Positions 1 to 64,000 of a stretch of DNA of 64,000 nt are shown here, one piece after another. The stretch covers positions 1 through 64,000 of the forward strand of contig CAJTDX010000005.1 in assembly GCA_910575155.1 (NCBI GenBank). Direction: 5' to 3'. A model generated the notes under the pieces. The model made no database searches. It worked only from the letters and a program-made list of their open reading frames with translations, and was not told the DNA's origin. This DNA is from Lachnospiraceae bacterium. GTDB taxonomy: Bacteria; Bacillota; Clostridia; Lachnospirales; Lachnospiraceae. The position numbers and the translations under genes are program-made. Each line of letters begins with the position of its first letter. Within the stretch, counting starts at the first letter, position 1.

Positions 1-1
1 G

Positions 2-397
2 GTAAACACGGATCCGAAAGCATCCTGGACATTTGTCTGTGATGGCCTTAATATCCATAAATCCGAATCACTTGTGCGGTTCGTGGCAGAAACCTGTGGT
101 ATAGATACGGAACTGGGGAAGAAGGGGAAGGCAGGCATCCTTAAAAGCATGGAAAGCCGTGGTGGTTTTCTGCATGATCCTTCCCACCGGATACGATTTG
201 TATATACTCCGAAGCACAGTTCATGGATGAACCAGATAGAAATCTGGTTCGGCATTATTAACCGCAGGCTGCTCAAGAGGAAAAGCTACGTATCAATAGA
301 AGAACTTGAAAAAAGTATCCTTCGTTTTATAGAACAGTATAATCTTACAGCGCATCCATTCAAATGGACATATGCAGGGATACCTTTGACAATTTAA
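2..397 (+). CDS. IS630-family transposase, C-terminal part (cut by window edge)
   Basis: The frame is open from base 2, so the gene begins before the window. The fragment has the C-terminal half of a DDE transposase of the IS630/Tc1 group: a CDGLNIHKS segment containing the second catalytic Asp, then [12 protein letters not shown] with the final catalytic Glu, then the RRLLKRKSY segment typical of the family end. The stop is at 395-397. No terminal inverted repeat could be defined because only one end lies in the window. It probably marks a complete or partial insertion sequence upstream of the cation transporter. Confidence 0.85.
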
Positions 398-423
398 TTC
401 ACTGTTATTTATGCGACGATGTA

Positions 424-1338
424 CTACGCTGAATTTACATGTACCATGATATGTTTTACCTTTTGGAAATTCTTTTCAATATCCTCATGGACTTCTTCTG
501 CAATCCCATGAGATTTCTTCAGCGTATAGGAACCGTCCACCGCAATTTCTATATCTATATATATTTTATTCCCAAAGATACGCGTATGCAGCGAATCTAT
601 CCCCAGAACTGCTTCATTTCTCATAACACGTTCATAAATTTGCCGTTCTGTTTTTTCGTCGCAGGAATGATCCACCACTTTATTGACAGCATCTTTAAAA
701 ATGTCATATGTGGCTTTCATGATAAATATAAAGATTACCATACTGGCAATGAAATCCATAACCGGAAAGCCAAGCCTTGCTCCCGCAATTCCGATCAAAG
801 CCCCCACAGAGGAAAGCGCGTCTGAACGGTGGTGCCATGCATCCGCCAGCAGCGCGCTGGAGTCTATTCTTGCTGCATTAATTTTTGTATACCAAAACAT
901 GACTTCTTTGCTCACTATGGAAATGACTGCGGCAATCAGCGCTGAAATCCCCGGCGCCTGCAAATCGCCATAATTGCCGGACAGAATATTTTTTAATGCT
1001 TCCATCCCAATGCCAAGTCCTGTCATAAACAGAATCATTGCCAGTATAATGGCCGCCACGCATTCCATACGCTCATGTCCATAAGGATGTTCTTTATCCG
1101 CTTCCTTTGAAGCAAACCGAATCCCGATAATCACCACGATCGTACTAAACACGTCCGATGCAGAATGAACAGCATCGCTGATCATTGCATTGGAATGAGC
1201 CGCAATGCCCGCTGTAAGCTTAAACACAGACAAAATCAAATTGCCCGTAATGCTCACGGCTGACACCCTGTCTGCGACTCTCTGGAAATGATTGTCTGGC
1301 TCAATGATTACTTTTTTTGTTACTTGATTTTTCCACAT
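424..1338 (-). CDS. Cation diffusion facilitator (CDF) metal efflux transporter
   Basis: The 304-residue protein has the CDF layout: about six membrane segments in the first 210 residues, then a cytoplasmic domain of about 90 residues. The paired metal motifs are visible: D55-A-V-H58-x3-D62 in TM2 and D166-A-W-H169-H-R-S-D173 in TM5. CDF proteins export Zn, Co, Ni, Mn or Fe by proton antiport. The start has a GGGAGG site a few bases upstream. A NiCo-type riboswitch and terminator precede it on the same strand, which suggests Co/Ni (or Fe) as the signal and substrate. That assignment comes from the leader, not from the protein. Confidence 0.9.
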   Translation of the reverse strand: MWKNQVTKKVIIEPDNHFQRVADRVSAVSITGNLILSVFKLTAGIAAHSNAMISDAVHSASDVFSTIVVIIGIRFASKEADKEHPYGHERMECVAAIILAMILFMTGLGIGMEALKNILSGNYGDLQAPGISALIAAVISIVSKEVMFWYTKINAARIDSSALLADAWHHRSDALSSVGALIGIAGARLGFPVMDFIASMVIFIFIMKATYDIFKDAVNKVVDHSCDEKTERQIYERVMRNEAVLGIDSLHTRIFGNKIYIDIEIAVDGSYTLKKSHGIAEEVHEDIEKNFQKVKHIMVHVNSA

Positions 1339-1420
1339 ACTAAGCGCCTCCCAAATGTTAGATTGCTCTATGACTCCAATATATGTGGGAATTTAGAATA
1401 TTGCCTTTATAAAAAAGTAT

Positions 1421-1467
1421 AAAAAAATACCCACGAACCAGTATTGACAACTACTGTCCCGTGGATA
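1421..1467 (-). terminator. Intrinsic terminator in the CDF leader, exclusive with the riboswitch fold
   Basis: On the minus strand the arms 1467-1452 and 1443-1428 pair over about 16 positions with one or two mismatches and are followed by seven U (1427-1421). The upstream arm contains the GGGACAGU core and the 3' half of the outer stem of the riboswitch, so the two structures cannot form together. That fits an ON switch in which bound metal prevents termination. Confidence 0.8.
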
Positions 1468-1532
1468 GAAAATTCCACTGTCACTTATGTGACCCGACTC
1501 CATGACACATGGTCACGGCCTGTTCAGTTTGT
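1447..1532 (-). promoter_or_regulatory. NiCo (czcD) riboswitch aptamer
   Basis: Read on the minus strand, this segment carries in order AACUGAACAGGC, a hairpin arm pair around CGUGACC/UCAUG, GAGUCGGG, a GUCAC/GUGAC hairpin, a GUGGA/UCCAC hairpin and GGGACAGU. This matches my memory of the NiCo consensus (GCAGGC, GCAGYCGGG, GGGACAG around a four-way junction). The outer stem is ACAA-ACUG against CAGU-(AG)-UUGU. The downstream gene is a CDF exporter, the usual target of this class. No covariance model was run. Confidence 0.8.
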
Positions 1533-1567
1533 ACTGTAGATTTATATGCAGTGCAAAGAGTGGTTAC

Positions 1568-1596
1568 AGCCTAACATAGATGCCTGGTTTTGTCAA
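1568..1596 (-). promoter_or_regulatory. Probable promoter for the riboswitch-CDF transcript
   Basis: On the minus strand there is TTGACA (1596-1591), a 17-base spacer and TAGGCT (1573-1568). The predicted transcript start lies about 25-30 bases before the aptamer. Confidence 0.5.
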
Positions 1597-1680
1597 GCAG
1601 AAGTTTGAAGGGTCAGGAGTGTTATATGAATTACGATGCGGGGGCCGGGAGTCAGTACGCAATCTCCTGTTTGAAATATA

Positions 1681-1714
1681 GGGCTGCCGCACCAAGTATT
1701 TAGTACGGCAGCCC
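1681..1714 (-). terminator. Inverted repeat downstream of the flavin reductase gene
   Basis: A perfect 9-bp repeat, GGGCTGCCG / CGGCAGCCC, surrounds a 16-base loop. It sits just past the stop of the minus-strand flavin reductase gene. There is no clear U tract, so termination is likely but not certain. Confidence 0.5.
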
Positions 1715-1737
1715 CCAGACGATTGGATGATGATCAG

Positions 1738-2253
1738 TTACCTTGCCAGCAGGTCTAAAATTTCTCCGATATACAGCGTATGCAGATTGCCCTCTTCCTT
1801 GCCGGAATACCATTTTTCTCTGATTTCCGGATCCAGGAAATGTGCTTCTGTAATAGGAACCGCCGCCATTTTCTTGCAAAGGCAGATAAAATCTCCTTCA
1901 TCCACATAAGGAATGTCATCCTTAAAGTTAACGGTCAGACCGGAAATTTTAAATTTGTCCTCCTGTCTGCCGGACACAACGCCGAAATATTTCAGGTCGT
2001 TTTTGTATTTTTTATCAAAAAAGCTGCAGGAAAAATATGCTTCTTTATCTATAAATTCTTTGGTATATCTGTTTTCCCGAACAAAGATGAAAGCAACATT
2101 TTTTCCCCAGAGAACGCCTAATCCGCCCCAGCTTGCCGTCATAGCGTTGGCTTTTTCCTGATTGCCGGCAGTAATCAGCATCCATTCACTGGATATTTTG
2201 GTAAACGGATTAAGCTCTAACAGATCCACAGGGTATGGTTGAAATTGATGCAT
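1738..2253 (-). CDS. Flavin reductase family protein (FMN-binding split barrel)
   Basis: The 171-residue protein matches the flavin-reductase-like fold: an N-terminal LNPFTKISSEWMLIT strand, NAMTASWGGLGVLW (the FMN phosphate-binding region), then VRENRYTKEFI and YFSCSFF. It most likely binds FMN and reduces flavin or a small substrate in the cytoplasm. Start choice rests on an AAAGGAG site upstream of ATG at 2253. It has its own transcription unit, divergent from ilvE. The physiological substrate cannot be told from sequence. Confidence 0.85.
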   Translation of the reverse strand: MHQFQPYPVDLLELNPFTKISSEWMLITAGNQEKANAMTASWGGLGVLWGKNVAFIFVRENRYTKEFIDKEAYFSCSFFDKKYKNDLKYFGVVSGRQEDKFKISGLTVNFKDDIPYVDEGDFICLCKKMAAVPITEAHFLDPEIREKWYSGKEEGNLHTLYIGEILDLLAR

Positions 2254-2361
2254 AATAATTCTCCTTTGCTGTATAGTTAGATAAAGTATACAACATTTTA
2301 TGGAATTTGCATACCAGATTATGAAAAAAAGTTATAAAGAGTATAAGCCATAAGAATAATC

Positions 2362-2390
2362 TTGACAGCATACAAAAAAAGTATAATAAT
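2362..2390 (+). promoter_or_regulatory. Probable ilvE promoter
   Basis: TTGACA at 2362-2367 is followed by AATAAT at 2385-2390 with a 17-base spacer. A better -10 hexamer, TATAAT at 2382-2387, would leave only 14 bases. No T-box elements were found in the short leader. Confidence 0.5.
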
Positions 2391-2431
2391 TGATAAAAGC
2401 AAAGAGAAAGAAACAGGATGGAGGAAGGATT

Positions 2432-3496
2432 ATGGATATCAAATTCGTAAAAAGAGACGCATTAAAAGAAAAACCAGACCAGAGTAATCTTGGATTTGGC
2501 AAGTATATGACAGATTATATGTTTGTGATGGACTGGGATCAGGGCACAGGCTGGCACGACGCCAGAATTGAGCCTTATGGGCCAGTGGAAATCAGTCCCT
2601 CCTGTGTGACCCTGCATTATGCCCAGGAAACGTTTGAGGGATTGAAGGCATACCGTACGAAGGAGAATAAGATTTTGCTGTTTCGTCCGGAAATGAATGC
2701 CAGGAGAATGATTAATTCCAACGCCAGATTATGTATGCCGGGCGTTCCGGAGGACATGTTTGTGGAAGCGGTGGAAGAACTGGTGAAAATAGAGAAAGAC
2801 TGGATTCCTTCGGAGCCGGGAACTTCCCTTTATATCCGCCCCTTCGTATTTGCAACGGAATCGGCGCTGGGCGTTCATATGGCAATTTCTTATAAATTCA
2901 TGGTAATTTGCTGTCCGGTAGGCGCATATTATCCGGAAGGTATGAATCCCGTAAAAATCCTCGTGGAAGACGAGCTGGTACGCGCCGTAAAGGGAGGCAC
3001 CGGAGATACCAAATGCGGCGGAAATTACGCGGCTTCCATCCTCGGTCAGGTTCGGGCAGAAGAGAAAGGATGCACCCAGGTGCTTTGGCTGGACGGTGTA
3101 AACAGAAAGTATGTGGAAGAAGTGGGAACCATGAACATCATGTTCAAAATCAACGGCGAGATTTATACGGCGCCCACGGAAGGAACCGTACTTCCCGGCG
3201 TTACCAGAGATTCCATTATTCATATATTAAAAGACTGGGGTTATAAAGTAAATGAGACGTATCTGTCTGTTGACGATCTGATGAAGGCCGGGCATGACGG
3301 AAGTTTGGAAGAGGCGTTTGGAACCGGAACAGCCGCTGTTATTTCTCCGGTAGGAGAATTTATGTATAAAGAAGATATCGTTACGGTAAATGATTTCAGA
3401 ATTGGAGATCTGACGCAGAAATTATACGACTACCTGACCGGCATCCAGTGGGGAGATGTGGAAGACAAGTACGGCTGGACCAGAGAAGTAAAATAA
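2432..3496 (+). CDS. ilvE: Branched-chain amino acid aminotransferase
   Basis: This 354-residue class IV PLP enzyme interconverts Leu/Ile/Val and their 2-oxo acids. It has the BCAT II-type N-terminus (WDQGTGWHDARIEPYG), YAQETFEGLKAYR, and RPFVFATE. The expected PLP-lysine region GDTKCGGNYAAS puts Lys at about residue 194. The C-terminal VLPGVTRDSI and FGTGTAAVISPVG segments are also present. I prefer ATG 2432 over an in-frame ATG at 2390 because GGAGGAAGG lies just before it. The gene stands alone, with a terminator downstream. Confidence 0.95.
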   Translation: MDIKFVKRDALKEKPDQSNLGFGKYMTDYMFVMDWDQGTGWHDARIEPYGPVEISPSCVTLHYAQETFEGLKAYRTKENKILLFRPEMNARRMINSNARLCMPGVPEDMFVEAVEELVKIEKDWIPSEPGTSLYIRPFVFATESALGVHMAISYKFMVICCPVGAYYPEGMNPVKILVEDELVRAVKGGTGDTKCGGNYAASILGQVRAEEKGCTQVLWLDGVNRKYVEEVGTMNIMFKINGEIYTAPTEGTVLPGVTRDSIIHILKDWGYKVNETYLSVDDLMKAGHDGSLEEAFGTGTAAVISPVGEFMYKEDIVTVNDFRIGDLTQKLYDYLTGIQWGDVEDKYGWTREVK

Positions 3497-3560
3497 ATAA
3501 AAGTTTTGAAATATCATAGTGAAAGGCAAATCAGGCAAAGCCTTTGTATATAATTGTATT

Positions 3561-3650
3561 CCCGCTGTCGGCAGTGTTACAGAATGGAAGTATCACTGCA
3601 GGCAGCGGGATTGCTGACTGTTGGAGCAATGTCTGCCTGTTTTTTCTTTT
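3561..3650 (+). terminator. ilvE terminator with an overlapping alternative hairpin
   Basis: CAGGCAG (3599-3605) pairs with CTGCCTG (3633-3639), with an inner ATTGCT/AGCAAT stem, followed by TTTTTTC. The same left arm can instead pair backwards: CCCGCTG...GCAGTG (3561-3576) with CACTGC...CAGCGGG (3594-3609). The two hairpins exclude each other, as in an attenuator, although no regulatory ligand or leader peptide is evident. Confidence 0.7.
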
Positions 3651-3744
3651 ACAATTATTTAAGAAAAAAATAGAATGAAATTAAAGATTTATCTATAGAC
3701 TAATGATAGAATACCATCATCAGACAGGAAAGAGTGGATGTATA

Positions 3745-3930
3745 ATGAAAAAAAGAGATGAATTTGCAGATATTAATGAAACGAAAAAGCGGGGTAACAT
3801 GGTAGTATTTACCATCGCCGTGCTGGCAATCTGTATCAGCGGCGCTTTATGCGCCATAAAACTTCAAATGGAACAGAGGCATATCTGTATGAATGAAGAT
3901 TCTCCGTACATTTTTGAGATTCCGGCATAA
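3745..3930 (+). CDS. Small single-pass membrane protein
   Basis: The product is 61 residues from ATG 3745: a charged N-terminus, one hydrophobic segment (about residues 19-40, MVVFTIAVLAICISGALCAI) and a short acidic tail. An in-frame ATG at 3703 would add 14 residues with no better ribosome site. It ends 34 bases before the next gene and is probably co-transcribed with it. I do not recognise a family. Confidence 0.5.
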   Translation: MKKRDEFADINETKKRGNMVVFTIAVLAICISGALCAIKLQMEQRHICMNEDSPYIFEIPA

Positions 3931-3964
3931 ACTATTTATAAGTTCAGAAATTAAGAGGTGTATC

Positions 3965-5233
3965 ATGCGGATACAAAATTTGCGGGGAACGCAGGTGGAG
4001 CATGTAGATTACGGAACCATAAAAATTCAGGTAACGTCCTCCGTCGGTCTGATTCCGGTTGAGGATGCAAAAGTGACAATTTCATATACAGGAGATCCGG
4101 AGAGTACGATCGAGCAGATTTCCACGAATACAGAGGGGCAGTCAGAGACGCTGACATTGGCGGCGCCGCCTCTGGAATACAGTATGGAGCCGGAACAGCA
4201 GAACCAGCCTTATGCGGAGTATACAGTGCAGGTGGAAGCGGAAGGATACCGTCCGGTGAGTATTGAAGGAGTAGATGTTTTTTCAGGCGAATTATCTTTA
4301 CAGAATGTAAGGATGGAGCCGCTGGAGGTGTCAGAAGAGAATAAGAATATTGTAATTCCGGCAAATACACTGTTTGGAAATTTCCCGCCTAAGATTGCAG
4401 AAGCTGAGATAAAACCAGTGGATGAGAGCGGAGAGATCGTATTGAGCAGGGTTGTGGTTCCGGAATATGTGGTAGTTCACGATGGCACGCCGGGAGATTC
4501 CACAGCAAACGATTATTATGTGAGATACAAAGATTATATTAAAAATGTTGCCTCCAGTGAAATTTATGCCACCTGGCCAGACAGCACCATCCGGGCAAAT
4601 ATTCTTGCGATCATGTCGTTCACACTGAACCGTGTATATACGGAATGGTACCGCAACAAAGGCTATGATTTTACGATTACCTCATCGACAGCCTACGACC
4701 ATAAATGGGTATACGGCAGAAATTATTTCAACAGCATTTCCAGAGTAGTAGACGAAATGTTTGGTAATTTTCTTTCCCGACCGAATGTGCGTCAGCCTAT
4801 TCTGACACAATACTGCGACGGCCAGCGCGTCACTTGTCCAAACTGGCTGAGCCAATGGGGCTCTAAATATTTAGGGGATCAGAATTATTCTGCCATTGAA
4901 ATTCTGCGCTATTATTATGGCAGCGACATGTACATCAACGAAGCAGAAGAGATTTCCGGCATTCCAGCCTCCTGGCCCAGAGAAAATCTGACGATTGGTT
5001 CCAGTGGAAGCAAGGTACGGCAGATGCAGGAACAGCTAAACCGGATTGCTCAGGTGTATTCATCAATTCCAAGAATCAGTGCAGATGGTTCCTACGGTCC
5101 GGCGACGGAGGCGGCGGTGAAGCAGTTCCAGTCTGTGTTCGGGCTGCCTCAGACCGGAGTGGTTGATTATGCTACCTGGTATAAGATTTCGGAAATCTAT
5201 GTAGGAGTTACCAGGATTGCGGAATTGTATTGA
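3965..5233 (+). CDS. SpoIID-like protein with C-terminal peptidoglycan-binding domain
   Basis: The 422-residue protein starts at ATG 3965 after AAGAGGTG; the frame is open further upstream. Residues of about 10-130 look like two carboxypeptidase-regulatory/prealbumin-like beta domains (VEDAKVTISY, VEAEGYRPVSIEGV). The middle resembles the SpoIID/stage II amidase-enhancer region (ANILAIMSFTLNRVYTEWY, YDHKWVYGRNYF, CDGQRVTCPNWLSQWGS). The last 70 residues form a PG_binding_1 repeat (GSSGSKVRQMQEQLNRI, DGSYGPATEAAVKQFQ). There is no signal peptide, so it may act inside the mother cell or forespore. A role in spore cortex or cell wall is inferred. Confidence 0.75.
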   Translation: MRIQNLRGTQVEHVDYGTIKIQVTSSVGLIPVEDAKVTISYTGDPESTIEQISTNTEGQSETLTLAAPPLEYSMEPEQQNQPYAEYTVQVEAEGYRPVSIEGVDVFSGELSLQNVRMEPLEVSEENKNIVIPANTLFGNFPPKIAEAEIKPVDESGEIVLSRVVVPEYVVVHDGTPGDSTANDYYVRYKDYIKNVASSEIYATWPDSTIRANILAIMSFTLNRVYTEWYRNKGYDFTITSSTAYDHKWVYGRNYFNSISRVVDEMFGNFLSRPNVRQPILTQYCDGQRVTCPNWLSQWGSKYLGDQNYSAIEILRYYYGSDMYINEAEEISGIPASWPRENLTIGSSGSKVRQMQEQLNRIAQVYSSIPRISADGSYGPATEAAVKQFQSVFGLPQTGVVDYATWYKISEIYVGVTRIAELY

Positions 5234-5337
5234 GGGAAGTAAAAAAGATAAAACGAAACAGAATTTCATCCGTTCATTCCGATGGAATATGCAGTAAACT
5301 TTGTGATATTTGCAGTTATTTTTGGGTATACTTCCAA

Positions 5338-5365
5338 TTGACGGCTGTTAAGTAAGACGTATATA
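5338..5365 (+). promoter_or_regulatory. Promoter of the superoxide reductase gene
   Basis: TTGACG (5338-5343), a 16-base spacer and TATATA (5360-5365) precede an AAAGGAGG ribosome site and the start codon at 5383. Confidence 0.6.
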
Positions 5366-5382
5366 AAAAGGAGGTAAACATC

Positions 5383-5751
5383 ATGAAGTTTTATAAATGC
5401 GGTGAATGCTTAAGTGTGGCGATGGAGATTGTGCCAGGAAAACACGAAGGGCAAAAAACATTTGATGAATTAAAGGCGAATACCACAGACGCCGCAGGAG
5501 AAAAGCATGTTCCGGTGGTTTCAAAACAAAATGACAGAATACAGGTGAAGGTGGGAGAGTTGGAGCATCCCATGCAGGAAGAGCATTACATTATGTGGAT
5601 TTACCTGGAGACGGAGCAGGGCGGCTATCTGAGAATCCTTTCCCCCGGAGATCGGCCGGAAGCAGAGTTTTTGCTGAATGCCGGAGATCAGCCAGTGGCT
5701 GCCTATGAATACTGTAATCTGCATGGACTGTGGAAAAAAGAGATTAGATAG
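5383..5751 (+). CDS. Superoxide reductase (desulfoferrodoxin/neelaredoxin family) with a degenerate N-terminal domain
   Basis: The 122-residue enzyme reduces superoxide to peroxide at a mononuclear Fe(His)4Cys site without making oxygen. All ligands are visible: H42 in E40-K41-H42-V-P-V (E40 and K41 are the usual active-site pair), H62 and H68 in EHPM...EEHYI, and C111/H114 in YCNLHGLW. The N-terminal desulforedoxin module keeps only C6 and C9; the normal CC pair of the second half is missing, so the FeS4 centre is unlikely to form. It is monocistronic with its own promoter. Rubredoxin at 30138 is a plausible electron donor. Confidence 0.9.
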   Translation: MKFYKCGECLSVAMEIVPGKHEGQKTFDELKANTTDAAGEKHVPVVSKQNDRIQVKVGELEHPMQEEHYIMWIYLETEQGGYLRILSPGDRPEAEFLLNAGDQPVAAYEYCNLHGLWKKEIR

Positions 5752-5797
5752 AAAATTGTAAGCCCAGGAAAACAATTTGTGCATTCAACAGAAAACA

Positions 5798-5833
5798 GTG
5801 GCTGCCGCATTCTTTATTGAATGTGGCAGCCAC
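5798..5833. terminator. Bidirectional terminator hairpin
   Basis: GTGGCTGCC and GGCAGCCAC form a 9-bp stem, extended by GCATT/AATGT around a short loop. It lies between the convergent superoxide reductase and the minus-strand membrane protein, so it probably serves both. Confidence 0.7.
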
Positions 5834-5838
5834 TTGTA

Positions 5839-6303
5839 TTATCTGGAACTGCGTTCTTTTTTCATTTGCTGGAATCTGGACCAGAATCCGGTTTTTTTCT
5901 GGGGCGCCTGTTCATTTCCGCCCCGCAGTCCTTTGACGCTGGTAATGTAAAGACCGCTGACCACAGCTTTTACTTCCTTCTTTGTCGGAATACTGTCAAA
6001 AATCTCTGCCTCACAGATAAACGACATGATCTTTGGTCCTACTTTTGCCTTGACAATGGGCATTTTAGAACGGCGCATCAGCTTGGGTGTCTGTTCCAGG
6101 ATGAAGGCGGGAAGTCCCGCGTCGGCCAGTTTCATACGCTTTTTATCTATAATCAGCATGGAAATGGTCTGTGCGGAAGCAGCGATCTGCGCATCCTGCT
6201 CTTCTTTTTTCTTTTGCGCTTTTTTACCAAGTATGTAAAGCGTAATAGCCGCGGCTGCAAGAACAACGAAAATTACGAATAATACTATCTGCCATGTTGC
6301 CAC
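5839..6303 (-). CDS. Uncharacterised single-pass membrane protein
   Basis: I place the start at GTG 6303 (154 residues) because AAAGGAGG lies seven bases before it; the open frame extends back to 6417 without a ribosome site. An N-terminal membrane helix (about residues 4-24, IVLFVIFVVLAAAAITLYIL) is followed by a basic linker and a soluble domain (LIIDKKRMKLADAGLP, PIVKAKVGPKIMSFIC), and then a Lys/Arg-rich tail. The family is known to me only as a conserved hypothetical of clostridia. The soluble part should face the cytoplasm. Confidence 0.6.
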   Translation of the reverse strand: MATWQIVLFVIFVVLAAAAITLYILGKKAQKKKEEQDAQIAASAQTISMLIIDKKRMKLADAGLPAFILEQTPKLMRRSKMPIVKAKVGPKIMSFICEAEIFDSIPTKKEVKAVVSGLYITSVKGLRGGNEQAPQKKTGFWSRFQQMKKERSSR

Positions 6304-6508
6304 AAAAAAACCTCCTTTTTCTAACAAGCTGTACATCTTATATGTACAATAACTATCAGCATTATACCATTGCCCCCGGAAAAAATCAATGATATAATTG
6401 GTTGTAAGGTTTGTCATAAGGTACGCCGAAGCCTGACAGAGCCGTTTGGGAAGTAAAAAGCGAGCGGCCGGAACGCTATGTATGAAGCGGAATGCAGGGA
6501 GGAAGACG

Positions 6509-7753
6509 ATGAAGAGACATACAGGAAGGAAATTGATTTCCCTGTCAGTATTGATTTTGATAGGATGGAGTTTGTATTTTTGGGTAAATTATCCCCGTTT
6601 TGGCGGCTCTGAGCAGAAGGAAGAGATCAAAACATGGGAGCAGCTTGTAGAGGAAGAAGCCGCGAAAAAGGCGGAGACAGCAGAAAGAGCATCATCCGCT
6701 GAGATTAAGAGCAGCCAGGGACAGTCTGCATCCGGCGGCCGGATGCAGGAGACAAACGACATGGAGGTTAAGGGAAGCGAAAGCGCGGCGCCGCAGACAG
6801 AACACGAGGCGCAGCAGCCTGAGGAGGCGGCTCTGGTGTTTGCCGGCGATATTTACATCAGTCCATACGTACAGGAAAATTACAATGTTTCCGGAATTAC
6901 CGGCATTGTTTCAGAACGGCTTCTTTCAGAAATGGCAAACGCAGATATTGTTATGGTAAATGAGGAATTTCCATTTTCACTTGGAGGGGTGAAAGCGCCG
7001 GACAAGCAGTTTAATTTTCGTGTGGATCCTCTCTATACCCGGATTTTGACAGATATGGGGGTAGATCTTGTAACGCTTGCGAATAATCATGCGCTGGATT
7101 ATGGAACGGAGGCGTTAACAGATACTTTTGAAGCTCTGGAGGCGGCGAATATTGCCTATGTAGGAGCAGGAGCAGATAAGGAACGCGCCATGCAGCCTTA
7201 CGTCGTGCAGGCCGGACAGAGGAATTACGGATTTTTGGCGGCGTCAAGAGTCATTCCTGTGACAGACTGGAATGTGGAGAATCAGCAGCCGGGTCTGCTG
7301 TGTACTTATGACAGTAAGCTTCTGAGGGAAGCAATTAAAAAGGCAAAGGAAACGTGTGAGTTTCTTACGGTATATGTGCATTGGGGCATTGAAAAATCCG
7401 ATTCGCCTCAGGATTATCAAAAACAGCTTGCCAGAGAATATATTGATGCGGGAGCAGATCTGGTAATTGGCGCGCATCCCCATGTGCTGCAGGGGATAGA
7501 ATATTACAATGGAAAACCCATTGTATATAGTTTGGGAAATTATATATTTAATCAGGAAATTGTAGCTACGGTTTTGCTGAAAGTGCGGGTGACGCCGGAT
7601 AATCAGCCGCTGCTGCAGTTGGTGCCGGCCAGCGCTTCCGGAGCAAAGACGCAGGAAATGGGCAGCGAGGAGGCAGAAGAATTGTATCAGTATATAGAAG
7701 ATATTTCTGTTAATGCGGCAGTTGCGGCGGATGGCAGCGTAGCCCCCAAATAA
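6509..7753 (+). CDS. CapA-family (metallophosphatase-fold) membrane-anchored protein
   Basis: The 414-residue protein starts at ATG 6509 after GGGAGGAAG. A membrane anchor at residues 9-28 is followed by an acidic, low-complexity linker of about 80 residues. The CapA/PgsA domain then shows FAGDIYISP, VTLANNHALDYG, VYVHWGIE, IGAHPHVLQG and VYSLGNYIF. This family is tied to poly-gamma-glutamate or capsule assembly in Bacillus, but many clostridial members stand alone, as here, and their substrate is unknown. No pgsB/pgsC neighbours are present. Confidence 0.88.
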   Translation: MKRHTGRKLISLSVLILIGWSLYFWVNYPRFGGSEQKEEIKTWEQLVEEEAAKKAETAERASSAEIKSSQGQSASGGRMQETNDMEVKGSESAAPQTEHEAQQPEEAALVFAGDIYISPYVQENYNVSGITGIVSERLLSEMANADIVMVNEEFPFSLGGVKAPDKQFNFRVDPLYTRILTDMGVDLVTLANNHALDYGTEALTDTFEALEAANIAYVGAGADKERAMQPYVVQAGQRNYGFLAASRVIPVTDWNVENQQPGLLCTYDSKLLREAIKKAKETCEFLTVYVHWGIEKSDSPQDYQKQLAREYIDAGADLVIGAHPHVLQGIEYYNGKPIVYSLGNYIFNQEIVATVLLKVRVTPDNQPLLQLVPASASGAKTQEMGSEEAEELYQYIEDISVNAAVAADGSVAPK

Positions 7754-7852
7754 CGAGGCAGCGGAACTTACATTTTTCTGAGCAGGCCGTATATATGGCA
7801 AACATTTTAATTTCCTGGTCATATAATGAAAAAAACGGGATAGCTGAGCAAA

Positions 7853-9562
7853 ATGGAAAGTGAAAAATTTGAAAATCTGTTAAATCTGGCCCTGAACGCC
7901 ACAGAGCGGGAACGGGAAAAATCTTTGAATCTGGGCGTGGGCTATGAACCGCAGGAGAACCGCTGGGAGCTGATTGTGAAATATTCGGGAAATATTATGA
8001 GGCTCTCAGAGGAGAATCCGGACATTCGTGTGGAAGAACTCAGCAATGAATATGCGATTCTGAACGTACCAGAGTCGGCTATGGATCAGGTAGCAGACGC
8101 AGTGGAAGTGGAATATGTGGAGAAACCGAAGCGGATGTATTTTGCCGTACAGGAGGGAAAACGCGCGTCCTGCATTATGCCTTTGCAGGATGCGCGTTAT
8201 AATTTGACAGGCAGAGGGGTGATCGTTGCAATATTGGATTCTGGAATTGACTACCGTCATCCGGATTTTCGCAATGCAGATGGCAGCACCCGGATTCTGG
8301 CGCTGTTTGATGAGACGTTGGATCGGGAATTTACGGCGGAAGAAATTAATCAGGCTTTGGAGGCTGAAAATGAACAGGAAGGTTTCCGGATTGTGCCCAG
8401 CAGAGATACTTCCGGGCATGGTACGCATGTGGCGGGCATTGCCGCGGGGAATGGCAGGGCTTCCAGCGGCATAAATCGGGGCGTGGCATATGAGAGTTCC
8501 TTACTGGTGGTAAAGCTGGGAACGGCGGAGCCGAATGGATTTCCCAGAACAACACAGCTTATGCGGGGGCTGGATTTTGTGGTACGGAAAGCGCTGGAAC
8601 TTCGTATGCCAATGGCAGTCAATATCAGTTTTGGCAATAATTATGGTTCTCACAGCGGAACTGCGCTGCTGGAAAGCTACATTAATGATATGGCTAATTA
8701 CTGGAAAATTCTGATTTCAGTGGGAACAGGAAACGAAGGAGCTGCAAGAGGGCATACTTCCGGAATTCTGGCAGAAGGGCAGGATCAGGAAATTGAACTT
8801 GGGGTTGGAAATTATGAGACGACGTTGAGTCTGCAGATTTGGAAATCTTATGTAGACAGATATGATATTTTGCTGGAACATCCTTCCGGGAGCAGGATTG
8901 GCCCGGTTCGGCAAATCCAGGGGCCTCAGCGTTTTGTTATGGGCCGTACGGAGATTCTTCTTTATTATGGGGAACCCAGCCCTTATAATCTCTACCAGGA
9001 AATGTATATTGATTTTCTTCCGGCACAGTCCTATATAGACGCGGGGGTCTGGAGGGTTGTGCTGGTTCCGGAACGGATTGTACGGGGAAATTATGATCTT
9101 TGGCTTCCGGGGCAGACGGTTTTGAATCAGGGCACAGGTTTTCTCTATCCGGTGGAAGAAACTACGCTGACAATTCCTTCTACAGCAGAAAAAGTAGTTT
9201 CAGTTGGGGCTTATGACGCAAGATATAATCAGCTTGCGGAATTTTCCGGCAGAGGTTATACCAGGCAGACGAATCAGGTGAAGCCGGATCTTGCTGCGCC
9301 GGGGGTGGCAATCCGTTCCGCCGCGCCTGGCGGTACGTATGCCGTACGCAGCGGAACTTCCATGGCGACGCCTTTTGTCACAGGCAGCGCAGCGCTGTTG
9401 ATGCAATGGGGGATTGTAGAGGGGAATGATCCTTATCTTTATGGGGAGAAGGTGAAAGCGTATCTGATAAGAGGGGCAAAACATCTGCCAATTTTGCAGG
9501 AGTACCCCAATCCACAGCTTGGCTGGGGCGTGTTGTGCCTGAGGGATAGTCTGCCAGGGTGA
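7853..9562 (+). CDS. S8 (subtilisin-like) serine peptidase, Csp-like
   Basis: The 569-residue protease has the complete triad: D129 in VAILDSGID, H189 in SGHGTHVAGIAAG and S503 in SGTSMATPFVTG. An N-terminal region of about 100 residues before the catalytic domain resembles the prodomain of CspB-type germination proteases, and a long insert lies between His and Ser. There is no signal peptide. Clostridia often carry several tandem paralogues. Its last codons (GWGVLCLRDSLPG) recur twice downstream, at 10676-10716 and 13337-13378, behind a repeated mobile-element-like unit. A spore germination role is inferred from the family only. Confidence 0.88.
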   Translation: MESEKFENLLNLALNATEREREKSLNLGVGYEPQENRWELIVKYSGNIMRLSEENPDIRVEELSNEYAILNVPESAMDQVADAVEVEYVEKPKRMYFAVQEGKRASCIMPLQDARYNLTGRGVIVAILDSGIDYRHPDFRNADGSTRILALFDETLDREFTAEEINQALEAENEQEGFRIVPSRDTSGHGTHVAGIAAGNGRASSGINRGVAYESSLLVVKLGTAEPNGFPRTTQLMRGLDFVVRKALELRMPMAVNISFGNNYGSHSGTALLESYINDMANYWKILISVGTGNEGAARGHTSGILAEGQDQEIELGVGNYETTLSLQIWKSYVDRYDILLEHPSGSRIGPVRQIQGPQRFVMGRTEILLYYGEPSPYNLYQEMYIDFLPAQSYIDAGVWRVVLVPERIVRGNYDLWLPGQTVLNQGTGFLYPVEETTLTIPSTAEKVVSVGAYDARYNQLAEFSGRGYTRQTNQVKPDLAAPGVAIRSAAPGGTYAVRSGTSMATPFVTGSAALLMQWGIVEGNDPYLYGEKVKAYLIRGAKHLPILQEYPNPQLGWGVLCLRDSLPG

Positions 9563-9669
9563 AATTTCGCATATTGGATAGTAAAATATAAATATCTGTG
9601 TTAAAATAAGAATAAATTTAGTTTATTATGTAATATGGAAAATGTTAGGTTATGTATGGGAGGTGGAAT

Positions 9670-9891
9670 ATGAAACGGGAAGAGTACATTTCGGATGAGA
9701 TGGTAGTAAAGCGTGTAAATGAAGCGGTGAGAATAGAACTGGAGAAGAAGAAAGCGTTGGATGTTCCAATTGTAATATATGACAGGGAAACTCAGATTAT
9801 TTATCAGGAGAATAGCGACGGTTCTCGAGTAGAAGTAGGCAGGAGAATGAGGAGGGGACGTTACAGTGAACGTGTTACTCAAAAAGCCTGA
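9670..9891 (+). CDS. Small antitoxin-like protein paired with the zeta-type toxin
   Basis: The product is 73 residues from ATG 9670, with GGGAGGTGG immediately upstream. It is highly charged (REEYISDEMVVKRVNEAV), with a central VPIVIYDRETQIIYQ strand pair and a basic tail. The 3' end overlaps the toxin start by 26 bases, so translation is coupled. Size, order and overlap fit a type II antitoxin. I do not recognise an epsilon-antitoxin sequence, so the partner role is inferred from position. Confidence 0.6.
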   Translation: MKREEYISDEMVVKRVNEAVRIELEKKKALDVPIVIYDRETQIIYQENSDGSRVEVGRRMRRGRYSERVTQKA

Positions 9892-10471
9892 GGTGGTGCT
9901 ATTTGCCGGGCCGAACGGTTCAGGGAAAAGTACGATAACAGAATTGCTGAAACCGCCGATGGCTTATATCAATGCTGATGAAATCAAAAAGAATATCAAA
10001 TGTTCCGATTTAGAGGCAGCACAATTGGCAGAGAAGCAACGGGAAGAACACGTAGAACATATGCATGAGTTTTGCTTTGAAACCGTACTATCAACGCAGC
10101 GGAATTTAAGGCTGTTGGATAAGGCAAGGAAAAGAGGATATTTTATACGTTGTTATTATGTTCTTACTGCTGATCCGGCGATCAATGTTTGGCGGGTGAA
10201 ATCAAGAGTAGAATCTGGCGGACATGATGTACCGGAGGAGAAAATTATTAAGCGATACGACAGGGCGCTTGAACTGATAAAAGATTTAGTTCAAATCTGT
10301 GATGTTTGCCATATTTATGATAATTCAGGAAGTAAACCCTTTCGAATATTCAAAAAACGTAAGGAGGAGACATATTATGATGAATGTATGGATTGGTATT
10401 TGGAGGATATTCAGATATTGACGGGATATAATAATATGGAAAAGAAAAATTTGAACGAATATAAATTGTAA
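9866..10471 (+). CDS. Zeta-toxin-family P-loop kinase
   Basis: The 201-residue protein begins at GTG 9866 behind GAGGAGGGG. It shows a Walker A motif GPNGSGKST at residues 16-24, YINADEIKK (the Asp of the zeta/PezT active site), FETVLST, and RVESGGHDVPEEKIIKRY, the Arg-containing lid of the family. Zeta toxins phosphorylate UDP-N-acetylglucosamine; whether this member does so cannot be told. It forms a two-gene module with the small gene upstream, followed by a terminator, and is the first cargo after the S8 gene. Confidence 0.8.
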   Translation: MNVLLKKPEVVLFAGPNGSGKSTITELLKPPMAYINADEIKKNIKCSDLEAAQLAEKQREEHVEHMHEFCFETVLSTQRNLRLLDKARKRGYFIRCYYVLTADPAINVWRVKSRVESGGHDVPEEKIIKRYDRALELIKDLVQICDVCHIYDNSGSKPFRIFKKRKEETYYDECMDWYLEDIQILTGYNNMEKKNLNEYKL

Positions 10472-10503
10472 GGAACTGTTAAGTATATGGAGTCATTTGA
10501 AAG

Positions 10504-10528
10504 CCAAGGGAATAGCCCCTGGTTTTTA
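10504..10528 (+). terminator. Terminator of the toxin-antitoxin operon
   Basis: CCAAGGG and CCCCTGG pair at six of seven positions around AATAG, followed by TTTTT. Confidence 0.65.
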
Positions 10529-10540
10529 TTGGTATATTAC

Positions 10541-10675
10541 GTGACAATAATTTTCCATCAATTTCATCTTAACGTGACAATAATTTCCCATCATTCTAAC
10601 AGAGTTATGCGGGTTTGCGGACTTTTGACCTCAAAAAAAGTGAAAAAAGTTCGTGACAATTACTTGACATCAACG
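10541..10675 (+). repeat. Mobile-element-like end, copy A (three 20-bp repeats)
   Basis: Three related 20-mers of the form GTGACAATWAYTTKMCATCA occur at 10541-10560, 10574-10593 and 10653-10672. The stretch from about 10597 to 10684 is nearly identical to 13258-13345. Copy B has the same three-repeat spacing (33 and 78-79 bases). Multiple short repeats at one end are typical of transposase-binding sites in the rve/DDE group (IS21, Tn7, Tn552, Mu). No transposase gene lies nearby, so this is a solo end or remnant. Confidence 0.7.
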
Positions 10676-10716
10676 GGCTGGGGGTGTTGTGCCTATCGGA
10701 TAGTTTGCCGGGGTAG
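10676..10716 (+). pseudogene. 3' tail of an S8 peptidase gene, copy 2
   Basis: This reads G-L-G-V-L-C-L-S-D-S-L-P-G-stop, matching the last codons of the intact S8 gene (GWGVLCLRDSLPG). It differs mostly at third positions from both other copies, so it probably derives from a different paralogue. It begins exactly where repeat unit A ends. Confidence 0.7.
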
Positions 10717-11119
10717 AGGAATGTCTGTGGATTTGGGTTGAGAATAATTACAAAGCTTTGAAGATTATATTTGCATGACTGATATAGCAGAAACTAAAGC
10801 TGGAAATCTGTGTGGTGCATGGGATGTAAAAGATTGGGTCAGAAGCGGAACGATATTCTAAATCCTGGAAATATGAGAGTAGATAAACAATCTTTTATTG
10901 TATCAATCTATTATGTATGTTATATTCAAAGCGGGCAAATCTTAACCCTTTTTTCATATGTAAAAAGATGACTGGCAAATCCTTAGTCAAGCTGTTATAA
11001 GGATTACCCTTTGAGGTTTCAGCAGTAGGTTGTTCTATATGCCTGTCAGAGCATTTGCCTAATTTCAGAAAGGGGTCAAATACAAATCATGCTTCTGGTT
11101 CTGTGAAGGGGTGTGATGC
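10717..11119 (+). other. Gene-poor spacer before the HNH gene
   Basis: About 400 AT-rich bases. The only open frame is a 28-codon one at 10774-10860 (MTDIAETKAG...SGTIF) without a convincing ribosome site, possibly a gene remnant. GGCAAATC-type words recur at 10936 and 10976 but form no array. I see no promoter, hairpin or RNA gene that I can support. Confidence 0.4.
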
Positions 11120-12055
11120 ATGAAACAGATAATGGACTTAAACAAAGAAATTGCTAACCAATTATGGGTACAACAGTTTGGCAAAAAGCAAAAGGCAATT
11201 GATTATACTGGACGTGAAGTTGCAAAAGCTGCCTACAATGACAGGAACAGTAAATATGGCTGGAATGTTGATCACATTTTGCCGTTGTCAAGAGGTGGTA
11301 AAACGGCAGATCATAACCTGATTTGCTGCCATATTTTGACGAATGATGAGAAAGCGAATAAATTTCCATGTTTTAAAGCTAATGCAAAGGAATTTGAGAT
11401 TAAAAAGCGGCAGAATTACTATGAGATTGAAGCAAAAACAGATTATCCAAAGAAGGAAGAAGAGGAATTGATAAACTTTCAGGATGTTGCGCAAGGGCTT
11501 AAATGCTGGAAACAGTGTAAAGCTAATAGCAAGGGTGTTTTTGCTGGATATGTTAAGATTAGAGTAGAGACGTCTAATAAATCTGACCAGCTTCTTGAAA
11601 GATACAGGAATTTTTTGGTGGAATTATTTGGGACGGACAGTATTTTTGCTGAAGAGATTAGAACGCCTTACGTTATTGGGTATAATCGAAGTTTTGTTTT
11701 TACTGTTATAATGGGCGATGTTACAGCAAAAGAAGATATGGAAAATATTCTTGATGATTGTATTATATTAAATACATATAGTACATATTTCATAGAAAAA
11801 ACAGGATTTGAAGATATTAAAATTGTCTGTGGAATGGAATGTTATGACAATTATTTAGAAATGTCTTTGAATTGTAAAAAAGATATCTTGGAGAATCAAG
11901 TGCGTTTTATTGCTTCATTGGCGATTGATGAACTTGTGAAAATTAATACAACGGCTGAAAAGGAATTAAAAAACACCATTTCCCCAAATGGGTTTTATCC
12001 TTATGATTTTTATTTTACGAAACTTAGAAAAAATCTTGAGAAATTAATCCGGTAA
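11120..12055 (+). CDS. HNH endonuclease-domain protein with an uncharacterised C-terminal domain
   Basis: The 311-residue protein has an N-terminal HNH fold at about residues 20-90. A treble-clef-like lead-in (DYTGREVAKAAYND) is followed by NVDHILPLSRGGKTADHNL (the catalytic His in VDHI and the Asn in DHNL) and HILTNDEKANK. Residues 120-311 match no family I recognise and may bind a partner or sense infection. The start has GAAGGGGTG upstream. HNH proteins of this size in accessory islands are often restriction or defence nucleases; that role is inferred from context. Confidence 0.75.
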   Translation: MKQIMDLNKEIANQLWVQQFGKKQKAIDYTGREVAKAAYNDRNSKYGWNVDHILPLSRGGKTADHNLICCHILTNDEKANKFPCFKANAKEFEIKKRQNYYEIEAKTDYPKKEEEELINFQDVAQGLKCWKQCKANSKGVFAGYVKIRVETSNKSDQLLERYRNFLVELFGTDSIFAEEIRTPYVIGYNRSFVFTVIMGDVTAKEDMENILDDCIILNTYSTYFIEKTGFEDIKIVCGMECYDNYLEMSLNCKKDILENQVRFIASLAIDELVKINTTAEKELKNTISPNGFYPYDFYFTKLRKNLEKLIR

Positions 12056-12074
12056 TTAAGAAGGTGGCGGCGTA

Positions 12075-12206
12075 AATGGCAGTTATCACATATAATGACC
12101 AGCTAAGGCAGTTATTAGCAAATGTGGAATGCGTGCTGGCTTTTGACACGGCGGCAGATTTTTTGGGACTGACAAATGGCGGATATAGATCAGCAGCACA
12201 GATATA
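12075..12206 (+). pseudogene. AbiEi-type antitoxin, N-terminal fragment
   Basis: An ATG at 12075 behind AAGGTGGCGG opens a 43-codon frame ending in DTAADFLGLTNGGYRSAAQIY. This resembles the start of AbiEi antitoxins (a winged-helix region), which normally run past 180 residues. The frame then stops. The AbiEii-like toxin gene still follows, so the antitoxin has been truncated. The family match is short and tentative. Confidence 0.5.
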
Positions 12207-12370
12207 TTGACCTTTTAGAGCAAAATGGGGATGAACAGATTATTACGGAGAGTTTGGCAAATTATTATGACGCACACAATGAGAGTTTTGATGGACTTGA
12301 AGTGCCAGAGCATTTGAAAGCGAGGTTTGAGAAATATAAGACATGGGCGGTTGAATATTATGAAGAGTAG
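12176..12370 (+). CDS. Hypothetical 64-residue acidic protein before the AbiEii-like gene
   Basis: This frame overlaps the end of the AbiEi fragment and stops just before the next gene. It encodes an acidic, helix-prone peptide (YIDLLEQNGDEQIITESLANYY, then VPEHLKARFEKYKTWAVEYYEE). It has no clear ribosome site of its own. It may be the C-terminal remnant of the antitoxin in another frame, or a small replacement antitoxin. I cannot name a family. Confidence 0.4.
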   Translation: MADIDQQHRYIDLLEQNGDEQIITESLANYYDAHNESFDGLEVPEHLKARFEKYKTWAVEYYEE

Positions 12371-13093
12371 GTGACATGTTTGGACTTGATGGAATTTTTG
12401 TACAGAGTGATGGAAGAACTGTCAAATGCAGGTGTGCCGATTGTATTTAAAGGGACGATGGTCCTTAATCTTGCAATCATGAACAATAATCCATCAAAAG
12501 TTGAAAGAGCGACCAGAGATATAGAGGGAGATTGGATTGGTGAAATTCCATCTATGGAGGAAATGGAAATAGCGTTGAGAAACGCGGTAAAAGAAGTGGA
12601 TTCTTCCTTAGATGTTCAAGCCAACAGAACATTCGCTGAAAGAAAATCTGCCGGTTTTAGAATTATCAATGAAATGGGAGAAAAGATCGCAAGTATTGAC
12701 TTAAGCGTTAGGCAGAACCGATTTTGCAGATTTTACATTTCCTGTGTGAATGGAATATCCATTACAGGAGCAAGTTTATCCAAAATGCTGTCTGACAAAT
12801 TATATGCAATTTCAGGAGAAAGTGTATGTAGAAGAATAAAGGATGTATTGGATATTTATGTGATGTCTTTTATTACAAAAATTGATATAGATGAATTGCA
12901 TCAAATATGGACTGAAACAGGTAGGGAATTGGGGGATTTTGAAACATATAAAACTCAGATCGCCAAGTTGGGTGAAGCTTATAATAAAATGAAGGGTATA
13001 AAAAATAAACCCGATTTTCTTGATGCATACAGTCGGGTAAATGATATAATATGTAAATTGGAACATCGAAAAGAAATTGAAACTTCGATTTAG
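12371..13093 (+). CDS. AbiEii/AbiGii-like nucleotidyltransferase toxin
   Basis: The product is 240 residues (the true start may be TTG 12380 or ATG 12389; AGGTGA lies at 12369-12374). The core is PIVFKGTMVLNLAI followed by RATRDIEGDW, which fits the GS/GT...DxD pattern of the DNA-polymerase-beta-like fold in AbiEii toxins. Later ASIDLSVRQ, GASLSKMLSDKLYAIS and RIKDVLDIYVMS match the typical order of the family (third acidic residue, then the 'K..A...R.KDxxD' segment). AbiEii toxins modify nucleic acid or tRNA and act in phage abortive infection. Its antitoxin appears broken. Confidence 0.75.
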   Translation: MTCLDLMEFLYRVMEELSNAGVPIVFKGTMVLNLAIMNNNPSKVERATRDIEGDWIGEIPSMEEMEIALRNAVKEVDSSLDVQANRTFAERKSAGFRIINEMGEKIASIDLSVRQNRFCRFYISCVNGISITGASLSKMLSDKLYAISGESVCRRIKDVLDIYVMSFITKIDIDELHQIWTETGRELGDFETYKTQIAKLGEAYNKMKGIKNKPDFLDAYSRVNDIICKLEHRKEIETSI

Positions 13094-13135
13094 AAAAAAG
13101 TAAGATAAATTTTAGGATATGAGTGGGAAATATAA

Positions 13136-13170
13136 AGATGCCAGACAGATATAATGCTGGTATCTTTTTT
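13136..13170 (+). terminator. Terminator after the AbiEii-like gene
   Basis: AGATGCCAG (13136-13144) pairs with CTGGTATCT (13157-13165), with one G-U pair, followed by TTTTTT. Confidence 0.75.
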
Positions 13171-13202
13171 GTCATAAGACAAGTGGGAAAAATGAGAACA
13201 AC

Positions 13203-13336
13203 TTAGCAATAACTTCCCATCAATTTTCACTGTACTTAGCAGCTATTTTCCATCACCCTAACGGAGTTATGCGGGTTTGCGGACTTTTGACTTCTAAAAA
13301 AGTGAAAAAAGTTCGTGACAATTACTTGACATCAAC
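13203..13336 (+). repeat. Mobile-element-like end, copy B (three 20-bp repeats)
   Basis: This has the same architecture as copy A: related 20-mers at 13203-13222, 13236-13255 and 13314-13333. The part from 13258 to 13345 is almost identical to copy A, while the two outer repeats have drifted more. It ends at the same codon position of another S8 peptidase tail. Confidence 0.7.
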
Positions 13337-13378
13337 GGGCTGGGGGGTGCTATGCTTACGGGACAGCCTGCCGGGATA
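13337..13378 (+). pseudogene. 3' tail of an S8 peptidase gene, copy 3
   Basis: In one frame this reads G-W-G-V-L-C-L-R-D-S-L-P-G-stop, identical in protein to the end of the intact S8 gene but different at most third codon positions. It is what remains of a paralogous peptidase gene after interruption just before the Gly-Trp codons. Confidence 0.72.
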
Positions 13379-13524
13379 ATTTGTGTTCCAAAGAAAAATG
13401 CCATATAGATCCAGCAAAGCTCGGGATTTGAGATTTGTTGGATCTATATAGTTATTATAGGGAGTGTTGTATTTCACATATTTTTTCTATGAGATGTACG
13501 GATGGGGTAGGCAGGATATATCAT
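13379..13524 (+). other. Spacer with a long inverted repeat
   Basis: ATATAGATCC-AGCAAA (13403-13418) pairs with TTTGTT-GGATCTATAT (13434-13449), a stem of about 16 bp around a 15-base loop. No U tract follows, so it is not a clear terminator. No gene is visible here. Confidence 0.5.
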
Positions 13525-13553
13525 TAGACATATTTTGTAAACTAAAGTATAAT
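13525..13553 (+). promoter_or_regulatory. Promoter of the HD-GHKL gene
   Basis: TAGACA (13525-13530), a 17-base spacer and TATAAT (13548-13553) lie about 33 bases before the start codon. Confidence 0.55.
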
Positions 13554-13585
13554 ATTGGAAAAATAATGTGCAAAGGAGAAAGGCG

Positions 13586-16500
13586 ATGGGGTATCGGGAG
13601 AATAAAATATGGAAAAGATTAGAGGAGATCTGTGTCAATTCTAGCGAACTGGGAAACATTATAGAAATGTGTGACAGCGCTGTTGAATTGGTCAAAACAA
13701 TTAGAGATACATTTCCAGATTATACTTTACATGACGAAACGCATATTTGCAATGTAATCAACTGGATGGAACAGATTCTGGGTGACTCTGGGATTGGGAT
13801 GCTATCGGACGGAGAATGCGCCATGCTGATTTTAGCGGCATGTTATCATGATATTGGTATGTGTTATACGAAAGAACAAAGAGAAAAGGAACTAAAAAGC
13901 CACCGTTTTACAGAGTATCTTGAGAAAAATCCAAAGGAATATTTAATGGTAAAAAGGAGTAAAGAAACTGGCGAAGAGATTCCCAAAGAAATTCAAATAG
14001 AGTATTTCAGAAGGATACATTCTCAAAGAGTAGATGAATTATTACCTGAGAACTGGGAAATAAATACAGTAAGAAGAGATAAATTAGCAGCAGTTTGTAA
14101 AAGCCACGGAGAGAAGATTGAAGGTTGCAAAGACGAATTGCCGTATGATGGATTTCTGGAAACGGACCACGTTTTGTGTGCAATATTGCTGAGGCTTGCA
14201 GATGTCTTGGACTTCGATATGAGTAGGGCGCCCAATGTTTTATATGAATTTCAGAAAATAAGTACGACCGGAAATCCATCAGCAGAGACAGAATGGAAAA
14301 AGCATCAGGCATCAAATGGATTCAAGTTGATGCAGGAAAACAGAACGCTGGTCTATCGCGCTGTTTGTGAGGATATGCAAGATGAGTATACGATAATGAA
14401 TTTCTTGGATTATGTAGATGAAGAACTGGAAAACTGTAGTTTGAAATTAAAACAGTACGGCCATACAAAGTGGAAGTCGATAAATATTCCCATGAAAGCT
14501 GAAAGATATATAGAAAGGCGGGGATATCAGACCGGAGAATATCGCTTAACATTGGAAGCAGACAATGTCTTAGATTTATTGCTGGGAGACGATTTATACA
14601 GTGCGGATGTAACCTTTATCAGAGAGTTGCTGCAAAATGCATTAGATGCTGTGAGGGCAAGAAGAGCGGTGGATTACAGATGGAACTGGGAAAAAGAGAA
14701 CTACATAATAGTAAGCGATTGGAGTGACAAAGAAGAAAATCAATGGTTCAGGATAGATGATTCAGGGATTGGTATGGATGAACAGGCGATTATGAATTAT
14801 TTTCTCAGGGTTGGGCGTTCTTATTATCAGTCTGATGAGTTTAAGAAATTAAAGTATGATAATAAAAGAAATTATGATTTTACGCCCATAAGCAAGTTTG
14901 GAATTGGAATTCTTTCTTGCTTTTTGAAAGGAGACCATATGGAGGTGAGTACAAGGCGCTGCCAAAGCGGTGAGGGTATTCGTTTTTCCATAAAAGGAAC
15001 CAAAGGCTATTATAGCCTTGCAGTGGAAGAAAAGGGTGATCGGGGAACGTCTATGCCATGTGCAGATGTTGAGGAAGTGGAAAATTTTCGTCAGAGTGTC
15101 GGCACTTCTATTGCAGTCAGGATAAAGGAGCCCCTTTCAAATAATATTGGAAGCTCGCTAAAGTCATATCTATGTTATCCAGATGTTCCAGTTTATTATA
15201 AAAAAGGAGCTGAGACTTTTTCATTCCCGACCGAGCAGGAATTAATGGAGTTTGTGAGGAAAAAGAAAGAGATAAAGATTCCGCTTCCAGAGGAATTTCT
15301 CCGGGAACTCTGTGCTAAAATACCGGAAATAATCTGGGAGGAACCTCCCTATATATGTATGACATGTGTTCCACTTGATGAAATATCACAATCGCCTTTT
15401 ATAAGCGGAGCCAAGTTTACGATTGGCATCGTAGAAAAGCACAAAGAATTATGTCCGATTGTGATCGATGGGGTGAAGTTTCAGCAGGAATTAGTGATAA
15501 GGCTGAAGATTACCAAAAGTTTAATTGAAGTTCAGATGATTTGCATAATTTCCTATTTCGGCCTTGATATGATAGGAGTGGCAGATTTTGAACATCAATA
15601 TGGCGATCGCAATGATTATAAGAATTTAAATAGTCTTTTCCGGAGGATAAATTCAGATGAAGTCCATGTAGAGGCGGCTATTCCCTTTCTGGTAAATGAG
15701 GATTTAAATAAAGCCATGGAACGATTTATTCTGCCAAGATGTGATTCTGGGGCGAAATATATTGATAATAACAGAGTTGACAAAGCATATAACGGAATAT
15801 GTGTTGAAACGGCATGGGAGAATGGTTATGGATTGGAGGAAAGCTGGTTTGAGTATACAGTTCTTCTGTTGTCAGGGGAATTCCAGCCTGCTTTGGGAAT
15901 CAGCAGGGAGAATGTGCGATGGTTCCCAATGAAAGCGGCAGGTTACATAGAATTAGTGGGAAGAAAAATTCTTAGCAGCGGATTGGGCTGTCAGTATCCC
16001 TCTTATTATGGGAATATGGAATACGGCAGATTTACAGACTTGCTCGGTGATGCGGAGTTTTGTTTACAAGCTGAAAAAATATTGGAATGCAGATCTGGAG
16101 TGAGTATCAAAGATATGAAAGATAAAATGGCTTTATCATCTGGAAAAGAACAAATAGCTGTTACCGGATTTCGGGATATATTTTATGATTACGATGAACC
16201 CCGATTATATTTTCTGAAAATTTTTAAGAGAGTATTATTGCAAACAGAGTTTGAAATAAGCTGGGATTTTTATAGGAATGGAGCAGTAGGATATTTTATA
16301 ACAGGAATACGGAAAACCCCTGTCTCGGAGGCAGAAAAAGTGTTTTTGCCGATGACGTTTGTCCATTCTTTTAATAACAATACCACACTGTTAACCAATG
16401 CAGATAACATGGGCAGATGCGCATTGAACGCAGAACATCCGTTTTCAGCTTGGCTGATGAAAAATGCAGAGTTTTTAGCAACGCGATACAAATCACTTTG

Positions 16501-16651
16501 GAAAAGGATAAGGAAAAATATCTGTCTATTGAATTCAGAACGTATGATAACAGAAATTGATCATTTCTTGAAAGAAATCCAGAAGAGAGGAGAAATACAT
16601 ATACCAGATAATGTTTGGGTAAAGGACGAAGACTTTTTAGAATTATTTTAG
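13586..16651 (+). CDS. HD-domain plus GHKL (Hsp90-like) ATPase protein
   Basis: The product is 1021 residues from ATG 13586, chosen because AAAGGAGA lies six bases upstream. The N-terminal part is an HD phosphohydrolase-like domain: LHDETH near residue 50, ACYHDIGM with H88-D89, and a later LRLADVLDFD. It is followed by an Hsp90-type ATP-binding domain: E-LLQNALDAV (N351), DDSGIGMD near 393 and SKFGIGILSC near 438. The last 500 residues are mixed alpha/beta with no family I recognise. HD-plus-GHKL proteins are found scattered in bacterial accessory islands. Defence is a context-based guess; no phosphodiesterase substrate can be predicted. Confidence 0.8.
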   Translation: MGYRENKIWKRLEEICVNSSELGNIIEMCDSAVELVKTIRDTFPDYTLHDETHICNVINWMEQILGDSGIGMLSDGECAMLILAACYHDIGMCYTKEQREKELKSHRFTEYLEKNPKEYLMVKRSKETGEEIPKEIQIEYFRRIHSQRVDELLPENWEINTVRRDKLAAVCKSHGEKIEGCKDELPYDGFLETDHVLCAILLRLADVLDFDMSRAPNVLYEFQKISTTGNPSAETEWKKHQASNGFKLMQENRTLVYRAVCEDMQDEYTIMNFLDYVDEELENCSLKLKQYGHTKWKSINIPMKAERYIERRGYQTGEYRLTLEADNVLDLLLGDDLYSADVTFIRELLQNALDAVRARRAVDYRWNWEKENYIIVSDWSDKEENQWFRIDDSGIGMDEQAIMNYFLRVGRSYYQSDEFKKLKYDNKRNYDFTPISKFGIGILSCFLKGDHMEVSTRRCQSGEGIRFSIKGTKGYYSLAVEEKGDRGTSMPCADVEEVENFRQSVGTSIAVRIKEPLSNNIGSSLKSYLCYPDVPVYYKKGAETFSFPTEQELMEFVRKKKEIKIPLPEEFLRELCAKIPEIIWEEPPYICMTCVPLDEISQSPFISGAKFTIGIVEKHKELCPIVIDGVKFQQELVIRLKITKSLIEVQMICIISYFGLDMIGVADFEHQYGDRNDYKNLNSLFRRINSDEVHVEAAIPFLVNEDLNKAMERFILPRCDSGAKYIDNNRVDKAYNGICVETAWENGYGLEESWFEYTVLLLSGEFQPALGISRENVRWFPMKAAGYIELVGRKILSSGLGCQYPSYYGNMEYGRFTDLLGDAEFCLQAEKILECRSGVSIKDMKDKMALSSGKEQIAVTGFRDIFYDYDEPRLYFLKIFKRVLLQTEFEISWDFYRNGAVGYFITGIRKTPVSEAEKVFLPMTFVHSFNNNTTLLTNADNMGRCALNAEHPFSAWLMKNAEFLATRYKSLWKRIRKNICLLNSERMITEIDHFLKEIQKRGEIHIPDNVWVKDEDFLELF

Positions 16652-17320
16652 TAAATAGTTTCTGTTATATTAATTCCAATGAGGTCAGAGTTCATGATGA
16701 AGATGTATGGCTGACACAAAAAAGCATGGCTCAGATTTTCGACTGCTCAACAATTAATATCAGCTTACATTTGAAAAATATTTTTGCCAGTGGAGAGCTG
16801 AATGCAGAAGCAGTTACCGAGAAATCCCCGGCAACTGCTTCTGATGGCAAAAAATATAGGATGAAATATTATAATCTTGACGCGATTATCTCTGTTGGTT
16901 ATAGAGTTAATTCGATTCGTGCAACCCAATTCAGGCAGTGGGCAACGAAAGTGTTGAAAACTTTTACTGTTCAAGGGGATGTGCTGGATAAAAAGCGTCC
17001 TGAAAATGGCCAGATATTTGATGAGGAATATGCATTATGCAATTCATCAACATACGGCTGCAGAAGTGATTGTAGAGCGTGCAGACCATAGAAAAGAGCA
17101 TATGGGATTGACCTCCTGGAAAAATGCCCCAACGGGTAAAATAGTGAAAGCAGATGTAAGTATCGCAAATAATTATCTGACGAGTGAAGAATTGCAGGAT
17201 TTAAACCAGTTTGTTACAATGTATCTTGACTATGCAGAAAAGGCAAAGCGGCAGATTCCCATGACAATGGAAGATTGGGCGAAAAGACTGGACGTATTTC
17301 TTGAATTCAATGAGGAAGAA
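16652..17320 (+). pseudogene. RhuM/virulence-type protein gene, broken by deletion and frameshift
   Basis: Frame 1 carries the RhuM N-terminal half (EDVWLTQKSMAQIFDCSTINISLHL, ISVGYRVNSIRATQFRQWATKVL, then ENGQIFDEEY). The rest (MHYAIHQHTAAEVIVERADH, MGLTSWKNAP, IPMTMEDWAKRLDVFLEFN) lies in another frame from about 17029. About 50 residues that normally link the two are missing. The start and final part of the family are also missing: the sequence begins right at the stop of the HD-GHKL gene and ends at the start of the next gene. Confidence 0.8.
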
Positions 17321-17944
17321 ATGAGGAAAAGTTTTATGGAATGGAAAAGTAAGTTAGAAGATGAATGTTGTGCAGATGAATTAGAGGAAATGATAATCAA
17401 TTATATTAGAGCCGGTTTTTGCTCAGATGATGAAATTTTAATGGAATGTGAGCAATATATCAAAGATTTTTACTGTGAGGAATGGGACAATTTAATGGAA
17501 GATGATTTGCCTGAAATAATCAGGGAGCTTCGCAAAAAGTTTCAACATATGGGCAATCAGAAGAATTTCTTAAAATTAGATTCAGCGTTCCATTCTCTGA
17601 GAAAACATGGAATTGTTGCATTACATTATGCCGGATATACACAGTCAGACGGATTTGCAGATTGTAATGAGAAGGCAGCGTGGTTACAGGAAAATGGTGA
17701 ACAGGTTGTTGGCTGCTGCTTTTATACAGAACAGGATTTAGAACATCTTTTACAGGGAGACACCAATTTGTTGTATGTTTCTTTTGGCAATTATTTTGAA
17801 AAGCCAACGGCCGAAGAAGTCGGGCAGATTATCACGGATGAATTAAAGTCTGTCGGATTTTGTATTCAATGGAACGGAAGTGCTGAAACGAAAATTGCGA
17901 TTACAGAATTTAAATGGGATAAGCATTATACGGATAACTATTGA
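17321..17944 (+). CDS. Uncharacterised protein (DUF6891-like)
   Basis: The open frame runs in from the RhuM remnant, but ATG 17321 has GAGGAAG seven bases upstream and begins a new, unrelated sequence of 207 residues, so I take it as the start. The first half is strongly acidic and helical (CADELEEMIINYIRAGF, SDDEILMECEQYI). The second has HGIVALHYAGYTQSDGFADC, reminiscent of DUF6891-type proteins, and a TDELKSVGFCIQWNGSAETKI end. No catalytic motif is evident. The family name is tentative. Confidence 0.55.
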   Translation: MRKSFMEWKSKLEDECCADELEEMIINYIRAGFCSDDEILMECEQYIKDFYCEEWDNLMEDDLPEIIRELRKKFQHMGNQKNFLKLDSAFHSLRKHGIVALHYAGYTQSDGFADCNEKAAWLQENGEQVVGCCFYTEQDLEHLLQGDTNLLYVSFGNYFEKPTAEEVGQIITDELKSVGFCIQWNGSAETKIAITEFKWDKHYTDNY

Positions 17945-18668
17945 GTAAAAGAGAAAATTAATAGTCGTTACCCTGTGCGCCATCCGGCCAGTAATCAGAC
18001 GTTCAGAACCGCCTGTCTTGCATACATTGCGTAGTTTCTTTCTGGTATAAATCAGCTATAATAATTTTTAAAACACAAAAGTTGTAGAAACGCTCATAGT
18101 TTGGTACAATAACAATATTTTTGTTAAAGTATTTTTCCCAGAATTATACGCAGGTTGAAAAGATGGGAACAACAGCTCCGGGGATCGTCACAGGAGGGAA
18201 TAAGTATTTCATTCTTACGGAAGAGCAGGTAGAAGCATACAAATGCCGAAATCTGGTTTTGCCGATTTTACAGAAATCTTCTTTTATTACAGGCAATGTT
18301 ATATGTCTTGATGAAGAGGTTTTTGAAAAAATAAAAGAAAGAAACCTGCCTATTTATTAAATCTGGCAAAAGTCCCGCAGGAAGAGTTACCGTTCGAGCT
18401 GGAAGAATATTTAACCTGGGCCGGGGGACAAAAGATACAGAATGTGGAATTGAAAAATCGGAGGAATTTTTGACCTCAGAAAGACATGAACTTACGGAAC
18501 ATCACTTGAAGAAAATCGAAGGATCATATATAATCAGTAGCAGGGCATATAAAAAGTATATATTGTGCAGAGGATGTTTGCAGATTTTCATTTGCATTAC
18601 GGCAGAAAGATGGATCAACGATGTGCAAAGAATGCAGTTGCGACCGATTTTGTGGCAAAGGAGATATT
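17945..18668 (+). other. Decayed region between the island and the uracil-DNA glycosylase gene
   Basis: About 720 bases without an intact gene. It holds the methyltransferase remnant listed separately at 18115-18470. The rest, 17945-18114 and 18471-18668, shows no gene, tRNA or repeat that I can support. This appears to be the right margin of the accessory island. Confidence 0.5.
18115..18470 (+). pseudogene. C-terminal remnant of an N6-adenine DNA methyltransferase/type IIG enzyme
   Basis: The first frame reads YFSQNYTQVEKMGTTAPGIVTG, NKYFILTEEQVEAYKC and LPILQKSSFITGN. This resembles the region after the catalytic domain of Eco57I-type methyltransferases. It stops at 18360, and the continuation (LLNLAKVPQEELPFELEEYLTWAGGQ) lies in another frame directly after, so there is a frameshift. 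No catalytic NPPY motif is present. The gene is clearly dead if the family call is right. Confidence 0.5.
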
Positions 18669-19229
18669 ATGCAATATACATGGAGCGATATAGAACAGCA
18701 CATTGCCTCCTGTACCTGGTGTCCATTGAGCCGGACCAGACATCAGCCTGTGACAGGACGTGGAAATTATCAGGCTGATCTTATGCTGATTGCAGAAGCG
18801 CCAGGGGGACAGGAGGACCAGCAGGGAACGCCGTTTGTCGGGCGTTCCGGGGAAATATTGGACCGTCTTTTACGCGATTGCGGACTGGACAGAGCGGACA
18901 TTTACATTACCAACATTTTAAAATGCCATCCTCCGGGCAACCGTGATCCCAGGGAGGAGGAAAAAGAAGCGTGTTTTCCGTATTTGAAGTATGAGACGTT
19001 TCTCCTAAAGCCAAAGATCATTGTCTGTCTTGGCCGTATTGCGGCACAGCGTATTATCTCACCGGATTTTAAAATTACCAGGCAGCACGGCGCATGGACA
19101 TACCGGAAAAATTGTGTATTGACTGCTACGTACCATCCCTCAGCGATTCTGCGGGATCCTTCCAAATACGAGATTGTGAAAGAAGATTTTTGCGGAATCG
19201 TAAAAAAGCTTACAGAATTAAACCAATAG
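18669..19229 (+). CDS. Uracil-DNA glycosylase, family 4/5 iron-sulfur type
   Basis: The product is 186 residues from ATG 18669, with AAAGGAGAT just upstream; an in-frame ATG at 18621 lacks a good site. It removes uracil from DNA. The motifs are AEAPGGQEDQQGTPFVGRSG (the uracil-binding and water-activating segment) and the C-terminal TYHPSAILRDP. Cysteines in CTWCPL, LKCHPPGNRDP and EACFPY fit the four ligands of a 4Fe-4S cluster. It sits ahead of the fructosamine kinase gene in the same direction. Confidence 0.9.
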   Translation: MQYTWSDIEQHIASCTWCPLSRTRHQPVTGRGNYQADLMLIAEAPGGQEDQQGTPFVGRSGEILDRLLRDCGLDRADIYITNILKCHPPGNRDPREEEKEACFPYLKYETFLLKPKIIVCLGRIAAQRIISPDFKITRQHGAWTYRKNCVLTATYHPSAILRDPSKYEIVKEDFCGIVKKLTELNQ

Positions 19230-19300
19230 AATATGTATGCTTTTGAGTTTCGGGAAACGGCAAGTCCGATGGGCGGATGGTGAAAAGGAGAGAATGGTAT

Positions 19301-20215
19301 ATGGAATTTAAAATGCCGCCGCAGTTTACATCAGTGGAAGAGGCGCTGTTTTCGGTATTTGGAGCCGGGAGTAAGATCAAAACGGTTCAGAAGCTTGCCG
19401 GAGGCGATATCAATGAAGCGTGCAGACTGACGCTGAGTAATGGAAAACGTGTATTTATAAAATTGAATAATAAAAAGAATGCTTCGTTTTTTTCGGCGGA
19501 GGCAGCAGGGCTTGCGGCCATTGCCGGGACAAAAACGGTCCGTACGCCGGAAGTTTTTGGCTTTGGAAGTGATGAGGAAAAATCAGGGCGTTCTTTTTTG
19601 ATGCTGGAATTTATTGGTGAACAGAAGCCCGTTTCAGATTATTGGGAAACCTTTGCCTGCCAGTTGTCAGCTATGCACCGGGCAGATGCGTCGTCTTTTG
19701 TAAAGGATGGAACATATGGTTTTGTGTGCGGCAATTATATAGGTTCGGAAACGCAGATAAATACAGGCTGTTGCAGTTGGACAGCGTTTTTTCGGGACTG
19801 CCGTTTAAAGCCGCAGTTTAAGCGCGCCGCAGCTTATTTTGATCAGGCGGAGCGCAGACAAATTGTGAAACTGCTGGATCATCTGGAGGATATTCTTGTG
19901 GAGCCGGAACAGCCTTCTTTGCTTCATGGCGATTTATGGTCGGGAAATGTTATCGCAGGACATGATGGAAACGCATGGCTGATTGATCCGGCCGTTTATG
20001 TGGGACATGCTGAAGCGGATCTTGCAATGACAGAACTATTTGGAGGGTTTCCACAGGAGTTTTACCATACCTATCAGGAAATGGGGCTGCAGCAGGAAGG
20101 TTACAGAAGACGTAAAGATCTCTATAATCTGTATCATCTTTTGAATCACTTAAACATGTTTGGGAGAAGTTATCTTCTTTCTGTAAAGCGGATTATAAGA
20201 GAATATGTACAGTAA
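19301..20215 (+). CDS. Fructosamine kinase family protein
   Basis: The product is 304 residues from ATG 19301; AAAAGGAGA sits nine bases upstream. It belongs to the fructosamine/ketosamine-3-kinase branch of the aminoglycoside-phosphotransferase fold. An N-terminal lobe with KLAGGDINEACRL and VFIKLNNK (the ATP-binding Lys) is followed by the catalytic LLHGDLWSGNVI and the metal-binding LIDPAVYVGHAEADLAM. These enzymes phosphorylate sugar-amine adducts to reverse glycation or use Amadori compounds. The exact substrate is unknown. Confidence 0.9.
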   Translation: MEFKMPPQFTSVEEALFSVFGAGSKIKTVQKLAGGDINEACRLTLSNGKRVFIKLNNKKNASFFSAEAAGLAAIAGTKTVRTPEVFGFGSDEEKSGRSFLMLEFIGEQKPVSDYWETFACQLSAMHRADASSFVKDGTYGFVCGNYIGSETQINTGCCSWTAFFRDCRLKPQFKRAAAYFDQAERRQIVKLLDHLEDILVEPEQPSLLHGDLWSGNVIAGHDGNAWLIDPAVYVGHAEADLAMTELFGGFPQEFYHTYQEMGLQQEGYRRRKDLYNLYHLLNHLNMFGRSYLLSVKRIIREYVQ

Positions 20216-20244
20216 AAATCAAACGATGTGATGCTTTTATATAC

Positions 20245-20273
20245 TTGTTTTTATAAGGCCAGTGAAGTATAAT
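20245..20273 (+). promoter_or_regulatory. Promoter of the hybrid kinase gene
   Basis: TTGTTT (20245-20250), a 17-base spacer and TATAAT (20268-20273), about 60 bases before the start codon. Confidence 0.5.
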
Positions 20274-20334
20274 ATTGATAAATATATCACATGATCCATG
20301 TCATGAACAGAACAGATCATAAGGAGGAAATGGT

Positions 20335-23300
20335 ATGTACCATTGTCAAGTACATTTTTACATGTTGGGACAACAGAGCAGGATATTTGAAGTTATTAAG
20401 GAAATGCCCCCTTTTGAACATTTTTCTCATGAATATATGGAAAGCAGCAAACCAGAAGAGGCTCTGGCGGCAAAAGCAGATGTGATTTTTGCCAATCTGC
20501 AGGCTATGGATGCAAAGGGGACGGTGCAGACGCTGATTCAGATGAAATCTGAGAAGACAGAGCTTATTTTGCTGGCTGAACAAGAGCAGATCAGTGTTCT
20601 TACAGAGGAATTTTCAGAAATTAAGGACATATGGATGCTGCCTATGTCAGAGGCGGAAATTCGCTTCCGTTTTTCCAGATGGCAGCAGACATGTAAGATG
20701 AGTAAGGATTTTTGGCAGATCAGTCATTTTTTTGAAGCTACGATTAATCATGTGCCTAATCTTGTCTGGTATAAAGATAAAAACGGCATTCATGAGAAGG
20801 TCAATGACAGTTTCTGTAACACGGTAAATAAGACCAGGCAGCAGGTGGAAGGGCGCGGCCATGCATATATCTGGGATGTGGAACAGGATGATCCGGCATG
20901 TATCGAATCAGAACGTGAGGTTATGGAGAGCGGGAAGACCTGCATATCAGAGGAGGTTATTCAGACGGGAGCGGGTCTGAGAACGCTTACGACTTATAAG
21001 TCTCCGCTGTATGACCTGGACGGCAGCGTAATGGGAACAGTTGGCGTTGCCATTGACGTTACCAAAGAGCGGGCCTATGAACAGGAAATCATACAGAAAA
21101 ACCAAATGATGGAAAAAGTTTTTACCAGCATAGACTGCGGCGTTATGCTTCATAGCCTGGATGGAAAGCGCGTACTCAGCATTAACAAGGCGGCGTTGAG
21201 GATTCTGGGATATGAGTCTTTGGATGAGCTGATGGCGGATGGGTTTGATTTGGTTGCATGTACTATCGTGGAGACAGACAGGGGTAAACTTGAGGAATGT
21301 ATCAAAAAGCTGGAAAAAGAGGGAGACACCGTCAGTATACAGTATCGCGTACAGCATAAAAACGGGGAATTGCTGCATATTATGGGGAATATTAAACTTC
21401 TGGAAGAAAATGGAGAGTTATTCTATCAGCGTTTCCTTCTGGACTGCACCGAGCAGAAGCTTGAGGAGCAGCGGAACGAAAAGCGTCAGGAAGAGCTGAT
21501 TCGTGCTTTGAGTATTGATTATAATATTGTCTGCTGTTTTGATCTCGATTTGGATCTTGGCATTTCTTTGCGCAACAATGAGGAGGGACGTGCATTTATT
21601 CCCGACTCTCAGGGCAGGATTTCTTTTCAGGAGAGCATGGATCATTACATACGGGAATTTGTACATGAAGACGACCAGAAGCTGGTACGTGAGCAGGCTT
21701 GCGCAGAGAACCTTACAAAAGAGCTGTCAGAGAAGAAACAGTATTATGTGAATTACAGGGCTGTTTCACAGGGAAAGACAAAATATTTCCAGTTAAAAGC
21801 CGTACGCACGGGAGCGTGGAAGGGACAGCATGGCATTGTTCTGGGAATCCGTTGTGTGGATGAAGAAACCCGCAATGAGATGGAGAAGAAGACATTACTG
21901 GAAAATGCGTTGATGCAGGCGAAGCGGGCAAGTAAGGCAAAAAGTCTTTTCCTGTCTAATATGTCGCATGACATCCGTACGCCGATGAATGCGATTGTAG
22001 GATTTACAGCTCTCGCCATTACCCATGTGGATGAGAAAGAGCAGGTGGAGGAATATTTAAAGAAGATTATGACTTCCGGCAACCATCTGCTGAGCCTGAT
22101 TAATGATGTTTTGGATATGAGCCGCATTGAGAGCGGTAAAATGCATCTGGATGAGAAACCCTGCAGTCTGCCGGATATCCTTCACGGGCTGCGCAGTATT
22201 CTGCAGGCAGACATTCATGCCAAAAATCTTGATCTGTATATTGACGCGGTGGATATTATGGATGAAGATATTTACTGTGATAAGTTAAGGCTGAATCAGG
22301 TGCTTTTGAATCTTTTAAGCAATGCGGTGAAGTATACTGCGGCGGGCGGTATGGTTACTATGCGGATTATCCAGAAGGCCGGAGCTCCCAAAGGTTATGC
22401 CAATTATGAGTTTAATATCAGGGATACCGGGATTGGCATGAGCGAGGAGTTTGTATCGCACATTTTTGAGCCTTTTGAACGGGAAAAGAGCAGTACTGCC
22501 AGCAAGATTCAGGGAACCGGACTGGGGATGGCGATTACCAAGAATATCGTAGATATGATGAATGGGACCATCGAAGTGAAAAGCGAGCAGGGTTCCGGTA
22601 CGGAAGTGAATGTCTGTTTTACATTCCGGCTCAATACCGACGCCAAAGAACCTGAGGACATTCCGGAATTAAAGAATTGCAGGGCGTTGGTGATCGACGA
22701 TGATTTCAATACCTGTGACAGTGTCACCTATATGCTGACGCAGATAGGAATGCGTGCAGAATGGACGTTGTCAGGCAAAGAAGCTTTGCTGCGTACGCGT
22801 CAGGCTGTGGCAAGAGGAGATCATTATATCGTTTATGTGATTGACTGGATGCTTCCGGACATGAATGGAATCGAAGTGACACGAAGAATCCGCAAAGAGA
22901 CAGGAGAGGATGTGCCGATTATTCTTCTGACTGCATATGACTGGCTGGAAATAGAAGAAGAGGCAAAAGAAGCGGGAGTTACGGCATTCTGCAGTAAGCC
23001 GCTGTTTTACTCAGAACTGCACAGATGTCTGCATTCCATTGTGGATATTGAGGGAGAAGGAAAAGAGGACGAGGAGGAAATCTCAGAAAGGCGTAATGCC
23101 GGCCGCATTCTGCTGGCAGAGGATAATGAACTGAATCAGGAAATTGCCACGGCAATCCTGCAGGATGCGGGATTTTCGGTGGAAGTGGCGGAAAACGGCA
23201 ATATTGCAGTGAATATGCTGAAGAAATCCGAGCCAGGTTATTATCAGTTAGTGCTTATGGACGTCAGAATGCCGGAGATGAACGGCTATGAAGCTACAAA

Positions 23301-23475
23301 GGCAATTCGTAAACTGGAGAATCCGCAATTATCCTCCATACCGATCTTTGCCATGACGGCCAATGCTTTTGAAGAAGATAAGAAAGAGGCGCTGGCATGT
23401 GGAATGAATGGCCATCTGGCAAAGCCGATTGAGGTTGAGGTATTATTTGAAACGTTGGATAAGATCTTGAAATAG
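20335..23475 (+). CDS. Hybrid sensor histidine kinase with two receiver domains
   Basis: The 1046-residue cytoplasmic protein has an AAGGAGGAA site before the ATG. Order: an N-terminal receiver-like region (about 1-120), a PAS domain (about 135-250, NLVWYKDKNGIHEKVN), a second PAS (about 255-370), a third sensor-like region (about 380-510), HisKA with H545 in NMSHDIRTPMN, HATPase (NLLSNAVKYT, DTGIGMSEEF, GTGLGMAI), receiver 1 with D837 in VIDWMLPDMNG, and receiver 2 with D976 in LMDVRMPEMNG. No membrane segment is seen, so the signal is probably internal. The HD-GYP gene converges on it; a c-di-GMP link is only suggested by proximity. Confidence 0.92.
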   Translation: MYHCQVHFYMLGQQSRIFEVIKEMPPFEHFSHEYMESSKPEEALAAKADVIFANLQAMDAKGTVQTLIQMKSEKTELILLAEQEQISVLTEEFSEIKDIWMLPMSEAEIRFRFSRWQQTCKMSKDFWQISHFFEATINHVPNLVWYKDKNGIHEKVNDSFCNTVNKTRQQVEGRGHAYIWDVEQDDPACIESEREVMESGKTCISEEVIQTGAGLRTLTTYKSPLYDLDGSVMGTVGVAIDVTKERAYEQEIIQKNQMMEKVFTSIDCGVMLHSLDGKRVLSINKAALRILGYESLDELMADGFDLVACTIVETDRGKLEECIKKLEKEGDTVSIQYRVQHKNGELLHIMGNIKLLEENGELFYQRFLLDCTEQKLEEQRNEKRQEELIRALSIDYNIVCCFDLDLDLGISLRNNEEGRAFIPDSQGRISFQESMDHYIREFVHEDDQKLVREQACAENLTKELSEKKQYYVNYRAVSQGKTKYFQLKAVRTGAWKGQHGIVLGIRCVDEETRNEMEKKTLLENALMQAKRASKAKSLFLSNMSHDIRTPMNAIVGFTALAITHVDEKEQVEEYLKKIMTSGNHLLSLINDVLDMSRIESGKMHLDEKPCSLPDILHGLRSILQADIHAKNLDLYIDAVDIMDEDIYCDKLRLNQVLLNLLSNAVKYTAAGGMVTMRIIQKAGAPKGYANYEFNIRDTGIGMSEEFVSHIFEPFEREKSSTASKIQGTGLGMAITKNIVDMMNGTIEVKSEQGSGTEVNVCFTFRLNTDAKEPEDIPELKNCRALVIDDDFNTCDSVTYMLTQIGMRAEWTLSGKEALLRTRQAVARGDHYIVYVIDWMLPDMNGIEVTRRIRKETGEDVPIILLTAYDWLEIEEEAKEAGVTAFCSKPLFYSELHRCLHSIVDIEGEGKEDEEEISERRNAGRILLAEDNELNQEIATAILQDAGFSVEVAENGNIAVNMLKKSEPGYYQLVLMDVRMPEMNGYEATKAIRKLENPQLSSIPIFAMTANAFEEDKKEALACGMNGHLAKPIEVEVLFETLDKILK

Positions 23476-23487
23476 TCTTAAGGAAAA

Positions 23488-23541
23488 AGGATATGAGGTG
23501 CGGCAATCACAGTATAATGATATTGTTGCACCTCATATCCT
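23488..23541. terminator. Bidirectional terminator overlapping the HD-GYP stop
   Basis: A perfect 14-bp stem, AGGATATGAGGTGC / GCACCTCATATCCT, is extended by GGCAAT/ATTGTT. The right arm lies inside the last codons of the minus-strand HD-GYP gene, so the terminator is partly coding. Short T runs flank both sides. Confidence 0.75.
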
Positions 23542-24598
23542 TTCCTAAATCATAGATTTTTCCGGACTCAATGCCCACTACTTTTGGTCTTAATATGTAC
23601 CCGGGATTATTTTTTACCACTTTCGCTTTTTCCCCGTTGCTGAGCTGAACGATGGAATCTACCGGATATAAAATCATGCTTTCCATAAAGCTTTTCATGA
23701 TTTCCAGATCCAGCTCGTTTGTCATCGACATAATCATTTCTACGGCGTCTCTTTGAGAAAAGGCTTTTTTATAGGGACGCGCAGTTACCAGCGCGTCATA
23801 GATATCCACCACAGAGAGAATTTTGGCGTAGAGATGTATTTTGTCTGCAGATATTCCCATAGGGTATCCATTGCCGTTTACTTTCTCATGATGCTGCAGA
23901 ACGCCAAAGCGTATGTGGTCTGAGACGCTGTCTTTTTCCTTTAAAATATTGTAGCCGAACACAGAATGCTGTTTCATGATTTCAAATTCTTCGTCGGTCA
24001 GACGTGCCGGTTTATTTAAAACTTCATTGGGAATTTTGGATTTTCCCAGATCATGAAGCAGTCCGGCGACGCCGATTTCATAAACCTGGTTTTTATTTAA
24101 ACCATGCTGTTTTGCAACGATCATTGCCATAGTAGCAACATCCACACTGTGTTTAAACGTATATTCATCACTGATTTTAAGAGCTCCGATATCTACGGCA
24201 ATGGCGTCGTTATCAGAGATGGCGCGCATCAGGTCGTCGGCAATATGATTGGCAGCGTCTGTGAAATCCTGGGAATCCGTGTTGTTATACAGATACTGGA
24301 TTCCCTGGGATACACGTTTTTTAACGCTTTCAGACAGCCTGACTTTGGCGCAGTCATTGACTCTCGTCTTCTCGATGATGCTCTGCGCCAAAGGAGATAT
24401 TTTTTCTTCTTCAGGATCTTCCTCGCCCTCCTGGATATAGAGACTGGTCACTCCCATATTTAATAATGAGTTAATCAGATATTCATCCAGTATGGCGCCC
24501 CTGGCAATCAGGACTCTTCCCATGCGGTCTACAATTGCCTGATCTGTTTTCATTCCTTCTTTTAGAGATCTTGTCCGGACAAATGTTCTTTTAATCAC
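23507..24598 (-). CDS. HD-GYP domain protein (probable cyclic-di-GMP phosphodiesterase)
   Basis: The product is 363 residues from GTG 24598 with a GAGGAAAC site. The first 130 residues (LKEGMKTDQAIVDRMGRVLIARG, then MGVTSLYIQEG) resemble the DUF3391-like N-terminal part often found with HD-GYP. The catalytic domain has GLLHDLGKSKIPNEVLNKP (the HD pair), KQHSVFGYNIL and HHEKVNGNGYPMGI (the GYP-type loop). These enzymes degrade c-di-GMP. It converges on the hybrid kinase and shares its terminator. Confidence 0.9.
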   Translation of the reverse strand: MIKRTFVRTRSLKEGMKTDQAIVDRMGRVLIARGAILDEYLINSLLNMGVTSLYIQEGEEDPEEEKISPLAQSIIEKTRVNDCAKVRLSESVKKRVSQGIQYLYNNTDSQDFTDAANHIADDLMRAISDNDAIAVDIGALKISDEYTFKHSVDVATMAMIVAKQHGLNKNQVYEIGVAGLLHDLGKSKIPNEVLNKPARLTDEEFEIMKQHSVFGYNILKEKDSVSDHIRFGVLQHHEKVNGNGYPMGISADKIHLYAKILSVVDIYDALVTARPYKKAFSQRDAVEMIMSMTNELDLEIMKSFMESMILYPVDSIVQLSNGEKAKVVKNNPGYILRPKVVGIESGKIYDLGKDMRCNNIIIL

Positions 24599-24636
24599 AC
24601 TTGTTTCCTCTTTTCTTTGATGGCTTGTCAGCGGTG

Positions 24637-26553
24637 TTAGCGGTTCGCTTTTACTTTTACTTTTTTTGAACGGACACCGTAAAAGGTGGTACTGCTGAGC
24701 GTTTTATATGCTTTTATCCGGTAGTAGTATACTTTGTTTCTTTTTACGGTTTTGTCTATGTAGCTGATTCTGGAGCCGGAACTGAATCTTACAAGCTCCT
24801 TATACCCGGAATTTTTTTTGGTGGAGCGGTAGATGACGTAACCGTTTGCCTTGCTGTTCTTGTTCCATGACAGCCGGATATAATTTCGTTTGGTAACGGA
24901 GGTTTTTACGGCAGGAGCTTTTAATATGATGCCTCTGACACTCTTGCTCAGCGGGCTTGTACATGGTGCGTAAGAGTTTTTCGCTTCCACTTTGTAATAG
25001 TAAGTTTTGTTGACGGCTGCCGTTTTGTCAACGTAGGAAGTTTTATCGCTGGTAGCGATTTTCTCATAAGTTCCATTTTTTTTGGTGGAACGGTAAATGT
25101 TATAGCCTGGCGCTCCCTCGGACGCTTTCCAGGTGATTTTGATATTTCCCATAGCTGCGCCTTCCTTCGGATTGCCATAGGAAGCCGCATTTAACTCTCC
25201 GGGGGCGTCAAAGGGCACATAAAGAGTATAAGAAGCCTTTATTGAGGCATTATCTTTGTTTGTCACAGTTATGATGGCTCTTCCGGAAGCTTTTATTGTC
25301 ACAACTCCAGTGGAGGAATCTACAGCCGCCACGCTTTTTTTACTGCTGGACCATTTCCAGTTTGTATAATTTGTCTGCGGCAGAATCTGAATAGTATCTC
25401 CCTTTCCGGCCAGATAATAGGAAAGCGGGAAAGAGGGCGGAATGTTTACGGTAACGCCGCAGAGCGCCTGCAGTCCGTCCGGGGTTTCGGCTACGATAAG
25501 GGTGTAGCCGCCTTTTTTGGCTGTCACGACTCCTGTTTTGGCGTCTACAGCCGCCACGCTCGTATCCAGGCTTTTATAAGTGAGATCGTAGCGCTTGGGG
25601 GTGGTTGACAGGGTTGCCGTCTTATTTACGTTAAGCCGAAGTTCCTGTTTATTCATAGTAAGCGTATCGCCAGTGAGAGAAGCCAGATATTTCAGTTCCT
25701 GGTCTGTAATGTTACAATTTGTAAGGGAAGCTTTTTTCGGAACAGGCGCGGTTCCATAAAGTTTACGGTAGAAACAGCACGCCACCAGAAAATAGCCGGC
25801 ATAATCCGGATGTTTGGAATCCTTACTCAGTGTTTTTATGTTGGGGTATAAGCTGCTGACGCGGTTCATATGCATTCCCGCGGGCACCACGTCGACGCCC
25901 AGCCGGTTTTCCAAAGTTTTGTAAGCAGCGGCGAGATATAATTCCATCTGTGGAATCGTTAACACTTTGGAAACTCCGTTCACTTCAATTTTTGTGCCGT
26001 TATTAAAAGCATGCGTCATATACAGCAGAGGCTTAGCTGTGGGCTGCAGATCTGTTATAATCTGTATGAGCCGTTCAAGCGCCGGATAAGTGGCGTTGTC
26101 AAAACGCTCAATGGGACTGGTGCTGTGTTCCTGAAGTATGATGTAATCCCATGTCTGGCTGCTCAGAAGCTGCATTAATTCCCTGTAATAAGTAATGTGA
26201 GCGGCATGCATACCTGCATAATAAGTCATGCGCGAGGAACCATGCGCCAGTGTGGTGACTTCCAGATTGTGTCCTGCAAGCTCTGCCAGTTCCTCTAAGG
26301 GCTCTTCTACCGAATAAGTAATATTTCCGGTTTTATATCTGGAAAAACTGTTTCCCACAATCAGCACCCGCAGAGGTGTTTTTTCTCCGTAATCCGGTGT
26401 GACCGGTGTGCCGTTTCCCGGTGTTGTCTGTGCTTTTTGCTGTCCATATGCCTTTGTACTATTTCTGGTGTTTATAATATTCGCCGCATATGCGTCCATA
26501 CTTCCCGTGATGCTTAGCAACAAAGCAAATAATATACATACTATTTTTTTCAT
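24637..26553 (-). CDS. Secreted SGNH-type hydrolase with Ig-like and fibronectin III domains
   Basis: The 638-residue protein has a signal peptide (residues 1-23, ending DAYA). Residues 60-275 form a DUF4886/SGNH hydrolase: the Ser block VLIVGNSFSRYK, ILQEHSTSP and the C-terminal DSKHPDYAGYF containing the Asp-His pair. Two bacterial Ig-like (Big_2) repeats follow (VDAKTGVVTAKKGG; VDSSTGVVTIKASG), then two fibronectin III repeats with IYRSTKKNG-type cores. It is probably an extracellular esterase acting on acylated glycans; the substrate is not evident. Confidence 0.85.
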   Translation of the reverse strand: MKKIVCILFALLLSITGSMDAYAANIINTRNSTKAYGQQKAQTTPGNGTPVTPDYGEKTPLRVLIVGNSFSRYKTGNITYSVEEPLEELAELAGHNLEVTTLAHGSSRMTYYAGMHAAHITYYRELMQLLSSQTWDYIILQEHSTSPIERFDNATYPALERLIQIITDLQPTAKPLLYMTHAFNNGTKIEVNGVSKVLTIPQMELYLAAAYKTLENRLGVDVVPAGMHMNRVSSLYPNIKTLSKDSKHPDYAGYFLVACCFYRKLYGTAPVPKKASLTNCNITDQELKYLASLTGDTLTMNKQELRLNVNKTATLSTTPKRYDLTYKSLDTSVAAVDAKTGVVTAKKGGYTLIVAETPDGLQALCGVTVNIPPSFPLSYYLAGKGDTIQILPQTNYTNWKWSSSKKSVAAVDSSTGVVTIKASGRAIITVTNKDNASIKASYTLYVPFDAPGELNAASYGNPKEGAAMGNIKITWKASEGAPGYNIYRSTKKNGTYEKIATSDKTSYVDKTAAVNKTYYYKVEAKNSYAPCTSPLSKSVRGIILKAPAVKTSVTKRNYIRLSWNKNSKANGYVIYRSTKKNSGYKELVRFSSGSRISYIDKTVKRNKVYYYRIKAYKTLSSTTFYGVRSKKVKVKANR

Positions 26554-26658
26554 AGATCTCTCCGTTTCGTGTATATTTTATCAATTAGAATCTGTCTTTA
26601 GATAAAAATTATACAGAAATTTACCGGAAATTTCAAGGATAAAGGGCCTGTTATTGCA

Positions 26659-26698
26659 AAAATAAAAAACAGAGAAAGAGCCTGAAAACCCGTTCTCT
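26659..26698 (-). terminator. Terminator of the DtxR-family gene
   Basis: On the minus strand AGAGAACGGG pairs with CTCTTTCTCT (nine of ten positions, including a G-U) and is followed by a GTTTTTTATTTTT run. The first arm overlaps the stop codon of the regulator. Confidence 0.7.
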
Positions 26699-27059
26699 AT
26701 GTGTGTACTGATTTTTTGATGGCGGAAAAGCTTTCCCGGCTGATCACATGCTCAATCCGGCAGGCGTCTGCGGTGGCGGTTTTTTCGTCTACGCCCAGAC
26801 TGATGAGCCAGGAGGACAGAAACTGATGACGCTCATAAATCATGTCGGCAATTTCTTTTCCGGTTTCCGTGAGGGTGATGTATCCGGCTTTTGATACCAC
26901 AATATGTTTGTTTTCACGCAAATGCTTCATGGCAACGCTGACGCTTGATTTTTTAAATCCCAGCTCAACGGCAATATCTATGGAACGGACTACTGGAAGC
27001 TTCTGGCTTAGAATTAAAATGGTTTCCAGATAATTTTCAGCAGATTCGGTATTTTTCAC
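26697..27059 (-). CDS. DtxR/MntR-family metal-dependent repressor
   Basis: The product is 120 residues from GTG 27059, which has AAGGAGGAC just upstream; the longer frame from 27107 lacks a site. An N-terminal winged helix (VRSIDIAVELGFKKSSVSVAMKHL) and a metal-binding dimerisation domain (EIADMIYERHQFLSSWLISLGV, then the CRIEHVIS segment) match the family. It lacks the SH3-like third domain, as in MntR. It is divergent from the feo operon, whose promoter carries a palindrome, so it most likely represses Fe(II) uptake when iron is plentiful. Mn as co-repressor is an alternative. Confidence 0.88.
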   Translation of the reverse strand: MKNTESAENYLETILILSQKLPVVRSIDIAVELGFKKSSVSVAMKHLRENKHIVVSKAGYITLTETGKEIADMIYERHQFLSSWLISLGVDEKTATADACRIEHVISRESFSAIKKSVHT

Positions 27060-27231
27060 GTCGTGTCCTCCTTGTATATATTCTCCAGCGGCTAAATATC
27101 GCAACATCTTACCTGCTCCAATCTACATATGTTATGATATTTAACCGCCGGAGTAATAGTATTACATCTAGTATACCGAAAGACAGCTAAAATATCAAAC
27201 AATTTTTCGGTAAAAAATGTCAAAAAGTTAT

Positions 27232-27264
27232 TGACATAAAACTAAAGTTAGTATATACTAACAT
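27232..27264 (+). promoter_or_regulatory. feo promoter with overlapping DtxR-type operator
   Basis: TTGACA (27232-27237), a 17-base spacer and TATACT (27255-27260). A perfect 16-bp palindrome, GTTAGTATATACTAAC, lies at 27249-27264 and covers the -10 hexamer. It resembles the TTAGGNTNACCTAA-like boxes bound by DtxR-family repressors. Confidence 0.75.
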
Positions 27265-27307
27265 AAGTGAGAAACGTATGACATATTTTGATTTTAGAAA
27301 GAAGATG

Positions 27308-27523
27308 ATCGGTATGCCTTTGAGCATGGCAAAGACAGGAGAAGTCAGTATTATTAAGAAAATCGGCGGCAGTGAACAGACCAGAAGATTTCTGGAAAAT
27401 CTGGGATTCTCCGCGGGAGGTTTCGTTACAGTTGTATCTGAAATCGGCGGCAATATGATTGTGAATGTCAAAGAGTCGAGAATTGCCATAGATAAAACCA
27501 TGGCCAATAAAATATTAGTTTAA
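27308..27523 (+). CDS. feoA: FeoA, ferrous iron transport accessory protein (first copy)
   Basis: This small SH3-like protein (MPLSMAKTGEVSIIKKIGG, RFLENLGFSAGGFVTVVSE, NVKESRIAIDKTMANKI) is thought to tune FeoB activity. I place the start at ATG 27308 (MIGMPLSM, 71 residues). The frame also has ATGs at 27278 and 27314; 27278 would lie only about 11 bases past the predicted transcript start. A second feoA follows 14 bases after the stop. Confidence 0.88.
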   Translation: MGMPLSMAKTGEVSIIKKIGGSEQTRRFLENLGFSAGGFVTVVSEIGGNMIVNVKESRIAIDKTMANKILV

Positions 27524-27537
27524 GGAAGGAAAACGGT

Positions 27538-27759
27538 ATGAAGACATTGAAGCAGATTCCCTGCGGGAAGACGGTGAAGGTTACAAAACTGCACGGAGAG
27601 GGGGCGGTAAAACGGCGGATTATGGATATGGGCATTACCAAAGGCGCGGATCTGTTCGTCCGTAAGGTGGCGCCGCTTGGAGATCCGCTGGAGGTAACGG
27701 TCCGGGGATATGAGTTATCTTTAAGAAAAGCAGATGCGGAAATGATTGAAGTAGAGTAA
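27538..27759 (+). CDS. feoA: FeoA, ferrous iron transport accessory protein (second copy)
   Basis: The 73-residue FeoA-domain protein (LKQIPCGKTVKVTKL, RRIMDMGITKGADLFV, PLGDPLEVTVRGYELSLR) has the typical regulatory SH3-like core. The start has GGAAGGAAAA upstream. It is clearly diverged from the first copy, which is common in clostridial feo operons. After its stop come a short hairpin (CAGGTTA/TAACCTG at 27770-27789) and a second operator-like palindrome, so feoB expression may be adjusted separately. Confidence 0.9.
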   Translation: MKTLKQIPCGKTVKVTKLHGEGAVKRRIMDMGITKGADLFVRKVAPLGDPLEVTVRGYELSLRKADAEMIEVE

Positions 27760-27792
27760 TCTTTGTTTTCAGGTTATTTTTTTAACCTGTGG

Positions 27793-27806
27793 TTAGTTTT
27801 GACTAA
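27793..27806 (+). promoter_or_regulatory. Second DtxR-type half-palindrome before feoB
   Basis: TTAGT-TTTG-ACTAA repeats the arms of the feo operator palindrome (TTAGTATATACTAA). It lies 52 bases before the feoB start and could be a secondary binding site. Confidence 0.45.
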
Positions 27807-27857
27807 TAATAGTAAGTAATAACAGACAAAATGCCGTAAGGCGGATAGGAGTTAAGT

Positions 27858-30035
27858 ATGTCGATAAAAATAGCATTAGCAGGAAATCCGAACAGCGGGA
27901 AGACGACGTTGTTTAATGCGCTCACGGGTTCGAATCAGTTTGTTGGAAACTGGCCGGGGGTGACGGTTGAGAAAAAGGAGGGAAAGCTGAAAGGGTATAA
28001 GGATGTGACAATTATAGATCTTCCGGGGATTTATTCTCTGTCGCCCTATACTCTGGAAGAGGTAGTGGCAAGGAATTACCTGCTTGAGGAACGCCCGGAC
28101 GTCATATTGAATATTGTGGACGGAACGAATCTGGAACGGAATCTGTATCTCTCCACGCAATTGATGGAATTGGGGATTCCTGTGGTTCTGGCGGTAAATA
28201 TGATGGACGTGGTGGCAAAAAACAAAGACCGGATCCATACCGCAATGCTCAGCGAGAAATTAGGCTGTCCGGTGGTGGAAATTTCTGCGCTGAAAGGCAT
28301 TGGGGTAAAGGAGGCGGCAGAGCAGGCGGTCGCTTCTGCGCAAAAGCAAAATAACTGGGAGATAACGCATGAATTTTCTCCGCCAGTGGAAGAACTGCTG
28401 AGTTTCATTGAAAGTAAAATCGGTTCCGGAGCGCCGCAGGAACAAAAACGCTTTTTTGCCGTAAAATTACTGGAAAAGGATGAAAAAATTGCGGCGATGA
28501 TGGAGTTTGTGCCAGATGTAACGGCAGAAATCAGCGCGCTCGAACAGGAGATGGATGATGATGCAGAGAGTATGATTACAAATGAACGGTATGCTTATAT
28601 TTCTTCTATTATAAGGGAGTGCTGTACCAGATGTAAAAGAGAACAGATGACAGTATCGGATCAGATTGATAAAATTGTCACAAACCGCATATTGGCCCTG
28701 CCTGTATTTGCAGTCGTTATGGCTCTGGTATATTATGTCTCAGTCACTACGGTGGGAAGCTGGGCGACGGATTGGGCAAACGACGGAGTGTTTGGGGAAG
28801 GGTGGAGCTTCTTTGGACTGGAACTTCCCGGAATTCCCGTTTTGATCGGAAATCTGCTGGAATTTGTGGATTGTGCGGCGTGGCTGGAAGGTCTGATTCT
28901 GGACGGAATTGTGGCGGGAGTAGGCGCAGTGCTGGGATTTGTGCCTCAGATGCTGATTTTGTTTATGTTTCTTGCATTTTTGGAAAGCTGCGGATATATG
29001 GCAAGGGCTGCGTTTATCATGGACCGTATTTTCCGCAGATTCGGACTTTCCGGGAAATCCTTTATCCCCATGCTGATTGGGACCGGATGCGGCGTACCCG
29101 GCGTTATGGCTTCCAGAACCATAGAGCATGACCGGGACCGGAAAATGACGATTATGACCACAACGTTTATTCCCTGCGGAGCAAAGCTGCCAATTATCGC
29201 CCTGATTGCCGGAGCATTTTTTGGCAATGCATGGTGGGTTTCCTTCAGCGCCTTTTTTGTGGGAATTGCGGCAGTGATCTGTTCCGGGATTATCTTAAAA
29301 AAGAGCAAACGGTTTGCCGGGGAGCCGGCGCCTTTTGTAATGGAGCTGCCTGCCTATCATATGCCGACGGCGGGCACTGTGCTCAGAAGTATGTGGGAGA
29401 GAGGATGGTCTTTTATCAAAAAGGCGGGAACCATTATTCTCCTGTCGGCAATTTTTGTGTGGTTTACTACTTACTTTGGATGGGTGGACGGACAATTTCG
29501 TATGCTGGACGCTATGGAAATTGACCACAGTATTCTGGCAGCTATTGGAAATATGTTTGCATGGGTGTTTGCGCCTCTTGGATGGGGAGACTGGAAATCA
29601 GTGGTGGCTGCAGTTACCGGACTGGTGGCAAAGGAAAATGTTGTTCAGACCTTCGGTATTCTATATGGATACGCAGAGGTGGCGGAGGACGGCGCGGAAC
29701 TCTGGGGGACGCTGGCGAAAAGTATGACGGCAGCGGCGGCGTATTCCTTCCTGGTGTTCAATCTGCTGTGCGCCCCCTGTTTTGCGGCTATGGGAGCGAT
29801 AAAACGTGAGATGAACAATATCAGATGGTTCTGGTTTGCCATTGGATATCAGTGTACGCTTGCTTATGTGACGGCGCTTTGCGTTTATCAGATTGGAACC
29901 TGGATTACAGGCGGAATTTTTGGAATGGGAACGGCGGCGGCTCTGATGCTGGCGGCAGGATTTCTCTTTCTGCTGTTTCGTCCTTACAAAGAAAGCGGCG
30001 TCTGGAAGGCGAAAGGGCTGGCGGGAGCAAAATAG
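27858..30035 (+). CDS. feoB: FeoB, ferrous iron transporter
   Basis: The 725-residue inner-membrane Fe(II) importer has an N-terminal G domain: Walker A GNPNSGKTT at residues 9-17, the effector NWPGVTVEKKEG, G3 DLPGIYSLSPYT, G4 NMMD and G5 SALKG. A helical GDI-like domain (about 165-270) comes next, then two Gate repeats with the conserved CGYMARAAFIMDR, IPMLIGTGCGVPGV, TTTFIPCGAKLPI and KENVVQTFG segments. Length and order are normal for the family. It is the main product of the Fe(II) operon, with rubredoxin downstream. Confidence 0.96.
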   Translation: MSIKIALAGNPNSGKTTLFNALTGSNQFVGNWPGVTVEKKEGKLKGYKDVTIIDLPGIYSLSPYTLEEVVARNYLLEERPDVILNIVDGTNLERNLYLSTQLMELGIPVVLAVNMMDVVAKNKDRIHTAMLSEKLGCPVVEISALKGIGVKEAAEQAVASAQKQNNWEITHEFSPPVEELLSFIESKIGSGAPQEQKRFFAVKLLEKDEKIAAMMEFVPDVTAEISALEQEMDDDAESMITNERYAYISSIIRECCTRCKREQMTVSDQIDKIVTNRILALPVFAVVMALVYYVSVTTVGSWATDWANDGVFGEGWSFFGLELPGIPVLIGNLLEFVDCAAWLEGLILDGIVAGVGAVLGFVPQMLILFMFLAFLESCGYMARAAFIMDRIFRRFGLSGKSFIPMLIGTGCGVPGVMASRTIEHDRDRKMTIMTTTFIPCGAKLPIIALIAGAFFGNAWWVSFSAFFVGIAAVICSGIILKKSKRFAGEPAPFVMELPAYHMPTAGTVLRSMWERGWSFIKKAGTIILLSAIFVWFTTYFGWVDGQFRMLDAMEIDHSILAAIGNMFAWVFAPLGWGDWKSVVAAVTGLVAKENVVQTFGILYGYAEVAEDGAELWGTLAKSMTAAAAYSFLVFNLLCAPCFAAMGAIKREMNNIRWFWFAIGYQCTLAYVTALCVYQIGTWITGGIFGMGTAAALMLAAGFLFLLFRPYKESGVWKAKGLAGAK

Positions 30036-30137
30036 GCTGGCAGGAAAAATAGATCAGGGCAGATTAAAATATATTAAAAAGAATTATTTTGTGTATGGAA
30101 GGGCATACTTTCTAAAAAAGAAAAAGGAGTTTAAAAA

Positions 30138-30296
30138 ATGGACAGATATTTATGTGAGCCATGCGGCTATGTGTATGATCCTGATGTGGGAGATCCCGAT
30201 CATGATATCCCGGCAGGAACAGCGTTTGAAGACCTGCCGGACGACTGGGTGTGCCCCTGGTGCGGACTGGGAAAGGAAGTCTTTGTAAAGGAATAA
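30138..30296 (+). CDS. Rubredoxin
   Basis: A 52-residue Fe(Cys)4 electron carrier with both metal-binding knuckles, [10 protein letters not shown] and CPWCGLGK, and the usual DLPDDWVCP segment. An AAAAAGGAG site lies just before ATG 30138. It follows feoB by about 100 bases and precedes a terminator, so it is probably the last gene of the feo transcript. It could supply electrons to the superoxide reductase at 5383. Confidence 0.95.
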
Positions 30297-30310
30297 GAAT
30301 GGAACAGGAA

Positions 30311-30363
30311 GCCTCTAAAGCCGGATGCTGAGAAACAAACAGCAGATGCTTTGGAGGTTTTTA
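30311..30363 (+). terminator. Terminator after rubredoxin
   Basis: CCTCTAAAGC (30312-30321) pairs with GCTTTGGAGG (30348-30357), with one G-U pair, followed by TTTTTAC. An inner GCTG/CAGC stem adds stability. Confidence 0.8.
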
Positions 30364-30385
30364 CTTGAATATTATGGAATATACA

Positions 30386-30415
30386 TTGCAGTTTTGGGTT
30401 TTAATGTGATATAAT
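30386..30415 (+). promoter_or_regulatory. Promoter of the class V aminotransferase transcript
   Basis: TTGCAG (30386-30391), an 18-base spacer and TATAAT (30410-30415). A GGAGGG site soon after (30427-30433) precedes a short open frame that overlaps the start of the next gene. Confidence 0.55.
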
Positions 30416-30555
30416 GCTTGTCGTAAGGAGGGAACGGAGAAGCTGGATGTAAAAGAAACCGTGGTGAGGGAAGTAGGCGGGGCTGTCGAGGCAGTGAAAG
30501 TAATTGAGAACTGCATGAAAAATTACAAGAAAACTTTTGACCAGAGGAGAAAACA

Positions 30556-31698
30556 ATGTATAAGATTATGACGCCTGGGCCAACTCAGGTAAAAGAAAAC
30601 GTCCGTCTTGCAAGAGCAGAAGAGTGTACGAATCCGGATTTGGATGAAACTTTTGTAGAATTTTACAGAGAAACCTGTCAGTTAATCAGCCGGCTGCTTC
30701 ATACCGAACATGAGACTTTGATTCTGGGAGGAGAAGGTATTTTAGGGCTGGAAGCGGCGTGCGCTTCTCTGACAGAGCCGGGAGACCGGGTGCTGGTATT
30801 GGACAACGGCATATTTGGAAAGGGATTTGCAGATTTTGTGTCGCTATACGGCGGCGTGCCGCGGCTCTATACAGTAAATGGTAAAAAGCCTATTGATCCC
30901 GAACGTCTGGAGGCGTTTCTGGAGAAAGACCATGATTATAAATATGCCACGCTGGTACATTGCGATACGCCCAGCGGCGTTCTGAACGATATCAGCGCGC
31001 TCTGTCCCCTGCTTTCCAGATATGGGATTCTCACCGTGGTAGATTCCGTTTCCGCGATGTTTGGAGAAGAGGTGCGGGCAGATGAGGCGCAGATTGATAT
31101 CCTTTGCGGCGGTTCACAGAAGGCGGTTTCAGCGCCCCCGGGACTGACGTTTGTTACAATCAGCGACAGGGCCAGACAGGTTATGGCAGAGCGTAAAGCG
31201 CCGATTGCCTCTTTTTATGCCAATCTCCGGGTTTTTGAGAATTATTATCAAGAAAAATGGTTTCCCTATACCATGCCAATCAGCGACATTTACGGACTGC
31301 GTGCGGCTATGGAAAACATTGCCGGCGATACGGATTTGCTGGCGCGCCATGCCAGGATCGGCGAAGCATGCCGCAGAGCGTTGAGGGACGCGGGCCTGAA
31401 ACTGCATCTGGAGAGCGGTTTTTCCAATACAGTAACGGTGTTTGAGGTTCCAGAGCAAATCTCTGCCAGTGATATTTTACAGAGGATGAGAGAAGCGCAT
31501 GGCATTCTTCTGGCAGGATCTCTTGGCAGTCTGGACGGTCAGGTGATCCGCATCGGGCATATGGGGAGCAACGCCAATGAAGCGGATATGAGAGAAACGA
31601 TGGAGGCTCTGGATGATGTTTTGCGCAGTCTGGGGATTTTGCTGAAAGAAAATCTTGGAGAACGTTTCTGTCATTATCTGTGCGGCAGCCCTGAATAA
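30556..31698 (+). CDS. Class V aminotransferase (alanine-glyoxylate/serine-pyruvate type)
   Basis: The 380-residue PLP enzyme has MTPGPTQV at the start, GGEGILGLEAACASL, VLDNGIFGKGF, HCDTPSGVLNDI, VVDSVSAMFGEE (the PLP Asp) and CGGSQKAVSAPPG with the PLP-binding Lys at about residue 189, then GHMGSNANEADM near the end. This fits the alanine-glyoxylate/2-aminoethylphosphonate transaminase group. The ribosome site is AGAGGAG. No phosphonate genes lie nearby, so glyoxylate or serine metabolism is more likely, but the substrate is open. Confidence 0.88.
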   Translation: MYKIMTPGPTQVKENVRLARAEECTNPDLDETFVEFYRETCQLISRLLHTEHETLILGGEGILGLEAACASLTEPGDRVLVLDNGIFGKGFADFVSLYGGVPRLYTVNGKKPIDPERLEAFLEKDHDYKYATLVHCDTPSGVLNDISALCPLLSRYGILTVVDSVSAMFGEEVRADEAQIDILCGGSQKAVSAPPGLTFVTISDRARQVMAERKAPIASFYANLRVFENYYQEKWFPYTMPISDIYGLRAAMENIAGDTDLLARHARIGEACRRALRDAGLKLHLESGFSNTVTVFEVPEQISASDILQRMREAHGILLAGSLGSLDGQVIRIGHMGSNANEADMRETMEALDDVLRSLGILLKENLGERFCHYLCGSPE

Positions 31699-31850
31699 AA
31701 GCGGCGGTACGGCTGTTTTTGCGGAACGTTTTTTCAAAGAAGCATTGACAGATCACAAAACTTGTGAGATAGTAAGCAGAAAAGGAAATATGCCAGCGGC
31801 AGATATTTTTCCTATAGTATCTATTATATATAGAAGAAAGCGGGAGCGAT

Positions 31851-32756
31851 ATGTCAACCATAGATAAAATTCGGGAATTGAAAAAACAGCGGGACGCGGT
31901 GATTTTGGCACATTATTATGTGGATGATGAGGTACAGGCGATTGCAGATTATGTGGGAGATTCATTTTATCTCAGTAAAGTGGCGACAACTGTGGAGGCA
32001 GAGACGATTTTATTCTGCGGCGTGTCTTTTATGGGAGAGAGCGCGAAGATTTTAAATCCTGAGAAAACGGTGATTATGCCCGATATGCAGGCGGACTGCC
32101 CCATGGCCCATATGGCGGAATCAGAGAAAATTGAGAAGATGCGCAGGGAATATGAGGATCTTGCGGTGGTCTGCTATATCAACTCCACAGCAGAGTTAAA
32201 GACGTATGCGGATGTGTGCGTTACCTCTTCGAATGCGGTAAAGATTGTCCGGGCCTTGCCCAACCGGCACATCTATTTTATTCCGGATAAAAATCTTGGG
32301 CGTTATGCGGCCTCCCAGGTACCGGAGAAGCATTTTATTTTTAACGAGGGTTTCTGCCATGTACATACCGGCATTTTGGCAGAACATGTGAGAACGGCAA
32401 AGGAAGCGCATCCGGACGCGGAAATTCTCGTGCATCCGGAATGTACGCCGGATGTGACGGCGCTGGCGGATTATATCGGAAGCACCTCGGGGATCATTGA
32501 TTTTGCCACGGCGAGTGCGGCGAAAGAATTTATTATCTGCACGGAAACGGGTGTTTTGTATGAATTAAAACAGAAGAATCCGCAAAAACGTTTTTATTCT
32601 GCGGGGCATCGCCAGTTCTGCCCGGATATGAAGCGCATTTCCTTAGAGAAGGTGGCAGACGCCCTGGAAAGCATGAGCAATACCATTGAACTGGAGGAAG
32701 AGACGCGTCTTCTGGCGCTCAGACCTTTAGAGAGGATGCTTGCGCTTGGAAATTAA
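31851..32756 (+). CDS. nadA: Quinolinate synthase
   Basis: The 301-residue 4Fe-4S enzyme condenses iminoaspartate with dihydroxyacetone phosphate to make quinolinate for NAD. It shows the three-fold NadA layout with ILAHYYVDDEVQ, FCGVSFMGESAKIL (first cluster Cys), VCYINSTAELKTYADVCVTSSNA, HPECTPDV (second Cys) and SAGHRQFCPDM (third Cys). nadB and nadC are not next to it, so the rest of the de novo pathway must lie elsewhere or be missing. Confidence 0.95.
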   Translation: MSTIDKIRELKKQRDAVILAHYYVDDEVQAIADYVGDSFYLSKVATTVEAETILFCGVSFMGESAKILNPEKTVIMPDMQADCPMAHMAESEKIEKMRREYEDLAVVCYINSTAELKTYADVCVTSSNAVKIVRALPNRHIYFIPDKNLGRYAASQVPEKHFIFNEGFCHVHTGILAEHVRTAKEAHPDAEILVHPECTPDVTALADYIGSTSGIIDFATASAAKEFIICTETGVLYELKQKNPQKRFYSAGHRQFCPDMKRISLEKVADALESMSNTIELEEETRLLALRPLERMLALGN

Positions 32757-32771
32757 TGCGTTCCGCCTTTG

Positions 32772-33938
32772 TCAGTTCGGTGTGGAAAAACTTTGATCCA
32801 GTAAACTTACATAGGGATAAACGTAATGATAGCCCTGGGCGGCGGCAAATATAAAATATACCATACCATAGGCGAGAAATAACAGAAGAGTACGGTGGTA
32901 AGTCAGAATTGGCTTTCCGCCGTTTTCTTTTTTCTTACGCAGGAAATTCCGCCAATCTGCGCTGCGAGAACAAGCCGCGCGCTGCGGCGCAGTAAAATTA
33001 CGGTCCTGCATCCGGCAGGAATCAATAATTTCCGGAATTGCCGTCAGAACAATGATAAATGGATAAACGGCAAACCGTTCCAGTATAAAATGTTTGGTGA
33101 TAAACAGATTAATCAGACAGTTGTAAAGCGCGCAGTTTAAATAAATTGTCCGCTGGCAGGGGTCTGCAATCCGCTTGCGGAACAGGTAAATCAGCAGGCA
33201 ATAGAGCGTTGGAAGCGCCAGATAAAAAAAGCTGTTGGGCGTCCAGTAGTAGCTGCCCATATATTTGGTATATTTAGCAGGCAGAAAAGGATATATGATA
33301 AGAAACAGCGGGTCAAAAAAGAAATATATTCCAGCGGTAAGAAAGAGCAGAGCCGCCAGATATTTGCGGCTGAGTTTTTGAGGCAGCAGAAAATACAGAG
33401 GAAAAATGAAAAAAAGAGAATTATGAAAAAGACCGCCTGCCAGTATGAGAAGCGTAAAGGGAAGCAGCTTTCTGTTTTTCAAATAAGGATAAGCCAGCAG
33501 AAAAAAACACACGGCAATGGACTGCCGGAGCAGGTTCATATCATGTGCGAGAAACTGCAGGCAGATAAACAGATAAACGCTGACCCAGGGCAGCCGGGAA
33601 TAGCGGCGGATAAACCACATGGGCACGCCAATTAAAAAGAGATTGAGAAACACTAAAAATACAGGGTAAGAGCAGCCCGCCAGAGAGCACAGCTTGCATA
33701 CGACAAAAAAAAGCGGTTCCGTAAAACGGAACTGAAAAATATCTTTAAACGACCATAAAGAGGTTGTTTCATAGATATTGAGATAAGAAAAATAATCAAA
33801 GCCGATGGCGTAACGAAAAGAGGCTACAAAGACGAGAAGCAGGAACGAAAAAGACAGATACAGAGCGGATTTCTGTTTCTGTTCTGCCAGTATGCCAAAC
33901 GCTGCCAGAACGAAAAGTGCAACATAATAAATAACCAT
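32772..33938 (-). CDS. EpsG-family polysaccharide polymerase-like membrane protein
   Basis: The 388-residue protein has at least ten hydrophobic segments and the EpsG signature near the start (FRYAIGFDYFSY, then FTEPLFFVVCKL). It continues with RRYSRLPWVSVYLFICLQF and LRQSIAVCFFLLAYPYL. EpsG-like proteins are thought to polymerise repeat units of exopolysaccharide. AAAGGAGG precedes the ATG at 33938. No glycosyltransferase neighbours are present, so it is an isolated member. Confidence 0.82.
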   Translation of the reverse strand: MVIYYVALFVLAAFGILAEQKQKSALYLSFSFLLLVFVASFRYAIGFDYFSYLNIYETTSLWSFKDIFQFRFTEPLFFVVCKLCSLAGCSYPVFLVFLNLFLIGVPMWFIRRYSRLPWVSVYLFICLQFLAHDMNLLRQSIAVCFFLLAYPYLKNRKLLPFTLLILAGGLFHNSLFFIFPLYFLLPQKLSRKYLAALLFLTAGIYFFFDPLFLIIYPFLPAKYTKYMGSYYWTPNSFFYLALPTLYCLLIYLFRKRIADPCQRTIYLNCALYNCLINLFITKHFILERFAVYPFIIVLTAIPEIIDSCRMQDRNFTAPQRAACSRSADWRNFLRKKKENGGKPILTYHRTLLLFLAYGMVYFIFAAAQGYHYVYPYVSLLDQSFSTPN

Positions 33939-33960
33939 GTAAGCCTCCTTTTTAAAATGT

Positions 33961-33988
33961 TTCCAAGAACGCCGCAGCGTTCTTGGAA
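33961..33988 (-). terminator. Perfect 12-bp inverted repeat after the secreted-protein gene
   Basis: TTCCAAGAACGC and GCGTTCTTGGAA surround a four-base loop. It lies downstream of the 34056-34637 gene and 23 bases before EpsG on the same strand. Only a weak T run (ACATTTT) follows, so it may be a leaky terminator. Confidence 0.55.
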
Positions 33989-34055
33989 TATACTACATAA
34001 TAGATGCCGTTTTTCATTGTTTATAGTGCTGTATGAAACAATAAGTATATAGTTG

Positions 34056-34637
34056 CTATTCTGCGGAAGAAGTTCTGCTTACTACAAATGTGGGAGTTAC
34101 GTTAAAGGTTCCATTATCGGAAACTCCGTCGCCCATAGTTCCCACAACGTACAGCGCGTCTTCCTGATTGGAGTCGAGAATCAGAACGTTCATATCCTGT
34201 TTCTGATTTGCTTTCAGCCATCTTGCCTGCGTCAGGGTTTTTGGCATTTCATCTTTGGTTTCTTCCTGTTTGAGACCGATTGCAATCTGGTTTGAATTTA
34301 CGGTGCCCGTATCGCTCCAGCTTACATTTTTTAATTTACTTAAATCAACTTTGGTGTAAGTAACATCAATACGAACCGGAACGTTGGAATTATTTTTCAT
34401 GCTGATTCGCGGAGAAATAACCTTGTTCTGGGTAGAAAGGCTGCTGCTGATGTTAAACGGTACGAATGTCGGCATGGTTACGGAAAGGATGGTGGGTTCT
34501 ACGGTTCCAACCATTTCCATCTGTCCGGAACCGCCGACCGGGATATCTTTGGTGGAAGTGGCTTCAGCGGCATAGGAAACACTGGAAAACAGCAGGGATG
34601 CTGCCAATACAAGCTGTAAAAATAATTTTTTCTTCAT
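34056..34637 (-). CDS. Secreted beta-rich protein of unknown function
   Basis: The product is 193 residues with a clear signal peptide (residues 1-23, ending SYAA). The mature part is predicted beta-sandwich, with VPVGG/GQMEMVGTVEPTILSVTMP, a conserved-looking FVPFNIS segment and NNSNVPVRIDVTYTKVDL, then a C-terminal TPTFVVSRTSS. The layout recalls WxL- or pilus-like surface proteins, but no WxL motif or sortase signal is present. It is 50 bases downstream of a membrane-anchored partner. Confidence 0.6.
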   Translation of the reverse strand: MKKKLFLQLVLAASLLFSSVSYAAEATSTKDIPVGGSGQMEMVGTVEPTILSVTMPTFVPFNISSSLSTQNKVISPRISMKNNSNVPVRIDVTYTKVDLSKLKNVSWSDTGTVNSNQIAIGLKQEETKDEMPKTLTQARWLKANQKQDMNVLILDSNQEDALYVVGTMGDGVSDNGTFNVTPTFVVSRTSSAE

Positions 34638-34687
34638 AAGTATACCTCCGTGGCATCTATTACAGTATACGAACTGTTGAGGAACCG

Positions 34688-35197
34688 TTAATTTTGTACG
34701 TTAATGGTAATCTGCGCCCCGGTCTGTCCAATATATTCTCCGCTTGTTTCGTCATAGGCGGAAAAATAGGCGGTGGCGTTATAGGTTCCTTTTTTCAGGA
34801 CTTTGTCCAGTTTTACGTTTTCAATATATGTACCAGGTTTTAAATATTTGGAAGCGTAGATTTCTTCCTCCGTGTCGTCAATGAGAATACTGACCTTTAA
34901 GAGCTTGGCGTTGTTTCCGGGGTTTTCAATCAGCAGATTTCCCTTGGAAGTCCCGTTGAGGAATACAGGGGAAGTATTGATGGAAAATGCGATTTTGCTC
35001 TTGTCCAGCATATCCTGCAGTTGTTTTCTGCGTTCATCAATGTCGATGCCGGGTAAAATACCGGCAGTGGCGTTGTCGTCGTATTCCAGGTTGTTGTTAT
35101 CCTTTCTGGTAAACAGGAAATAACAGACCAGCACGGTTAACAGCAGAAGCAGAATGATTCCTGCTATGGTTAACAGACGTTTCTTTTTTTGGCTCAT
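34688..35197 (-). CDS. Membrane-anchored extracytoplasmic protein of unknown function
   Basis: The product is 169 residues from ATG 35197, chosen for its AAGGAGGAG site. It begins with a basic N-terminus (SQKKKRLL), a membrane anchor at about residues 8-28, an acidic linker and a beta domain (NTSPVFLNGTSKGNLLIENPGNN, then KLLKVSILIDD) that resembles an Ig-like fold. Together with the secreted protein downstream it appears to form a two-gene operon, perhaps a surface complex. No enzymatic motif is visible. Confidence 0.6.
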   Translation of the reverse strand: MSQKKKRLLTIAGIILLLLLTVLVCYFLFTRKDNNNLEYDDNATAGILPGIDIDERRKQLQDMLDKSKIAFSINTSPVFLNGTSKGNLLIENPGNNAKLLKVSILIDDTEEEIYASKYLKPGTYIENVKLDKVLKKGTYNATAYFSAYDETSGEYIGQTGAQITINVQN

Positions 35198-35241
35198 AAA
35201 TTTGCTCCTCCTTCGTTGTTGATTTTTCTTATTATAAGTCG

Positions 35242-35291
35242 AAAAAAAAGAAATATCAAGAAAAATTATCCGACAAATTTCTTGATATTTC
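35242..35291 (-). terminator. AT-rich terminator of the queuine-salvage operon
   Basis: A perfect 14-bp stem, GAAATATCAAGAAA / TTTCTTGATATTTC (35250-35263 and 35278-35291). On the minus strand it is followed by eight U. It lies between the VUT transporter and the membrane-anchored protein gene. Confidence 0.85.
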
Positions 35292-35324
35292 GACAAATTC
35301 TGATATTTTAATTAAATTGTACAA

Positions 35325-36026
35325 CTATTTAAAAGATTTTTTGCGGTACAGATATCTTGCAAGATACACAAAAGGAGTATCCGCCACACTGGTAATCACA
35401 AAAATAAGATAGCTGGAAAACATAATAGATATCAGCGATTCTGCGCTGTGCGTGCCAAAGAATGCGCCCCAGGTAAACAATATGGTATTCAAAAGCTGGG
35501 AGACCAGCGTGGAGCCGTTGTTTCTCAGCCACAGAAATTTTTCCTGGCCGCCGGACGTCCTTTTGGTAAATTCCCACCATTTATGGTAAGCCCATACATC
35601 GAAAAACTGGACGGCTACATAGACGGCGATTCCTACCAGCATCAGCCGGGGCGTATTGGAAAATACGGTGCGGATGGCGGGCGAGGCAAAATCATGTTCG
35701 TTGGGCAGATACAGCATCCAGGACTGGCTGATGAGAACGAAGAGCACGGAGGTTGCAATTCCCATCCATACGGCTGTCTGCGCCGCCTTTTTTCCATACA
35801 GCTCACTTAAAATATCTGTCACCAGGAACGTGGAAGCAAAGAGGATATTTCCAAGAGTCATTTCCATGCCAAAGGCTGTTACCATAATCAATACTTCAAT
35901 ATTTGCCGCTATGGTGGCGACAATGGTCCACAGATACAATCCCTGTTCCCGGAAGACGAAAAACAGTGTTAAAACAATCGAGTAAGTGATAATCAAAGAC
36001 AGAATTAAAAGTATTTCATTTGACAT
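35325..36026 (-). CDS. VUT/YhhQ-family queuosine precursor transporter
   Basis: The 233-residue protein with six or seven membrane segments shows the family hallmarks FASTFLVTDILSELYGKKAA, AVQFFDVWAYHKWW, LWLRNNGSTLVSQLLNTILF and FVITSVADTPFVYLARYL. YhhQ-type proteins import queuosine precursors such as preQ0, preQ1 or queuine. Its start overlaps the end of the radical SAM gene by 11 bases, and a preQ1-I-type riboswitch controls the transcript, which supports the assignment. Confidence 0.92.
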   Translation of the reverse strand: MSNEILLILSLIITYSIVLTLFFVFREQGLYLWTIVATIAANIEVLIMVTAFGMEMTLGNILFASTFLVTDILSELYGKKAAQTAVWMGIATSVLFVLISQSWMLYLPNEHDFASPAIRTVFSNTPRLMLVGIAVYVAVQFFDVWAYHKWWEFTKRTSGGQEKFLWLRNNGSTLVSQLLNTILFTWGAFFGTHSAESLISIMFSSYLIFVITSVADTPFVYLARYLYRKKSFK

Positions 36027-36750
36027 GCGTCGTCACACCTCCCACGCCGAACGCGGTATTCTCCATGAGAATATCCACCCGGTTATTTTCGATATACTTT
36101 GGATACAGATTTTCGGTAAATATGGCAATCACGGCAGGATCCGGTTTTACAGGCTTTAAATTTTCCTGCATAATGTTAACGCATACCCGTTCAAAAAAAG
36201 AAAGTCCTGTCTGGATGTCCGCTTCCATACTCTGCGCGGACTGTCCGGGAATACCAAACAGCAGACAAACTTCGTCAAAGTATTCTGCCAGATCTTTTGG
36301 GCTGTCGGCGTCGATGCCCTTGTCCAGATAGCTTTCCCGGAACAGTTTGTCAAACGTTTCCACTCCGGTCTTGATTTTCAGTTCAATGCCCGACGCGGCA
36401 AAACGTTTTCGGAAATCCCGGATCTGGTCGCGATGATGCCAGTGGCACTCAAAATGTACCTGCGTAATTTCTTTTTCCAGGCAGGTTTGTTCAATCAATG
36501 ACAGCGTGGATGCGTCAAGATCAATAAAACTGCCGGAATTGATGACCTCAAGTTTTTTGTGGATTCCGGTTACTTTGCGTAACTGTTCCTGGTTTAATAT
36601 AAAATTTGCATGTTCATCCGCTGAGAAATCCAGATGGTAATCGCAGAAGCGGCAGCGGCGCCAACTGCAGCCTTTTCCACGTAACATCACGATTTCTCTG
36701 GGATTTTTTTCTGAGATAACCGCATAGCGGTTCGGGTTAAAATGTTCCAT
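36016..36750 (-). CDS. Radical SAM protein, probable queuine-salvage enzyme (QueL-like)
   Basis: The product is 244 residues from ATG 36750 (AAAGGAAT upstream); the frame is open to 36864. An iron-sulfur site reads C28-SWRR-C33-RF-C36, a CX4CX2C spacing that is not the classic CX3CX2C. Downstream are INSGSFIDLD, VHFECHWHH, LKIKTGVETFD and LLFGIPGQSAQSMEADI, as in radical SAM barrels. Co-transcription with a YhhQ transporter behind a preQ1-type riboswitch fits QueL, the radical SAM lyase that cuts queuine to preQ1 in Clostridioides difficile. The identity is inferred from context. Confidence 0.75.
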   Translation of the reverse strand: MEHFNPNRYAVISEKNPREIVMLRGKGCSWRRCRFCDYHLDFSADEHANFILNQEQLRKVTGIHKKLEVINSGSFIDLDASTLSLIEQTCLEKEITQVHFECHWHHRDQIRDFRKRFAASGIELKIKTGVETFDKLFRESYLDKGIDADSPKDLAEYFDEVCLLFGIPGQSAQSMEADIQTGLSFFERVCVNIMQENLKPVKPDPAVIAIFTENLYPKYIENNRVDILMENTAFGVGGVTTHVK

Positions 36751-36848
36751 AATGATTCCTTTCTGACAGATCGGATGCAGAACAAAGCCGGCATGACCGC
36801 TTCGACTCTCCTGTCCCCTCAATCTTAAGGTGATTGCACGCGTGCGCA

Positions 36849-36877
36849 TAAAAAAAGAGCACATCTGTCATGTGCCC
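36849..36877 (-). terminator. Terminator in the queuine-salvage leader
   Basis: On the minus strand GGGCACAU pairs with AUGUGCUC around GACAG, followed by seven U. It lies between the preQ1 aptamer and the first gene, so it is the likely expression platform or part of it. Confidence 0.8.
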
Positions 36878-36935
36878 ATAAAGCAAAAGACGGCAGACTC
36901 CGGCCCCGTGCCGGAGAAAAAACCGCTGCTTAAAT

Positions 36936-36975
36936 CCCTAGTTTTGTTTAGAGACAGGATGGTCACGAACTGTCT
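36936..36975 (-). promoter_or_regulatory. preQ1-I-type riboswitch
   Basis: On the minus strand AGACAG pairs with CUGUCU around a 12-base loop (UUCGUGACCAUC), followed directly by an A-rich tail CUAAACAAAACUAGGG. This is the small H-type pseudoknot pattern of class I preQ1 riboswitches; the tail closely matches known members (UUAACAAAACAAGG). The C just before the 3' stem strand is where the ligand-recognising C lies. The target operon has queuosine-salvage functions. Confidence 0.78.
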
Positions 36976-36993
36976 TATGTATTTTCGCTGTTG

Positions 36994-37022
36994 ATTATAC
37001 TATGACTTTTCGGGGATTGCAA
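36994..37022 (-). promoter_or_regulatory. Promoter of the queuine-salvage operon
   Basis: On the minus strand TTGCAA (37022-37017), a 17-base spacer and TATAAT (36999-36994). The transcript would start about 12 bases before the riboswitch. Confidence 0.75.
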
Positions 37023-37034
37023 GAGATATTTTTC

Positions 37035-37083
37035 TTGACAAAAAGACAATGGTGTCGCATAATAAAAGACGACAACAGTGTCG
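37035..37083 (+). promoter_or_regulatory. GNAT-TetR promoter with two palindromic operators
   Basis: TTGACA (37035-37040), a 17-base spacer and CATAAT (37058-37063). Two palindromes of the form GACANNNNTGTC lie at 37045-37056 (in the spacer) and 37071-37082 (just past the start), with centres 26 bp apart. The TetR-family gene at the end of this operon is the likely ligand-controlled repressor. Confidence 0.7.
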
Positions 37084-37106
37084 CTTGCAGAAAGGAGAAC
37101 ATATAA

Positions 37107-37640
37107 ATGAAAGAGTTTGTGTTGAGAGAATGGAGAAAAGAGGATGAAGAATCTCTTGTACAGGCGGCGAACAATCCCAATATTGCGGCAAACTTAAGAA
37201 ATGTATTTCCGTATCCGTATTCTCTGGAGGACGCCAGGTGGTATATCAGCGATTGTATTTCCAGAAAAAATGAGAATCAGATCAGCCGCGCCATTGAGGT
37301 GGATGGAACAGCCGTGGGCAGCATATCCATTTTGGTCAGGGAAGATGTCTATGAGAAATCTGCAGAGCTGGGGTACTGGCTTTCCGAAGATTATTGGGGA
37401 CAGGGAATCATGACGCGGGCAGTGGGGAGAATCTGTATGCAGGCATTTGAGCGATTTGACATTGTACGGATTTTTGCAGAGCCGTTTGAAGATAATGAAG
37501 GTTCCCAAAGAGTGCTGCAAAAGGCCGGATTTATTTTTGAGGGAACGATGCGGGATGGTATTTATAAAAATGGCAAAATACATTCTTACTGCATGTACTC
37601 TCTTTTGCGCAGGGAGGCAGAATTGCTGTATGGGAGATAA
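37107..37640 (+). CDS. GNAT-family N-acetyltransferase (RimJ/RimL-like)
   Basis: The 177-residue acetyltransferase has FVLREWRKEDEESLVQAANNP at the start, IEVDGTAVGSISI, AELGYWLSEDYWGQGIMTRAV (the acetyl-CoA pyrophosphate loop) and EDNEGSQRVLQKAGF near the end. This is the RimJ/RimL or SpeG-like branch that acetylates protein N-termini, amines or antibiotics. AAAGGAGA precedes the ATG. It overlaps the TetR gene by 11 bases, so both are controlled together. Confidence 0.9.
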   Translation: MKEFVLREWRKEDEESLVQAANNPNIAANLRNVFPYPYSLEDARWYISDCISRKNENQISRAIEVDGTAVGSISILVREDVYEKSAELGYWLSEDYWGQGIMTRAVGRICMQAFERFDIVRIFAEPFEDNEGSQRVLQKAGFIFEGTMRDGIYKNGKIHSYCMYSLLRREAELLYGR

Positions 37641-38178
37641 AGGAGACAAGACCAGGGAGCGGATTCGAACGGAAGCATACCGCCTGTTTGCGGAAAAAGG
37701 ATTTAAGGAGGTGACGATGACGGACCTCTGCCAGCGGACCGGGCTGAGCAGAGGCGGTTTATACCGCTATTATTCCGGGACCGCAGATATTTTCGCAGAG
37801 ATTCTGTCAGAGGAATACAGCATTCATGGCCGCATGGAGGAAGGGGAGAGCGCCAGGGCGATTTTAGAGGATATGTTAAGAGCGGTCAGAGAAGAAATCA
37901 TGGAGAAAGAATTATCCTTAAGCCTTGCCATATATGAGTATGCCAGCCTTGGGAATGAAGAACTTTTCATGCGTATTAATCAAAGGGCAAAAGACCGCTG
38001 GAGCGGACTGATTAAGTATGGAATAAACACCGGGGAATTTAAAAAAACAGATCCCGACCAGGTTTCTGAGCTGATTTTGTACTATTACCAGGGATTGCGG
38101 ATGTGGTCCCGCATCATTCCTTTTCAGGAGAAGACGGCGGAGAATTATGTGCGGACGGTTTGGGAGCTTTTGGTGTAA
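37630..38178 (+). CDS. TetR/AcrR-family transcriptional regulator
   Basis: The product is 182 residues from ATG 37630, inside the end of the acetyltransferase gene; GGGAGG lies upstream. The N-terminal helix-turn-helix is clear (RIRTEAYRLFAEKGFKEVTM, then TGLSRGGLYRYYSG). The C-terminal ligand/dimer domain is all helical, ending YQGLRMWSRIIPF. Its ligand is unknown. It probably represses its own operon through the two GACANNNNTGTC palindromes. Confidence 0.9.
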   Translation: MGDKGDKTRERIRTEAYRLFAEKGFKEVTMTDLCQRTGLSRGGLYRYYSGTADIFAEILSEEYSIHGRMEEGESARAILEDMLRAVREEIMEKELSLSLAIYEYASLGNEELFMRINQRAKDRWSGLIKYGINTGEFKKTDPDQVSELILYYYQGLRMWSRIIPFQEKTAENYVRTVWELLV

Positions 38179-38228
38179 AAAGAAACACAAATCGCAATGC
38201 CTCCGCAGAATACGAGTGGAAGAAGAGA

Positions 38229-38257
38229 TTGCCCGGCAGTGGAAGGTATGCTATAAT
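38229..38257 (+). promoter_or_regulatory. Promoter of the cobalamin operon
   Basis: TTGCCC (38229-38234), a 17-base spacer and TATAAT (38252-38257), about 42 bases before cbiD. The interval between the TetR gene and cbiD is only 120 bases, too short for a cobalamin riboswitch, and no B12-box sequence was found. Confidence 0.6.
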
Positions 38258-38298
38258 CTGCCTGTAGAATATCGTTTTGAAAGGACAGGCAAAAATCA

Positions 38299-39495
38299 TT
38301 GAGTGAACCCAATGGGCTGGAACAGTGTTGTAAAACAATAGAAAATAAAAAACTCCGTCTGGGTTATACCACCGGAAGCTGCGCAGCGGCAGCGGCGAAG
38401 GCGGCGGCGCGTATGCTGCTGACAGGGGAAGACATAGATTATGTAAACCTGACAACTCCGGGCGGATATGCGCTGCACCTGAAAGTACTGGATAAGAGAC
38501 GGGGCGTCGATTTTGTATCGTGCGCGGTGCAAAAAGACGCCGGGGATGATCCGGATGTGACGGACGGGATCTGGATATATGCCAGAGTTTCCATAAAAAA
38601 AGCGGACAGAACGCCAAAACAGCCCTTCATTGTCATCAGAGGGGGGACAGGCGTGGGAACGGTCACAAAACCGGGACTGGAACAGCCTGTGGGCGCCGCC
38701 GCCATCAACCGGGTTCCCCGGCAGATGATTTGCCGGGAACTGGAACAGCTCTGCGGCTTATTTCAGAATGAGCAGGGATTGGAAGTGGAAATTTCAGCGC
38801 CCGGCGGAGAACAACTGGCGGAGAAAACCTTTAATCCCAGACTGGGAATCTCAGGAGGGATTTCTATTTTGGGCACAAAGGGCATTGTAGAGCCAATGAG
38901 CGAATCCGCGCTGATTTCCAGTATTCGGCTGGAAATACGGCAGCAGACTGCGCTTGGCCAAAAGAGCCTTCTGGTTACGCCGGGAAACTATGGACAGGCT
39001 TTTTTAGAGGAGCATTTTCCCCTGCAGCTTGCTGACAGCATTAAGTGCAGTAATTTTGTAGGAGAAACTATTGATATTGCAGCCGATGCGGGCGTGGAAA
39101 ATATATTGTTTGTGGCGCATATCGGAAAATTTATCAAGGTCGCCGGAGGAATTTTCCAGACCCATTCCCGGAATGCGGACGCCAGAATGGAGATTCTCAC
39201 GGCGAACGCCGTGCTTGCCGGAGCCGGACAGCCGCTTTTGACGGAGCTGATGCGCGCGGTGACTACAGAAGAGGGAATCCGTATACTGGAAGAGGCGGGA
39301 ATTTTGCGGCAGACCATGAAGCATGTGACAGAGCGCGTCCAGTTTCATCTTGCCAGGCGGGGCGCAGGCAGGATTCATCTGGGGGCGGTTCTGTTTTCCA
39401 GCGAGCTTGCAAAACGCAGGCAGGGAAGCGGCGAATTGGGGCGGACAGAGAATGCTTCTGAGATACTGGAAAAAATTTTGATTGAGACTGCCTGA
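38299..39495 (+). CDS. cbiD: Cobalt-precorrin-5B C1-methyltransferase
   Basis: The 398-residue enzyme methylates C1 of the corrin ring in the anaerobic B12 pathway. It has the CbiD start LRLGYTTGSCAAAAAKAA, GTGVGTVTKPGL, PRLGISGGISILGTKGI, VTPGNYGQAF and VAHIGKFIKVAGGIF. The start is uncertain: TTG 38299 has only AAAGGACAGG at some distance. It is the first gene of the cobalamin block. Confidence 0.95.
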   Translation: MSEPNGLEQCCKTIENKKLRLGYTTGSCAAAAAKAAARMLLTGEDIDYVNLTTPGGYALHLKVLDKRRGVDFVSCAVQKDAGDDPDVTDGIWIYARVSIKKADRTPKQPFIVIRGGTGVGTVTKPGLEQPVGAAAINRVPRQMICRELEQLCGLFQNEQGLEVEISAPGGEQLAEKTFNPRLGISGGISILGTKGIVEPMSESALISSIRLEIRQQTALGQKSLLVTPGNYGQAFLEEHFPLQLADSIKCSNFVGETIDIAADAGVENILFVAHIGKFIKVAGGIFQTHSRNADARMEILTANAVLAGAGQPLLTELMRAVTTEEGIRILEEAGILRQTMKHVTERVQFHLARRGAGRIHLGAVLFSSELAKRRQGSGELGRTENASEILEKILIETA

Positions 39496-39555
39496 GACGT
39501 TTCATACGTAAATGGCGGCTGTATTTGCTGTTTTGACGATGCGAGGAGGAAGAAA

Positions 39556-40260
39556 ATGGCTGGAAAATTATATGGAGTCGGCGTAGGTCCCGGAGATCCG
39601 GAGCTGCTGACGTTGAAAGCAGTACGGAAAATCCGTGACTGCGACGTCCTGGCGGTTCCGGGGCTTAAGAAAGAAAAAACAGTATCTTATCAGATTGTGC
39701 GGCAGATTGTGCCGGAGGCTGACAGCAAGGAGTGTCTCTTATTGGACATGCCTATGACGAAAGATCAGCAAAAGCTGCAAGACAGCCGCAGGAAAGCGTT
39801 TGCAGCGCTGCGGCAGACACTGGACCAGGGCAGGGATATTGCATTTCTCACGCTGGGAGATCCATGTATTTATTCCACCTATCTTTCCATGCACCAGATG
39901 GCGGCCAGGGCAGGATATGAGACAGAAATTATTAACGGCGTTCCTTCTTTTTGCGCTGTCTCCGCAAAGCTGAACCTGGGGCTGGCAGAACAGTCGCAGA
40001 TGCTTCATATCATTCCTTCCACCTATGGAATTGAGGAAGGAATGCGTCTGCCGGGGACGAAAGTACTGATGAAAGCAGGCAGGAAGCTGGGAGAAATCAA
40101 AGAGCATTTATTAGAAGAAACCTGCCGGGGACAAAAAATACAGGCGGAGATGATTGAGAATTGCGGGATGGCGGAAGAACGTATTTACCGGTCCATAGAT
40201 CAGATGCCGCAGCAGGCGGGCTATTATACGCTGATGATTGTAAAGGAGCAGGAGTCATGA
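39556..40260 (+). CDS. cbiL: Cobalt-precorrin-2 C20-methyltransferase
   Basis: The 234-residue SAM-dependent tetrapyrrole methylase has the N-terminal VGVGPGDPELLTLKAV loop, LTLGDPCIYSTYLSM, IINGVPSFCAVSAKL and a C-terminal YYTLMIVK. The threonine-rich GDP(C/S)IYST motif is characteristic of CbiL/CobI. It acts on the cobalt-precorrin-2 substrate. It overlaps cbiF by four bases (ATGA), so translation is coupled. Confidence 0.93.
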   Translation: MAGKLYGVGVGPGDPELLTLKAVRKIRDCDVLAVPGLKKEKTVSYQIVRQIVPEADSKECLLLDMPMTKDQQKLQDSRRKAFAALRQTLDQGRDIAFLTLGDPCIYSTYLSMHQMAARAGYETEIINGVPSFCAVSAKLNLGLAEQSQMLHIIPSTYGIEEGMRLPGTKVLMKAGRKLGEIKEHLLEETCRGQKIQAEMIENCGMAEERIYRSIDQMPQQAGYYTLMIVKEQES

Positions 40261-41018
40261 TTTATTTTGTGGGAGCGGGAAGCGGCGCGCCGGATTTAAT
40301 TACCCTGCGGGGGCAAAAGCTGCTGCGGCAGGCGGATGTGATAATTTATGCCGGTTCGCTGGTCAATCCCAGGCTGCTGGAGGAAAAAAAGCCGGACTGC
40401 CGCGTGTATAACAGCGCCGAAATGACGCTGGAAGAAATAGCGGCGGTGATGAAAAAGAGCGAGCGGGAGGGAAAAATGACGGTGCGTCTCCACACAGGAG
40501 ATCCCTGCCTTTATGGCGCGGTGAGGGAGCAGATGGATATTCTGGAACAGGAAGGGATTGCCTATGAATCCTGTCCGGGCGTCAGCTCTTTTTGCGGCGC
40601 GGCTTCGGCTCTCAATCTTGAGTATACTCTGCCGGATGTTTCCCAGAGCGTTATTATTACCCGGATGGCGGGAAGGACGCCGGTGCCGGAGCGGGAAGAA
40701 ATTGCCGCTTTGGCAGCCCATCAGGCGACGATGGTGGTGTTTTTAAGCGCGGGAATGCTCGAGGGCCTGAAAGAACGGCTGCTGGCGGGAGGATATCAGA
40801 AGGACACGCCGGCGGCCATTGTCTATAAGGCGACATGGGAAGAAGAGGAAGCTTATGTATGTACCGTGGATGATCTTCCGCAGACGGCAAAAGCGCATGG
40901 AATCACGAAAACAGCGTTAATCCTTGTGGGAGATGTTTTGACCCACAGCAAGTACCGCAGAAGCGATCTGTATAATCCGGAGTTTGAGACGGAATTCCGG
41001 CGGAGGAAGACAGAGTGA
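40257..41018 (+). CDS. cbiF: Cobalt-precorrin-4 C11-methyltransferase
   Basis: The product is 253 residues from ATG 40257, which overlaps the stop of cbiL. It shows the CbiF/CobM pattern: YFVGAGSGAPDLITLRG, YAGSLVNPRLL, VRLHTGDPCLYGAVREQMD, CPGVSSFCGAASAL and LEYTLPDVSQSVIITR. It adds the C11 methyl group. It overlaps cbiG by four bases. Confidence 0.94.
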   Translation: MIYFVGAGSGAPDLITLRGQKLLRQADVIIYAGSLVNPRLLEEKKPDCRVYNSAEMTLEEIAAVMKKSEREGKMTVRLHTGDPCLYGAVREQMDILEQEGIAYESCPGVSSFCGAASALNLEYTLPDVSQSVIITRMAGRTPVPEREEIAALAAHQATMVVFLSAGMLEGLKERLLAGGYQKDTPAAIVYKATWEEEEAYVCTVDDLPQTAKAHGITKTALILVGDVLTHSKYRRSDLYNPEFETEFRRRKTE

Positions 41019-42148
41019 AGCAGCAGGAGATTCAGGTGAGCATAATAAGCTTTTCAGACAATGGCGGCCGTCTTGCAAACGAGATCAAACAAATCTTGCA
41101 GCATTGTCCGCAAAACGCGCAATGGCTGAGGCAGGAATGCGCAGTAAAGGTCAGGGCGCAGGAAAGCAGTAAGGTTTCCGGTTCTTTGAAAGCATGGGTG
41201 AAAGAAGCGTTTGCGCAGTCAAAAGTCTTGATTTTTGTGGGGGCTGTGGGGATTGCAGTGCGGCTGACAGCAGATTTTATCACAGATAAATGGAAAGATC
41301 CGGCGGTACTTGCCGTAGATGAACGGGGACGCTTTGTAATTCCCCTTTTGTCCGGCCATGTGGGTGGAGCCAATGACTGCGCCCGTTTTCTGGCAGAAAA
41401 GCTTTTGGCAGTCCCGGTGATTACCACGGCCACAGATCTGTACGGCAAATTTGCTGTGGATGTATTTGCCGTGAAAAACGGACTTTCTGTTTCTGACCGC
41501 AGACTGGCAAAGGAAATTTCAGCGGCGGCGCTTAAGGGAGAAAAGATTGGCTTTGCCTGTGAACGGCAGTTTTTTGGAAGTCTTCCCCAAGAACTGGAAG
41601 AGAGTAAAGAAATAGAAGAAAATTTCGGGGACGGTAACAAAAGAAGCGGGCGGTACGAAATTTATGTGGGAGTCCGCCGGCGGCAGGAAGACCAACGGAC
41701 GCTTTTTCTGAATCCCAGAGTTCTGGTGTTGGGAATTGGCTGCAAAAAGGGCAAATCTATGGAAGAGATAGAAACCTTTGTACGCGGGAAATTTGCGGAA
41801 GCGCAGCTTGCCTTAGACAGCGTTTGCGGGGCGGCTTCTGTGGATTTGAAAAAGCAGGAGAGAGGTCTTGCGGCGTTCTGTGAAAAATGGCAGATTCCGC
41901 TGCGGACGTTTCCCGCCGGGGAGCTTGCCGAACTTCCGGGAACTTTTACGGAATCGGAATTTGTAACGAAGATCACAGGCGTGGGGAATGTCTGCGAACG
42001 CGCCGCAGTGAAATGCGCTATGGAGCTGGCAGCGCAAAAACAGCGGCGGGCGTCACAGGCGCGGTGCAGTCTGCTGCAGAAGAAAACAGCAGGAAATGGA
42101 ATCACCCTTGCGGTGGCACAGATAGATTGGAGCGTGGAATTTGAATAA
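41015..42148 (+). CDS. cbiG: Cobalt-precorrin-5A hydrolase
   Basis: The 377-residue enzyme opens the ring lactone and releases acetaldehyde. The N-terminal region has LIFVGAVGIAVRLTADFI and VPLLSGHVGGANDCARFLA-type motifs (IPLLSGHVGGAN); the C-terminal CbiG domain begins VLGIGCKKGKSMEEI and has the SVCGAASVDLKKQERGL segment. The GTG start at 41015 overlaps the cbiF stop. It overlaps cbiH by eight bases. Confidence 0.94.
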   Translation: MKQQEIQVSIISFSDNGGRLANEIKQILQHCPQNAQWLRQECAVKVRAQESSKVSGSLKAWVKEAFAQSKVLIFVGAVGIAVRLTADFITDKWKDPAVLAVDERGRFVIPLLSGHVGGANDCARFLAEKLLAVPVITTATDLYGKFAVDVFAVKNGLSVSDRRLAKEISAAALKGEKIGFACERQFFGSLPQELEESKEIEENFGDGNKRSGRYEIYVGVRRRQEDQRTLFLNPRVLVLGIGCKKGKSMEEIETFVRGKFAEAQLALDSVCGAASVDLKKQERGLAAFCEKWQIPLRTFPAGELAELPGTFTESEFVTKITGVGNVCERAAVKCAMELAAQKQRRASQARCSLLQKKTAGNGITLAVAQIDWSVEFE

Positions 42149-42869
42149 ATTATATGTGGTGGGAATGGGGCCGGGAGCCTATGAGGAGATGACGGTCCGG
42201 GCTGTGCGCGCGTTGGAGCAGTGTCAGGTAATTGTGGGGTATACCCTGTATGTGGATTTGGTGCGCAGGCATTTTCCGGGAAAAGAATTTCTTACAACCC
42301 CGATGCGCCAGGAAACAGAACGCTGCCGTCTGGCGCTGGAAACGGCGCGGTCAGGGAAAACAACGGCCATGATCTGCAGCGGAGACGCGGGCGTCTATGG
42401 AATGGCGGGGGTATTGTTTGAACTTAGAGGAAATGATGCGCAGGTGGACATAGAAGCGGTGCCGGGGGTTACTGCGGCAGTCAGCGGCGCCGCCTGTCTG
42501 GGCGCGCCTCTGATGCATGATTTTGCGGTAATCAGCCTCAGTGATTTGCTGACTCCTCCAGAGGTGATTGAGCGGCGTCTGCGCGCGGCGGCAGAGGCGG
42601 ATTTTGTGATTTGTCTGTATAATCCTTCCAGCCGCAAGCGGGCGGATTACCTGAAACGCGCCTGCGATATTCTGCTGGCTTTCCGTAAGGAAAGTAATTT
42701 ATGCGGTCTGGTGAAAAATATCGGCAGAGAGGGAACGGAGAGCCTAATCTGCACGCTGCAAGAATTGCGGGATATTCAGACAGATATGTTTACCACGGTA
42801 TTTATCGGAAATTCCGGTACCAGAGAAGTGCAGGGGAAACTGGTTACGCCAAGAGGATATATTTTGTAG
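42141..42869 (+). CDS. cbiH: Precorrin-3B C17-methyltransferase
   Basis: The 242-residue enzyme methylates C17 with ring contraction. It has VGMGPGAYEEMTVRAV, VIVGYTLYVDL, MICSGDAGVYGMAGVLFEL, VPGVTAAVSGAA, LGAPLMHDFAVISLSDLLTP and the C-terminal FIGNSGTREVQGKLVTPRGY. The start is TTG 42141 (NKLYVVGMGPG), inside the end of cbiG. Order and overlap put it in the same operon. Confidence 0.94.
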   Translation: MNKLYVVGMGPGAYEEMTVRAVRALEQCQVIVGYTLYVDLVRRHFPGKEFLTTPMRQETERCRLALETARSGKTTAMICSGDAGVYGMAGVLFELRGNDAQVDIEAVPGVTAAVSGAACLGAPLMHDFAVISLSDLLTPPEVIERRLRAAAEADFVICLYNPSSRKRADYLKRACDILLAFRKESNLCGLVKNIGREGTESLICTLQELRDIQTDMFTTVFIGNSGTREVQGKLVTPRGYIL

Positions 42870-42917
42870 TCTGCAAAACGGCAGGAGCGGGCCGGGAATG
42901 TGAAATGGAGGAAAAAG

Positions 42918-44906
42918 TTGCGGGAAATATTGATTTTTTCAGGAACCAGCGAGGGCAGACGTCTTGCGGGGCGTCTTGCCGCAGACGGGATTTTTGTCAC
43001 CGTCTGCGTGGCCACGGAATACGGGCGGGAACTCATGGAACAAGAAGAGGCGCATCCGCTGATTCAGGTACGGGCGGGCCGGCTTGATCTGGCCGGGATG
43101 GAAGAACTGCTGGCAGAACGGGAATGGGAAGTTGTGGTGGACGCCACCCACCCTTTTGCGGCGGAGGCGTCGAAGAATATTGCCGCAGCCTGCGCGCAGA
43201 ACGGGCAGGAATTACTCCGCCTGCTGCGGGAAGAGGAGCAGGAACATTTTGAGGGAGCGGATCTCACGTACGTAGATTCTGCCGCCCAGGCGGCGGAATA
43301 TCTGAACCGCACCACTGGAAATATTTTTCTTACCACCGGCAGTAAGGAGCTTGCAGAATATGTAAAGGGAATCGAGGATTGCGCAAGACTTTACGCGCGT
43401 ATTCTGCCGTCAGGAGCCGAGGTGGAACATTGCCGCAGACTGGGATTGAAGGGAAAGCAGATTATTTGTATGCAGGGTCCGTTCAGTATGGAATTAAATG
43501 CGGCGATGATGAAGGAAATTCACGCGTCCGTTCTGGTAACGAAAGAAACTTCCCGTGCGGGAGGCTTTCCGGAAAAGGTACGGGCGGCAATTGCGGCGGG
43601 GGCGGCAATTGTGGTGATCCGCCGTCCCAAAGAAAGCGGCTGCTCTATGGAAGAACTCTTAAAACGCCTGGGCGTAAAACAGCGGCAGCCAAGGCGGATT
43701 ACCCTTGCAGGTATGGGTATGGGCAGCCTGTCCAATATGACCAGGGAGGTATATCAGGCATGTCAGGACGCCAGTCTGGTAATCGGTGCGAAACGGATGC
43801 TTGAAACCGTAAAAACTATGGGAAAACCTGTGAAAAACCTCTCTCAGAGCGGGGAGATCGCGGCTTATATCCGCGCGCATCCGCAGTATAGAAACATTGT
43901 GGTGCTGCTGTCCGGCGACGTAGGGTTTTACAGCGGGGCAAAGAAACTGCGCGAAGAAATCCTTCAGAATGGCAAAGCGCAGGATTTTGAGTTCCGCCAG
44001 CTTTGCGGGGTGCCTTCGGTGGTCTATTTTGCCGGACGGCTGGGTATGCCATGGGAAGATCTCGCGCTTGTAAGCCTCCATGGCAGACAGCAGAATATGA
44101 TTGGGAAACTGCAAAGCCATGGAAAGATATTTGCTCTTACCAACGGGGCGGAGGGCATTCGAAGTATAAGCCGTAAACTTCTGGAGTATGGTTTTTCCCA
44201 GACAGAGATGTATGTGGGATATATGCTCAGCTATCCGCAGGAAGAGATTTTTTCGGGTACGCCCGCAGACTTTCTCGATTATGACAAAGAAGGGGCGTCG
44301 GTCCTGATTCTGCTGGAAAAAAAGCAGCGTGGTTATGTGGTTACGCCCGGCGTACCGGATCAGGAATTTCTCCGGGGCCAGGCGCCGATGACAAAGGAAG
44401 AGATCCGCAGTATTTCCTTATCAAAACTGGCGTTGACCAAAGACGCGGTGGTCTATGATATTGGGGCCGGAACCGGAAGCGTTGCGGTGGAATGCGCCAG
44501 ACAGGCTCTGGAAGGGACGGTTTACGCCATAGAGAAAAAGACGGAGGCATTAGAGCTGCTTAAAAAGAATAAATTAAAGCACAGGGTTTCCAACCTGGAA
44601 ATTGTGCCGGGGGAAGCGCCGCAGATGTTTGAGAATCTTTCGCCTCCCACCCATGCGCTGATCAGCGGAAGCGGCGGCAGGCTTTCGGAGATTGTCAGCG
44701 CGCTGTGGAAGAAGAATCCTGCGGTAAGGCTGGTGATTCATGTGATTTCACTGAAAACACTGGCAGAGGTAATGGAAATGATGAAGGATACGTCATTTTC
44801 CCATAAAGAAATTGTGCATGTGTCTGTGGCAAAGGCAAAAGAACTGGGAGGACATCCCCTGATGCTGGGACAGAATCCGGTGTATGTGATTACTTTGCAG
44901 AAATGA
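42918..44906 (+). CDS. cbiJ-cbiE-cbiT: Three-part fusion: precorrin-6A reductase CbiJ, CbiE and CbiT
   Basis: The product is about 662 residues. I prefer TTG 42918 (GGAGGAAA upstream) over GTG 42900. Residues of about 1-250 are CbiJ (FSGTSEGRRLAGRLA, VVDATHPFAAEASKNI, LVTKETSRAGGFPEK). About 255-460 are CbiE (ITLAGMGMGSLSNMTREVY, LVIGAKRML, LLSGDVGFYSGAKKL). About 470-662 are CbiT, the decarboxylating C15 methylase (TKEEIRSISLSKLALT, VYDIGAGTGSVAVECA). CbiE-CbiT fusions (CobL) are common; the added CbiJ is less so. One polypeptide would then carry reduction, C5/C15 methylation and decarboxylation. Confidence 0.92.
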   Translation: MREILIFSGTSEGRRLAGRLAADGIFVTVCVATEYGRELMEQEEAHPLIQVRAGRLDLAGMEELLAEREWEVVVDATHPFAAEASKNIAAACAQNGQELLRLLREEEQEHFEGADLTYVDSAAQAAEYLNRTTGNIFLTTGSKELAEYVKGIEDCARLYARILPSGAEVEHCRRLGLKGKQIICMQGPFSMELNAAMMKEIHASVLVTKETSRAGGFPEKVRAAIAAGAAIVVIRRPKESGCSMEELLKRLGVKQRQPRRITLAGMGMGSLSNMTREVYQACQDASLVIGAKRMLETVKTMGKPVKNLSQSGEIAAYIRAHPQYRNIVVLLSGDVGFYSGAKKLREEILQNGKAQDFEFRQLCGVPSVVYFAGRLGMPWEDLALVSLHGRQQNMIGKLQSHGKIFALTNGAEGIRSISRKLLEYGFSQTEMYVGYMLSYPQEEIFSGTPADFLDYDKEGASVLILLEKKQRGYVVTPGVPDQEFLRGQAPMTKEEIRSISLSKLALTKDAVVYDIGAGTGSVAVECARQALEGTVYAIEKKTEALELLKKNKLKHRVSNLEIVPGEAPQMFENLSPPTHALISGSGGRLSEIVSALWKKNPAVRLVIHVISLKTLAEVMEMMKDTSFSHKEIVHVSVAKAKELGGHPLMLGQNPVYVITLQK

Positions 44907-44913
44907 GGTAGTT

Positions 44914-45585
44914 ATGGTAAATAAAGTAAATGGACAGAAATACTATGAATATACCAGGACGGGCAGTCAGAAACGTAAATCTGCCGAATCTTCCGAATTC
45001 CATCTGAATCAGGAACATCAGGGCGTGATTTATGAGAAAAGCGAGGAGAAGAAACAGGCGTCTGAGGCGGTCAGAAAAGAAGAAGCTTCCCGCGGCGCCA
45101 GACAACAGGGTGAGGACGGCGTAAGGATTGAGATTTCTCATCAGGGGCAGGAACGGGCAGTCAGAGACAGGCAGCGCGCCGCATTTGCAGAACAAATGCG
45201 TAAATTTGCAGAGACAGCCGTTTCATTTTTAAAGGCGTTATGGGACAGAATCTGGAATGATAAGCCAAAGGAGACGGAATTTCCAGAAGTTCTTGCAGAG
45301 CGTATAGAGGAAACGGAAGAACAGCGGCAGATTTTGGAGACGCATCCTTTAGAGGAAAAAGACAGTCTTGCCTGGTCCATTTATACACAGGAAGAAGTAC
45401 GGGCGATTTTTAAGCGGGGCAATCAAAAAGAAATACAGGATTTTTTGTCAGAGCATGGGGAAAGGCATCTTGCCAAGAACTCAGACCTGCTGACCCAGTA
45501 TGACCGCAGCGGAAGCATCGTGGGTCTGGACCGTTCGGACAAAGAGCGGATCCTGCACGGCGACAGAAATGAGATCGGGCTTTGA
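44914..45585 (+). CDS. Uncharacterised charged coiled protein
   Basis: The 223-residue protein starts seven bases after the CbiJET stop. It is very rich in Glu, Lys, Arg and Gln, with a disordered first 95 residues, a helical middle (AFAEQMRKFAETAVSFLKALW) and an ending with SIYTQEEVRAIFKRGNQKEIQDFLSEHGE. There is no signal peptide or known domain. I know related sequences only as Lachnospiraceae hypotheticals. It shows no evident link to cobalamin. Confidence 0.65.
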   Translation: MVNKVNGQKYYEYTRTGSQKRKSAESSEFHLNQEHQGVIYEKSEEKKQASEAVRKEEASRGARQQGEDGVRIEISHQGQERAVRDRQRAAFAEQMRKFAETAVSFLKALWDRIWNDKPKETEFPEVLAERIEETEEQRQILETHPLEEKDSLAWSIYTQEEVRAIFKRGNQKEIQDFLSEHGERHLAKNSDLLTQYDRSGSIVGLDRSDKERILHGDRNEIGL

Positions 45586-45652
45586 TCTTGCGGCGCATAT
45601 TTTCGGCAGTTGCGCGATATAATGAACTGAATATAAAAACAGGAGTTAAAAT

Positions 45653-47506
45653 ATGTGTGGAATTGCAGGATTTTACCATAGAGCGGGAGATTATGAAAAG
45701 GATGGTGCGTATTATCGTTCCATCCTTGTTGCTATGCATGAAAAACTGTCTCGCAGAGGGCCGGATGACGCGGGGATTTATCTGAGCAGACAGTGCGGGC
45801 TGTCTCACAGCCGTCTGTCCATCATTGATTTGTCTTTGGGACATCAGCCCATGGTGCGCCGCAAAGGAGAACGGACCTGCGCCATTGCATACAATGGAGA
45901 ACTTTATAATGCAAAGGAACTGCGCAGGGAACTGGAAGAAAAAGGATGGATATTTGAAACATCGTGCGATACAGAGGTCATTTTGCTGGGATTTATGGAA
46001 TACGGACCGGAAATTGCAGAAAAGCTCAATGGAATTTTTGCGTTTGCAGTTTTAGATGAAAGAGAAGATATTCTGTACTTATTCCGGGATCCTATGGGAG
46101 TGAAGCCGCTGTTTTATATGAAAAAAGGGCACGAGCTTATATTTGCCTCAGAACCGAAGGGGATTCTGGCGCATCCGGCTGTAAATCCGGAACTGGACAG
46201 AGAAGGGCTGAACGAAATTTTTGGCGTCGGTCCCGCAAGAACCCCGGGAACAGGCGTGTTCAAGGGTATGAAAGAGGTGTGCCCCGGAGAATATATTACT
46301 TATGGCAGGAATCGTTCCCTGCAGCGAAAGGCGTATTGGAGGCTGGAAAGCCATCCTCATACAGACGGCTATGAGCGCACCATAGAGACTGTGTCGGAGC
46401 TGGTGCAGGACGCCGTCCGGCGGCAGATGGTTTCTGACGTGCCCATCTGTACCTTTTTATCGGGAGGCGTGGACAGCAGCCTGGTATCTGCCATATGCGC
46501 AGCGGAGCTGAAAAAACAGGGACAAAGGCTGACCACTTTTTCTTTTGATTTTGTGGATAACCAGAAAAATTTTAAGGCAAATGCATTCCAGCCCTCCCAG
46601 GACAGACCTTATGTTGAGAAAATGGTGGAATTTTTGGGATCAGACCATCATTTTCTGGAATGCGATAATACGAACCAGATTGAAAAACTGTACGATTCTG
46701 TGAACGCCCATGACCTGCCGGCCATGGCAGACGTGGATTCTTCTATGCTGTATTTTTGTTCCCAGGTGAGCAGAAGCCATAAGGTGACGCTGACCGGAGA
46801 ATGCGCGGATGAAATTTTCGGAGGCTATCCATGGTTCCACAAAGAGGAGTGTTTTCAGGCGCAGACCTTCCCCTGGACCATGGACCTTTCTCCCAGAAAG
46901 GAACTTCTATCCGATGAATTTCTGGAATATCTGCGCATGGATGAATATGTGCGGGAAAGCTATCAGCGTTCCGTGTCAGAGACTCCTATATGTGAAGAGG
47001 ACAGTCCAAAAGAGAAAAGAAGAAGAGAGATTTCCTGGCTGAATCTCAAATGGTTTATGCAGACGCTTTTAAACCGTATGGACCGTACCAGCATGTACAG
47101 CGGGCTGGAAGCCAGGGTGCCGTTTGCGGATACCAGAATCGTGCAGTATGTGTGGAATGTTCCCTGGGAAATGAAGGCGAAAGACGGCGTGGTAAAAAAT
47201 CTGCTCCGCCAGTCCGCAAAGGGCATTTTGCCGGATGAAGTGCTGTTTCGCAAAAAATCGCCCTATCCCAAAACCTACGACCCGCGCTATGAAAATCTGT
47301 TAAAGGATAAAATCCGTGATATTATGGCGGACAGCAGCGCGCCGGTCCTGCAGTTTTTAGACCGGGCCAGAGTGGAAGCGTTTCTGAACAGGCCCTCGGA
47401 TTATGGAAAACCATGGTACGGCCAGTTGATGGCGGGTCCCCAGCTTCTTGCTTATGTGGTCCAAATCAATGCCTGGATGGAGCGTTATAAGATAAAAGTG
47501 AGATAA
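45653..47506 (+). CDS. asnB: Asparagine synthase (glutamine-hydrolysing)
   Basis: The 617-residue enzyme has the catalytic Cys at position 2 (MCGIAGFYHR), the N-terminal Ntn glutaminase (SRRGPDDAGIY, LSHSRLSIID, AIAYNGELYNA), and the synthase domain with the ATP-binding SGGVDSSLVSA, LTGECADEIFGGYP and DRTSMYSGLEARVPFAD. It makes asparagine from aspartate and glutamine. Genes of this length fit the AsnB group. It sits within the cobalamin block without an obvious functional link. Confidence 0.95.
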   Translation: MCGIAGFYHRAGDYEKDGAYYRSILVAMHEKLSRRGPDDAGIYLSRQCGLSHSRLSIIDLSLGHQPMVRRKGERTCAIAYNGELYNAKELRRELEEKGWIFETSCDTEVILLGFMEYGPEIAEKLNGIFAFAVLDEREDILYLFRDPMGVKPLFYMKKGHELIFASEPKGILAHPAVNPELDREGLNEIFGVGPARTPGTGVFKGMKEVCPGEYITYGRNRSLQRKAYWRLESHPHTDGYERTIETVSELVQDAVRRQMVSDVPICTFLSGGVDSSLVSAICAAELKKQGQRLTTFSFDFVDNQKNFKANAFQPSQDRPYVEKMVEFLGSDHHFLECDNTNQIEKLYDSVNAHDLPAMADVDSSMLYFCSQVSRSHKVTLTGECADEIFGGYPWFHKEECFQAQTFPWTMDLSPRKELLSDEFLEYLRMDEYVRESYQRSVSETPICEEDSPKEKRRREISWLNLKWFMQTLLNRMDRTSMYSGLEARVPFADTRIVQYVWNVPWEMKAKDGVVKNLLRQSAKGILPDEVLFRKKSPYPKTYDPRYENLLKDKIRDIMADSSAPVLQFLDRARVEAFLNRPSDYGKPWYGQLMAGPQLLAYVVQINAWMERYKIKVR

Positions 47507-47533
47507 AATTGACAGAATGATGGAAAAACCTTG

Positions 47534-47563
47534 TTGATACACAGCCCACACTTATGTTATGAT
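47534..47563 (+). promoter_or_regulatory. Possible promoter of the fibronectin-repeat protein gene
   Basis: TTGATA (47534-47539), an 18-base spacer and TATGAT (47558-47563), 48 bases before the start codon. Confidence 0.4.
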
Positions 47564-47610
47564 AATGAGGAATAGAAAATAATTAAAAAAATTCGGAGGT
47601 GCCGGGTATT

Positions 47611-50403
47611 ATGAAAAAATATGTTTCATTATTTCTAGCAGTTATTATTTTCTTTTCCTCATTTGGAACTCATGCAGTATACGCTGAGAGTGAAAGTGTA
47701 GGCATGTCTCAGGGGCGGGACGATATGCAGAATATGAGGAGTCTCACAGAAGAAGAGGAGGAACAAAGCGAAGATGATCCGCAGTTGGAGCCTGAATCAG
47801 ACACGGAAGCGGCGGTAAATGATTTTACTCTGGAGTATAATGCCGCAGCAGACGTCATGATTCTGAAATATCAGGTCAATCATGCAGTTGCGTGCGTGGA
47901 CATTCTTGTGGACGGTCGTCCGGCAGAGGTGAATTACTCTAATGTTTATACTTCCTACAGTTATGATCTTCCAGATGATGCAGAAGGCAAAAAATATGCG
48001 TTTCAGATTATTCCCTATGAGATCAGGAATACGGGAGGAGAGAGCGTAAAGATTCAGGGAACGCCTTCCGCGGTGAAAGAATATGAAGTGCCTTATAAGC
48101 AGGCCGTGTTTACAGATGTTGACGCGGAGTATGATCTCAATAAGAAATATCTGTCTATGGAATGGTTTGGAACGGGAATTTCTTCTGTGGATATTTATCT
48201 GGACGGCGCGGCGGAACCCATTGCGGCCGGAGTACTGGGAAATTCCTTTTCCATCAATATTGACTGGCAGCCGTTGAGCAAACATACTTACCGGCTGGTT
48301 CCCTACAATAAGCTTGGCCAAAAGGGAACGGAGAAAACAGTGGAACTGACGGTAGACGATTACGAGGCGACGGTTGATTTGCTGGATGCGGAATATGTGC
48401 CGCAGAAGAATCAGATCCGGATTAACTGGTCGGGAAGCAATGTCAAATACGTAGACATTTATATGAACGATGAATTGCTTGTGGACAATTACATAAAAGA
48501 AGAATACAGCTTCAAATATACGCCTCAGGCGGGGGCTTCCTACATGATTACGGTGAATCCCTACAATGAAAACGGCGAAGAAGGAGAGGAAGCGCAGGAT
48601 GCGCTGACGGAAGGGGAATTTGAAGTACCTGTGATTGATAAACTCAGGGAAACAAGCAGCTATGGCACAGACGCGGAGAAACATTACACCGGATTTTCCA
48701 AGCCGGCGGTAAATATCAGATGGACGGCGCAGGAGAACGGCTGTTATGAAATATACCGCGCGTCAAAGGATGCCAGAAGCGGTTACTCCTGCATTGACAG
48801 AGTGGAGACGGCAAAGTCCGGTCCCTATGTCTATACGGACAGTAATGCCAGGATCGGCAGCAATTATTATAAGATCAGACAGGTGATTAAAGAGGATGAT
48901 TATATTACGCAGGAAGTTTCCACGGCTTTGTCTGACGCGGATGAAATTACGATCAAAGTGCCTAAGCCCAAAGTGAATATTAATCTCACGCCAGAAGGAA
49001 CGGTAATGTTTTCCATGGATGGGAAGAAGGAATTTATCTCTGGTTACGTAATCTTGCGCAAGAATAAGAGCGGATCATATAAACAGATTGCGGAAGTGAC
49101 CGATGATGCGTATACAGATTACAATACAGAATTTGGCAAACAGTATTCCTATCGGGTAAAATCATTCTATTATGATACCAGGACCAGGGAGAAATATTAC
49201 AGCCCGGCGGTACAGATAAGAGCAAAAAATACCGTGGGAGGTTTTGCTGTTTCGGCGCAGCAGACATCGGAAGAAAATGTGAAAATCGCCTGGGAAGCAG
49301 CGGCAAACGCGCAGGGTTACGAGGTGTATTATAAGTCTGCTACCGCGGGAGATTCCTACAAGCCGCTGGAAGTGACAGATCAATTAGAACTGAATGTTTC
49401 GCTGAAACAAGGGTCAAGATATTGCTTTATGGTAAAAGCTTATAAGGAAAACAGCAAGAAAAAGATTTATTTTTCTACCGCTGAGACAGAATTGAAAACA
49501 GGTTTTACAAAACCTGGTAATTTCAGAGTTTCCAAAACCTCATTCCAGTATGATAAGGATAAGAAGATTCTGGTCAGGAAAGACAAGCTTGCCTGGGACA
49601 AAGTATATGGAGCAAAAGGTTATTATATTGACGTCTACAACCCTGCAAAAAAGAAATTTAAAACCGTAAAGAGAATCAAGGGCATGGACAGCACAAGCTA
49701 TGAGGTGTCAAACACTCTGACCCCGAAGACAGAGACGCTTATTTATCGTATTCGCGCGTATGCAGGCCAGAGAAAAGCAATTGGAGAAAAACTTGAAATC
49801 AGGATGCAGATTGGCAAAGTAACCGGGGTAAGCGTGTCCCGCGCAGGAGATTATGCCAGAGTGTCATGGAAACAGACAAAAGGTGCGGAACTGTACCGTA
49901 TTTACCGTTCCAACGGCAGAAGCAGCACCCTGGTAGGGACTACGGATAAATTGAAATTCACAGATAAGGGACTGAGCGCAGGCGTTGTTTATAATTATTA
50001 TGTACAGGCAGTGAGCAATACGCTGAAAAGTGAAGGAGAATACAGCGAACCGGTGCAGTATAAAAAGAAACTTTTAAAAGTGGATTATTTGAGCGCCTCC
50101 AATCGGGACAGAGAGAATGTGGAGCTTGAATGGATGTCAGAGGAAGGAGCTTCCGGGCATATTATTTATTACCGGGAAGGAAAAAGCGGTGAATACCAGA
50201 TGCTTGCCCGCGTTAACGGAAGCCGGACTGCGTATACCCATAAAAATGTAACGCCGGGCGCGACTTATTATTACAAAGTGTCCCGTATGGAAATTAATGC
50301 GGGCGGCGTGGAGACAGAGTCGGATACTCAGCAGGTGAAAATTACAGTTAAAAACGCTCCGGGTAATAAGGATGGTAAAAGCAGTACATCAAAGACAAAA
50401 TAA
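47611..50403 (+). CDS. Large secreted protein with repeated fibronectin III-like domains
   Basis: The product is 930 residues from ATG 47611, with GGAGGTG upstream (TTG 47599 is a weaker alternative). It has a signal peptide (about residues 1-26, ending AVYAE) and an acidic linker. About nine beta-sandwich modules follow: four divergent ones with an LRINWSG-like core (VDIYLDGAAEP, VKYVDIYMNDEL), then fibronectin III-type units with IYRSNGRSS, GYEVYYKSA and YYYKVSRMEIN. The C-terminus is Lys/Ser-rich with no LPXTG or anchor. It may be a surface or matrix protein; no catalytic motif is seen. Confidence 0.8.
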   Translation: MKKYVSLFLAVIIFFSSFGTHAVYAESESVGMSQGRDDMQNMRSLTEEEEEQSEDDPQLEPESDTEAAVNDFTLEYNAAADVMILKYQVNHAVACVDILVDGRPAEVNYSNVYTSYSYDLPDDAEGKKYAFQIIPYEIRNTGGESVKIQGTPSAVKEYEVPYKQAVFTDVDAEYDLNKKYLSMEWFGTGISSVDIYLDGAAEPIAAGVLGNSFSINIDWQPLSKHTYRLVPYNKLGQKGTEKTVELTVDDYEATVDLLDAEYVPQKNQIRINWSGSNVKYVDIYMNDELLVDNYIKEEYSFKYTPQAGASYMITVNPYNENGEEGEEAQDALTEGEFEVPVIDKLRETSSYGTDAEKHYTGFSKPAVNIRWTAQENGCYEIYRASKDARSGYSCIDRVETAKSGPYVYTDSNARIGSNYYKIRQVIKEDDYITQEVSTALSDADEITIKVPKPKVNINLTPEGTVMFSMDGKKEFISGYVILRKNKSGSYKQIAEVTDDAYTDYNTEFGKQYSYRVKSFYYDTRTREKYYSPAVQIRAKNTVGGFAVSAQQTSEENVKIAWEAAANAQGYEVYYKSATAGDSYKPLEVTDQLELNVSLKQGSRYCFMVKAYKENSKKKIYFSTAETELKTGFTKPGNFRVSKTSFQYDKDKKILVRKDKLAWDKVYGAKGYYIDVYNPAKKKFKTVKRIKGMDSTSYEVSNTLTPKTETLIYRIRAYAGQRKAIGEKLEIRMQIGKVTGVSVSRAGDYARVSWKQTKGAELYRIYRSNGRSSTLVGTTDKLKFTDKGLSAGVVYNYYVQAVSNTLKSEGEYSEPVQYKKKLLKVDYLSASNRDRENVELEWMSEEGASGHIIYYREGKSGEYQMLARVNGSRTAYTHKNVTPGATYYYKVSRMEINAGGVETESDTQQVKITVKNAPGNKDGKSSTSKTK

Positions 50404-50442
50404 GAAACAGCTGAAGCAGACAGAGAAGAAAAGGAGATTGCC

Positions 50443-50829
50443 ATGTTAGAAGCAGGTATAAAAGGACTGGAAGAAATGACAGTCACCCCAGACGATACAG
50501 CGCAGGTATATAAGAGCGGCACCTTGCAGGTGCTTGCTACGCCCAGACTGGCGGCGCTGATGGAAGAGACCGCATGGAAGAGCGTTGCCCAGGCTCTGGA
50601 ACCTGGAAAAGGAACCGTGGGGACAAGACTGGAACTGGATCATCTGGCGCCTACTCCGGTGGGGATGAAGGTACAGTGTGAATCCGTACTGGAGAAGGCG
50701 GAGGGCAGAAAGCTTGTTTTTTCCATTACGGCGAAGGATGAAAAAGGAGAAATCGGCACAGCAAAGCATGAACGCTTTATTGTGGAGGAAGAGAAATTCC
50801 AGAAAAAGGCGGATCAGAAAAATGGTTGA
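50443..50829 (+). CDS. Hotdog-fold thioesterase (fluoroacetyl-CoA thioesterase-like)
   Basis: The 128-residue protein has the FlK-like hotdog pattern: VYKSGTLQVLATPRLAALMEETA (the Thr33/Glu41-42 region) and LELDHLAPTPVGMKV with H67, the general-base position in FlK. A hydrolytic role on a small acyl-CoA is likely; the natural substrate is unknown. An AAGGAGA site precedes the ATG. It overlaps the next gene by eight bases. Confidence 0.85.
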   Translation: MLEAGIKGLEEMTVTPDDTAQVYKSGTLQVLATPRLAALMEETAWKSVAQALEPGKGTVGTRLELDHLAPTPVGMKVQCESVLEKAEGRKLVFSITAKDEKGEIGTAKHERFIVEEEKFQKKADQKNG

Positions 50830-51211
50830 AAATGATTATATTATGCGGCTTACGCACGAGATGGTGCGGACCTGGCTGAAACTCCTTTTTGGCATCGACG
50901 AGATAAAAGAGGAAGAAATAATTTTTGAACAAAAAGACAGCGGAGACTTGTACCGCAGACTGAGACTGATGGTCCAGGACGGCAAAATTAATGAGGCGGA
51001 AAATCAGTTATATGATGATCTGGACTCCAGGGAACGAAAGCCTGAGGATCTGAAGGCCGCTCTGTTTTTCTACGATTATGTAAACGGGAAGAACAATGAA
51101 TTTCTGGAAGACAACGGTTATTCCAGAGAAGAAATCCGGGAAGGAATCTGCAATGTTATGCGCCAGTATGGATATGGAGAGCTGGCAGATACCTGGGCGG
51201 ATGAGTGGTAA
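50822..51211 (+). CDS. DUF6483-like protein of unknown function
   Basis: The product is 129 residues from ATG 50822, inside the end of the thioesterase gene. It is acidic and all helical: an N-terminal NDYIMRLTHEMVRTWLKLLFG is followed by DLYRRLRLMVQDGKINEAENQLYDDL and a REEIREGICNVMRQYG ending. This fits a TPR-like DUF6483 protein of Firmicutes, though the name is from memory. Its last 11 bases overlap the start of cbiA, so it is translated together with cobalamin genes. Its role is unknown. Confidence 0.6.
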   Translation: MVENDYIMRLTHEMVRTWLKLLFGIDEIKEEEIIFEQKDSGDLYRRLRLMVQDGKINEAENQLYDDLDSRERKPEDLKAALFFYDYVNGKNNEFLEDNGYSREEIREGICNVMRQYGYGELADTWADEW

Positions 51212-52679
51212 TTTGCAGCGTTTTGCGAGCGGTCAAAAACGCACGGACGGCAGGCTGCCAAGGCTTATGCTGGCGGCTCCTGCCAGCGGGAGCGGGAAAA
51301 CATTGATTACCTGCGGGATTTTAAAAGCGTTGAAAAACCGGGGAATGAACGCAGCGTCCTTTAAATGCGGGCCGGATTACATTGACCCGCTGTTCCATCA
51401 GGAAATTTTAGGAATTCCCTCCAGAAATCTGGACACGTTCTTTACAGACGGCAGCGTGACCAGATTTCTGTTTGGCAGAGCGGCGGCAAATGCGGATATT
51501 TCTATAATCGAAGGGGTAATGGGCTATTATGACGGCGCAGGGGGAGATACCCTGGCCGCCTCTTCCTATGAGCTGGCGGACGTTACCAATACGCCGGTGG
51601 TCCTGATTGTAAACGCAAAGGGCATGAGTCTTTCTGCGGCCGCTCTGATTCAGGGATTTCTGGCATACAGGAAACACAGCCATATCAAAGGGGTGATACT
51701 GAACCAGATTTCCCCGCAGTCATACGGGAAGCTAAAAGAAAGAATAGAACAGGATCTTTCCATCGCAGTGCTGGGGTATGTGCCAAAATGTCCGGAGCTG
51801 GTAATAGACAGCCGCCATCTTGGGCTGGTTATGCCAGGGGAAGTGGTTCATATACAGCAGAACATACAGAAACTGTCAGAATTGCTGGAGGAAACACTGG
51901 ACTTTGAGGGGCTTTTGTCATGCGCACAGAAGGCCCCTCTGTTGAATACGGAGGAGCCGCAGCATTTGAAAGTGCAGAAGAATGCGCACAATTTTTCCGG
52001 TCTTTCCATTGGCATTGCAAGAGATGAAGCTTTTTGTTTTCTGTATCAGGACAATCTGGAACTGCTTAAAGAATTGGGAGCGGAGCTTGCGTATTTTTCT
52101 CCTCTGCATGACAGAGCGCTTCCCGCAAATGTAAGCGGATTCATTCTGTGCGGCGGCTATCCGGAACTGTACGCGCAGATGCTGAGTGAAAACAGCGCCA
52201 TGCGTGAACAGATCCGGGAATGCATAAACGGGGGAATGCCTTATCTTGCAGAGTGCGGCGGTTTTTTATATCTGCAGGAACGTATGGAAGATATGGAAGG
52301 AACTGCCTGGAAGATGACGGGGGTATTTCCGGGAAACGCCTTTCGGACGGAACGTCTGGGAAGGTTTGGCTATCTTACGCTTACGGCGAATAATGACAGA
52401 CAGCTGTTAAGCAGGGGAAGCAGTATCAAAGGACATGAATATCATTATTTTGACTGTACAGAAAACGGCGGGGATTATCATGGAATAAAGCCCGCGGGCG
52501 GCCGTCAATGGGATTGTATACGGGGAGGGGAAACCTATGCGGCAGGGTTTCCTCATTTATATTATTATTCAAATCCGGAATTTGCCGCGGCGTTTTTACA
52601 GCGCTGCCAGGCTTATCAGCAACAAACTCCGGAGGCGTTTTTGCCGCGGGCAGGAGTATTTGGCGATGAATCCGGTTAG
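51201..52679 (+). CDS. cbiA: Cobyrinate a,c-diamide synthase
   Basis: The product is 492 residues from ATG 51201, overlapping the preceding stop. It amidates the a- and c-carboxylates of cobyrinate using glutamine and ATP. The N-terminal half has the P-loop-like APASGSGKTLITCGIL, FKCGPDYIDPLFH and IEGVMGYYDG. The C-terminal half is the class I glutaminase-like domain (GFILCGGYPELYAQ, the Cys in YLAECGGFLYL, GHEYHYFDC). It starts the second half of the cobalamin block. Confidence 0.94.
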   Translation: MSGNLQRFASGQKRTDGRLPRLMLAAPASGSGKTLITCGILKALKNRGMNAASFKCGPDYIDPLFHQEILGIPSRNLDTFFTDGSVTRFLFGRAAANADISIIEGVMGYYDGAGGDTLAASSYELADVTNTPVVLIVNAKGMSLSAAALIQGFLAYRKHSHIKGVILNQISPQSYGKLKERIEQDLSIAVLGYVPKCPELVIDSRHLGLVMPGEVVHIQQNIQKLSELLEETLDFEGLLSCAQKAPLLNTEEPQHLKVQKNAHNFSGLSIGIARDEAFCFLYQDNLELLKELGAELAYFSPLHDRALPANVSGFILCGGYPELYAQMLSENSAMREQIRECINGGMPYLAECGGFLYLQERMEDMEGTAWKMTGVFPGNAFRTERLGRFGYLTLTANNDRQLLSRGSSIKGHEYHYFDCTENGGDYHGIKPAGGRQWDCIRGGETYAAGFPHLYYYSNPEFAAAFLQRCQAYQQQTPEAFLPRAGVFGDESG

Positions 52680-52696
52680 AGAAAGAAGAATGAAAA

Positions 52697-53749
52697 ATGA
52701 AGATGAAAGAATGCGTGGAACGGATCCGGCAATTGGATGAAGAGGCATGTCTGGCCTGTGAAAAACGATGGGATTCGATTGCAAAACCTCTCAAAAGTCT
52801 GGGTAAGATTGAAAAAAACCTGATTCAGATTGCGGGAATCCAAAGGACAAGCCAGATCCATATGAATCAGAAGGTTTTGGTTATTATGTGCGCAGACAAC
52901 GGAGTGGTGGCGGAGGGAGTAACCCAGACGGGGCAGGAGGTCACGGCAATTGTGGCTGAAAATTTTCTCCGGGAGAAATCCTGCGCAGCCATTATGTGCA
53001 GGGACACGCAGACCCGTATTTATCCGGTGGATATCGGCATGGCGGCGGACGTGCCTGGCGTAGTCAATAAGAAGATTGCCCGCGGCACCGGAAATATGGC
53101 GAAGGAGCCGGCCATGACCAGGGAGCAGGCAGTTCACGCAATTGAAACGGGGATCTCCATCGCGCAGGATTTGCACAATCAGGGATATGATGTGATAGCA
53201 ACCGGAGAAATGGGGATTGGAAATACTACTACCAGCAGCGCAGTGGCAAGCCTCCTGCTGCAAAAGCCAGTGGAGGAAGTGACAGGCAGAGGCGCAGGTT
53301 TGTCTGCAGAAGGGCTGTTGAGGAAGATTCAGGTAATCAAAGACGCCATCGCCCTGCATCAGCCTGATCAATCGGACCCCATAGACGTACTTGCCAAAGT
53401 AGGGGGGTTTGATCTTGCAGGACTGACAGGTATTTACCTGGGAGCGGCGGCATTGGCAATTCCGGCGGTGACAGACGGATTTATTTCCGGCGTGGCCGCG
53501 CTTGCGGCAGCAAGGCTCTGCCCCGTTGTAAAAGATTATATTCTGGCGTCCCATGTGTCCAAAGAACCGGGGGGAGCTATGATTTTAGAGGCGTTAAACA
53601 AATCTCCCAGTCTCACCTGCGATTTGTGCCTGGGAGAGGGGACCGGAGCGGTGGCGCTGTTTCCATTATTGGAGATGGGGCTTCATATTTATGAGAAAAT
53701 GAGTACGTTTTCTGAAATTGAAATAGAACGTTATGTGCCATTGGAATAG
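52697..53749 (+). CDS. cobT: Nicotinate-nucleotide-dimethylbenzimidazole phosphoribosyltransferase
   Basis: The 350-residue enzyme activates the lower-ligand base for cobalamin. It has DSIAKPLKSLGKIE near the start, MCADNGVVAEGVTQT, EMGIGNTTTSSAV (the nucleotide-binding loop), GRGAGLSAEGL, KVGGFDLAGLTG and the C-terminal LGEGTGAVALFPLLE with the catalytic Glu region. The start is ATG 52697, 17 bases after the cbiA stop. Confidence 0.95.
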   Translation: MKMKECVERIRQLDEEACLACEKRWDSIAKPLKSLGKIEKNLIQIAGIQRTSQIHMNQKVLVIMCADNGVVAEGVTQTGQEVTAIVAENFLREKSCAAIMCRDTQTRIYPVDIGMAADVPGVVNKKIARGTGNMAKEPAMTREQAVHAIETGISIAQDLHNQGYDVIATGEMGIGNTTTSSAVASLLLQKPVEEVTGRGAGLSAEGLLRKIQVIKDAIALHQPDQSDPIDVLAKVGGFDLAGLTGIYLGAAALAIPAVTDGFISGVAALAAARLCPVVKDYILASHVSKEPGGAMILEALNKSPSLTCDLCLGEGTGAVALFPLLEMGLHIYEKMSTFSEIEIERYVPLE

Positions 53750-53758
53750 AGGGAAGCT

Positions 53759-54331
53759 ATGATTGTTTTTGTGACAGGAGGCAGCGGCAGCGGGAAATCC
53801 GAATATGCGGAACAGCTCGCAGTGGAGCTGAAAGAAAAGGAGCTGCGCCGCAGGAGGGAAGTATTGAAAGATCAGCCGGATACCGCACAGCTGAAGCTGG
53901 TATATCTTGCAGCTATGAGGCCTGCGGACGCGGAGAGCCGGGAGCGTATCCGCCGCCACCGCGCAATGCGTGCGGGGAAACAGTTTGAAACCAGGGAGCA
54001 GTATACGCGCCTGGAGGAGATTGCCACCGATAAAAATGAGATTTTGCTGTTGGAATGTCTCTCGAATCTGATGGCGAATGAGATGTTTTCGAAAGAGGGC
54101 AGAGGAGAGCAGGCCGCAGAAGCGGTTCAAAAGGGAATCTGCCGTTTGGCGAAGCGTTGCTGTCATTTGGTGATTGTGGGAAACAATATGTTTGAAGATG
54201 ATTTGAATTATGACGGCGGCGCCTTGGAATATCTCAGAGAAACAGCCAGAGTTCACAGGTTTCTTGGCGAGACCGCCGCGCAAATAGTGGAAGTAGTCTG
54301 TGGAATTCCGGTAGAATGGAGGAAGCCGTGA
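53759..54331 (+). CDS. cobU: Adenosylcobinamide kinase/guanylyltransferase
   Basis: The 190-residue bifunctional enzyme has an N-terminal Walker A motif (VTGGSGSGKSEYAE), YLAAMRPADAE, the guanylylated-His region RIRRHRAMRAG and LLLECLSNLMANEMF, then VVGNNMFEDD. It phosphorylates adenosylcobinamide and then transfers GMP. It starts nine bases after cobT and overlaps cobS by four bases. Confidence 0.93.
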   Translation: MIVFVTGGSGSGKSEYAEQLAVELKEKELRRRREVLKDQPDTAQLKLVYLAAMRPADAESRERIRRHRAMRAGKQFETREQYTRLEEIATDKNEILLLECLSNLMANEMFSKEGRGEQAAEAVQKGICRLAKRCCHLVIVGNNMFEDDLNYDGGALEYLRETARVHRFLGETAAQIVEVVCGIPVEWRKP

Positions 54332-55092
54332 AATATATAGAATCATGTATCATCGCCTTTTCCATGTATTCGAAAATCCCTATGCCTCAAAGAGAATGGG
54401 AAGCAGAAGCTATGAAGTATGCGATGTGCTTCTTTCCCTGGGTAGGCGCGGCGGCGGGGGGGATTTTTTATTTATGGGGAATTTATGGAAAGCAGATTCC
54501 TGTAGGTCCTCAACTGTATGCAGCCATCCTCACAGTGATTCCTATACTGATTACCGGAGGAATCCACATGGATGGTTTTTTAGATACCATGGACGCCTTA
54601 AGCTCCTGGCAGAGCAGAGAGCGGCGTCTGGAAATATTAAAAGACGCTCATGCGGGGGCTTTTGCGGTGACAGGGGCCGGCGTGTATTTTCTGTTGTATT
54701 TTGGATTTGCCTCAGAGCTTGAGCCAGCCCAGATCTCTGCGGCGGCGTTTGGATTCTTTTTAAGCCGCTGTCTGAGCGGATTTGCGGTGACGTCCTTTCC
54801 CTGTGCCAAAGAGAGCGGTCTGGCGGCGTTGTTTGCCAGAGCGGCAGACAGAAGAAAAGCCAGGACAATCCTGTTTTTGGAAAGTATCCTTGCCATGACG
54901 GGACTGCTCTGGCTGAACATTTATGCCGGAGGAGCGGTGATTGCCGCTTCAATTCTGGCGTTTCTGTGGTATTACAGGATGTCTGTGGAAAAGTTTGGCG
55001 GAATTACCGGAGATCTTGCGGGTTGGTTTGTACAGGTATGTGAATTGCTCCAGCTTGCTGCAATCTGTTTTTCCTCAAAAGTCTTTGGATAA
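54328..55092 (+). CDS. cobS: Adenosylcobinamide-GDP ribazoletransferase (cobalamin synthase)
   Basis: The product is 254 residues from GTG 54328, with GGAGG five bases upstream and a GTGA overlap with cobU (ATG 54316 would add four residues). It is an integral membrane enzyme with five to seven hydrophobic segments. Key segments are SKIPMP, TGGIHMDGFLDTMDALSSW (the Mg-binding acidic motif), EILKDAHAGAFAV and FGGITGDLAGW. It joins the activated lower ligand to the corrin ring and ends the block. Confidence 0.94.
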   Translation: MKYIESCIIAFSMYSKIPMPQREWEAEAMKYAMCFFPWVGAAAGGIFYLWGIYGKQIPVGPQLYAAILTVIPILITGGIHMDGFLDTMDALSSWQSRERRLEILKDAHAGAFAVTGAGVYFLLYFGFASELEPAQISAAAFGFFLSRCLSGFAVTSFPCAKESGLAALFARAADRRKARTILFLESILAMTGLLWLNIYAGGAVIAASILAFLWYYRMSVEKFGGITGDLAGWFVQVCELLQLAAICFSSKVFG

Positions 55093-55144
55093 ACAGATAT
55101 GCGATTCTTTTGTGAAAACAGTTCTTTGCGCGCAGAGACGATGA

Positions 55145-55900
55145 TTATTTCTTTGGCAGGTCTTTGCGGTATTTGCTGGGGGAGATTCCCAGCAGTTTTT
55201 TGAAAGCTTTCGTAAAATAGAAATAATCGTGATAACCTACGGCGTTCGCGACTTCGCTCACGGACAGCGTTTCGTTCTGTAAAAGTTCTTTTGCTTTCTG
55301 CATACGCTTTGTTGCTATATATTCAGAAAAAGAAATTCCCAGTTCCTGTTTGATTTGCATACTTAAATAGCCGGAGCTGATGCCGTATTTTTTTGCCAGC
55401 TTTGTCAAAGAGATATCTTTGGTATAATCCTGCTGCATTTCTTCCAGAATACTGCGAAGGGAAGGCTGTTTTGACAAATTTTTACTGGAAAGAGGAGTTT
55501 CGTCCGTTGCTTCAGAATTTGTCTGTGCATTGTGCAGTTTCTTTAAAATCGTGTTTAAATCGTCCTGTTTTACAGGCTTTAAAAGATAATCATAGGAGCC
55601 TTTGCGCATGGCGGTACGGGCATACTCGAAATCCGCATAGCCTGAAATGATAACAACTTTTGCTGTAAGAGATGTGTCGTTTGTAATCTGTTCCAGGAGT
55701 TCCAGGCCCGTCATGCCAGGCATACGGATATCGGTCAAGACAACATCAGGATTCAGACGCCTGATTTCTTTGAGCGCGGTAATGCCGTCCTTGGCTTCTC
55801 CGATTACCTGAAAAGGCAGACCGGATTTTTCGATTAATTTTTTTAAACCAATGGCAATCCAGGCTTCGTCGTCAACTATGAAAATCGTCATTCTTCTCAC
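55145..55900 (-). CDS. YesN-type response regulator (receiver + AraC helix-turn-helix)
   Basis: The 251-residue protein has a receiver domain (FIVDDEAWIAIGLKKL, phosphoacceptor Asp in VVLTDIRMPGMTGLEL, YLLKPVKQDDL) and two C-terminal AraC-type helix-turn-helices (KDISLTKLAKKYGISSGYLS, LSVSEVANAVGYHDYFYFTKAF). It overlaps the kinase gene by 29 bases. It probably activates the divergent glycoside hydrolase gene when its sugar signal is present. Confidence 0.93.
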   Translation of the reverse strand: MRRMTIFIVDDEAWIAIGLKKLIEKSGLPFQVIGEAKDGITALKEIRRLNPDVVLTDIRMPGMTGLELLEQITNDTSLTAKVVIISGYADFEYARTAMRKGSYDYLLKPVKQDDLNTILKKLHNAQTNSEATDETPLSSKNLSKQPSLRSILEEMQQDYTKDISLTKLAKKYGISSGYLSMQIKQELGISFSEYIATKRMQKAKELLQNETLSVSEVANAVGYHDYFYFTKAFKKLLGISPSKYRKDLPKK

Positions 55901-57614
55901 CTCCGGCGTCTGAGAGTTCTGTAATCTCGTCAGGGATCAGAATTGTAATGCGTGTCCCTCTGTTCGGTTCACTTTCAATCTCAAATTCAAATCTGTCCCC
56001 ATAAAACAGTTTCAGTCTCTGATAAATATTAAAAAGTCCGATTTTTGAAGAGCTTTTATGGTTGTTAAGCTGCCTGAGAATACCGTTTAGTTTTTCAGGT
56101 TCAATGCCGCAGCCATCGTCTTTTACGATAAAGCAAAGGTGCGAATCATTTTGTTCGGTAATGGAAACCTGTACGGATCCGCGGGTCATTTTTTGTTCCA
56201 ATCCGTGAAAAACAGCGTTTTCCACCAAAGGCTGCAAAAAAAGTTTTAATATTTTTTTTTCGCGAACTTCCTGGTTTGCAGAAATATTAATACTGATTTT
56301 TCCCATAAAGCGGTATTCTATGATTTTGGCATATTCTAAAATGTGTTCTAATTCTTCCTCAACGCTTACGATATCTTCGCCTTTGATGGCGAAACGAAAT
56401 ACATTGGAAAGCGCCATGGTTATATCGGCGATGTCGTCTTCATCGTGGTAAAGCGCCATACCCCGGATGCATTCAAAAGTATTGTAAAGGAAATGCGGAT
56501 TAATCTGGCTGCGGTAGGCAAGGAGTTCCGCCTGCTTTGTCGCCAGCTCGGCTTCGAGTATGCGCTGCTGGGAAAAGAGGAATTTTTCCTGAAATTTCTG
56601 GTTTTCATCTAACATCTGGTTTAAACTGTTCGCTACAATACCCACTTCATCCCGGCGGTTTAAAGCAAGGCGTTCGGAGGGGGCTTTATTAACATTTTGA
56701 ATAAACTTTGTAATTTGCTGCATTGGAAAGGTGATCTGCCAGTTGCAGTAAATGATTAATATACAAAACAACATCAGTGAGATCATAAGCACGGCGATCG
56801 TAATATGATTCAGCATACGGTCGGGCTGATTCAGATCTTCTTCCGGTATCAGACTGGCAATCCGCCACTTGTTCATAGAGAGAGAACGGCTGCAAAAATA
56901 GTGGGAACTGTTGCTTTTTTGTTCCTGCTCCGGCAGAATAAAGCCCTGTTTCCCCTTTTTGGTACAAATTAAAATCTGGTCATTTTCATCTAAAAGAAAC
57001 ACCGTACTGTTTTGGGTTGCTTTGGAATCTTTCAGGATATCATCCAATGCTTTGGGTTCCATAATAAATACGCACATGCCCAGAGCGTTCTGGTAGGGAG
57101 CGTTTACCAGGTTGTAAATCGGAAAAAGGACTTTATAGTAAAGCTCGTTTTGGTCAGTCAGGGGTTCTGTACGGATTTCCATAGAAGAGCAGAGTTCCAG
57201 TTTATCTTTAGAAAGCGGAAATTCTTTTCCAACGGCTGCAACCTGCTGCAAATCTGTATTATACAGATAGGCGCTTAAAATATGGTCGTTTAACAGCAAA
57301 GTATTAGAGAATGCAAAAGTAAGCGCGTCGCCTTCCTGCAAATAGTCCGGCGAATCCTGGGAGAGACATTGCAGTACGGCCGGAGAATAGCAGAATGCAG
57401 CCGCAACATTGTGCAGAGATCCCAGGGTGTCCTGCAGGTAGTGTTCTGTTTGTTCCAGAAGCCGATGGTTCAGTTCCAGAGTATTTTCCCGGGTCAGTCT
57501 GGCAGAATGCCGGATTATCAGGATATAAGTACATAACATAAAAATGAGAATCACAAAAACCAGGCTGGTAAGCCGGTAAATGAAATGTTCTCGGTATTTT
57601 TTGAAAAAACGCAT
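55872..57614 (-). CDS. YesM-type sensor histidine kinase
   Basis: The 580-residue kinase has two membrane helices (about residues 12-32 and 270-290) flanking an extracellular sensor of about 230 residues (dCache-like), a HAMP linker (NRRDEVGIVANSLNQML), His_kinase with the phospho-His in INPHFLYNTFECIRG, and HATPase (LQPLVENAVFHGL, DDGCGIEPEK). It senses an extracellular sugar-type ligand and phosphorylates YesN. The pair sits divergent from the GH2 gene. Confidence 0.92.
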   Translation of the reverse strand: MRFFKKYREHFIYRLTSLVFVILIFMLCTYILIIRHSARLTRENTLELNHRLLEQTEHYLQDTLGSLHNVAAAFCYSPAVLQCLSQDSPDYLQEGDALTFAFSNTLLLNDHILSAYLYNTDLQQVAAVGKEFPLSKDKLELCSSMEIRTEPLTDQNELYYKVLFPIYNLVNAPYQNALGMCVFIMEPKALDDILKDSKATQNSTVFLLDENDQILICTKKGKQGFILPEQEQKSNSSHYFCSRSLSMNKWRIASLIPEEDLNQPDRMLNHITIAVLMISLMLFCILIIYCNWQITFPMQQITKFIQNVNKAPSERLALNRRDEVGIVANSLNQMLDENQKFQEKFLFSQQRILEAELATKQAELLAYRSQINPHFLYNTFECIRGMALYHDEDDIADITMALSNVFRFAIKGEDIVSVEEELEHILEYAKIIEYRFMGKISINISANQEVREKKILKLFLQPLVENAVFHGLEQKMTRGSVQVSITEQNDSHLCFIVKDDGCGIEPEKLNGILRQLNNHKSSSKIGLFNIYQRLKLFYGDRFEFEIESEPNRGTRITILIPDEITELSDAGGEKNDDFHS

Positions 57615-57841
57615 GAGGGTGTTACCTTTTTAACATTGAACTTTTCTTATATTATAACATAAATTTGGTTTTGATGTCAAAAAAGTAATATTTATGATTT
57701 AATATTGTAAAAAATAAAAAATAATACCAAAATATAAAATAAAATACATATGTTTTTGTGGTGTTTGCCACTATAATTTAATTTATCATATGAAAAAGGA
57801 GGTAAAAATACAAAGTTTTATAAAAAAAAGGAGGAAAATAT
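57615..57841 (+). promoter_or_regulatory. AT-rich divergent control region between YesM and the GH2 gene
   Basis: A TATAAT lies at 57772-57777 but has no good -35 hexamer, as expected for an activator-dependent promoter. A small inverted repeat, GTGG-TGTTTG-CCAC, overlaps it upstream. Two ribosome-site-like sequences occur: AAAAAGGAGG at about 57794 without a canonical start codon after it, and AAAAGGAGG directly before ATG 57842. Confidence 0.5.
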
Positions 57842-60800
57842 ATGCAATCTAAACGATTAAAAAGGTACCTTAGTACCTTTTTGGCGGCGGCAGTCATCCT
57901 GAATACAGGCGCTTTTGACGTCATGGCCGCTGGAAGCAATGCAGGCGCAAAAGCAGGAGAAACAACGAATCAGGCAGTGTCTGCACTGGAAACAGTTTAT
58001 GTGGATTCTTATGGGACAGGGGAACGTTCTGTCTCCTTTAACGACCACTGGCGGTTTTATCTTGGCGACGCCAGCGGCGCGGAAGCACGGAGTTATAATG
58101 ACGCTTCCTGGGATAATGTGAATCTTCCCCATGATTACAGTATTGACCAGGGTTATACGGCGGCGGCGCCTGTAGAGCCGGAGAGCGGCCTGATGTTAGG
58201 CGGAACCGGATGGTACCGGAAGGCGTTTACGCTTCCTTCCACTGCAGCGGACAAAGTGGTCAGTGTGGATTTTGACGGCGTGTATATGAATGCCACTGTT
58301 TATTTAAACGGCGAAAAGCTTGGAACCCACCCTTATGGATATACGCCGTTCTCTTTTGTTCTTCCGACAGGTTTGCTTAAGACCAATGGAGAAGAAAATG
58401 TCCTGGCAGTGAAGGTAGAAAATAAACTTCCGTCCAGCCGCTGGTATTCCGGAAGCGGTATTTACCGGGATGTAAAATTAACAGTTACAGATTCCGTACA
58501 TGTGTCATATTTTGGCACAGCGGTTACCACGCCGGATATTGAGGCGGGAACCGGTACGGTAAAGGTTGCCACTTCTGTGAAAAATGACAGTGATGCAGAC
58601 AAATCAGTGTCTGTCCGCCAGACTGTCTACGAGAAAGGCAAGGCAGAAGCAGTGGTGACAGGTGAAAAAACAGCAGCTCAGATGATAGCAGCGGGAGCAG
58701 AAGCTGAGATTGAAGCGTCCGTGACTGTGCCGACGCCCAAACTTTGGTCTGTAGGACAGCCGAATCTGTATACCGTTCACACAGAAGTATTTGTAGGAGA
58801 CGATGTGGTGGATGCGTATGATTCTGAGTTTGGATTCCGCTGGGTGGAGTTTACCAAAGACAACGGATTTTTCCTGAATGACCAGAATATGAAGATGAAC
58901 GGCGTCTGTATGCACCATGACCAGGGAGGTCTTGGTTCCGAAGCATGGTACCGCGCGACAGAGCGTCAGGTGGAAAAACTGATGGAGATGGGTGTGAATA
59001 CCATTCGTGTCACACATAATCCGGCTTCTCAGGAGCTGATTGATATCTGTAATGAAAAAGGTATGCTCTTAATCGAAGAAGCTTTTGACTGCTGGTATTC
59101 CGGCAAAAACGGAAACGTAGAAGATTACGGAAAATGGTTTGATGTGGCGATTGAAGCAGACAACCAGATTGTGGGAGCAGAAGCTGGTGAGAAATGGTCT
59201 GAGTTTGACCTCAAGGCAATGATAAAACGCGGCAAGAACGCGCCTTCCATTGTGATGTGGAGCCTTGGAAATGAAATATTCGAAGGTATATACGATGGGA
59301 GCAAAGTAGATCAGTATCCGGCTATGGCAAAGCAGCTTATTGAATGGGTAGGAGAAGAGGATGCAACCCGCTATGTTACCTATGGGGATAATAAGATTAA
59401 GGATGGCGGTTACCTGGATACAGCGGCAGAATTTGCCAAAGCACATGAATATGGCGTGCCAGGCGGCGTGATTGGATATAACTATTCAAATACTGCCCAG
59501 GTTAAGAGCGGTTATGACAGAGGCTGGATGGTTTACGGTTCTGAGACGGCGTCATCGGTTAACAGCCGCGGTGTTTATGACAGGAAAAACAGCAATAGCG
59601 ACGGCGGCAAAGGAGACAGAAGGCTGACGTCCTATGACAAGAGTAAGGTAGGCTGGGGAGCACTGGCAAGCGAAGGAATGTGGGTTACCATGCGCCAGAA
59701 CTTCAATGCAGGCGAGTTTATCTGGACCGGCTTCGATTATCTTGGCGAGCCGACGCCTTATAATGGCGTAGGACCAGTTGGCTCCAGCAATAGCTGGCCC
59801 AATATGGCGAAGAGTTCTTACTTTGGAATTATCGATCTGGCAGGCTTCCCCAAAGACAGCTTCTATCTGTATCAGAGCCAGTGGAATAACAAAGTGAATA
59901 CGCTTCATGTGCTTCCGGTATGGGATCGGGACGAAATTATGATAGATGAGGACGGCAAGGTAGAAGTTGTGGTTTACAGTGACGCTCCTCTTGTAAAGCT
60001 TTATTTAAACGGAGAAGAAGTGGGTACTGCAACGGCAGCACGTACCGAAACGCCTACCGGAGGATATCAGAACTATACAGAGGGAACAGGCTGTTTTGAC
60101 AAGGCTAAAGCCAGCGGCCATACGTCTCTTTATGCAACCTTTAACGTGCCTTACGAAGAAGGAAAGTTAGAAGCCAAGGCGTTTGATAAAGAAGGAAATG
60201 AGATTAAAAATACAGAGGGACGCAGTGTTGTGGAGACAACGAAAGACGCTGCGAAGCTTACGGCAGAAGCGGACCGTACAGAGATTACGGCTGATGGAAA
60301 AGACTTAAGCTATATCACCATTGACGTGAACGATGAAGACGGTAAATTTGTCAACGGCGCAGAGCCTGAAATTGCAGTATCTGTGGAAGGCGACGGCGTG
60401 CTGATGGCTCTTGACAACGGCGTGCAGAACGATACCACTGCTCATAGCGAGAAGTCAAGGAAAGCTGGAAAAGGTAAGCTTTTAGCAATCGTACAGTCTA
60501 CGAAAAAAGCGGGAACCTTTACGGTAAAAGCAGAGGCGCAGGGTCTTACGGCAGCTTCAGTAAGTGTAACGACAAAGGCAGAGAGTTCCGAGCCTTCCGT
60601 TAAGACGATTGAAAGTTATGAAATTTCCAAACATTACTATATCAAAGCGGGAACAGAACCGGTGCTGCCTGCTTCTGTAAAAGTAACTTACACAGACGGC
60701 AGCTCTGAGACGAAGAATATTACATGGGATACTTCGAAAAGTCAGGGAAATGAATATGAGATCTACGGCACAATAGCAGCCCTTAATGTGCGCGTTCCGG

Positions 60801-63800
60801 TTTATATTACTGAGATTGAAGCGGTAACCGCGCTTTTGAATTATTCAGCAGCGGCAGGTTTAGGTTCTGATTTTACACTTCCTGCATCTCGTCCGGCAGT
60901 TTTGCCAGACGGAACCATACTTTCAGCAGAATTTCCAGTAACCTGGAATAGCAGCTTATTAAATATGGACAAAGCCGGGACACAGAAAATAGAAGGAACC
61001 GCAAATGTATTCGGCAAGCAGATTAAAGTGAATGCATCCATACGCGTGACAAGCGGCGATTATAAAGATGGCAGCGACGCTCTGGTAAACGTGCCGGAAA
61101 TGTATGTAAATGGAATTTCCAGTAAAGAGCGTGAGAGCGTAGCGGAAGTTCTGACAAAGCTTGGGGATAACAAGACGTCCAGCACAGACGCTGCATGGAG
61201 CGGCCGGGGAACTTTGGATTTCCGTTTGGATACGGCTATTAACTTAAGGAATATTAAATTATATCTGAAAGATGCAGCGCCTACGTCCAGTACAATGAAG
61301 ATTTATTCTTCCGGCGATAACGGCGCGAACTGGAAACTGGAAGAATGTACGATCAAGAATCAGCAGTCAAACGGTGTGACTGTTCGTACTTTTACACCGA
61401 AACAGACAGTTTCAGAAACTTATTTGCGTGTGGAATTTACGAAAAATACAACGCTTACGGAACTGGAATTAAATACAAGAATTCCTACATTCCCAATAGG
61501 AGAGGCAGCAGAGATCTCCGCATTGAAGGTAGGCGGACATACGGCAGACGCATCCAGCCTGGATAAAGGATGGTTTGGAGTGGAAGAAGCGGGGTTAGAT
61601 GTTGATGATATTCAGGTATCCGTAAAAGACAATGCAAGTATTACCATCCTTCCCAAAGATACGGAAGGTATTGCAAAGATTCTGCTGGAATCTGAAGATC
61701 ATAAAACGCGGAGCATATATCAGGTGCATTTTGGAAGAAATAATCTGGATGTCAGTCCAGATAACGCGGTGGATGATTCGTTAGATTATCCCTATGACCT
61801 CATGACTCTGACAGCGGCAAGTTATCAGCAATTGACAGGTACGGAAGGAGAGCCGGAACTGGCGAATGACGGAAATATCAGAACATTCTGGCACACCCGG
61901 TACAGTGCGGGCGTAGGTGAGACAAATCTTACAAATTTACCAGAACAGCGTTATCTGCAGATCGAACTGGATCGCAAGAAAGAGATAACGGCACTGCGCT
62001 ATATGCCGCGTCCGGATGCTGGAAATGGTACAGTCACGAAATATAAGGTCAAAGTCAGCGATACAGAATTGACAGAAGAACAATGGCAGAGCGCTGCCGC
62101 TGTCTCAGAAGGAGAATGGAGCAGGACAGCAGAATGGCATCTGGCCACATTCGATGAAAAAGTTGAAGTGAAATATGTCCGTCTGTATGGCGTTGAGACA
62201 TATGGCGAGAATAGCAAGTTTATGACAGCGGCAGAAGTGAGAGTTCGTGTTCCGGGCAAAAAAGAACTCTACGATAATAATACGACAGTAACATTAGCCG
62301 AGGATTCTTTGGATTACACGGGCAGTGAAGTGATGCCGGAACCGACAGTTGTTTATAAATCTGGTACAGGAGACATAACTTTAACAAAAGGAACAGACTA
62401 TAAATTAAGCTATCGGAATAATATAGAACCAGGTAAGGCAACCGTTATTGTGAGAGGAATTGCCGATTATACAGGAATTATAGAAAAAGAATTTACAATC
62501 AGTCCGGTAGACCAGGTTGTCACGGATTATGAGCCAGTCAGCATTGTGACTGAAAGAGGCGTGTATCCGGAACTTCCGGGAACAGTGGTTGCCAATACAA
62601 ATGTTGGACAAACGCTGATGGAAGTTCAGTGGGACCGCGTGTCATCCAGCCGTCTGAACAAGTTCGGCACATTTAACCTTCCGGGAACGGTCGTAGATAC
62701 AAACGATCAGGTGACAGCAGAGGTAACTGTCTGTGATATTGCCGGAATCCGACAGGTGACACGGGCAACAGTGAAAGGCGCCGCTCCGCAGATGCCGGAA
62801 AAAGTAACCGTATACTACAGCAATAATGAGATTGCTAAACGGAACGTAGAATGGGATTTGTCAGAAGTATCTTTTGATGAAGCTGGTATTGTGAAAGTTC
62901 CGGGAACGGTAGGAAGATCTAAGACAGAGGCGTCTATTCGTGTGGAGGAACCTGGAGATGCGGATACAACTACGCCGTCAGGTAATCTTGCCCTTAATAA
63001 GGACGGCATCGATAAGCCGAAGGAATGGCCGCGAACATTGGCGTATTTTTCTTCACAGGACGATCCTGCGCACCGTACGACAGACGGCGTCAAGGATTTT
63101 GTCAGCAGCAGTGCAAAGAAAATCTGGTGTGATTGGGAGAGAGATACCTTCCATACGGATGCAGAAAATCTTCCATATGTAATTTCTGCGTTCGGTACAG
63201 AGAACTCTGAAGCAAATGCGGATCAGAAAAAGTACACCGTTAATAAAGTGCGGATCGGATTCATGGAAGAAGATGGAGACAGCGGCAGTAAAGTACGTCT
63301 GCCGGAAGATTACAGAATTGAATATTACAGCGGTACAAACGGGGTAATTCCCGCAAATAAAATTGAAAAAGATTCCTCGGGAGAATGCAGCAACATCAGA
63401 GGTTGGGAAGACACGGATAATCCGGTCGGAAACAGTGCAAACTGGACGGAAGTGAAATATATTGGCGATAAGCCTTCCGTACCGGAACTGGATAATTTCA
63501 AAGAGATGAAAGATGTGAAATTTGAGCCGGTTTCTACAACGGCAATCCGCATCGTCTTACAGCCGCAGGCTAATAACTGGACAGGTCTGGAAGAGTTTGA
63601 AGTATACTATGCTCCAATCAGCGAAAATGACAGTTATGAGATAAACGCCATAAATGTGGACGGAGTAAATAAGCTGGCAGACTTTGATGCAGCTACAAAG
63701 ACTTTGGAAGTTGACGCAAAGCAGGGCGAAATTACGGCAGAAGCAACCAACAATGCTTCCGTCACTGTGGTAGAGGCTGTAAATGGCACAGCGAAAGTAA

Positions 63801-64000
63801 TATTCCTTCCGGAAAATGGCGATGAAACAAAGAAACAGGAATATACAGTTGTATTCAAAAAGGCGGCGGCTTCCGCTGATGAATATTTGATTACAGCAAT
63901 AGACGAAATGGTTGATATTGAACCGGGCGAAGCAGCAAAGGGTGAGACCGTGGCATTCCGTGCGAAAGACGGTTATGAGTTTACAACAGAACCTTCCCTG
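57842..64000 (+). CDS. Very large secreted GH2-family glycosidase (cut by window end)
   Basis: The frame is open for 2053 codons to the last base. A signal peptide (about residues 1-30, ending MAAG) is followed by the GH2 sugar-binding domain (FNDHWRFYLGD, NLPHDYSIDQGY), an Ig-like domain and the TIM barrel: IRVTHNPASQELIDICNEKG, acid/base E478 in MWSLGNEIF and nucleophile E568 in VYGSETASS, then GEFIWTGFDYLGEP. Several Ig-like (Big) and F5/8-type sugar-binding modules follow (for example ELANDGNIRTFWHT). Beta-galactosidase or a related activity is likely; the exact linkage is open. YesMN is the likely controller. Confidence 0.92.
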   Translation, partial: MQSKRLKRYLSTFLAAAVILNTGAFDVMAAGSNAGAKAGETTNQAVSALETVYVDSYGTGERSVSFNDHWRFYLGDASGAEARSYNDASWDNVNLPHDYSIDQGYTAAAPVEPESGLMLGGTGWYRKAFTLPSTAADKVVSVDFDGVYMNATVYLNGEKLGTHPYGYTPFSFVLPTGLLKTNGEENVLAVKVENKLPSSRWYSGSGIYRDVKLTVTDSVHVSYFGTAVTTPDIEAGTGTVKVATSVKNDSDADKSVSVRQTVYEKGKAEAVVTGEKTAAQMIAAGAEAEIEASVTVPTPKLWSVGQPNLYTVHTEVFVGDDVVDAYDSEFGFRWVEFTKDNGFFLNDQNMKMNGVCMHHDQGGLGSEAWYRATERQVEKLMEMGVNTIRVTHNPASQELIDICNEKGMLLIEEAFDCWYSGKNGNVEDYGKWFDVAIEADNQIVGAEAGEKWSEFDLKAMIKRGKNAPSIVMWSLGNEIFEGIYDGSKVDQYPAMAKQLIEWVGEEDATRYVTYGDNKIKDGGYLDTAAEFAKAHEYGVPGGVIGYNYSNTAQVKSGYDRGWMVYGSETASSVNSRGVYDRKNSNSDGGKGDRRLTSYDKSKVGWGALASEGMWVTMRQNFNAGEFIWTGFDYLGEPTPYNGVGPVGSSNSWPNMAKSSYFGIIDLAGFPKDSFYLYQSQWNNKVNTLHVLPVWDRDEIMIDEDGKVEVVVYSDAPLVKLYLNGEEVGTATAARTETPTGGYQNYTEGTGCFDKAKASGHTSLYATFNVPYEEGKLEAKAFDKEGNEIKNTEGRSVVETTKDAAKLTAEADRTEITADGKDLSYITIDVNDEDGKFVNGAEPEIAVSVEGDGVLMALDNGVQNDTTAHSEKSRKAGKGKLLAIVQSTKKAGTFTVKAEAQGLTAASVSVTTKAESSEPSVKTIESYEISKHYYIKAGTEPVLPASVKVTYTDGSSETKNITWDTSKSQGNEYEIYGTIAALNVRVPVYITEIEAVTALLNYSAAAGLGSDFTLPASRPAVLPDGTILSAEFPVTWNSSLLNMDKAGTQKIEGTANVFGKQIKVNASIRVTSGDYKDGSDALVNVPEMYVNGISSKERESVAEVLTKLGDNKTSSTDAAWSGRGTLDFRLDTAINLRNIKLYLKDAAPTSSTMKIYSSGDNGANWKLEECTIKNQQSNGVTVRTFTPKQTVSETYLRVEFTKNTTLTELELNTRIPTFPIGEAAEISALKVGGHTADASSLDKGWFGVEEAGLDVDDIQVSVKDNASITILPKDTEGIAKILLESEDHKTRSIYQVHFGRNNLDVSPDNAVDDSLDYPYDLMTLTAASYQQLTGTEGEPELANDGNIRTFWHTRYSAGVGETNLTNLPEQRYLQIELDRKKEITALRYMPRPDAGNGTVTKYKVKVSDTELTEEQWQSAAAVSEGEWSRTAEWHLATFDEKVEVKYVRLYGVETYGENSKFMTAAEVRVRVPGKKELYDNNTTVTLAEDSLDYTGSEVMPEPTVVYKSGTGDITLTKGTDYKLSYRNNIEPGKATVIVRGIADYTGIIEKEFTISPVDQVVTDYEPVSIVTERGVYPELPGTVVANTNVGQTLMEVQWDRVSSSRLNKFGTFNLPGTVVDTNDQVTAEVTVCDIAGIRQVTRATVKGAAPQMPEKVTVYYSNNEIAKRNVEWDLSEVSFDEAGIVKVPGTVGRSKTEASIRVEEPGDADTTTPSGNLALNKDGIDKPKEWPRTLAYFSSQDDPAHRTTDGVKDFVSSSAKKIWCDWERDTFHTDAENLPYVISAFGTENSEANADQKKYTVNKVRIGFMEEDGDSGSKVRLPEDYRIEYYSGTNGVIPANKIEKDSSGECSNIRGWEDTDNPVGNSANWTEVKYIGDKPSVPELDNFKEMKDVKFEPVSTTAIRIVLQPQANNWTGLEEFEVYYAPISENDSYEINAINVDGVNKLADFDAATKTLEVDAKQGEITAEATNNASVTVVEAVNGTAKVIFLPENGDETKKQEYTVVFKKAAASADEYLITAIDEMVDIEPGEAAKGETVAFRAKDGYEFTTEPSL

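Follow-up and report, generated by a model that had tools for sequence, protein, structure and literature searches.

Cassette arrays behind an S8 peptidase gene in Lachnospiraceae appear to be bounded by the right ends of serine-recombinase-trio elements

How does an S8 peptidase gene come to be followed by two similar DNA units, each joined directly at its 3′ side to an S8-type tail resembling the end of the intact gene? This arrangement is found in the 64,000-nucleotide stretch of Lachnospiraceae DNA analyzed here (the window; Table 1). A preliminary description took the two units, A and B, for the ends of a mobile element of IS21/Tn7/Tn552 type that had entered two different S8 genes. Our analysis makes it highly probable that they are the right-end attachment half-sites (P arms) of elements carrying three large serine recombinases (LSR1-2-3), and that the window is an array left by such elements.

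Table 1. Features of the S8 locus, in window positions.
Feature	Positions	Strand	Basis or remark
S8 peptidase gene, Csp-like (Peptidase_S8 and CspB prodomain)	7853..9562	+	Pfam; intact host target gene, first tail attached
Attachment core (GGCTGGGG) and tail 1 with stop codon, site B-B′	9521..9562	+	G408/G410 diverge at the equivalent GG
79-aa ORF directly 5′ of the zeta-like gene	9652..9891	+	possible antitoxin, by position only
Zeta-toxin/AAA_33-like gene, cassette 1 cargo	9866..10471	+	Pfam
Unit A, probable right end (P arm) of a serine-recombinase-trio element, without recombinases	10541..10675	+	repeat and sequence comparison
Tail A, spare S8 C-terminal codons with a one-base deletion	10676..10716	+	tail alignment
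HNH-domain gene, cassette 2 cargo	11120..12055	+	domain search
240-aa ORF, cassette 2 cargo	12371..13093	+	no significant family match
Unit B, probable right end (P arm)	13203..13337	+	94% identical to the L221 unit ~30 bp past the LSR3 match
Tail B, spare S8 C-terminal codons, in frame	13338..13379	+	tail alignment
HD-CE and Hsp90-like ATPase gene, cassette 3 cargo	13568..16651	+	domain/family searches; L221 comparison
RhuM-family gene remnant, cassette 3, split into two frames	16615..17322	+	Pfam and L221/L182 comparison
Inferred deletion scar	17323..17659		unit after RhuM in L221 and L182; no unit found here
Uracil-DNA glycosylase gene	18621..19229	+	far side of hotspot; recurring neighbour in 5/26 other genus loci

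The units lie in a direct repeat of 140 nt with 86% identity (10545-10684 versus 13207-13346), and each contains three 20-bp repeats spaced by 33 and 78-79 bases, as had been described. They agree at 113 of 135 positions; the almost identical stretch previously put at about 85 bp extends over some 75-85 bp (72/75 in the last 75 bases), while the first part matches at only 41 of 60. A search of the genome itself recovered these two copies only (E 5e-87 and 4e-45), the next matches being the tail of the intact gene (E 1e-4, 40 nt) and then 24-bp matches (E 0.014). Both tails follow their units immediately and are of S8 type, as reported earlier, except that tail A is not a faithful copy: one base is missing after GGCTGGGG, so that GWG and VLC are out of frame and the tail reads LCLSDSLPG. 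Of tails A and B, only tail B encodes GWGVLCLRDSLPG. The differences between tails lean to third positions, with no strong lean; the earlier statement that they fall mainly there fits tail 1 versus B (7/11, over 42 nt) but not 1 versus A (4/8, 36 nt) or A versus B (5/10, 36 nt).

The window's genome has only two S8 homologues at E<=1e-20, the intact window gene and one on another contig, and because of this tails A and B are not the ends of two further S8 genes. The claim of two different target genes thus gives way to one S8 gene with a tandem array, whose spare tails apparently moved together with the cassettes. The protein of the intact gene scores 423 bits against the NCBIfam CspBA-like model, under the cut-off of 1250; its orthologue in a genome of the same genus (G176) is 92% identical, and DNA homology between the two stops at 9565.

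Of 397 genomes sampled from the family, 32 contain the unit (~135-140 bp), counting the window's own, and a class-wide search with a sequence model found it at E<=1e-5 in 2 of 391 genomes, the window's own and one other of the same family (G022). An exact 25-mer of the unit had no match in the genome contigs; BLAST and the sequence model were used since the unit is too divergent for such exact matching. The last columns of the model take in a few core bases, which gives a small bias towards G runs. Unit B had no match in plasmid records or phage records.

What ties the unit to a mobile element is its position relative to the third recombinase gene of the trio. In 49 of 80 named LSR3 loci a unit lies within 6.5 kb downstream of LSR3 (E<=1e-3), or in 43 of the 64 loci with at least 2 kb of downstream sequence; none of the 80 has a unit upstream of LSR3 or on the other strand. 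The remaining 31 loci, without a unit by this criterion, comprise 10 with less than 2 kb downstream and 21 with 2 kb or more. Among the 49 linked loci, the G[WYF]G codons of S8-type tails adjoin the unit in 44, compared with 1.5% of random GG sites (233/16000); left out of the random-GG and tail-type count were matches with E >1e-6, matches short of the core and 6 repeats of an identical end. Of the five other units, three precede M23-type genes, one is on a truncated contig and one has no match. At least two further LSR genes lie upstream of LSR3 in 73 of 80 loci, and the Pfam Resolvase, Recombinase and zinc-ribbon domains were found in all three proteins of one trio. The 48 proteins of 16 trios fall into three position-specific groups with no misplacement (split supports 1.0, 0.10 and 0.98), the position-2 group being weakly supported owing to its value of 0.10. 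Sequence comparison thus shows the units to be the trio-side, right end of a mobile element, which apparently moves by three site-specific serine recombinases. A tyrosine recombinase-like gene behind the unit of G381 (L043:10204-11160; PF00589 E 0.0027, below the cut-off) was set aside as a mover, as it occurs at this one locus only.

The full elements sit in S8 genes, which, judged from the alignments, they split at Gly codons. In four genomes (G412, G406, G415 and G403) the two S8 halves meet at about residue 131, the aligner starting the right half of G403 at 126, and the trio lies between them in three; the element of G415 has no trio. G408 and G410 agree at 98% identity through 9.6 kb ending in CAGATTGG, after which G410 continues with the left end, a pair that by sequence shows an unoccupied and an occupied site, as the preliminary description had predicted for relatives. 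The ends usually have inverted arms (CTTGACA...GG...TGTCAAG), the left ends of G232, G102 and G191 being without TGTCAAG, and only a short G run is common to both ends. Within elements, P and P′ were slightly more symmetrical than when the pairs were shuffled (permutation 0.028, from 10 elements and short hand-entered sequences), and no conclusion here draws on this. As a rule the S8 gene adjoining an element would be closed by the left end; contrary to this, the S8 gene upstream of the recombinases in L193 keeps its tail (one of seven named loci with S8 upstream examined). The target, as seen at the junctions, is mainly the Gly-(Trp/Tyr/Phe)-Gly codons at the S8 3′ end, with M23-type genes in some loci, which bears out the suggestion that conserved Gly-Trp codons were used repeatedly. 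A circular junction of P with P′ was searched for as one exact pattern and was found in none of the 397 genomes, viral contigs and 257 loci.

These comparisons also delimit a cassette, which on the sequence evidence is a spare S8 tail followed by cargo and a unit, standing beyond an element or alone. Recombinase-less cassettes lie next to an element using the same sites in the arrays of L182, L200, L221 and G232, an arrangement like that of cis-mobilizable (CIME-like) cassettes. A cassette with SLFN_AlbA_2 occurs in two genera at 92% identity over 1.7 kb, homology beginning at the core: in G107 it directly follows S8, in G381 it follows a unit. Petralouisia muris (L182) carries parts of two window cassettes in the opposite order beside a trio, and 12206-13382 of the window is 90.8% identical to it. 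The order swap and the cross-genus sharing bear indirectly on the putative co-mobilisation of cassettes. L221 matches the window over 13197-16677 at 94.9% identity, and there 30 bp separate the end of the LSR3 match from the start of the alignment. Cassettes elsewhere carry RADAR, type I-C CRISPR-Cas, Druantia and restriction genes; the defence scans show occurrence and no enrichment, since the proteins were picked by eye. Apparently the elements build rows of accessory, often anti-phage, genes at the S8 3′ end.

From this we infer that the window is a residue, in the order S8, zeta cassette, unit A, HNH/240-aa cassette, unit B and HD-CE/RhuM cassette, the last having lost its unit; accessory genes do lie between the marks, as had been proposed. 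The element itself is gone, leaving the intact S8 gene, two cassettes with unit and spare tail and a third cassette without its end. The best LSR3 relative in the window's genome has only 34% identity, in keeping with the orphan state of the units. Beyond the array, 17660-17958 matches G408 DNA lying ~350 bp downstream of S8.

We suggest that recombination between attP and attB, carried out by the trio, takes place in the G run within the 3′ codons of S8. Where several right ends stand in a row, excision could pair an element's own left end with a distant right end, so that the cassettes between them leave with it. The element could then re-insert at the S8 gene of another cell and later depart alone via its nearest right end. 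Left behind would be an S8 gene closed by the donor's tail, followed by the cassette, its unit and the old tail. We deduce this putative hit-and-run step from the arrangement of the cassettes; catalysis by the trio and the circles are likewise putative. The model would deal with cassette movement, the origin of the first cassette's left-end tail lying outside it. In integrons, gene cassettes form rows, each ending in a recombination site, with no recombinase within the cassette. The present rows are alike in this, with the difference that insertion is at the 3′ end of a host gene. It is conceivable, if rather unlikely, that the S8 3′ end serves defence genes as a platform resembling an integron, at which the trio also recombines the cassette joint of P and B′ with the B-B′ site. 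If so, recombinase-less cassettes would insert alone, each insertion restoring the host gene together with a new attB, and stacking and reshuffling could go on without limit.

The reading as a DDE transposon of IS21/Tn7/Tn552 type, with the repeats as transposase-binding sites, draws on the repeated TTGACA/GTGACA motifs and the inverted arms, which, on sequence alone, we take to resemble Tn7-like ends. However, of the 44 rve and 7 Mu-transpos_C rows from 16 genomes, not one shares a contig with a unit at a distance of 20 kb or less, a test limited by the shortness of many unit contigs; in G264 (G264:C119) one rve gene does occur ~2 kb inward of the left junction with S8. The intact elements, which were expected to combine the same right end with rve/DDE transposase genes, have that right end and lie in S8 genes but carry serine recombinases. 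With LSR3 so often upstream of the unit and only a G run shared by the ends, a DDE transposon is very improbable. Simple tandem duplication of the S8 3′ end and its flank would account for S8-like tails in tandem and for a genome with two units only. Yet the units lie beside trios in many genomes, before unrelated S8 tail types and M23-type genes, and the spare tails are without an S8 gene body, which makes duplication scarcely credible, in agreement with the earlier view.

It could also be that every unit is what remains of a separate trio element, inserted at S8 on its own and then stripped of recombinases and left end by deletion, the cassettes not being mobile as units. The one-base deletion in tail A, the broken RhuM gene, the missing third unit and the trio-less element of G415 all speak of decay, and complete elements can carry cargo between LSR3 and the unit (e.g. 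G349, G315 and G102). But decay alone is improbable: it fits poorly with the changed cassette order in L182, with the cassette that, homologous from the core onwards, adjoins S8 in G107 but a unit in G381, and with the intact S8 gene ahead of the cassettes, which in-place deletion of an inserted element would not give.

Parts of this picture have precedents. Streptococcal ICEs include serine-integrase triplets that disrupt hsdM, mutT or traG (Ambroset et al. 2016, PMC4701971). They resemble the present trios in having three tandem large serine recombinases of one orientation at one element end, sometimes with genes between recombinases and target, clades by triplet position, and insertion into protein genes with a very short shared sequence (2-8 bp; here a short G run). 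There conjugative elements disrupt these genes; here the main target is the S8 3′ Gly-X-Gly codons, and recombinase-less arrays of units and spare tails follow a gene whose end is complete. Both SCCmec and the Enterococcus cassette chromosome (PMC6222049) share large serine recombinases, a host gene 3′ region, variable cargo and recombinase-less remnants, but involve rlmH, CcrA/CcrB and 50-bp direct repeats instead of S8. An SCC/Ccr cassette chromosome was rejected: the CcrC model gives 84 bits for LSR3 and 102 for LSR1, and the CcrB model ~84, all far below the cut-off of 900 each, and the target is S8, or M23-type genes in some loci, not rlmH. The Dehalococcoides ssrA islands are likewise tandem islands behind one gene, each bounded by a gene 3′-end repeat; 15 of 31 are without the integration module, and accretion may allow their mobilisation in cis (PMC3146451). 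They differ in target (ssrA), recombinases (CcrB-like DsiB with small DsiA), 20-bp repeat and dehalogenase cargo, and that account, as far as its relevant part goes, describes no counterpart of the present unit.

Triplets and cassette arrays are thus both known; narrow searches demanding several terms together found neither their combination at S8 nor any serine-recombinase insertion into S8, subtilisin-like or CspB genes in the literature covered. For a hotspot of defence genes in gut Lachnospiraceae, the analysis appears to identify what drives the movement, which gene is targeted and where the cassettes begin and end, and the unit offers a 140-bp marker for finding such cassettes. The trios form a natural set of three-part serine recombinases with one target motif, the Gly-X-Gly codons of subtilases, for testing serine integrase half-site rules. 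The arrangement also suggests how a Csp-like protease gene may keep its end intact beside much inserted DNA.

A unit BLAST of the genome that holds the window found two copies only, A and B, followed by the tail of the intact S8 gene and then by 24-bp stretches at E 0.014. Units A and B agree at 113 of 135 positions and at 72 of the last 75, the near-identity claimed in the preliminary description holding for this last part. S8-type C-terminal codons resembling the end of the intact gene (stop at 9562) adjoin both units, as had also been described, although only tail B is in frame (translating as GWGVLCLRDSLPG), tail A having lost one base. The intact gene is Csp-like, with Peptidase_S8 and CspB prodomain matches (Pfam) and a strong match to the CspBA model, yet below its cut-off. 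Two of these 24-bp stretches (G000:C12:17609-17632 and 46954-46977), separated by 29 kb on a single contig, match the middle of the unit at 92% (E 0.014); they are possibly remote relatives, or chance. A 20-bp inverted repeat lies 3′ of tail B (13403-13449), and in other genomes a AAGCACTTTATT...AATAAAGTGCTT hairpin follows S8 tails both with and without a unit; this is probably the gene terminator, carried along with the tail.

In several unit-bearing genomes, three large serine recombinase genes (the trio, LSR1 to LSR3) lie directly upstream of the unit. An LSR3 alignment search of the genome contigs collection found 234 relatives, and the analysis went on with the best 80; these overlap partly with the family genomes (L177 is G349, and L200, Parablautia intestinalis D8-82, is G264). 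Among these best 80 of 234, at least two further recombinase genes precede LSR3 in 73 loci, and a unit lies within 6.5 kb of LSR3 in 49. By this criterion 31 loci have no unit, 10 of them with less than 2 kb downstream of LSR3; 43 of the 64 loci with at least 2 kb downstream carry one. No unit was found upstream of LSR3 or on the other strand in any of the 80 loci, which span up to 10 kb upstream. All three recombinases of one trio examined have Resolvase, Recombinase and zinc-ribbon domains, and the proteins of 16 trios sort into three groups by position with none misplaced (second-group support 0.10). The earlier assignment of the units to an IS21/Tn7/Tn552-type (DDE) element fails within the limits of the test, in which none of 44 rve and 7 Mu-transpos_C rows from 16 genomes fell within 20 kb of a unit on the same contig, many of the contigs being short. 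By the features testable here, the elements belong with the serine-integrase triplets (PMC4701971). They resemble SCC/ECC cassette chromosomes (PMC6222049) and Dehalococcoides ssrA islands (PMC3146451) in the way they work, but differ from these in recombinase and target.

The window's genome holds its own trio, of a distant lineage (L113:10083-15060, on G000:C7; LSR3 identity 34%), accompanied by a faint unit-like end (E 0.3). A trio element shared by two genera (L081, L162 and L163; G232 and G191) is 99.7-99.9% identical over 18 kb, indicating very recent transfer. In G381, a faint phage-integrase-like protein comes directly after a unit and is followed by a truncated second unit (L043:10204-11160).

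Unit A has BLAST relatives in 10 of 397 Lachnospiraceae genomes, and 16 aligned copies share 51 invariant columns. A first sequence-only model, which was built from this alignment and covers some of the tail as well, had hits at E<=1e-3 in 32 of the 397 (the window's own genome counted in both cases). In a class-wide sample of 391 genomes it had hits in two only, both of Lachnospiraceae. Target codons were counted with a second model (the first 141 columns, ending inside the first bases of the attachment core) on loci pooled from both sources, using hits at E<=1e-6 that reach the core. The 88 hits represent 82 distinct sequences, followed by G[WYF]G in 69, M23-type codons in two and neither by rule in 11; random GG positions were followed by G[WYF]G in 233 of 16000. 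By eye, seven of the 11 prove to be S8 tails whose junction with the unit lies slightly deeper, by a few bases (L079 twice, L080, L089, L090, L092, L093), L042 and L044 are mutated S8 tails, and L091 and L180 are unrelated. Among the 49 LSR3-linked units, 44 are directly followed by G[WYF]G; the others are M23-type (L230, L231, L233), on a truncated contig (L211) or L180. Since the S8 tails fall into several types (GYGALCVEDSLPG, GFGRLDLAGTF..., GYGKMNVYDAL...), the target is the shared Gly-X-Gly codons rather than one single gene. The proposed search of Lachnospiraceae genomes with unit A found the same right end on elements adjoining these codons. For some trio elements the end lies at GHDMMG-type codons in genes for M23 peptidases (L086:8205-8864; L230, L231, L233), the peptidase identity being confirmed for the G022 copy, L086, so that genes of another peptidase family are targets too.

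Within the window's genus, 27 of the 29 genomes have the S8 orthologue, and all 27 loci were mapped. Seven are cut at about residue 131 (between DSG and IDY), with both halves in the fetched stretch in four (G412, G406, G403, G415) and the trio inside all but G415. The S8 match stops near residue 530 in five loci (two also cut at 131) and at 520 in another; in G410 and G397 it runs as far as the GWG codons near 557, the G406 match also stopping at 557. Left-end-like sequence takes over at 530, 520 or 557 (in G410 and G397). Complete elements lie between split S8 gene parts in L178, L198, L201, L216, L222 and L227. An empty site in a relative, as the preliminary description had sought, is found in G408, which is 98% identical to G410 over 9.6 kb and parts from it exactly at CAGATTGG, where the left end begins in G410. 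Both ends usually carry inverted TGTCAAG/CTTGACA arms flanking the G run, as a serine recombinase site would be expected to have. G232, G102 and G191 lack such arms at the left end, and a formal symmetry test was only weakly positive. Ends, target, precise insertion and trio linkage are shown by sequence comparison.

Cassettes, each a spare tail, cargo and a unit, form arrays beyond the element in G264 (four units) and without an element in the window. An SLFN_AlbA_2 cassette (92% over 1.7 kb) lies on the S8 gene itself in G107 and after a unit in G381, with homology beginning at the core, which is evidence that a cassette is one entity. In G370, the array behind an S8 gene whose end is of type 2 includes a type-1 tail that follows a degenerate unit (E 1e-4), suggesting that tails move with cassettes. 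Window positions 13197-16677 are 94.9% identical to L221, from 30 bp past the LSR3 match; 12206-13382, the HNH gene excluded, is 90.8% identical to Petralouisia muris L182, and the HD-CE/RhuM pieces 88-97%. In the window the 240-aa ORF precedes HD-CE/RhuM, whereas in L182 it comes after. Comparison shows that cassettes are bounded at the core, are shared and change their order. A further unit follows RhuM in L221 and L182, none does so in the window, and 17660-17958 matches DNA about 350 bp past S8 in G408; the third unit of the window array has therefore probably been deleted. A single ORF at 16979-17944 joins the RhuM remnant to a DUF6891 domain, a fusion probably made by the same deletion. 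A uracil-DNA glycosylase gene recurs downstream of S8 in five of 26 other genus loci at varying distance, from 1.4 kb (measured from the G411 spare tail) to 6 kb, and at 9 kb in the window, marking the S8 3′ side as a hotspot.

We infer that the elements are recombined by the trio, and that circles would form; against this, one exact pattern for the circular P-P′ joint was not found in the 397 genomes, viral contigs and 257 loci, and 31 of the 80 loci showed no unit by the criterion above. A hit-and-run deposition of cassettes would call on no reactions beyond the standard attP x attB and attL x attR ones, provided that several right ends stand one behind another; the scheme leaves the tail of the first cassette unaccounted for. 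It predicts elements adjoining S8 with cassettes beyond, in line with which none of the 80 loci has a unit upstream of the trio. It also predicts S8 closed by a left end wherever an element is present, as seen in six of seven named loci examined with S8 upstream, in G232, G102 and G191 (each on one contig), and in G349 and G264 (S8 and trio on separate contigs); the exception is L193, with an intact S8 tail ahead of the recombinases. In the window and in G262, G342, G381 and G107, where the array stands without a trio, the S8 tail at its start is intact.

Nineteen cargo proteins, picked by eye, were scanned with PADLOC, and 14 matched models at E<=1e-10.

Defence genes matched among the cargo
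Match	Locus	PADLOC
RdrA/RdrB	L036	E<=1e-10
JetA/JetC (Wadjet)	L045	E<=1e-10
PDC-S02	L043	E<=1e-10
PDC-S22	L038	E<=1e-10
Cas3/Cas8c/Cas7	L089	E<=1e-10
DruB/DruE	L082	E<=1e-10
MTase_II, REase_II	L037	E<=1e-10
NsnB	L090	E<=1e-10

Wadjet excepted, the matched genes are bounded by the S8 gene, trio or a unit before and a unit after, the placement of the Cas genes before a unit being read from L094 (93% identical to L089). The Wadjet genes lie some kilobases past a unit, and a second one was not seen. The window's zeta-like, HNH and HD-CE/Hsp90-like proteins gave weak PADLOC matches only, so that a defence role for them is no more than plausible.
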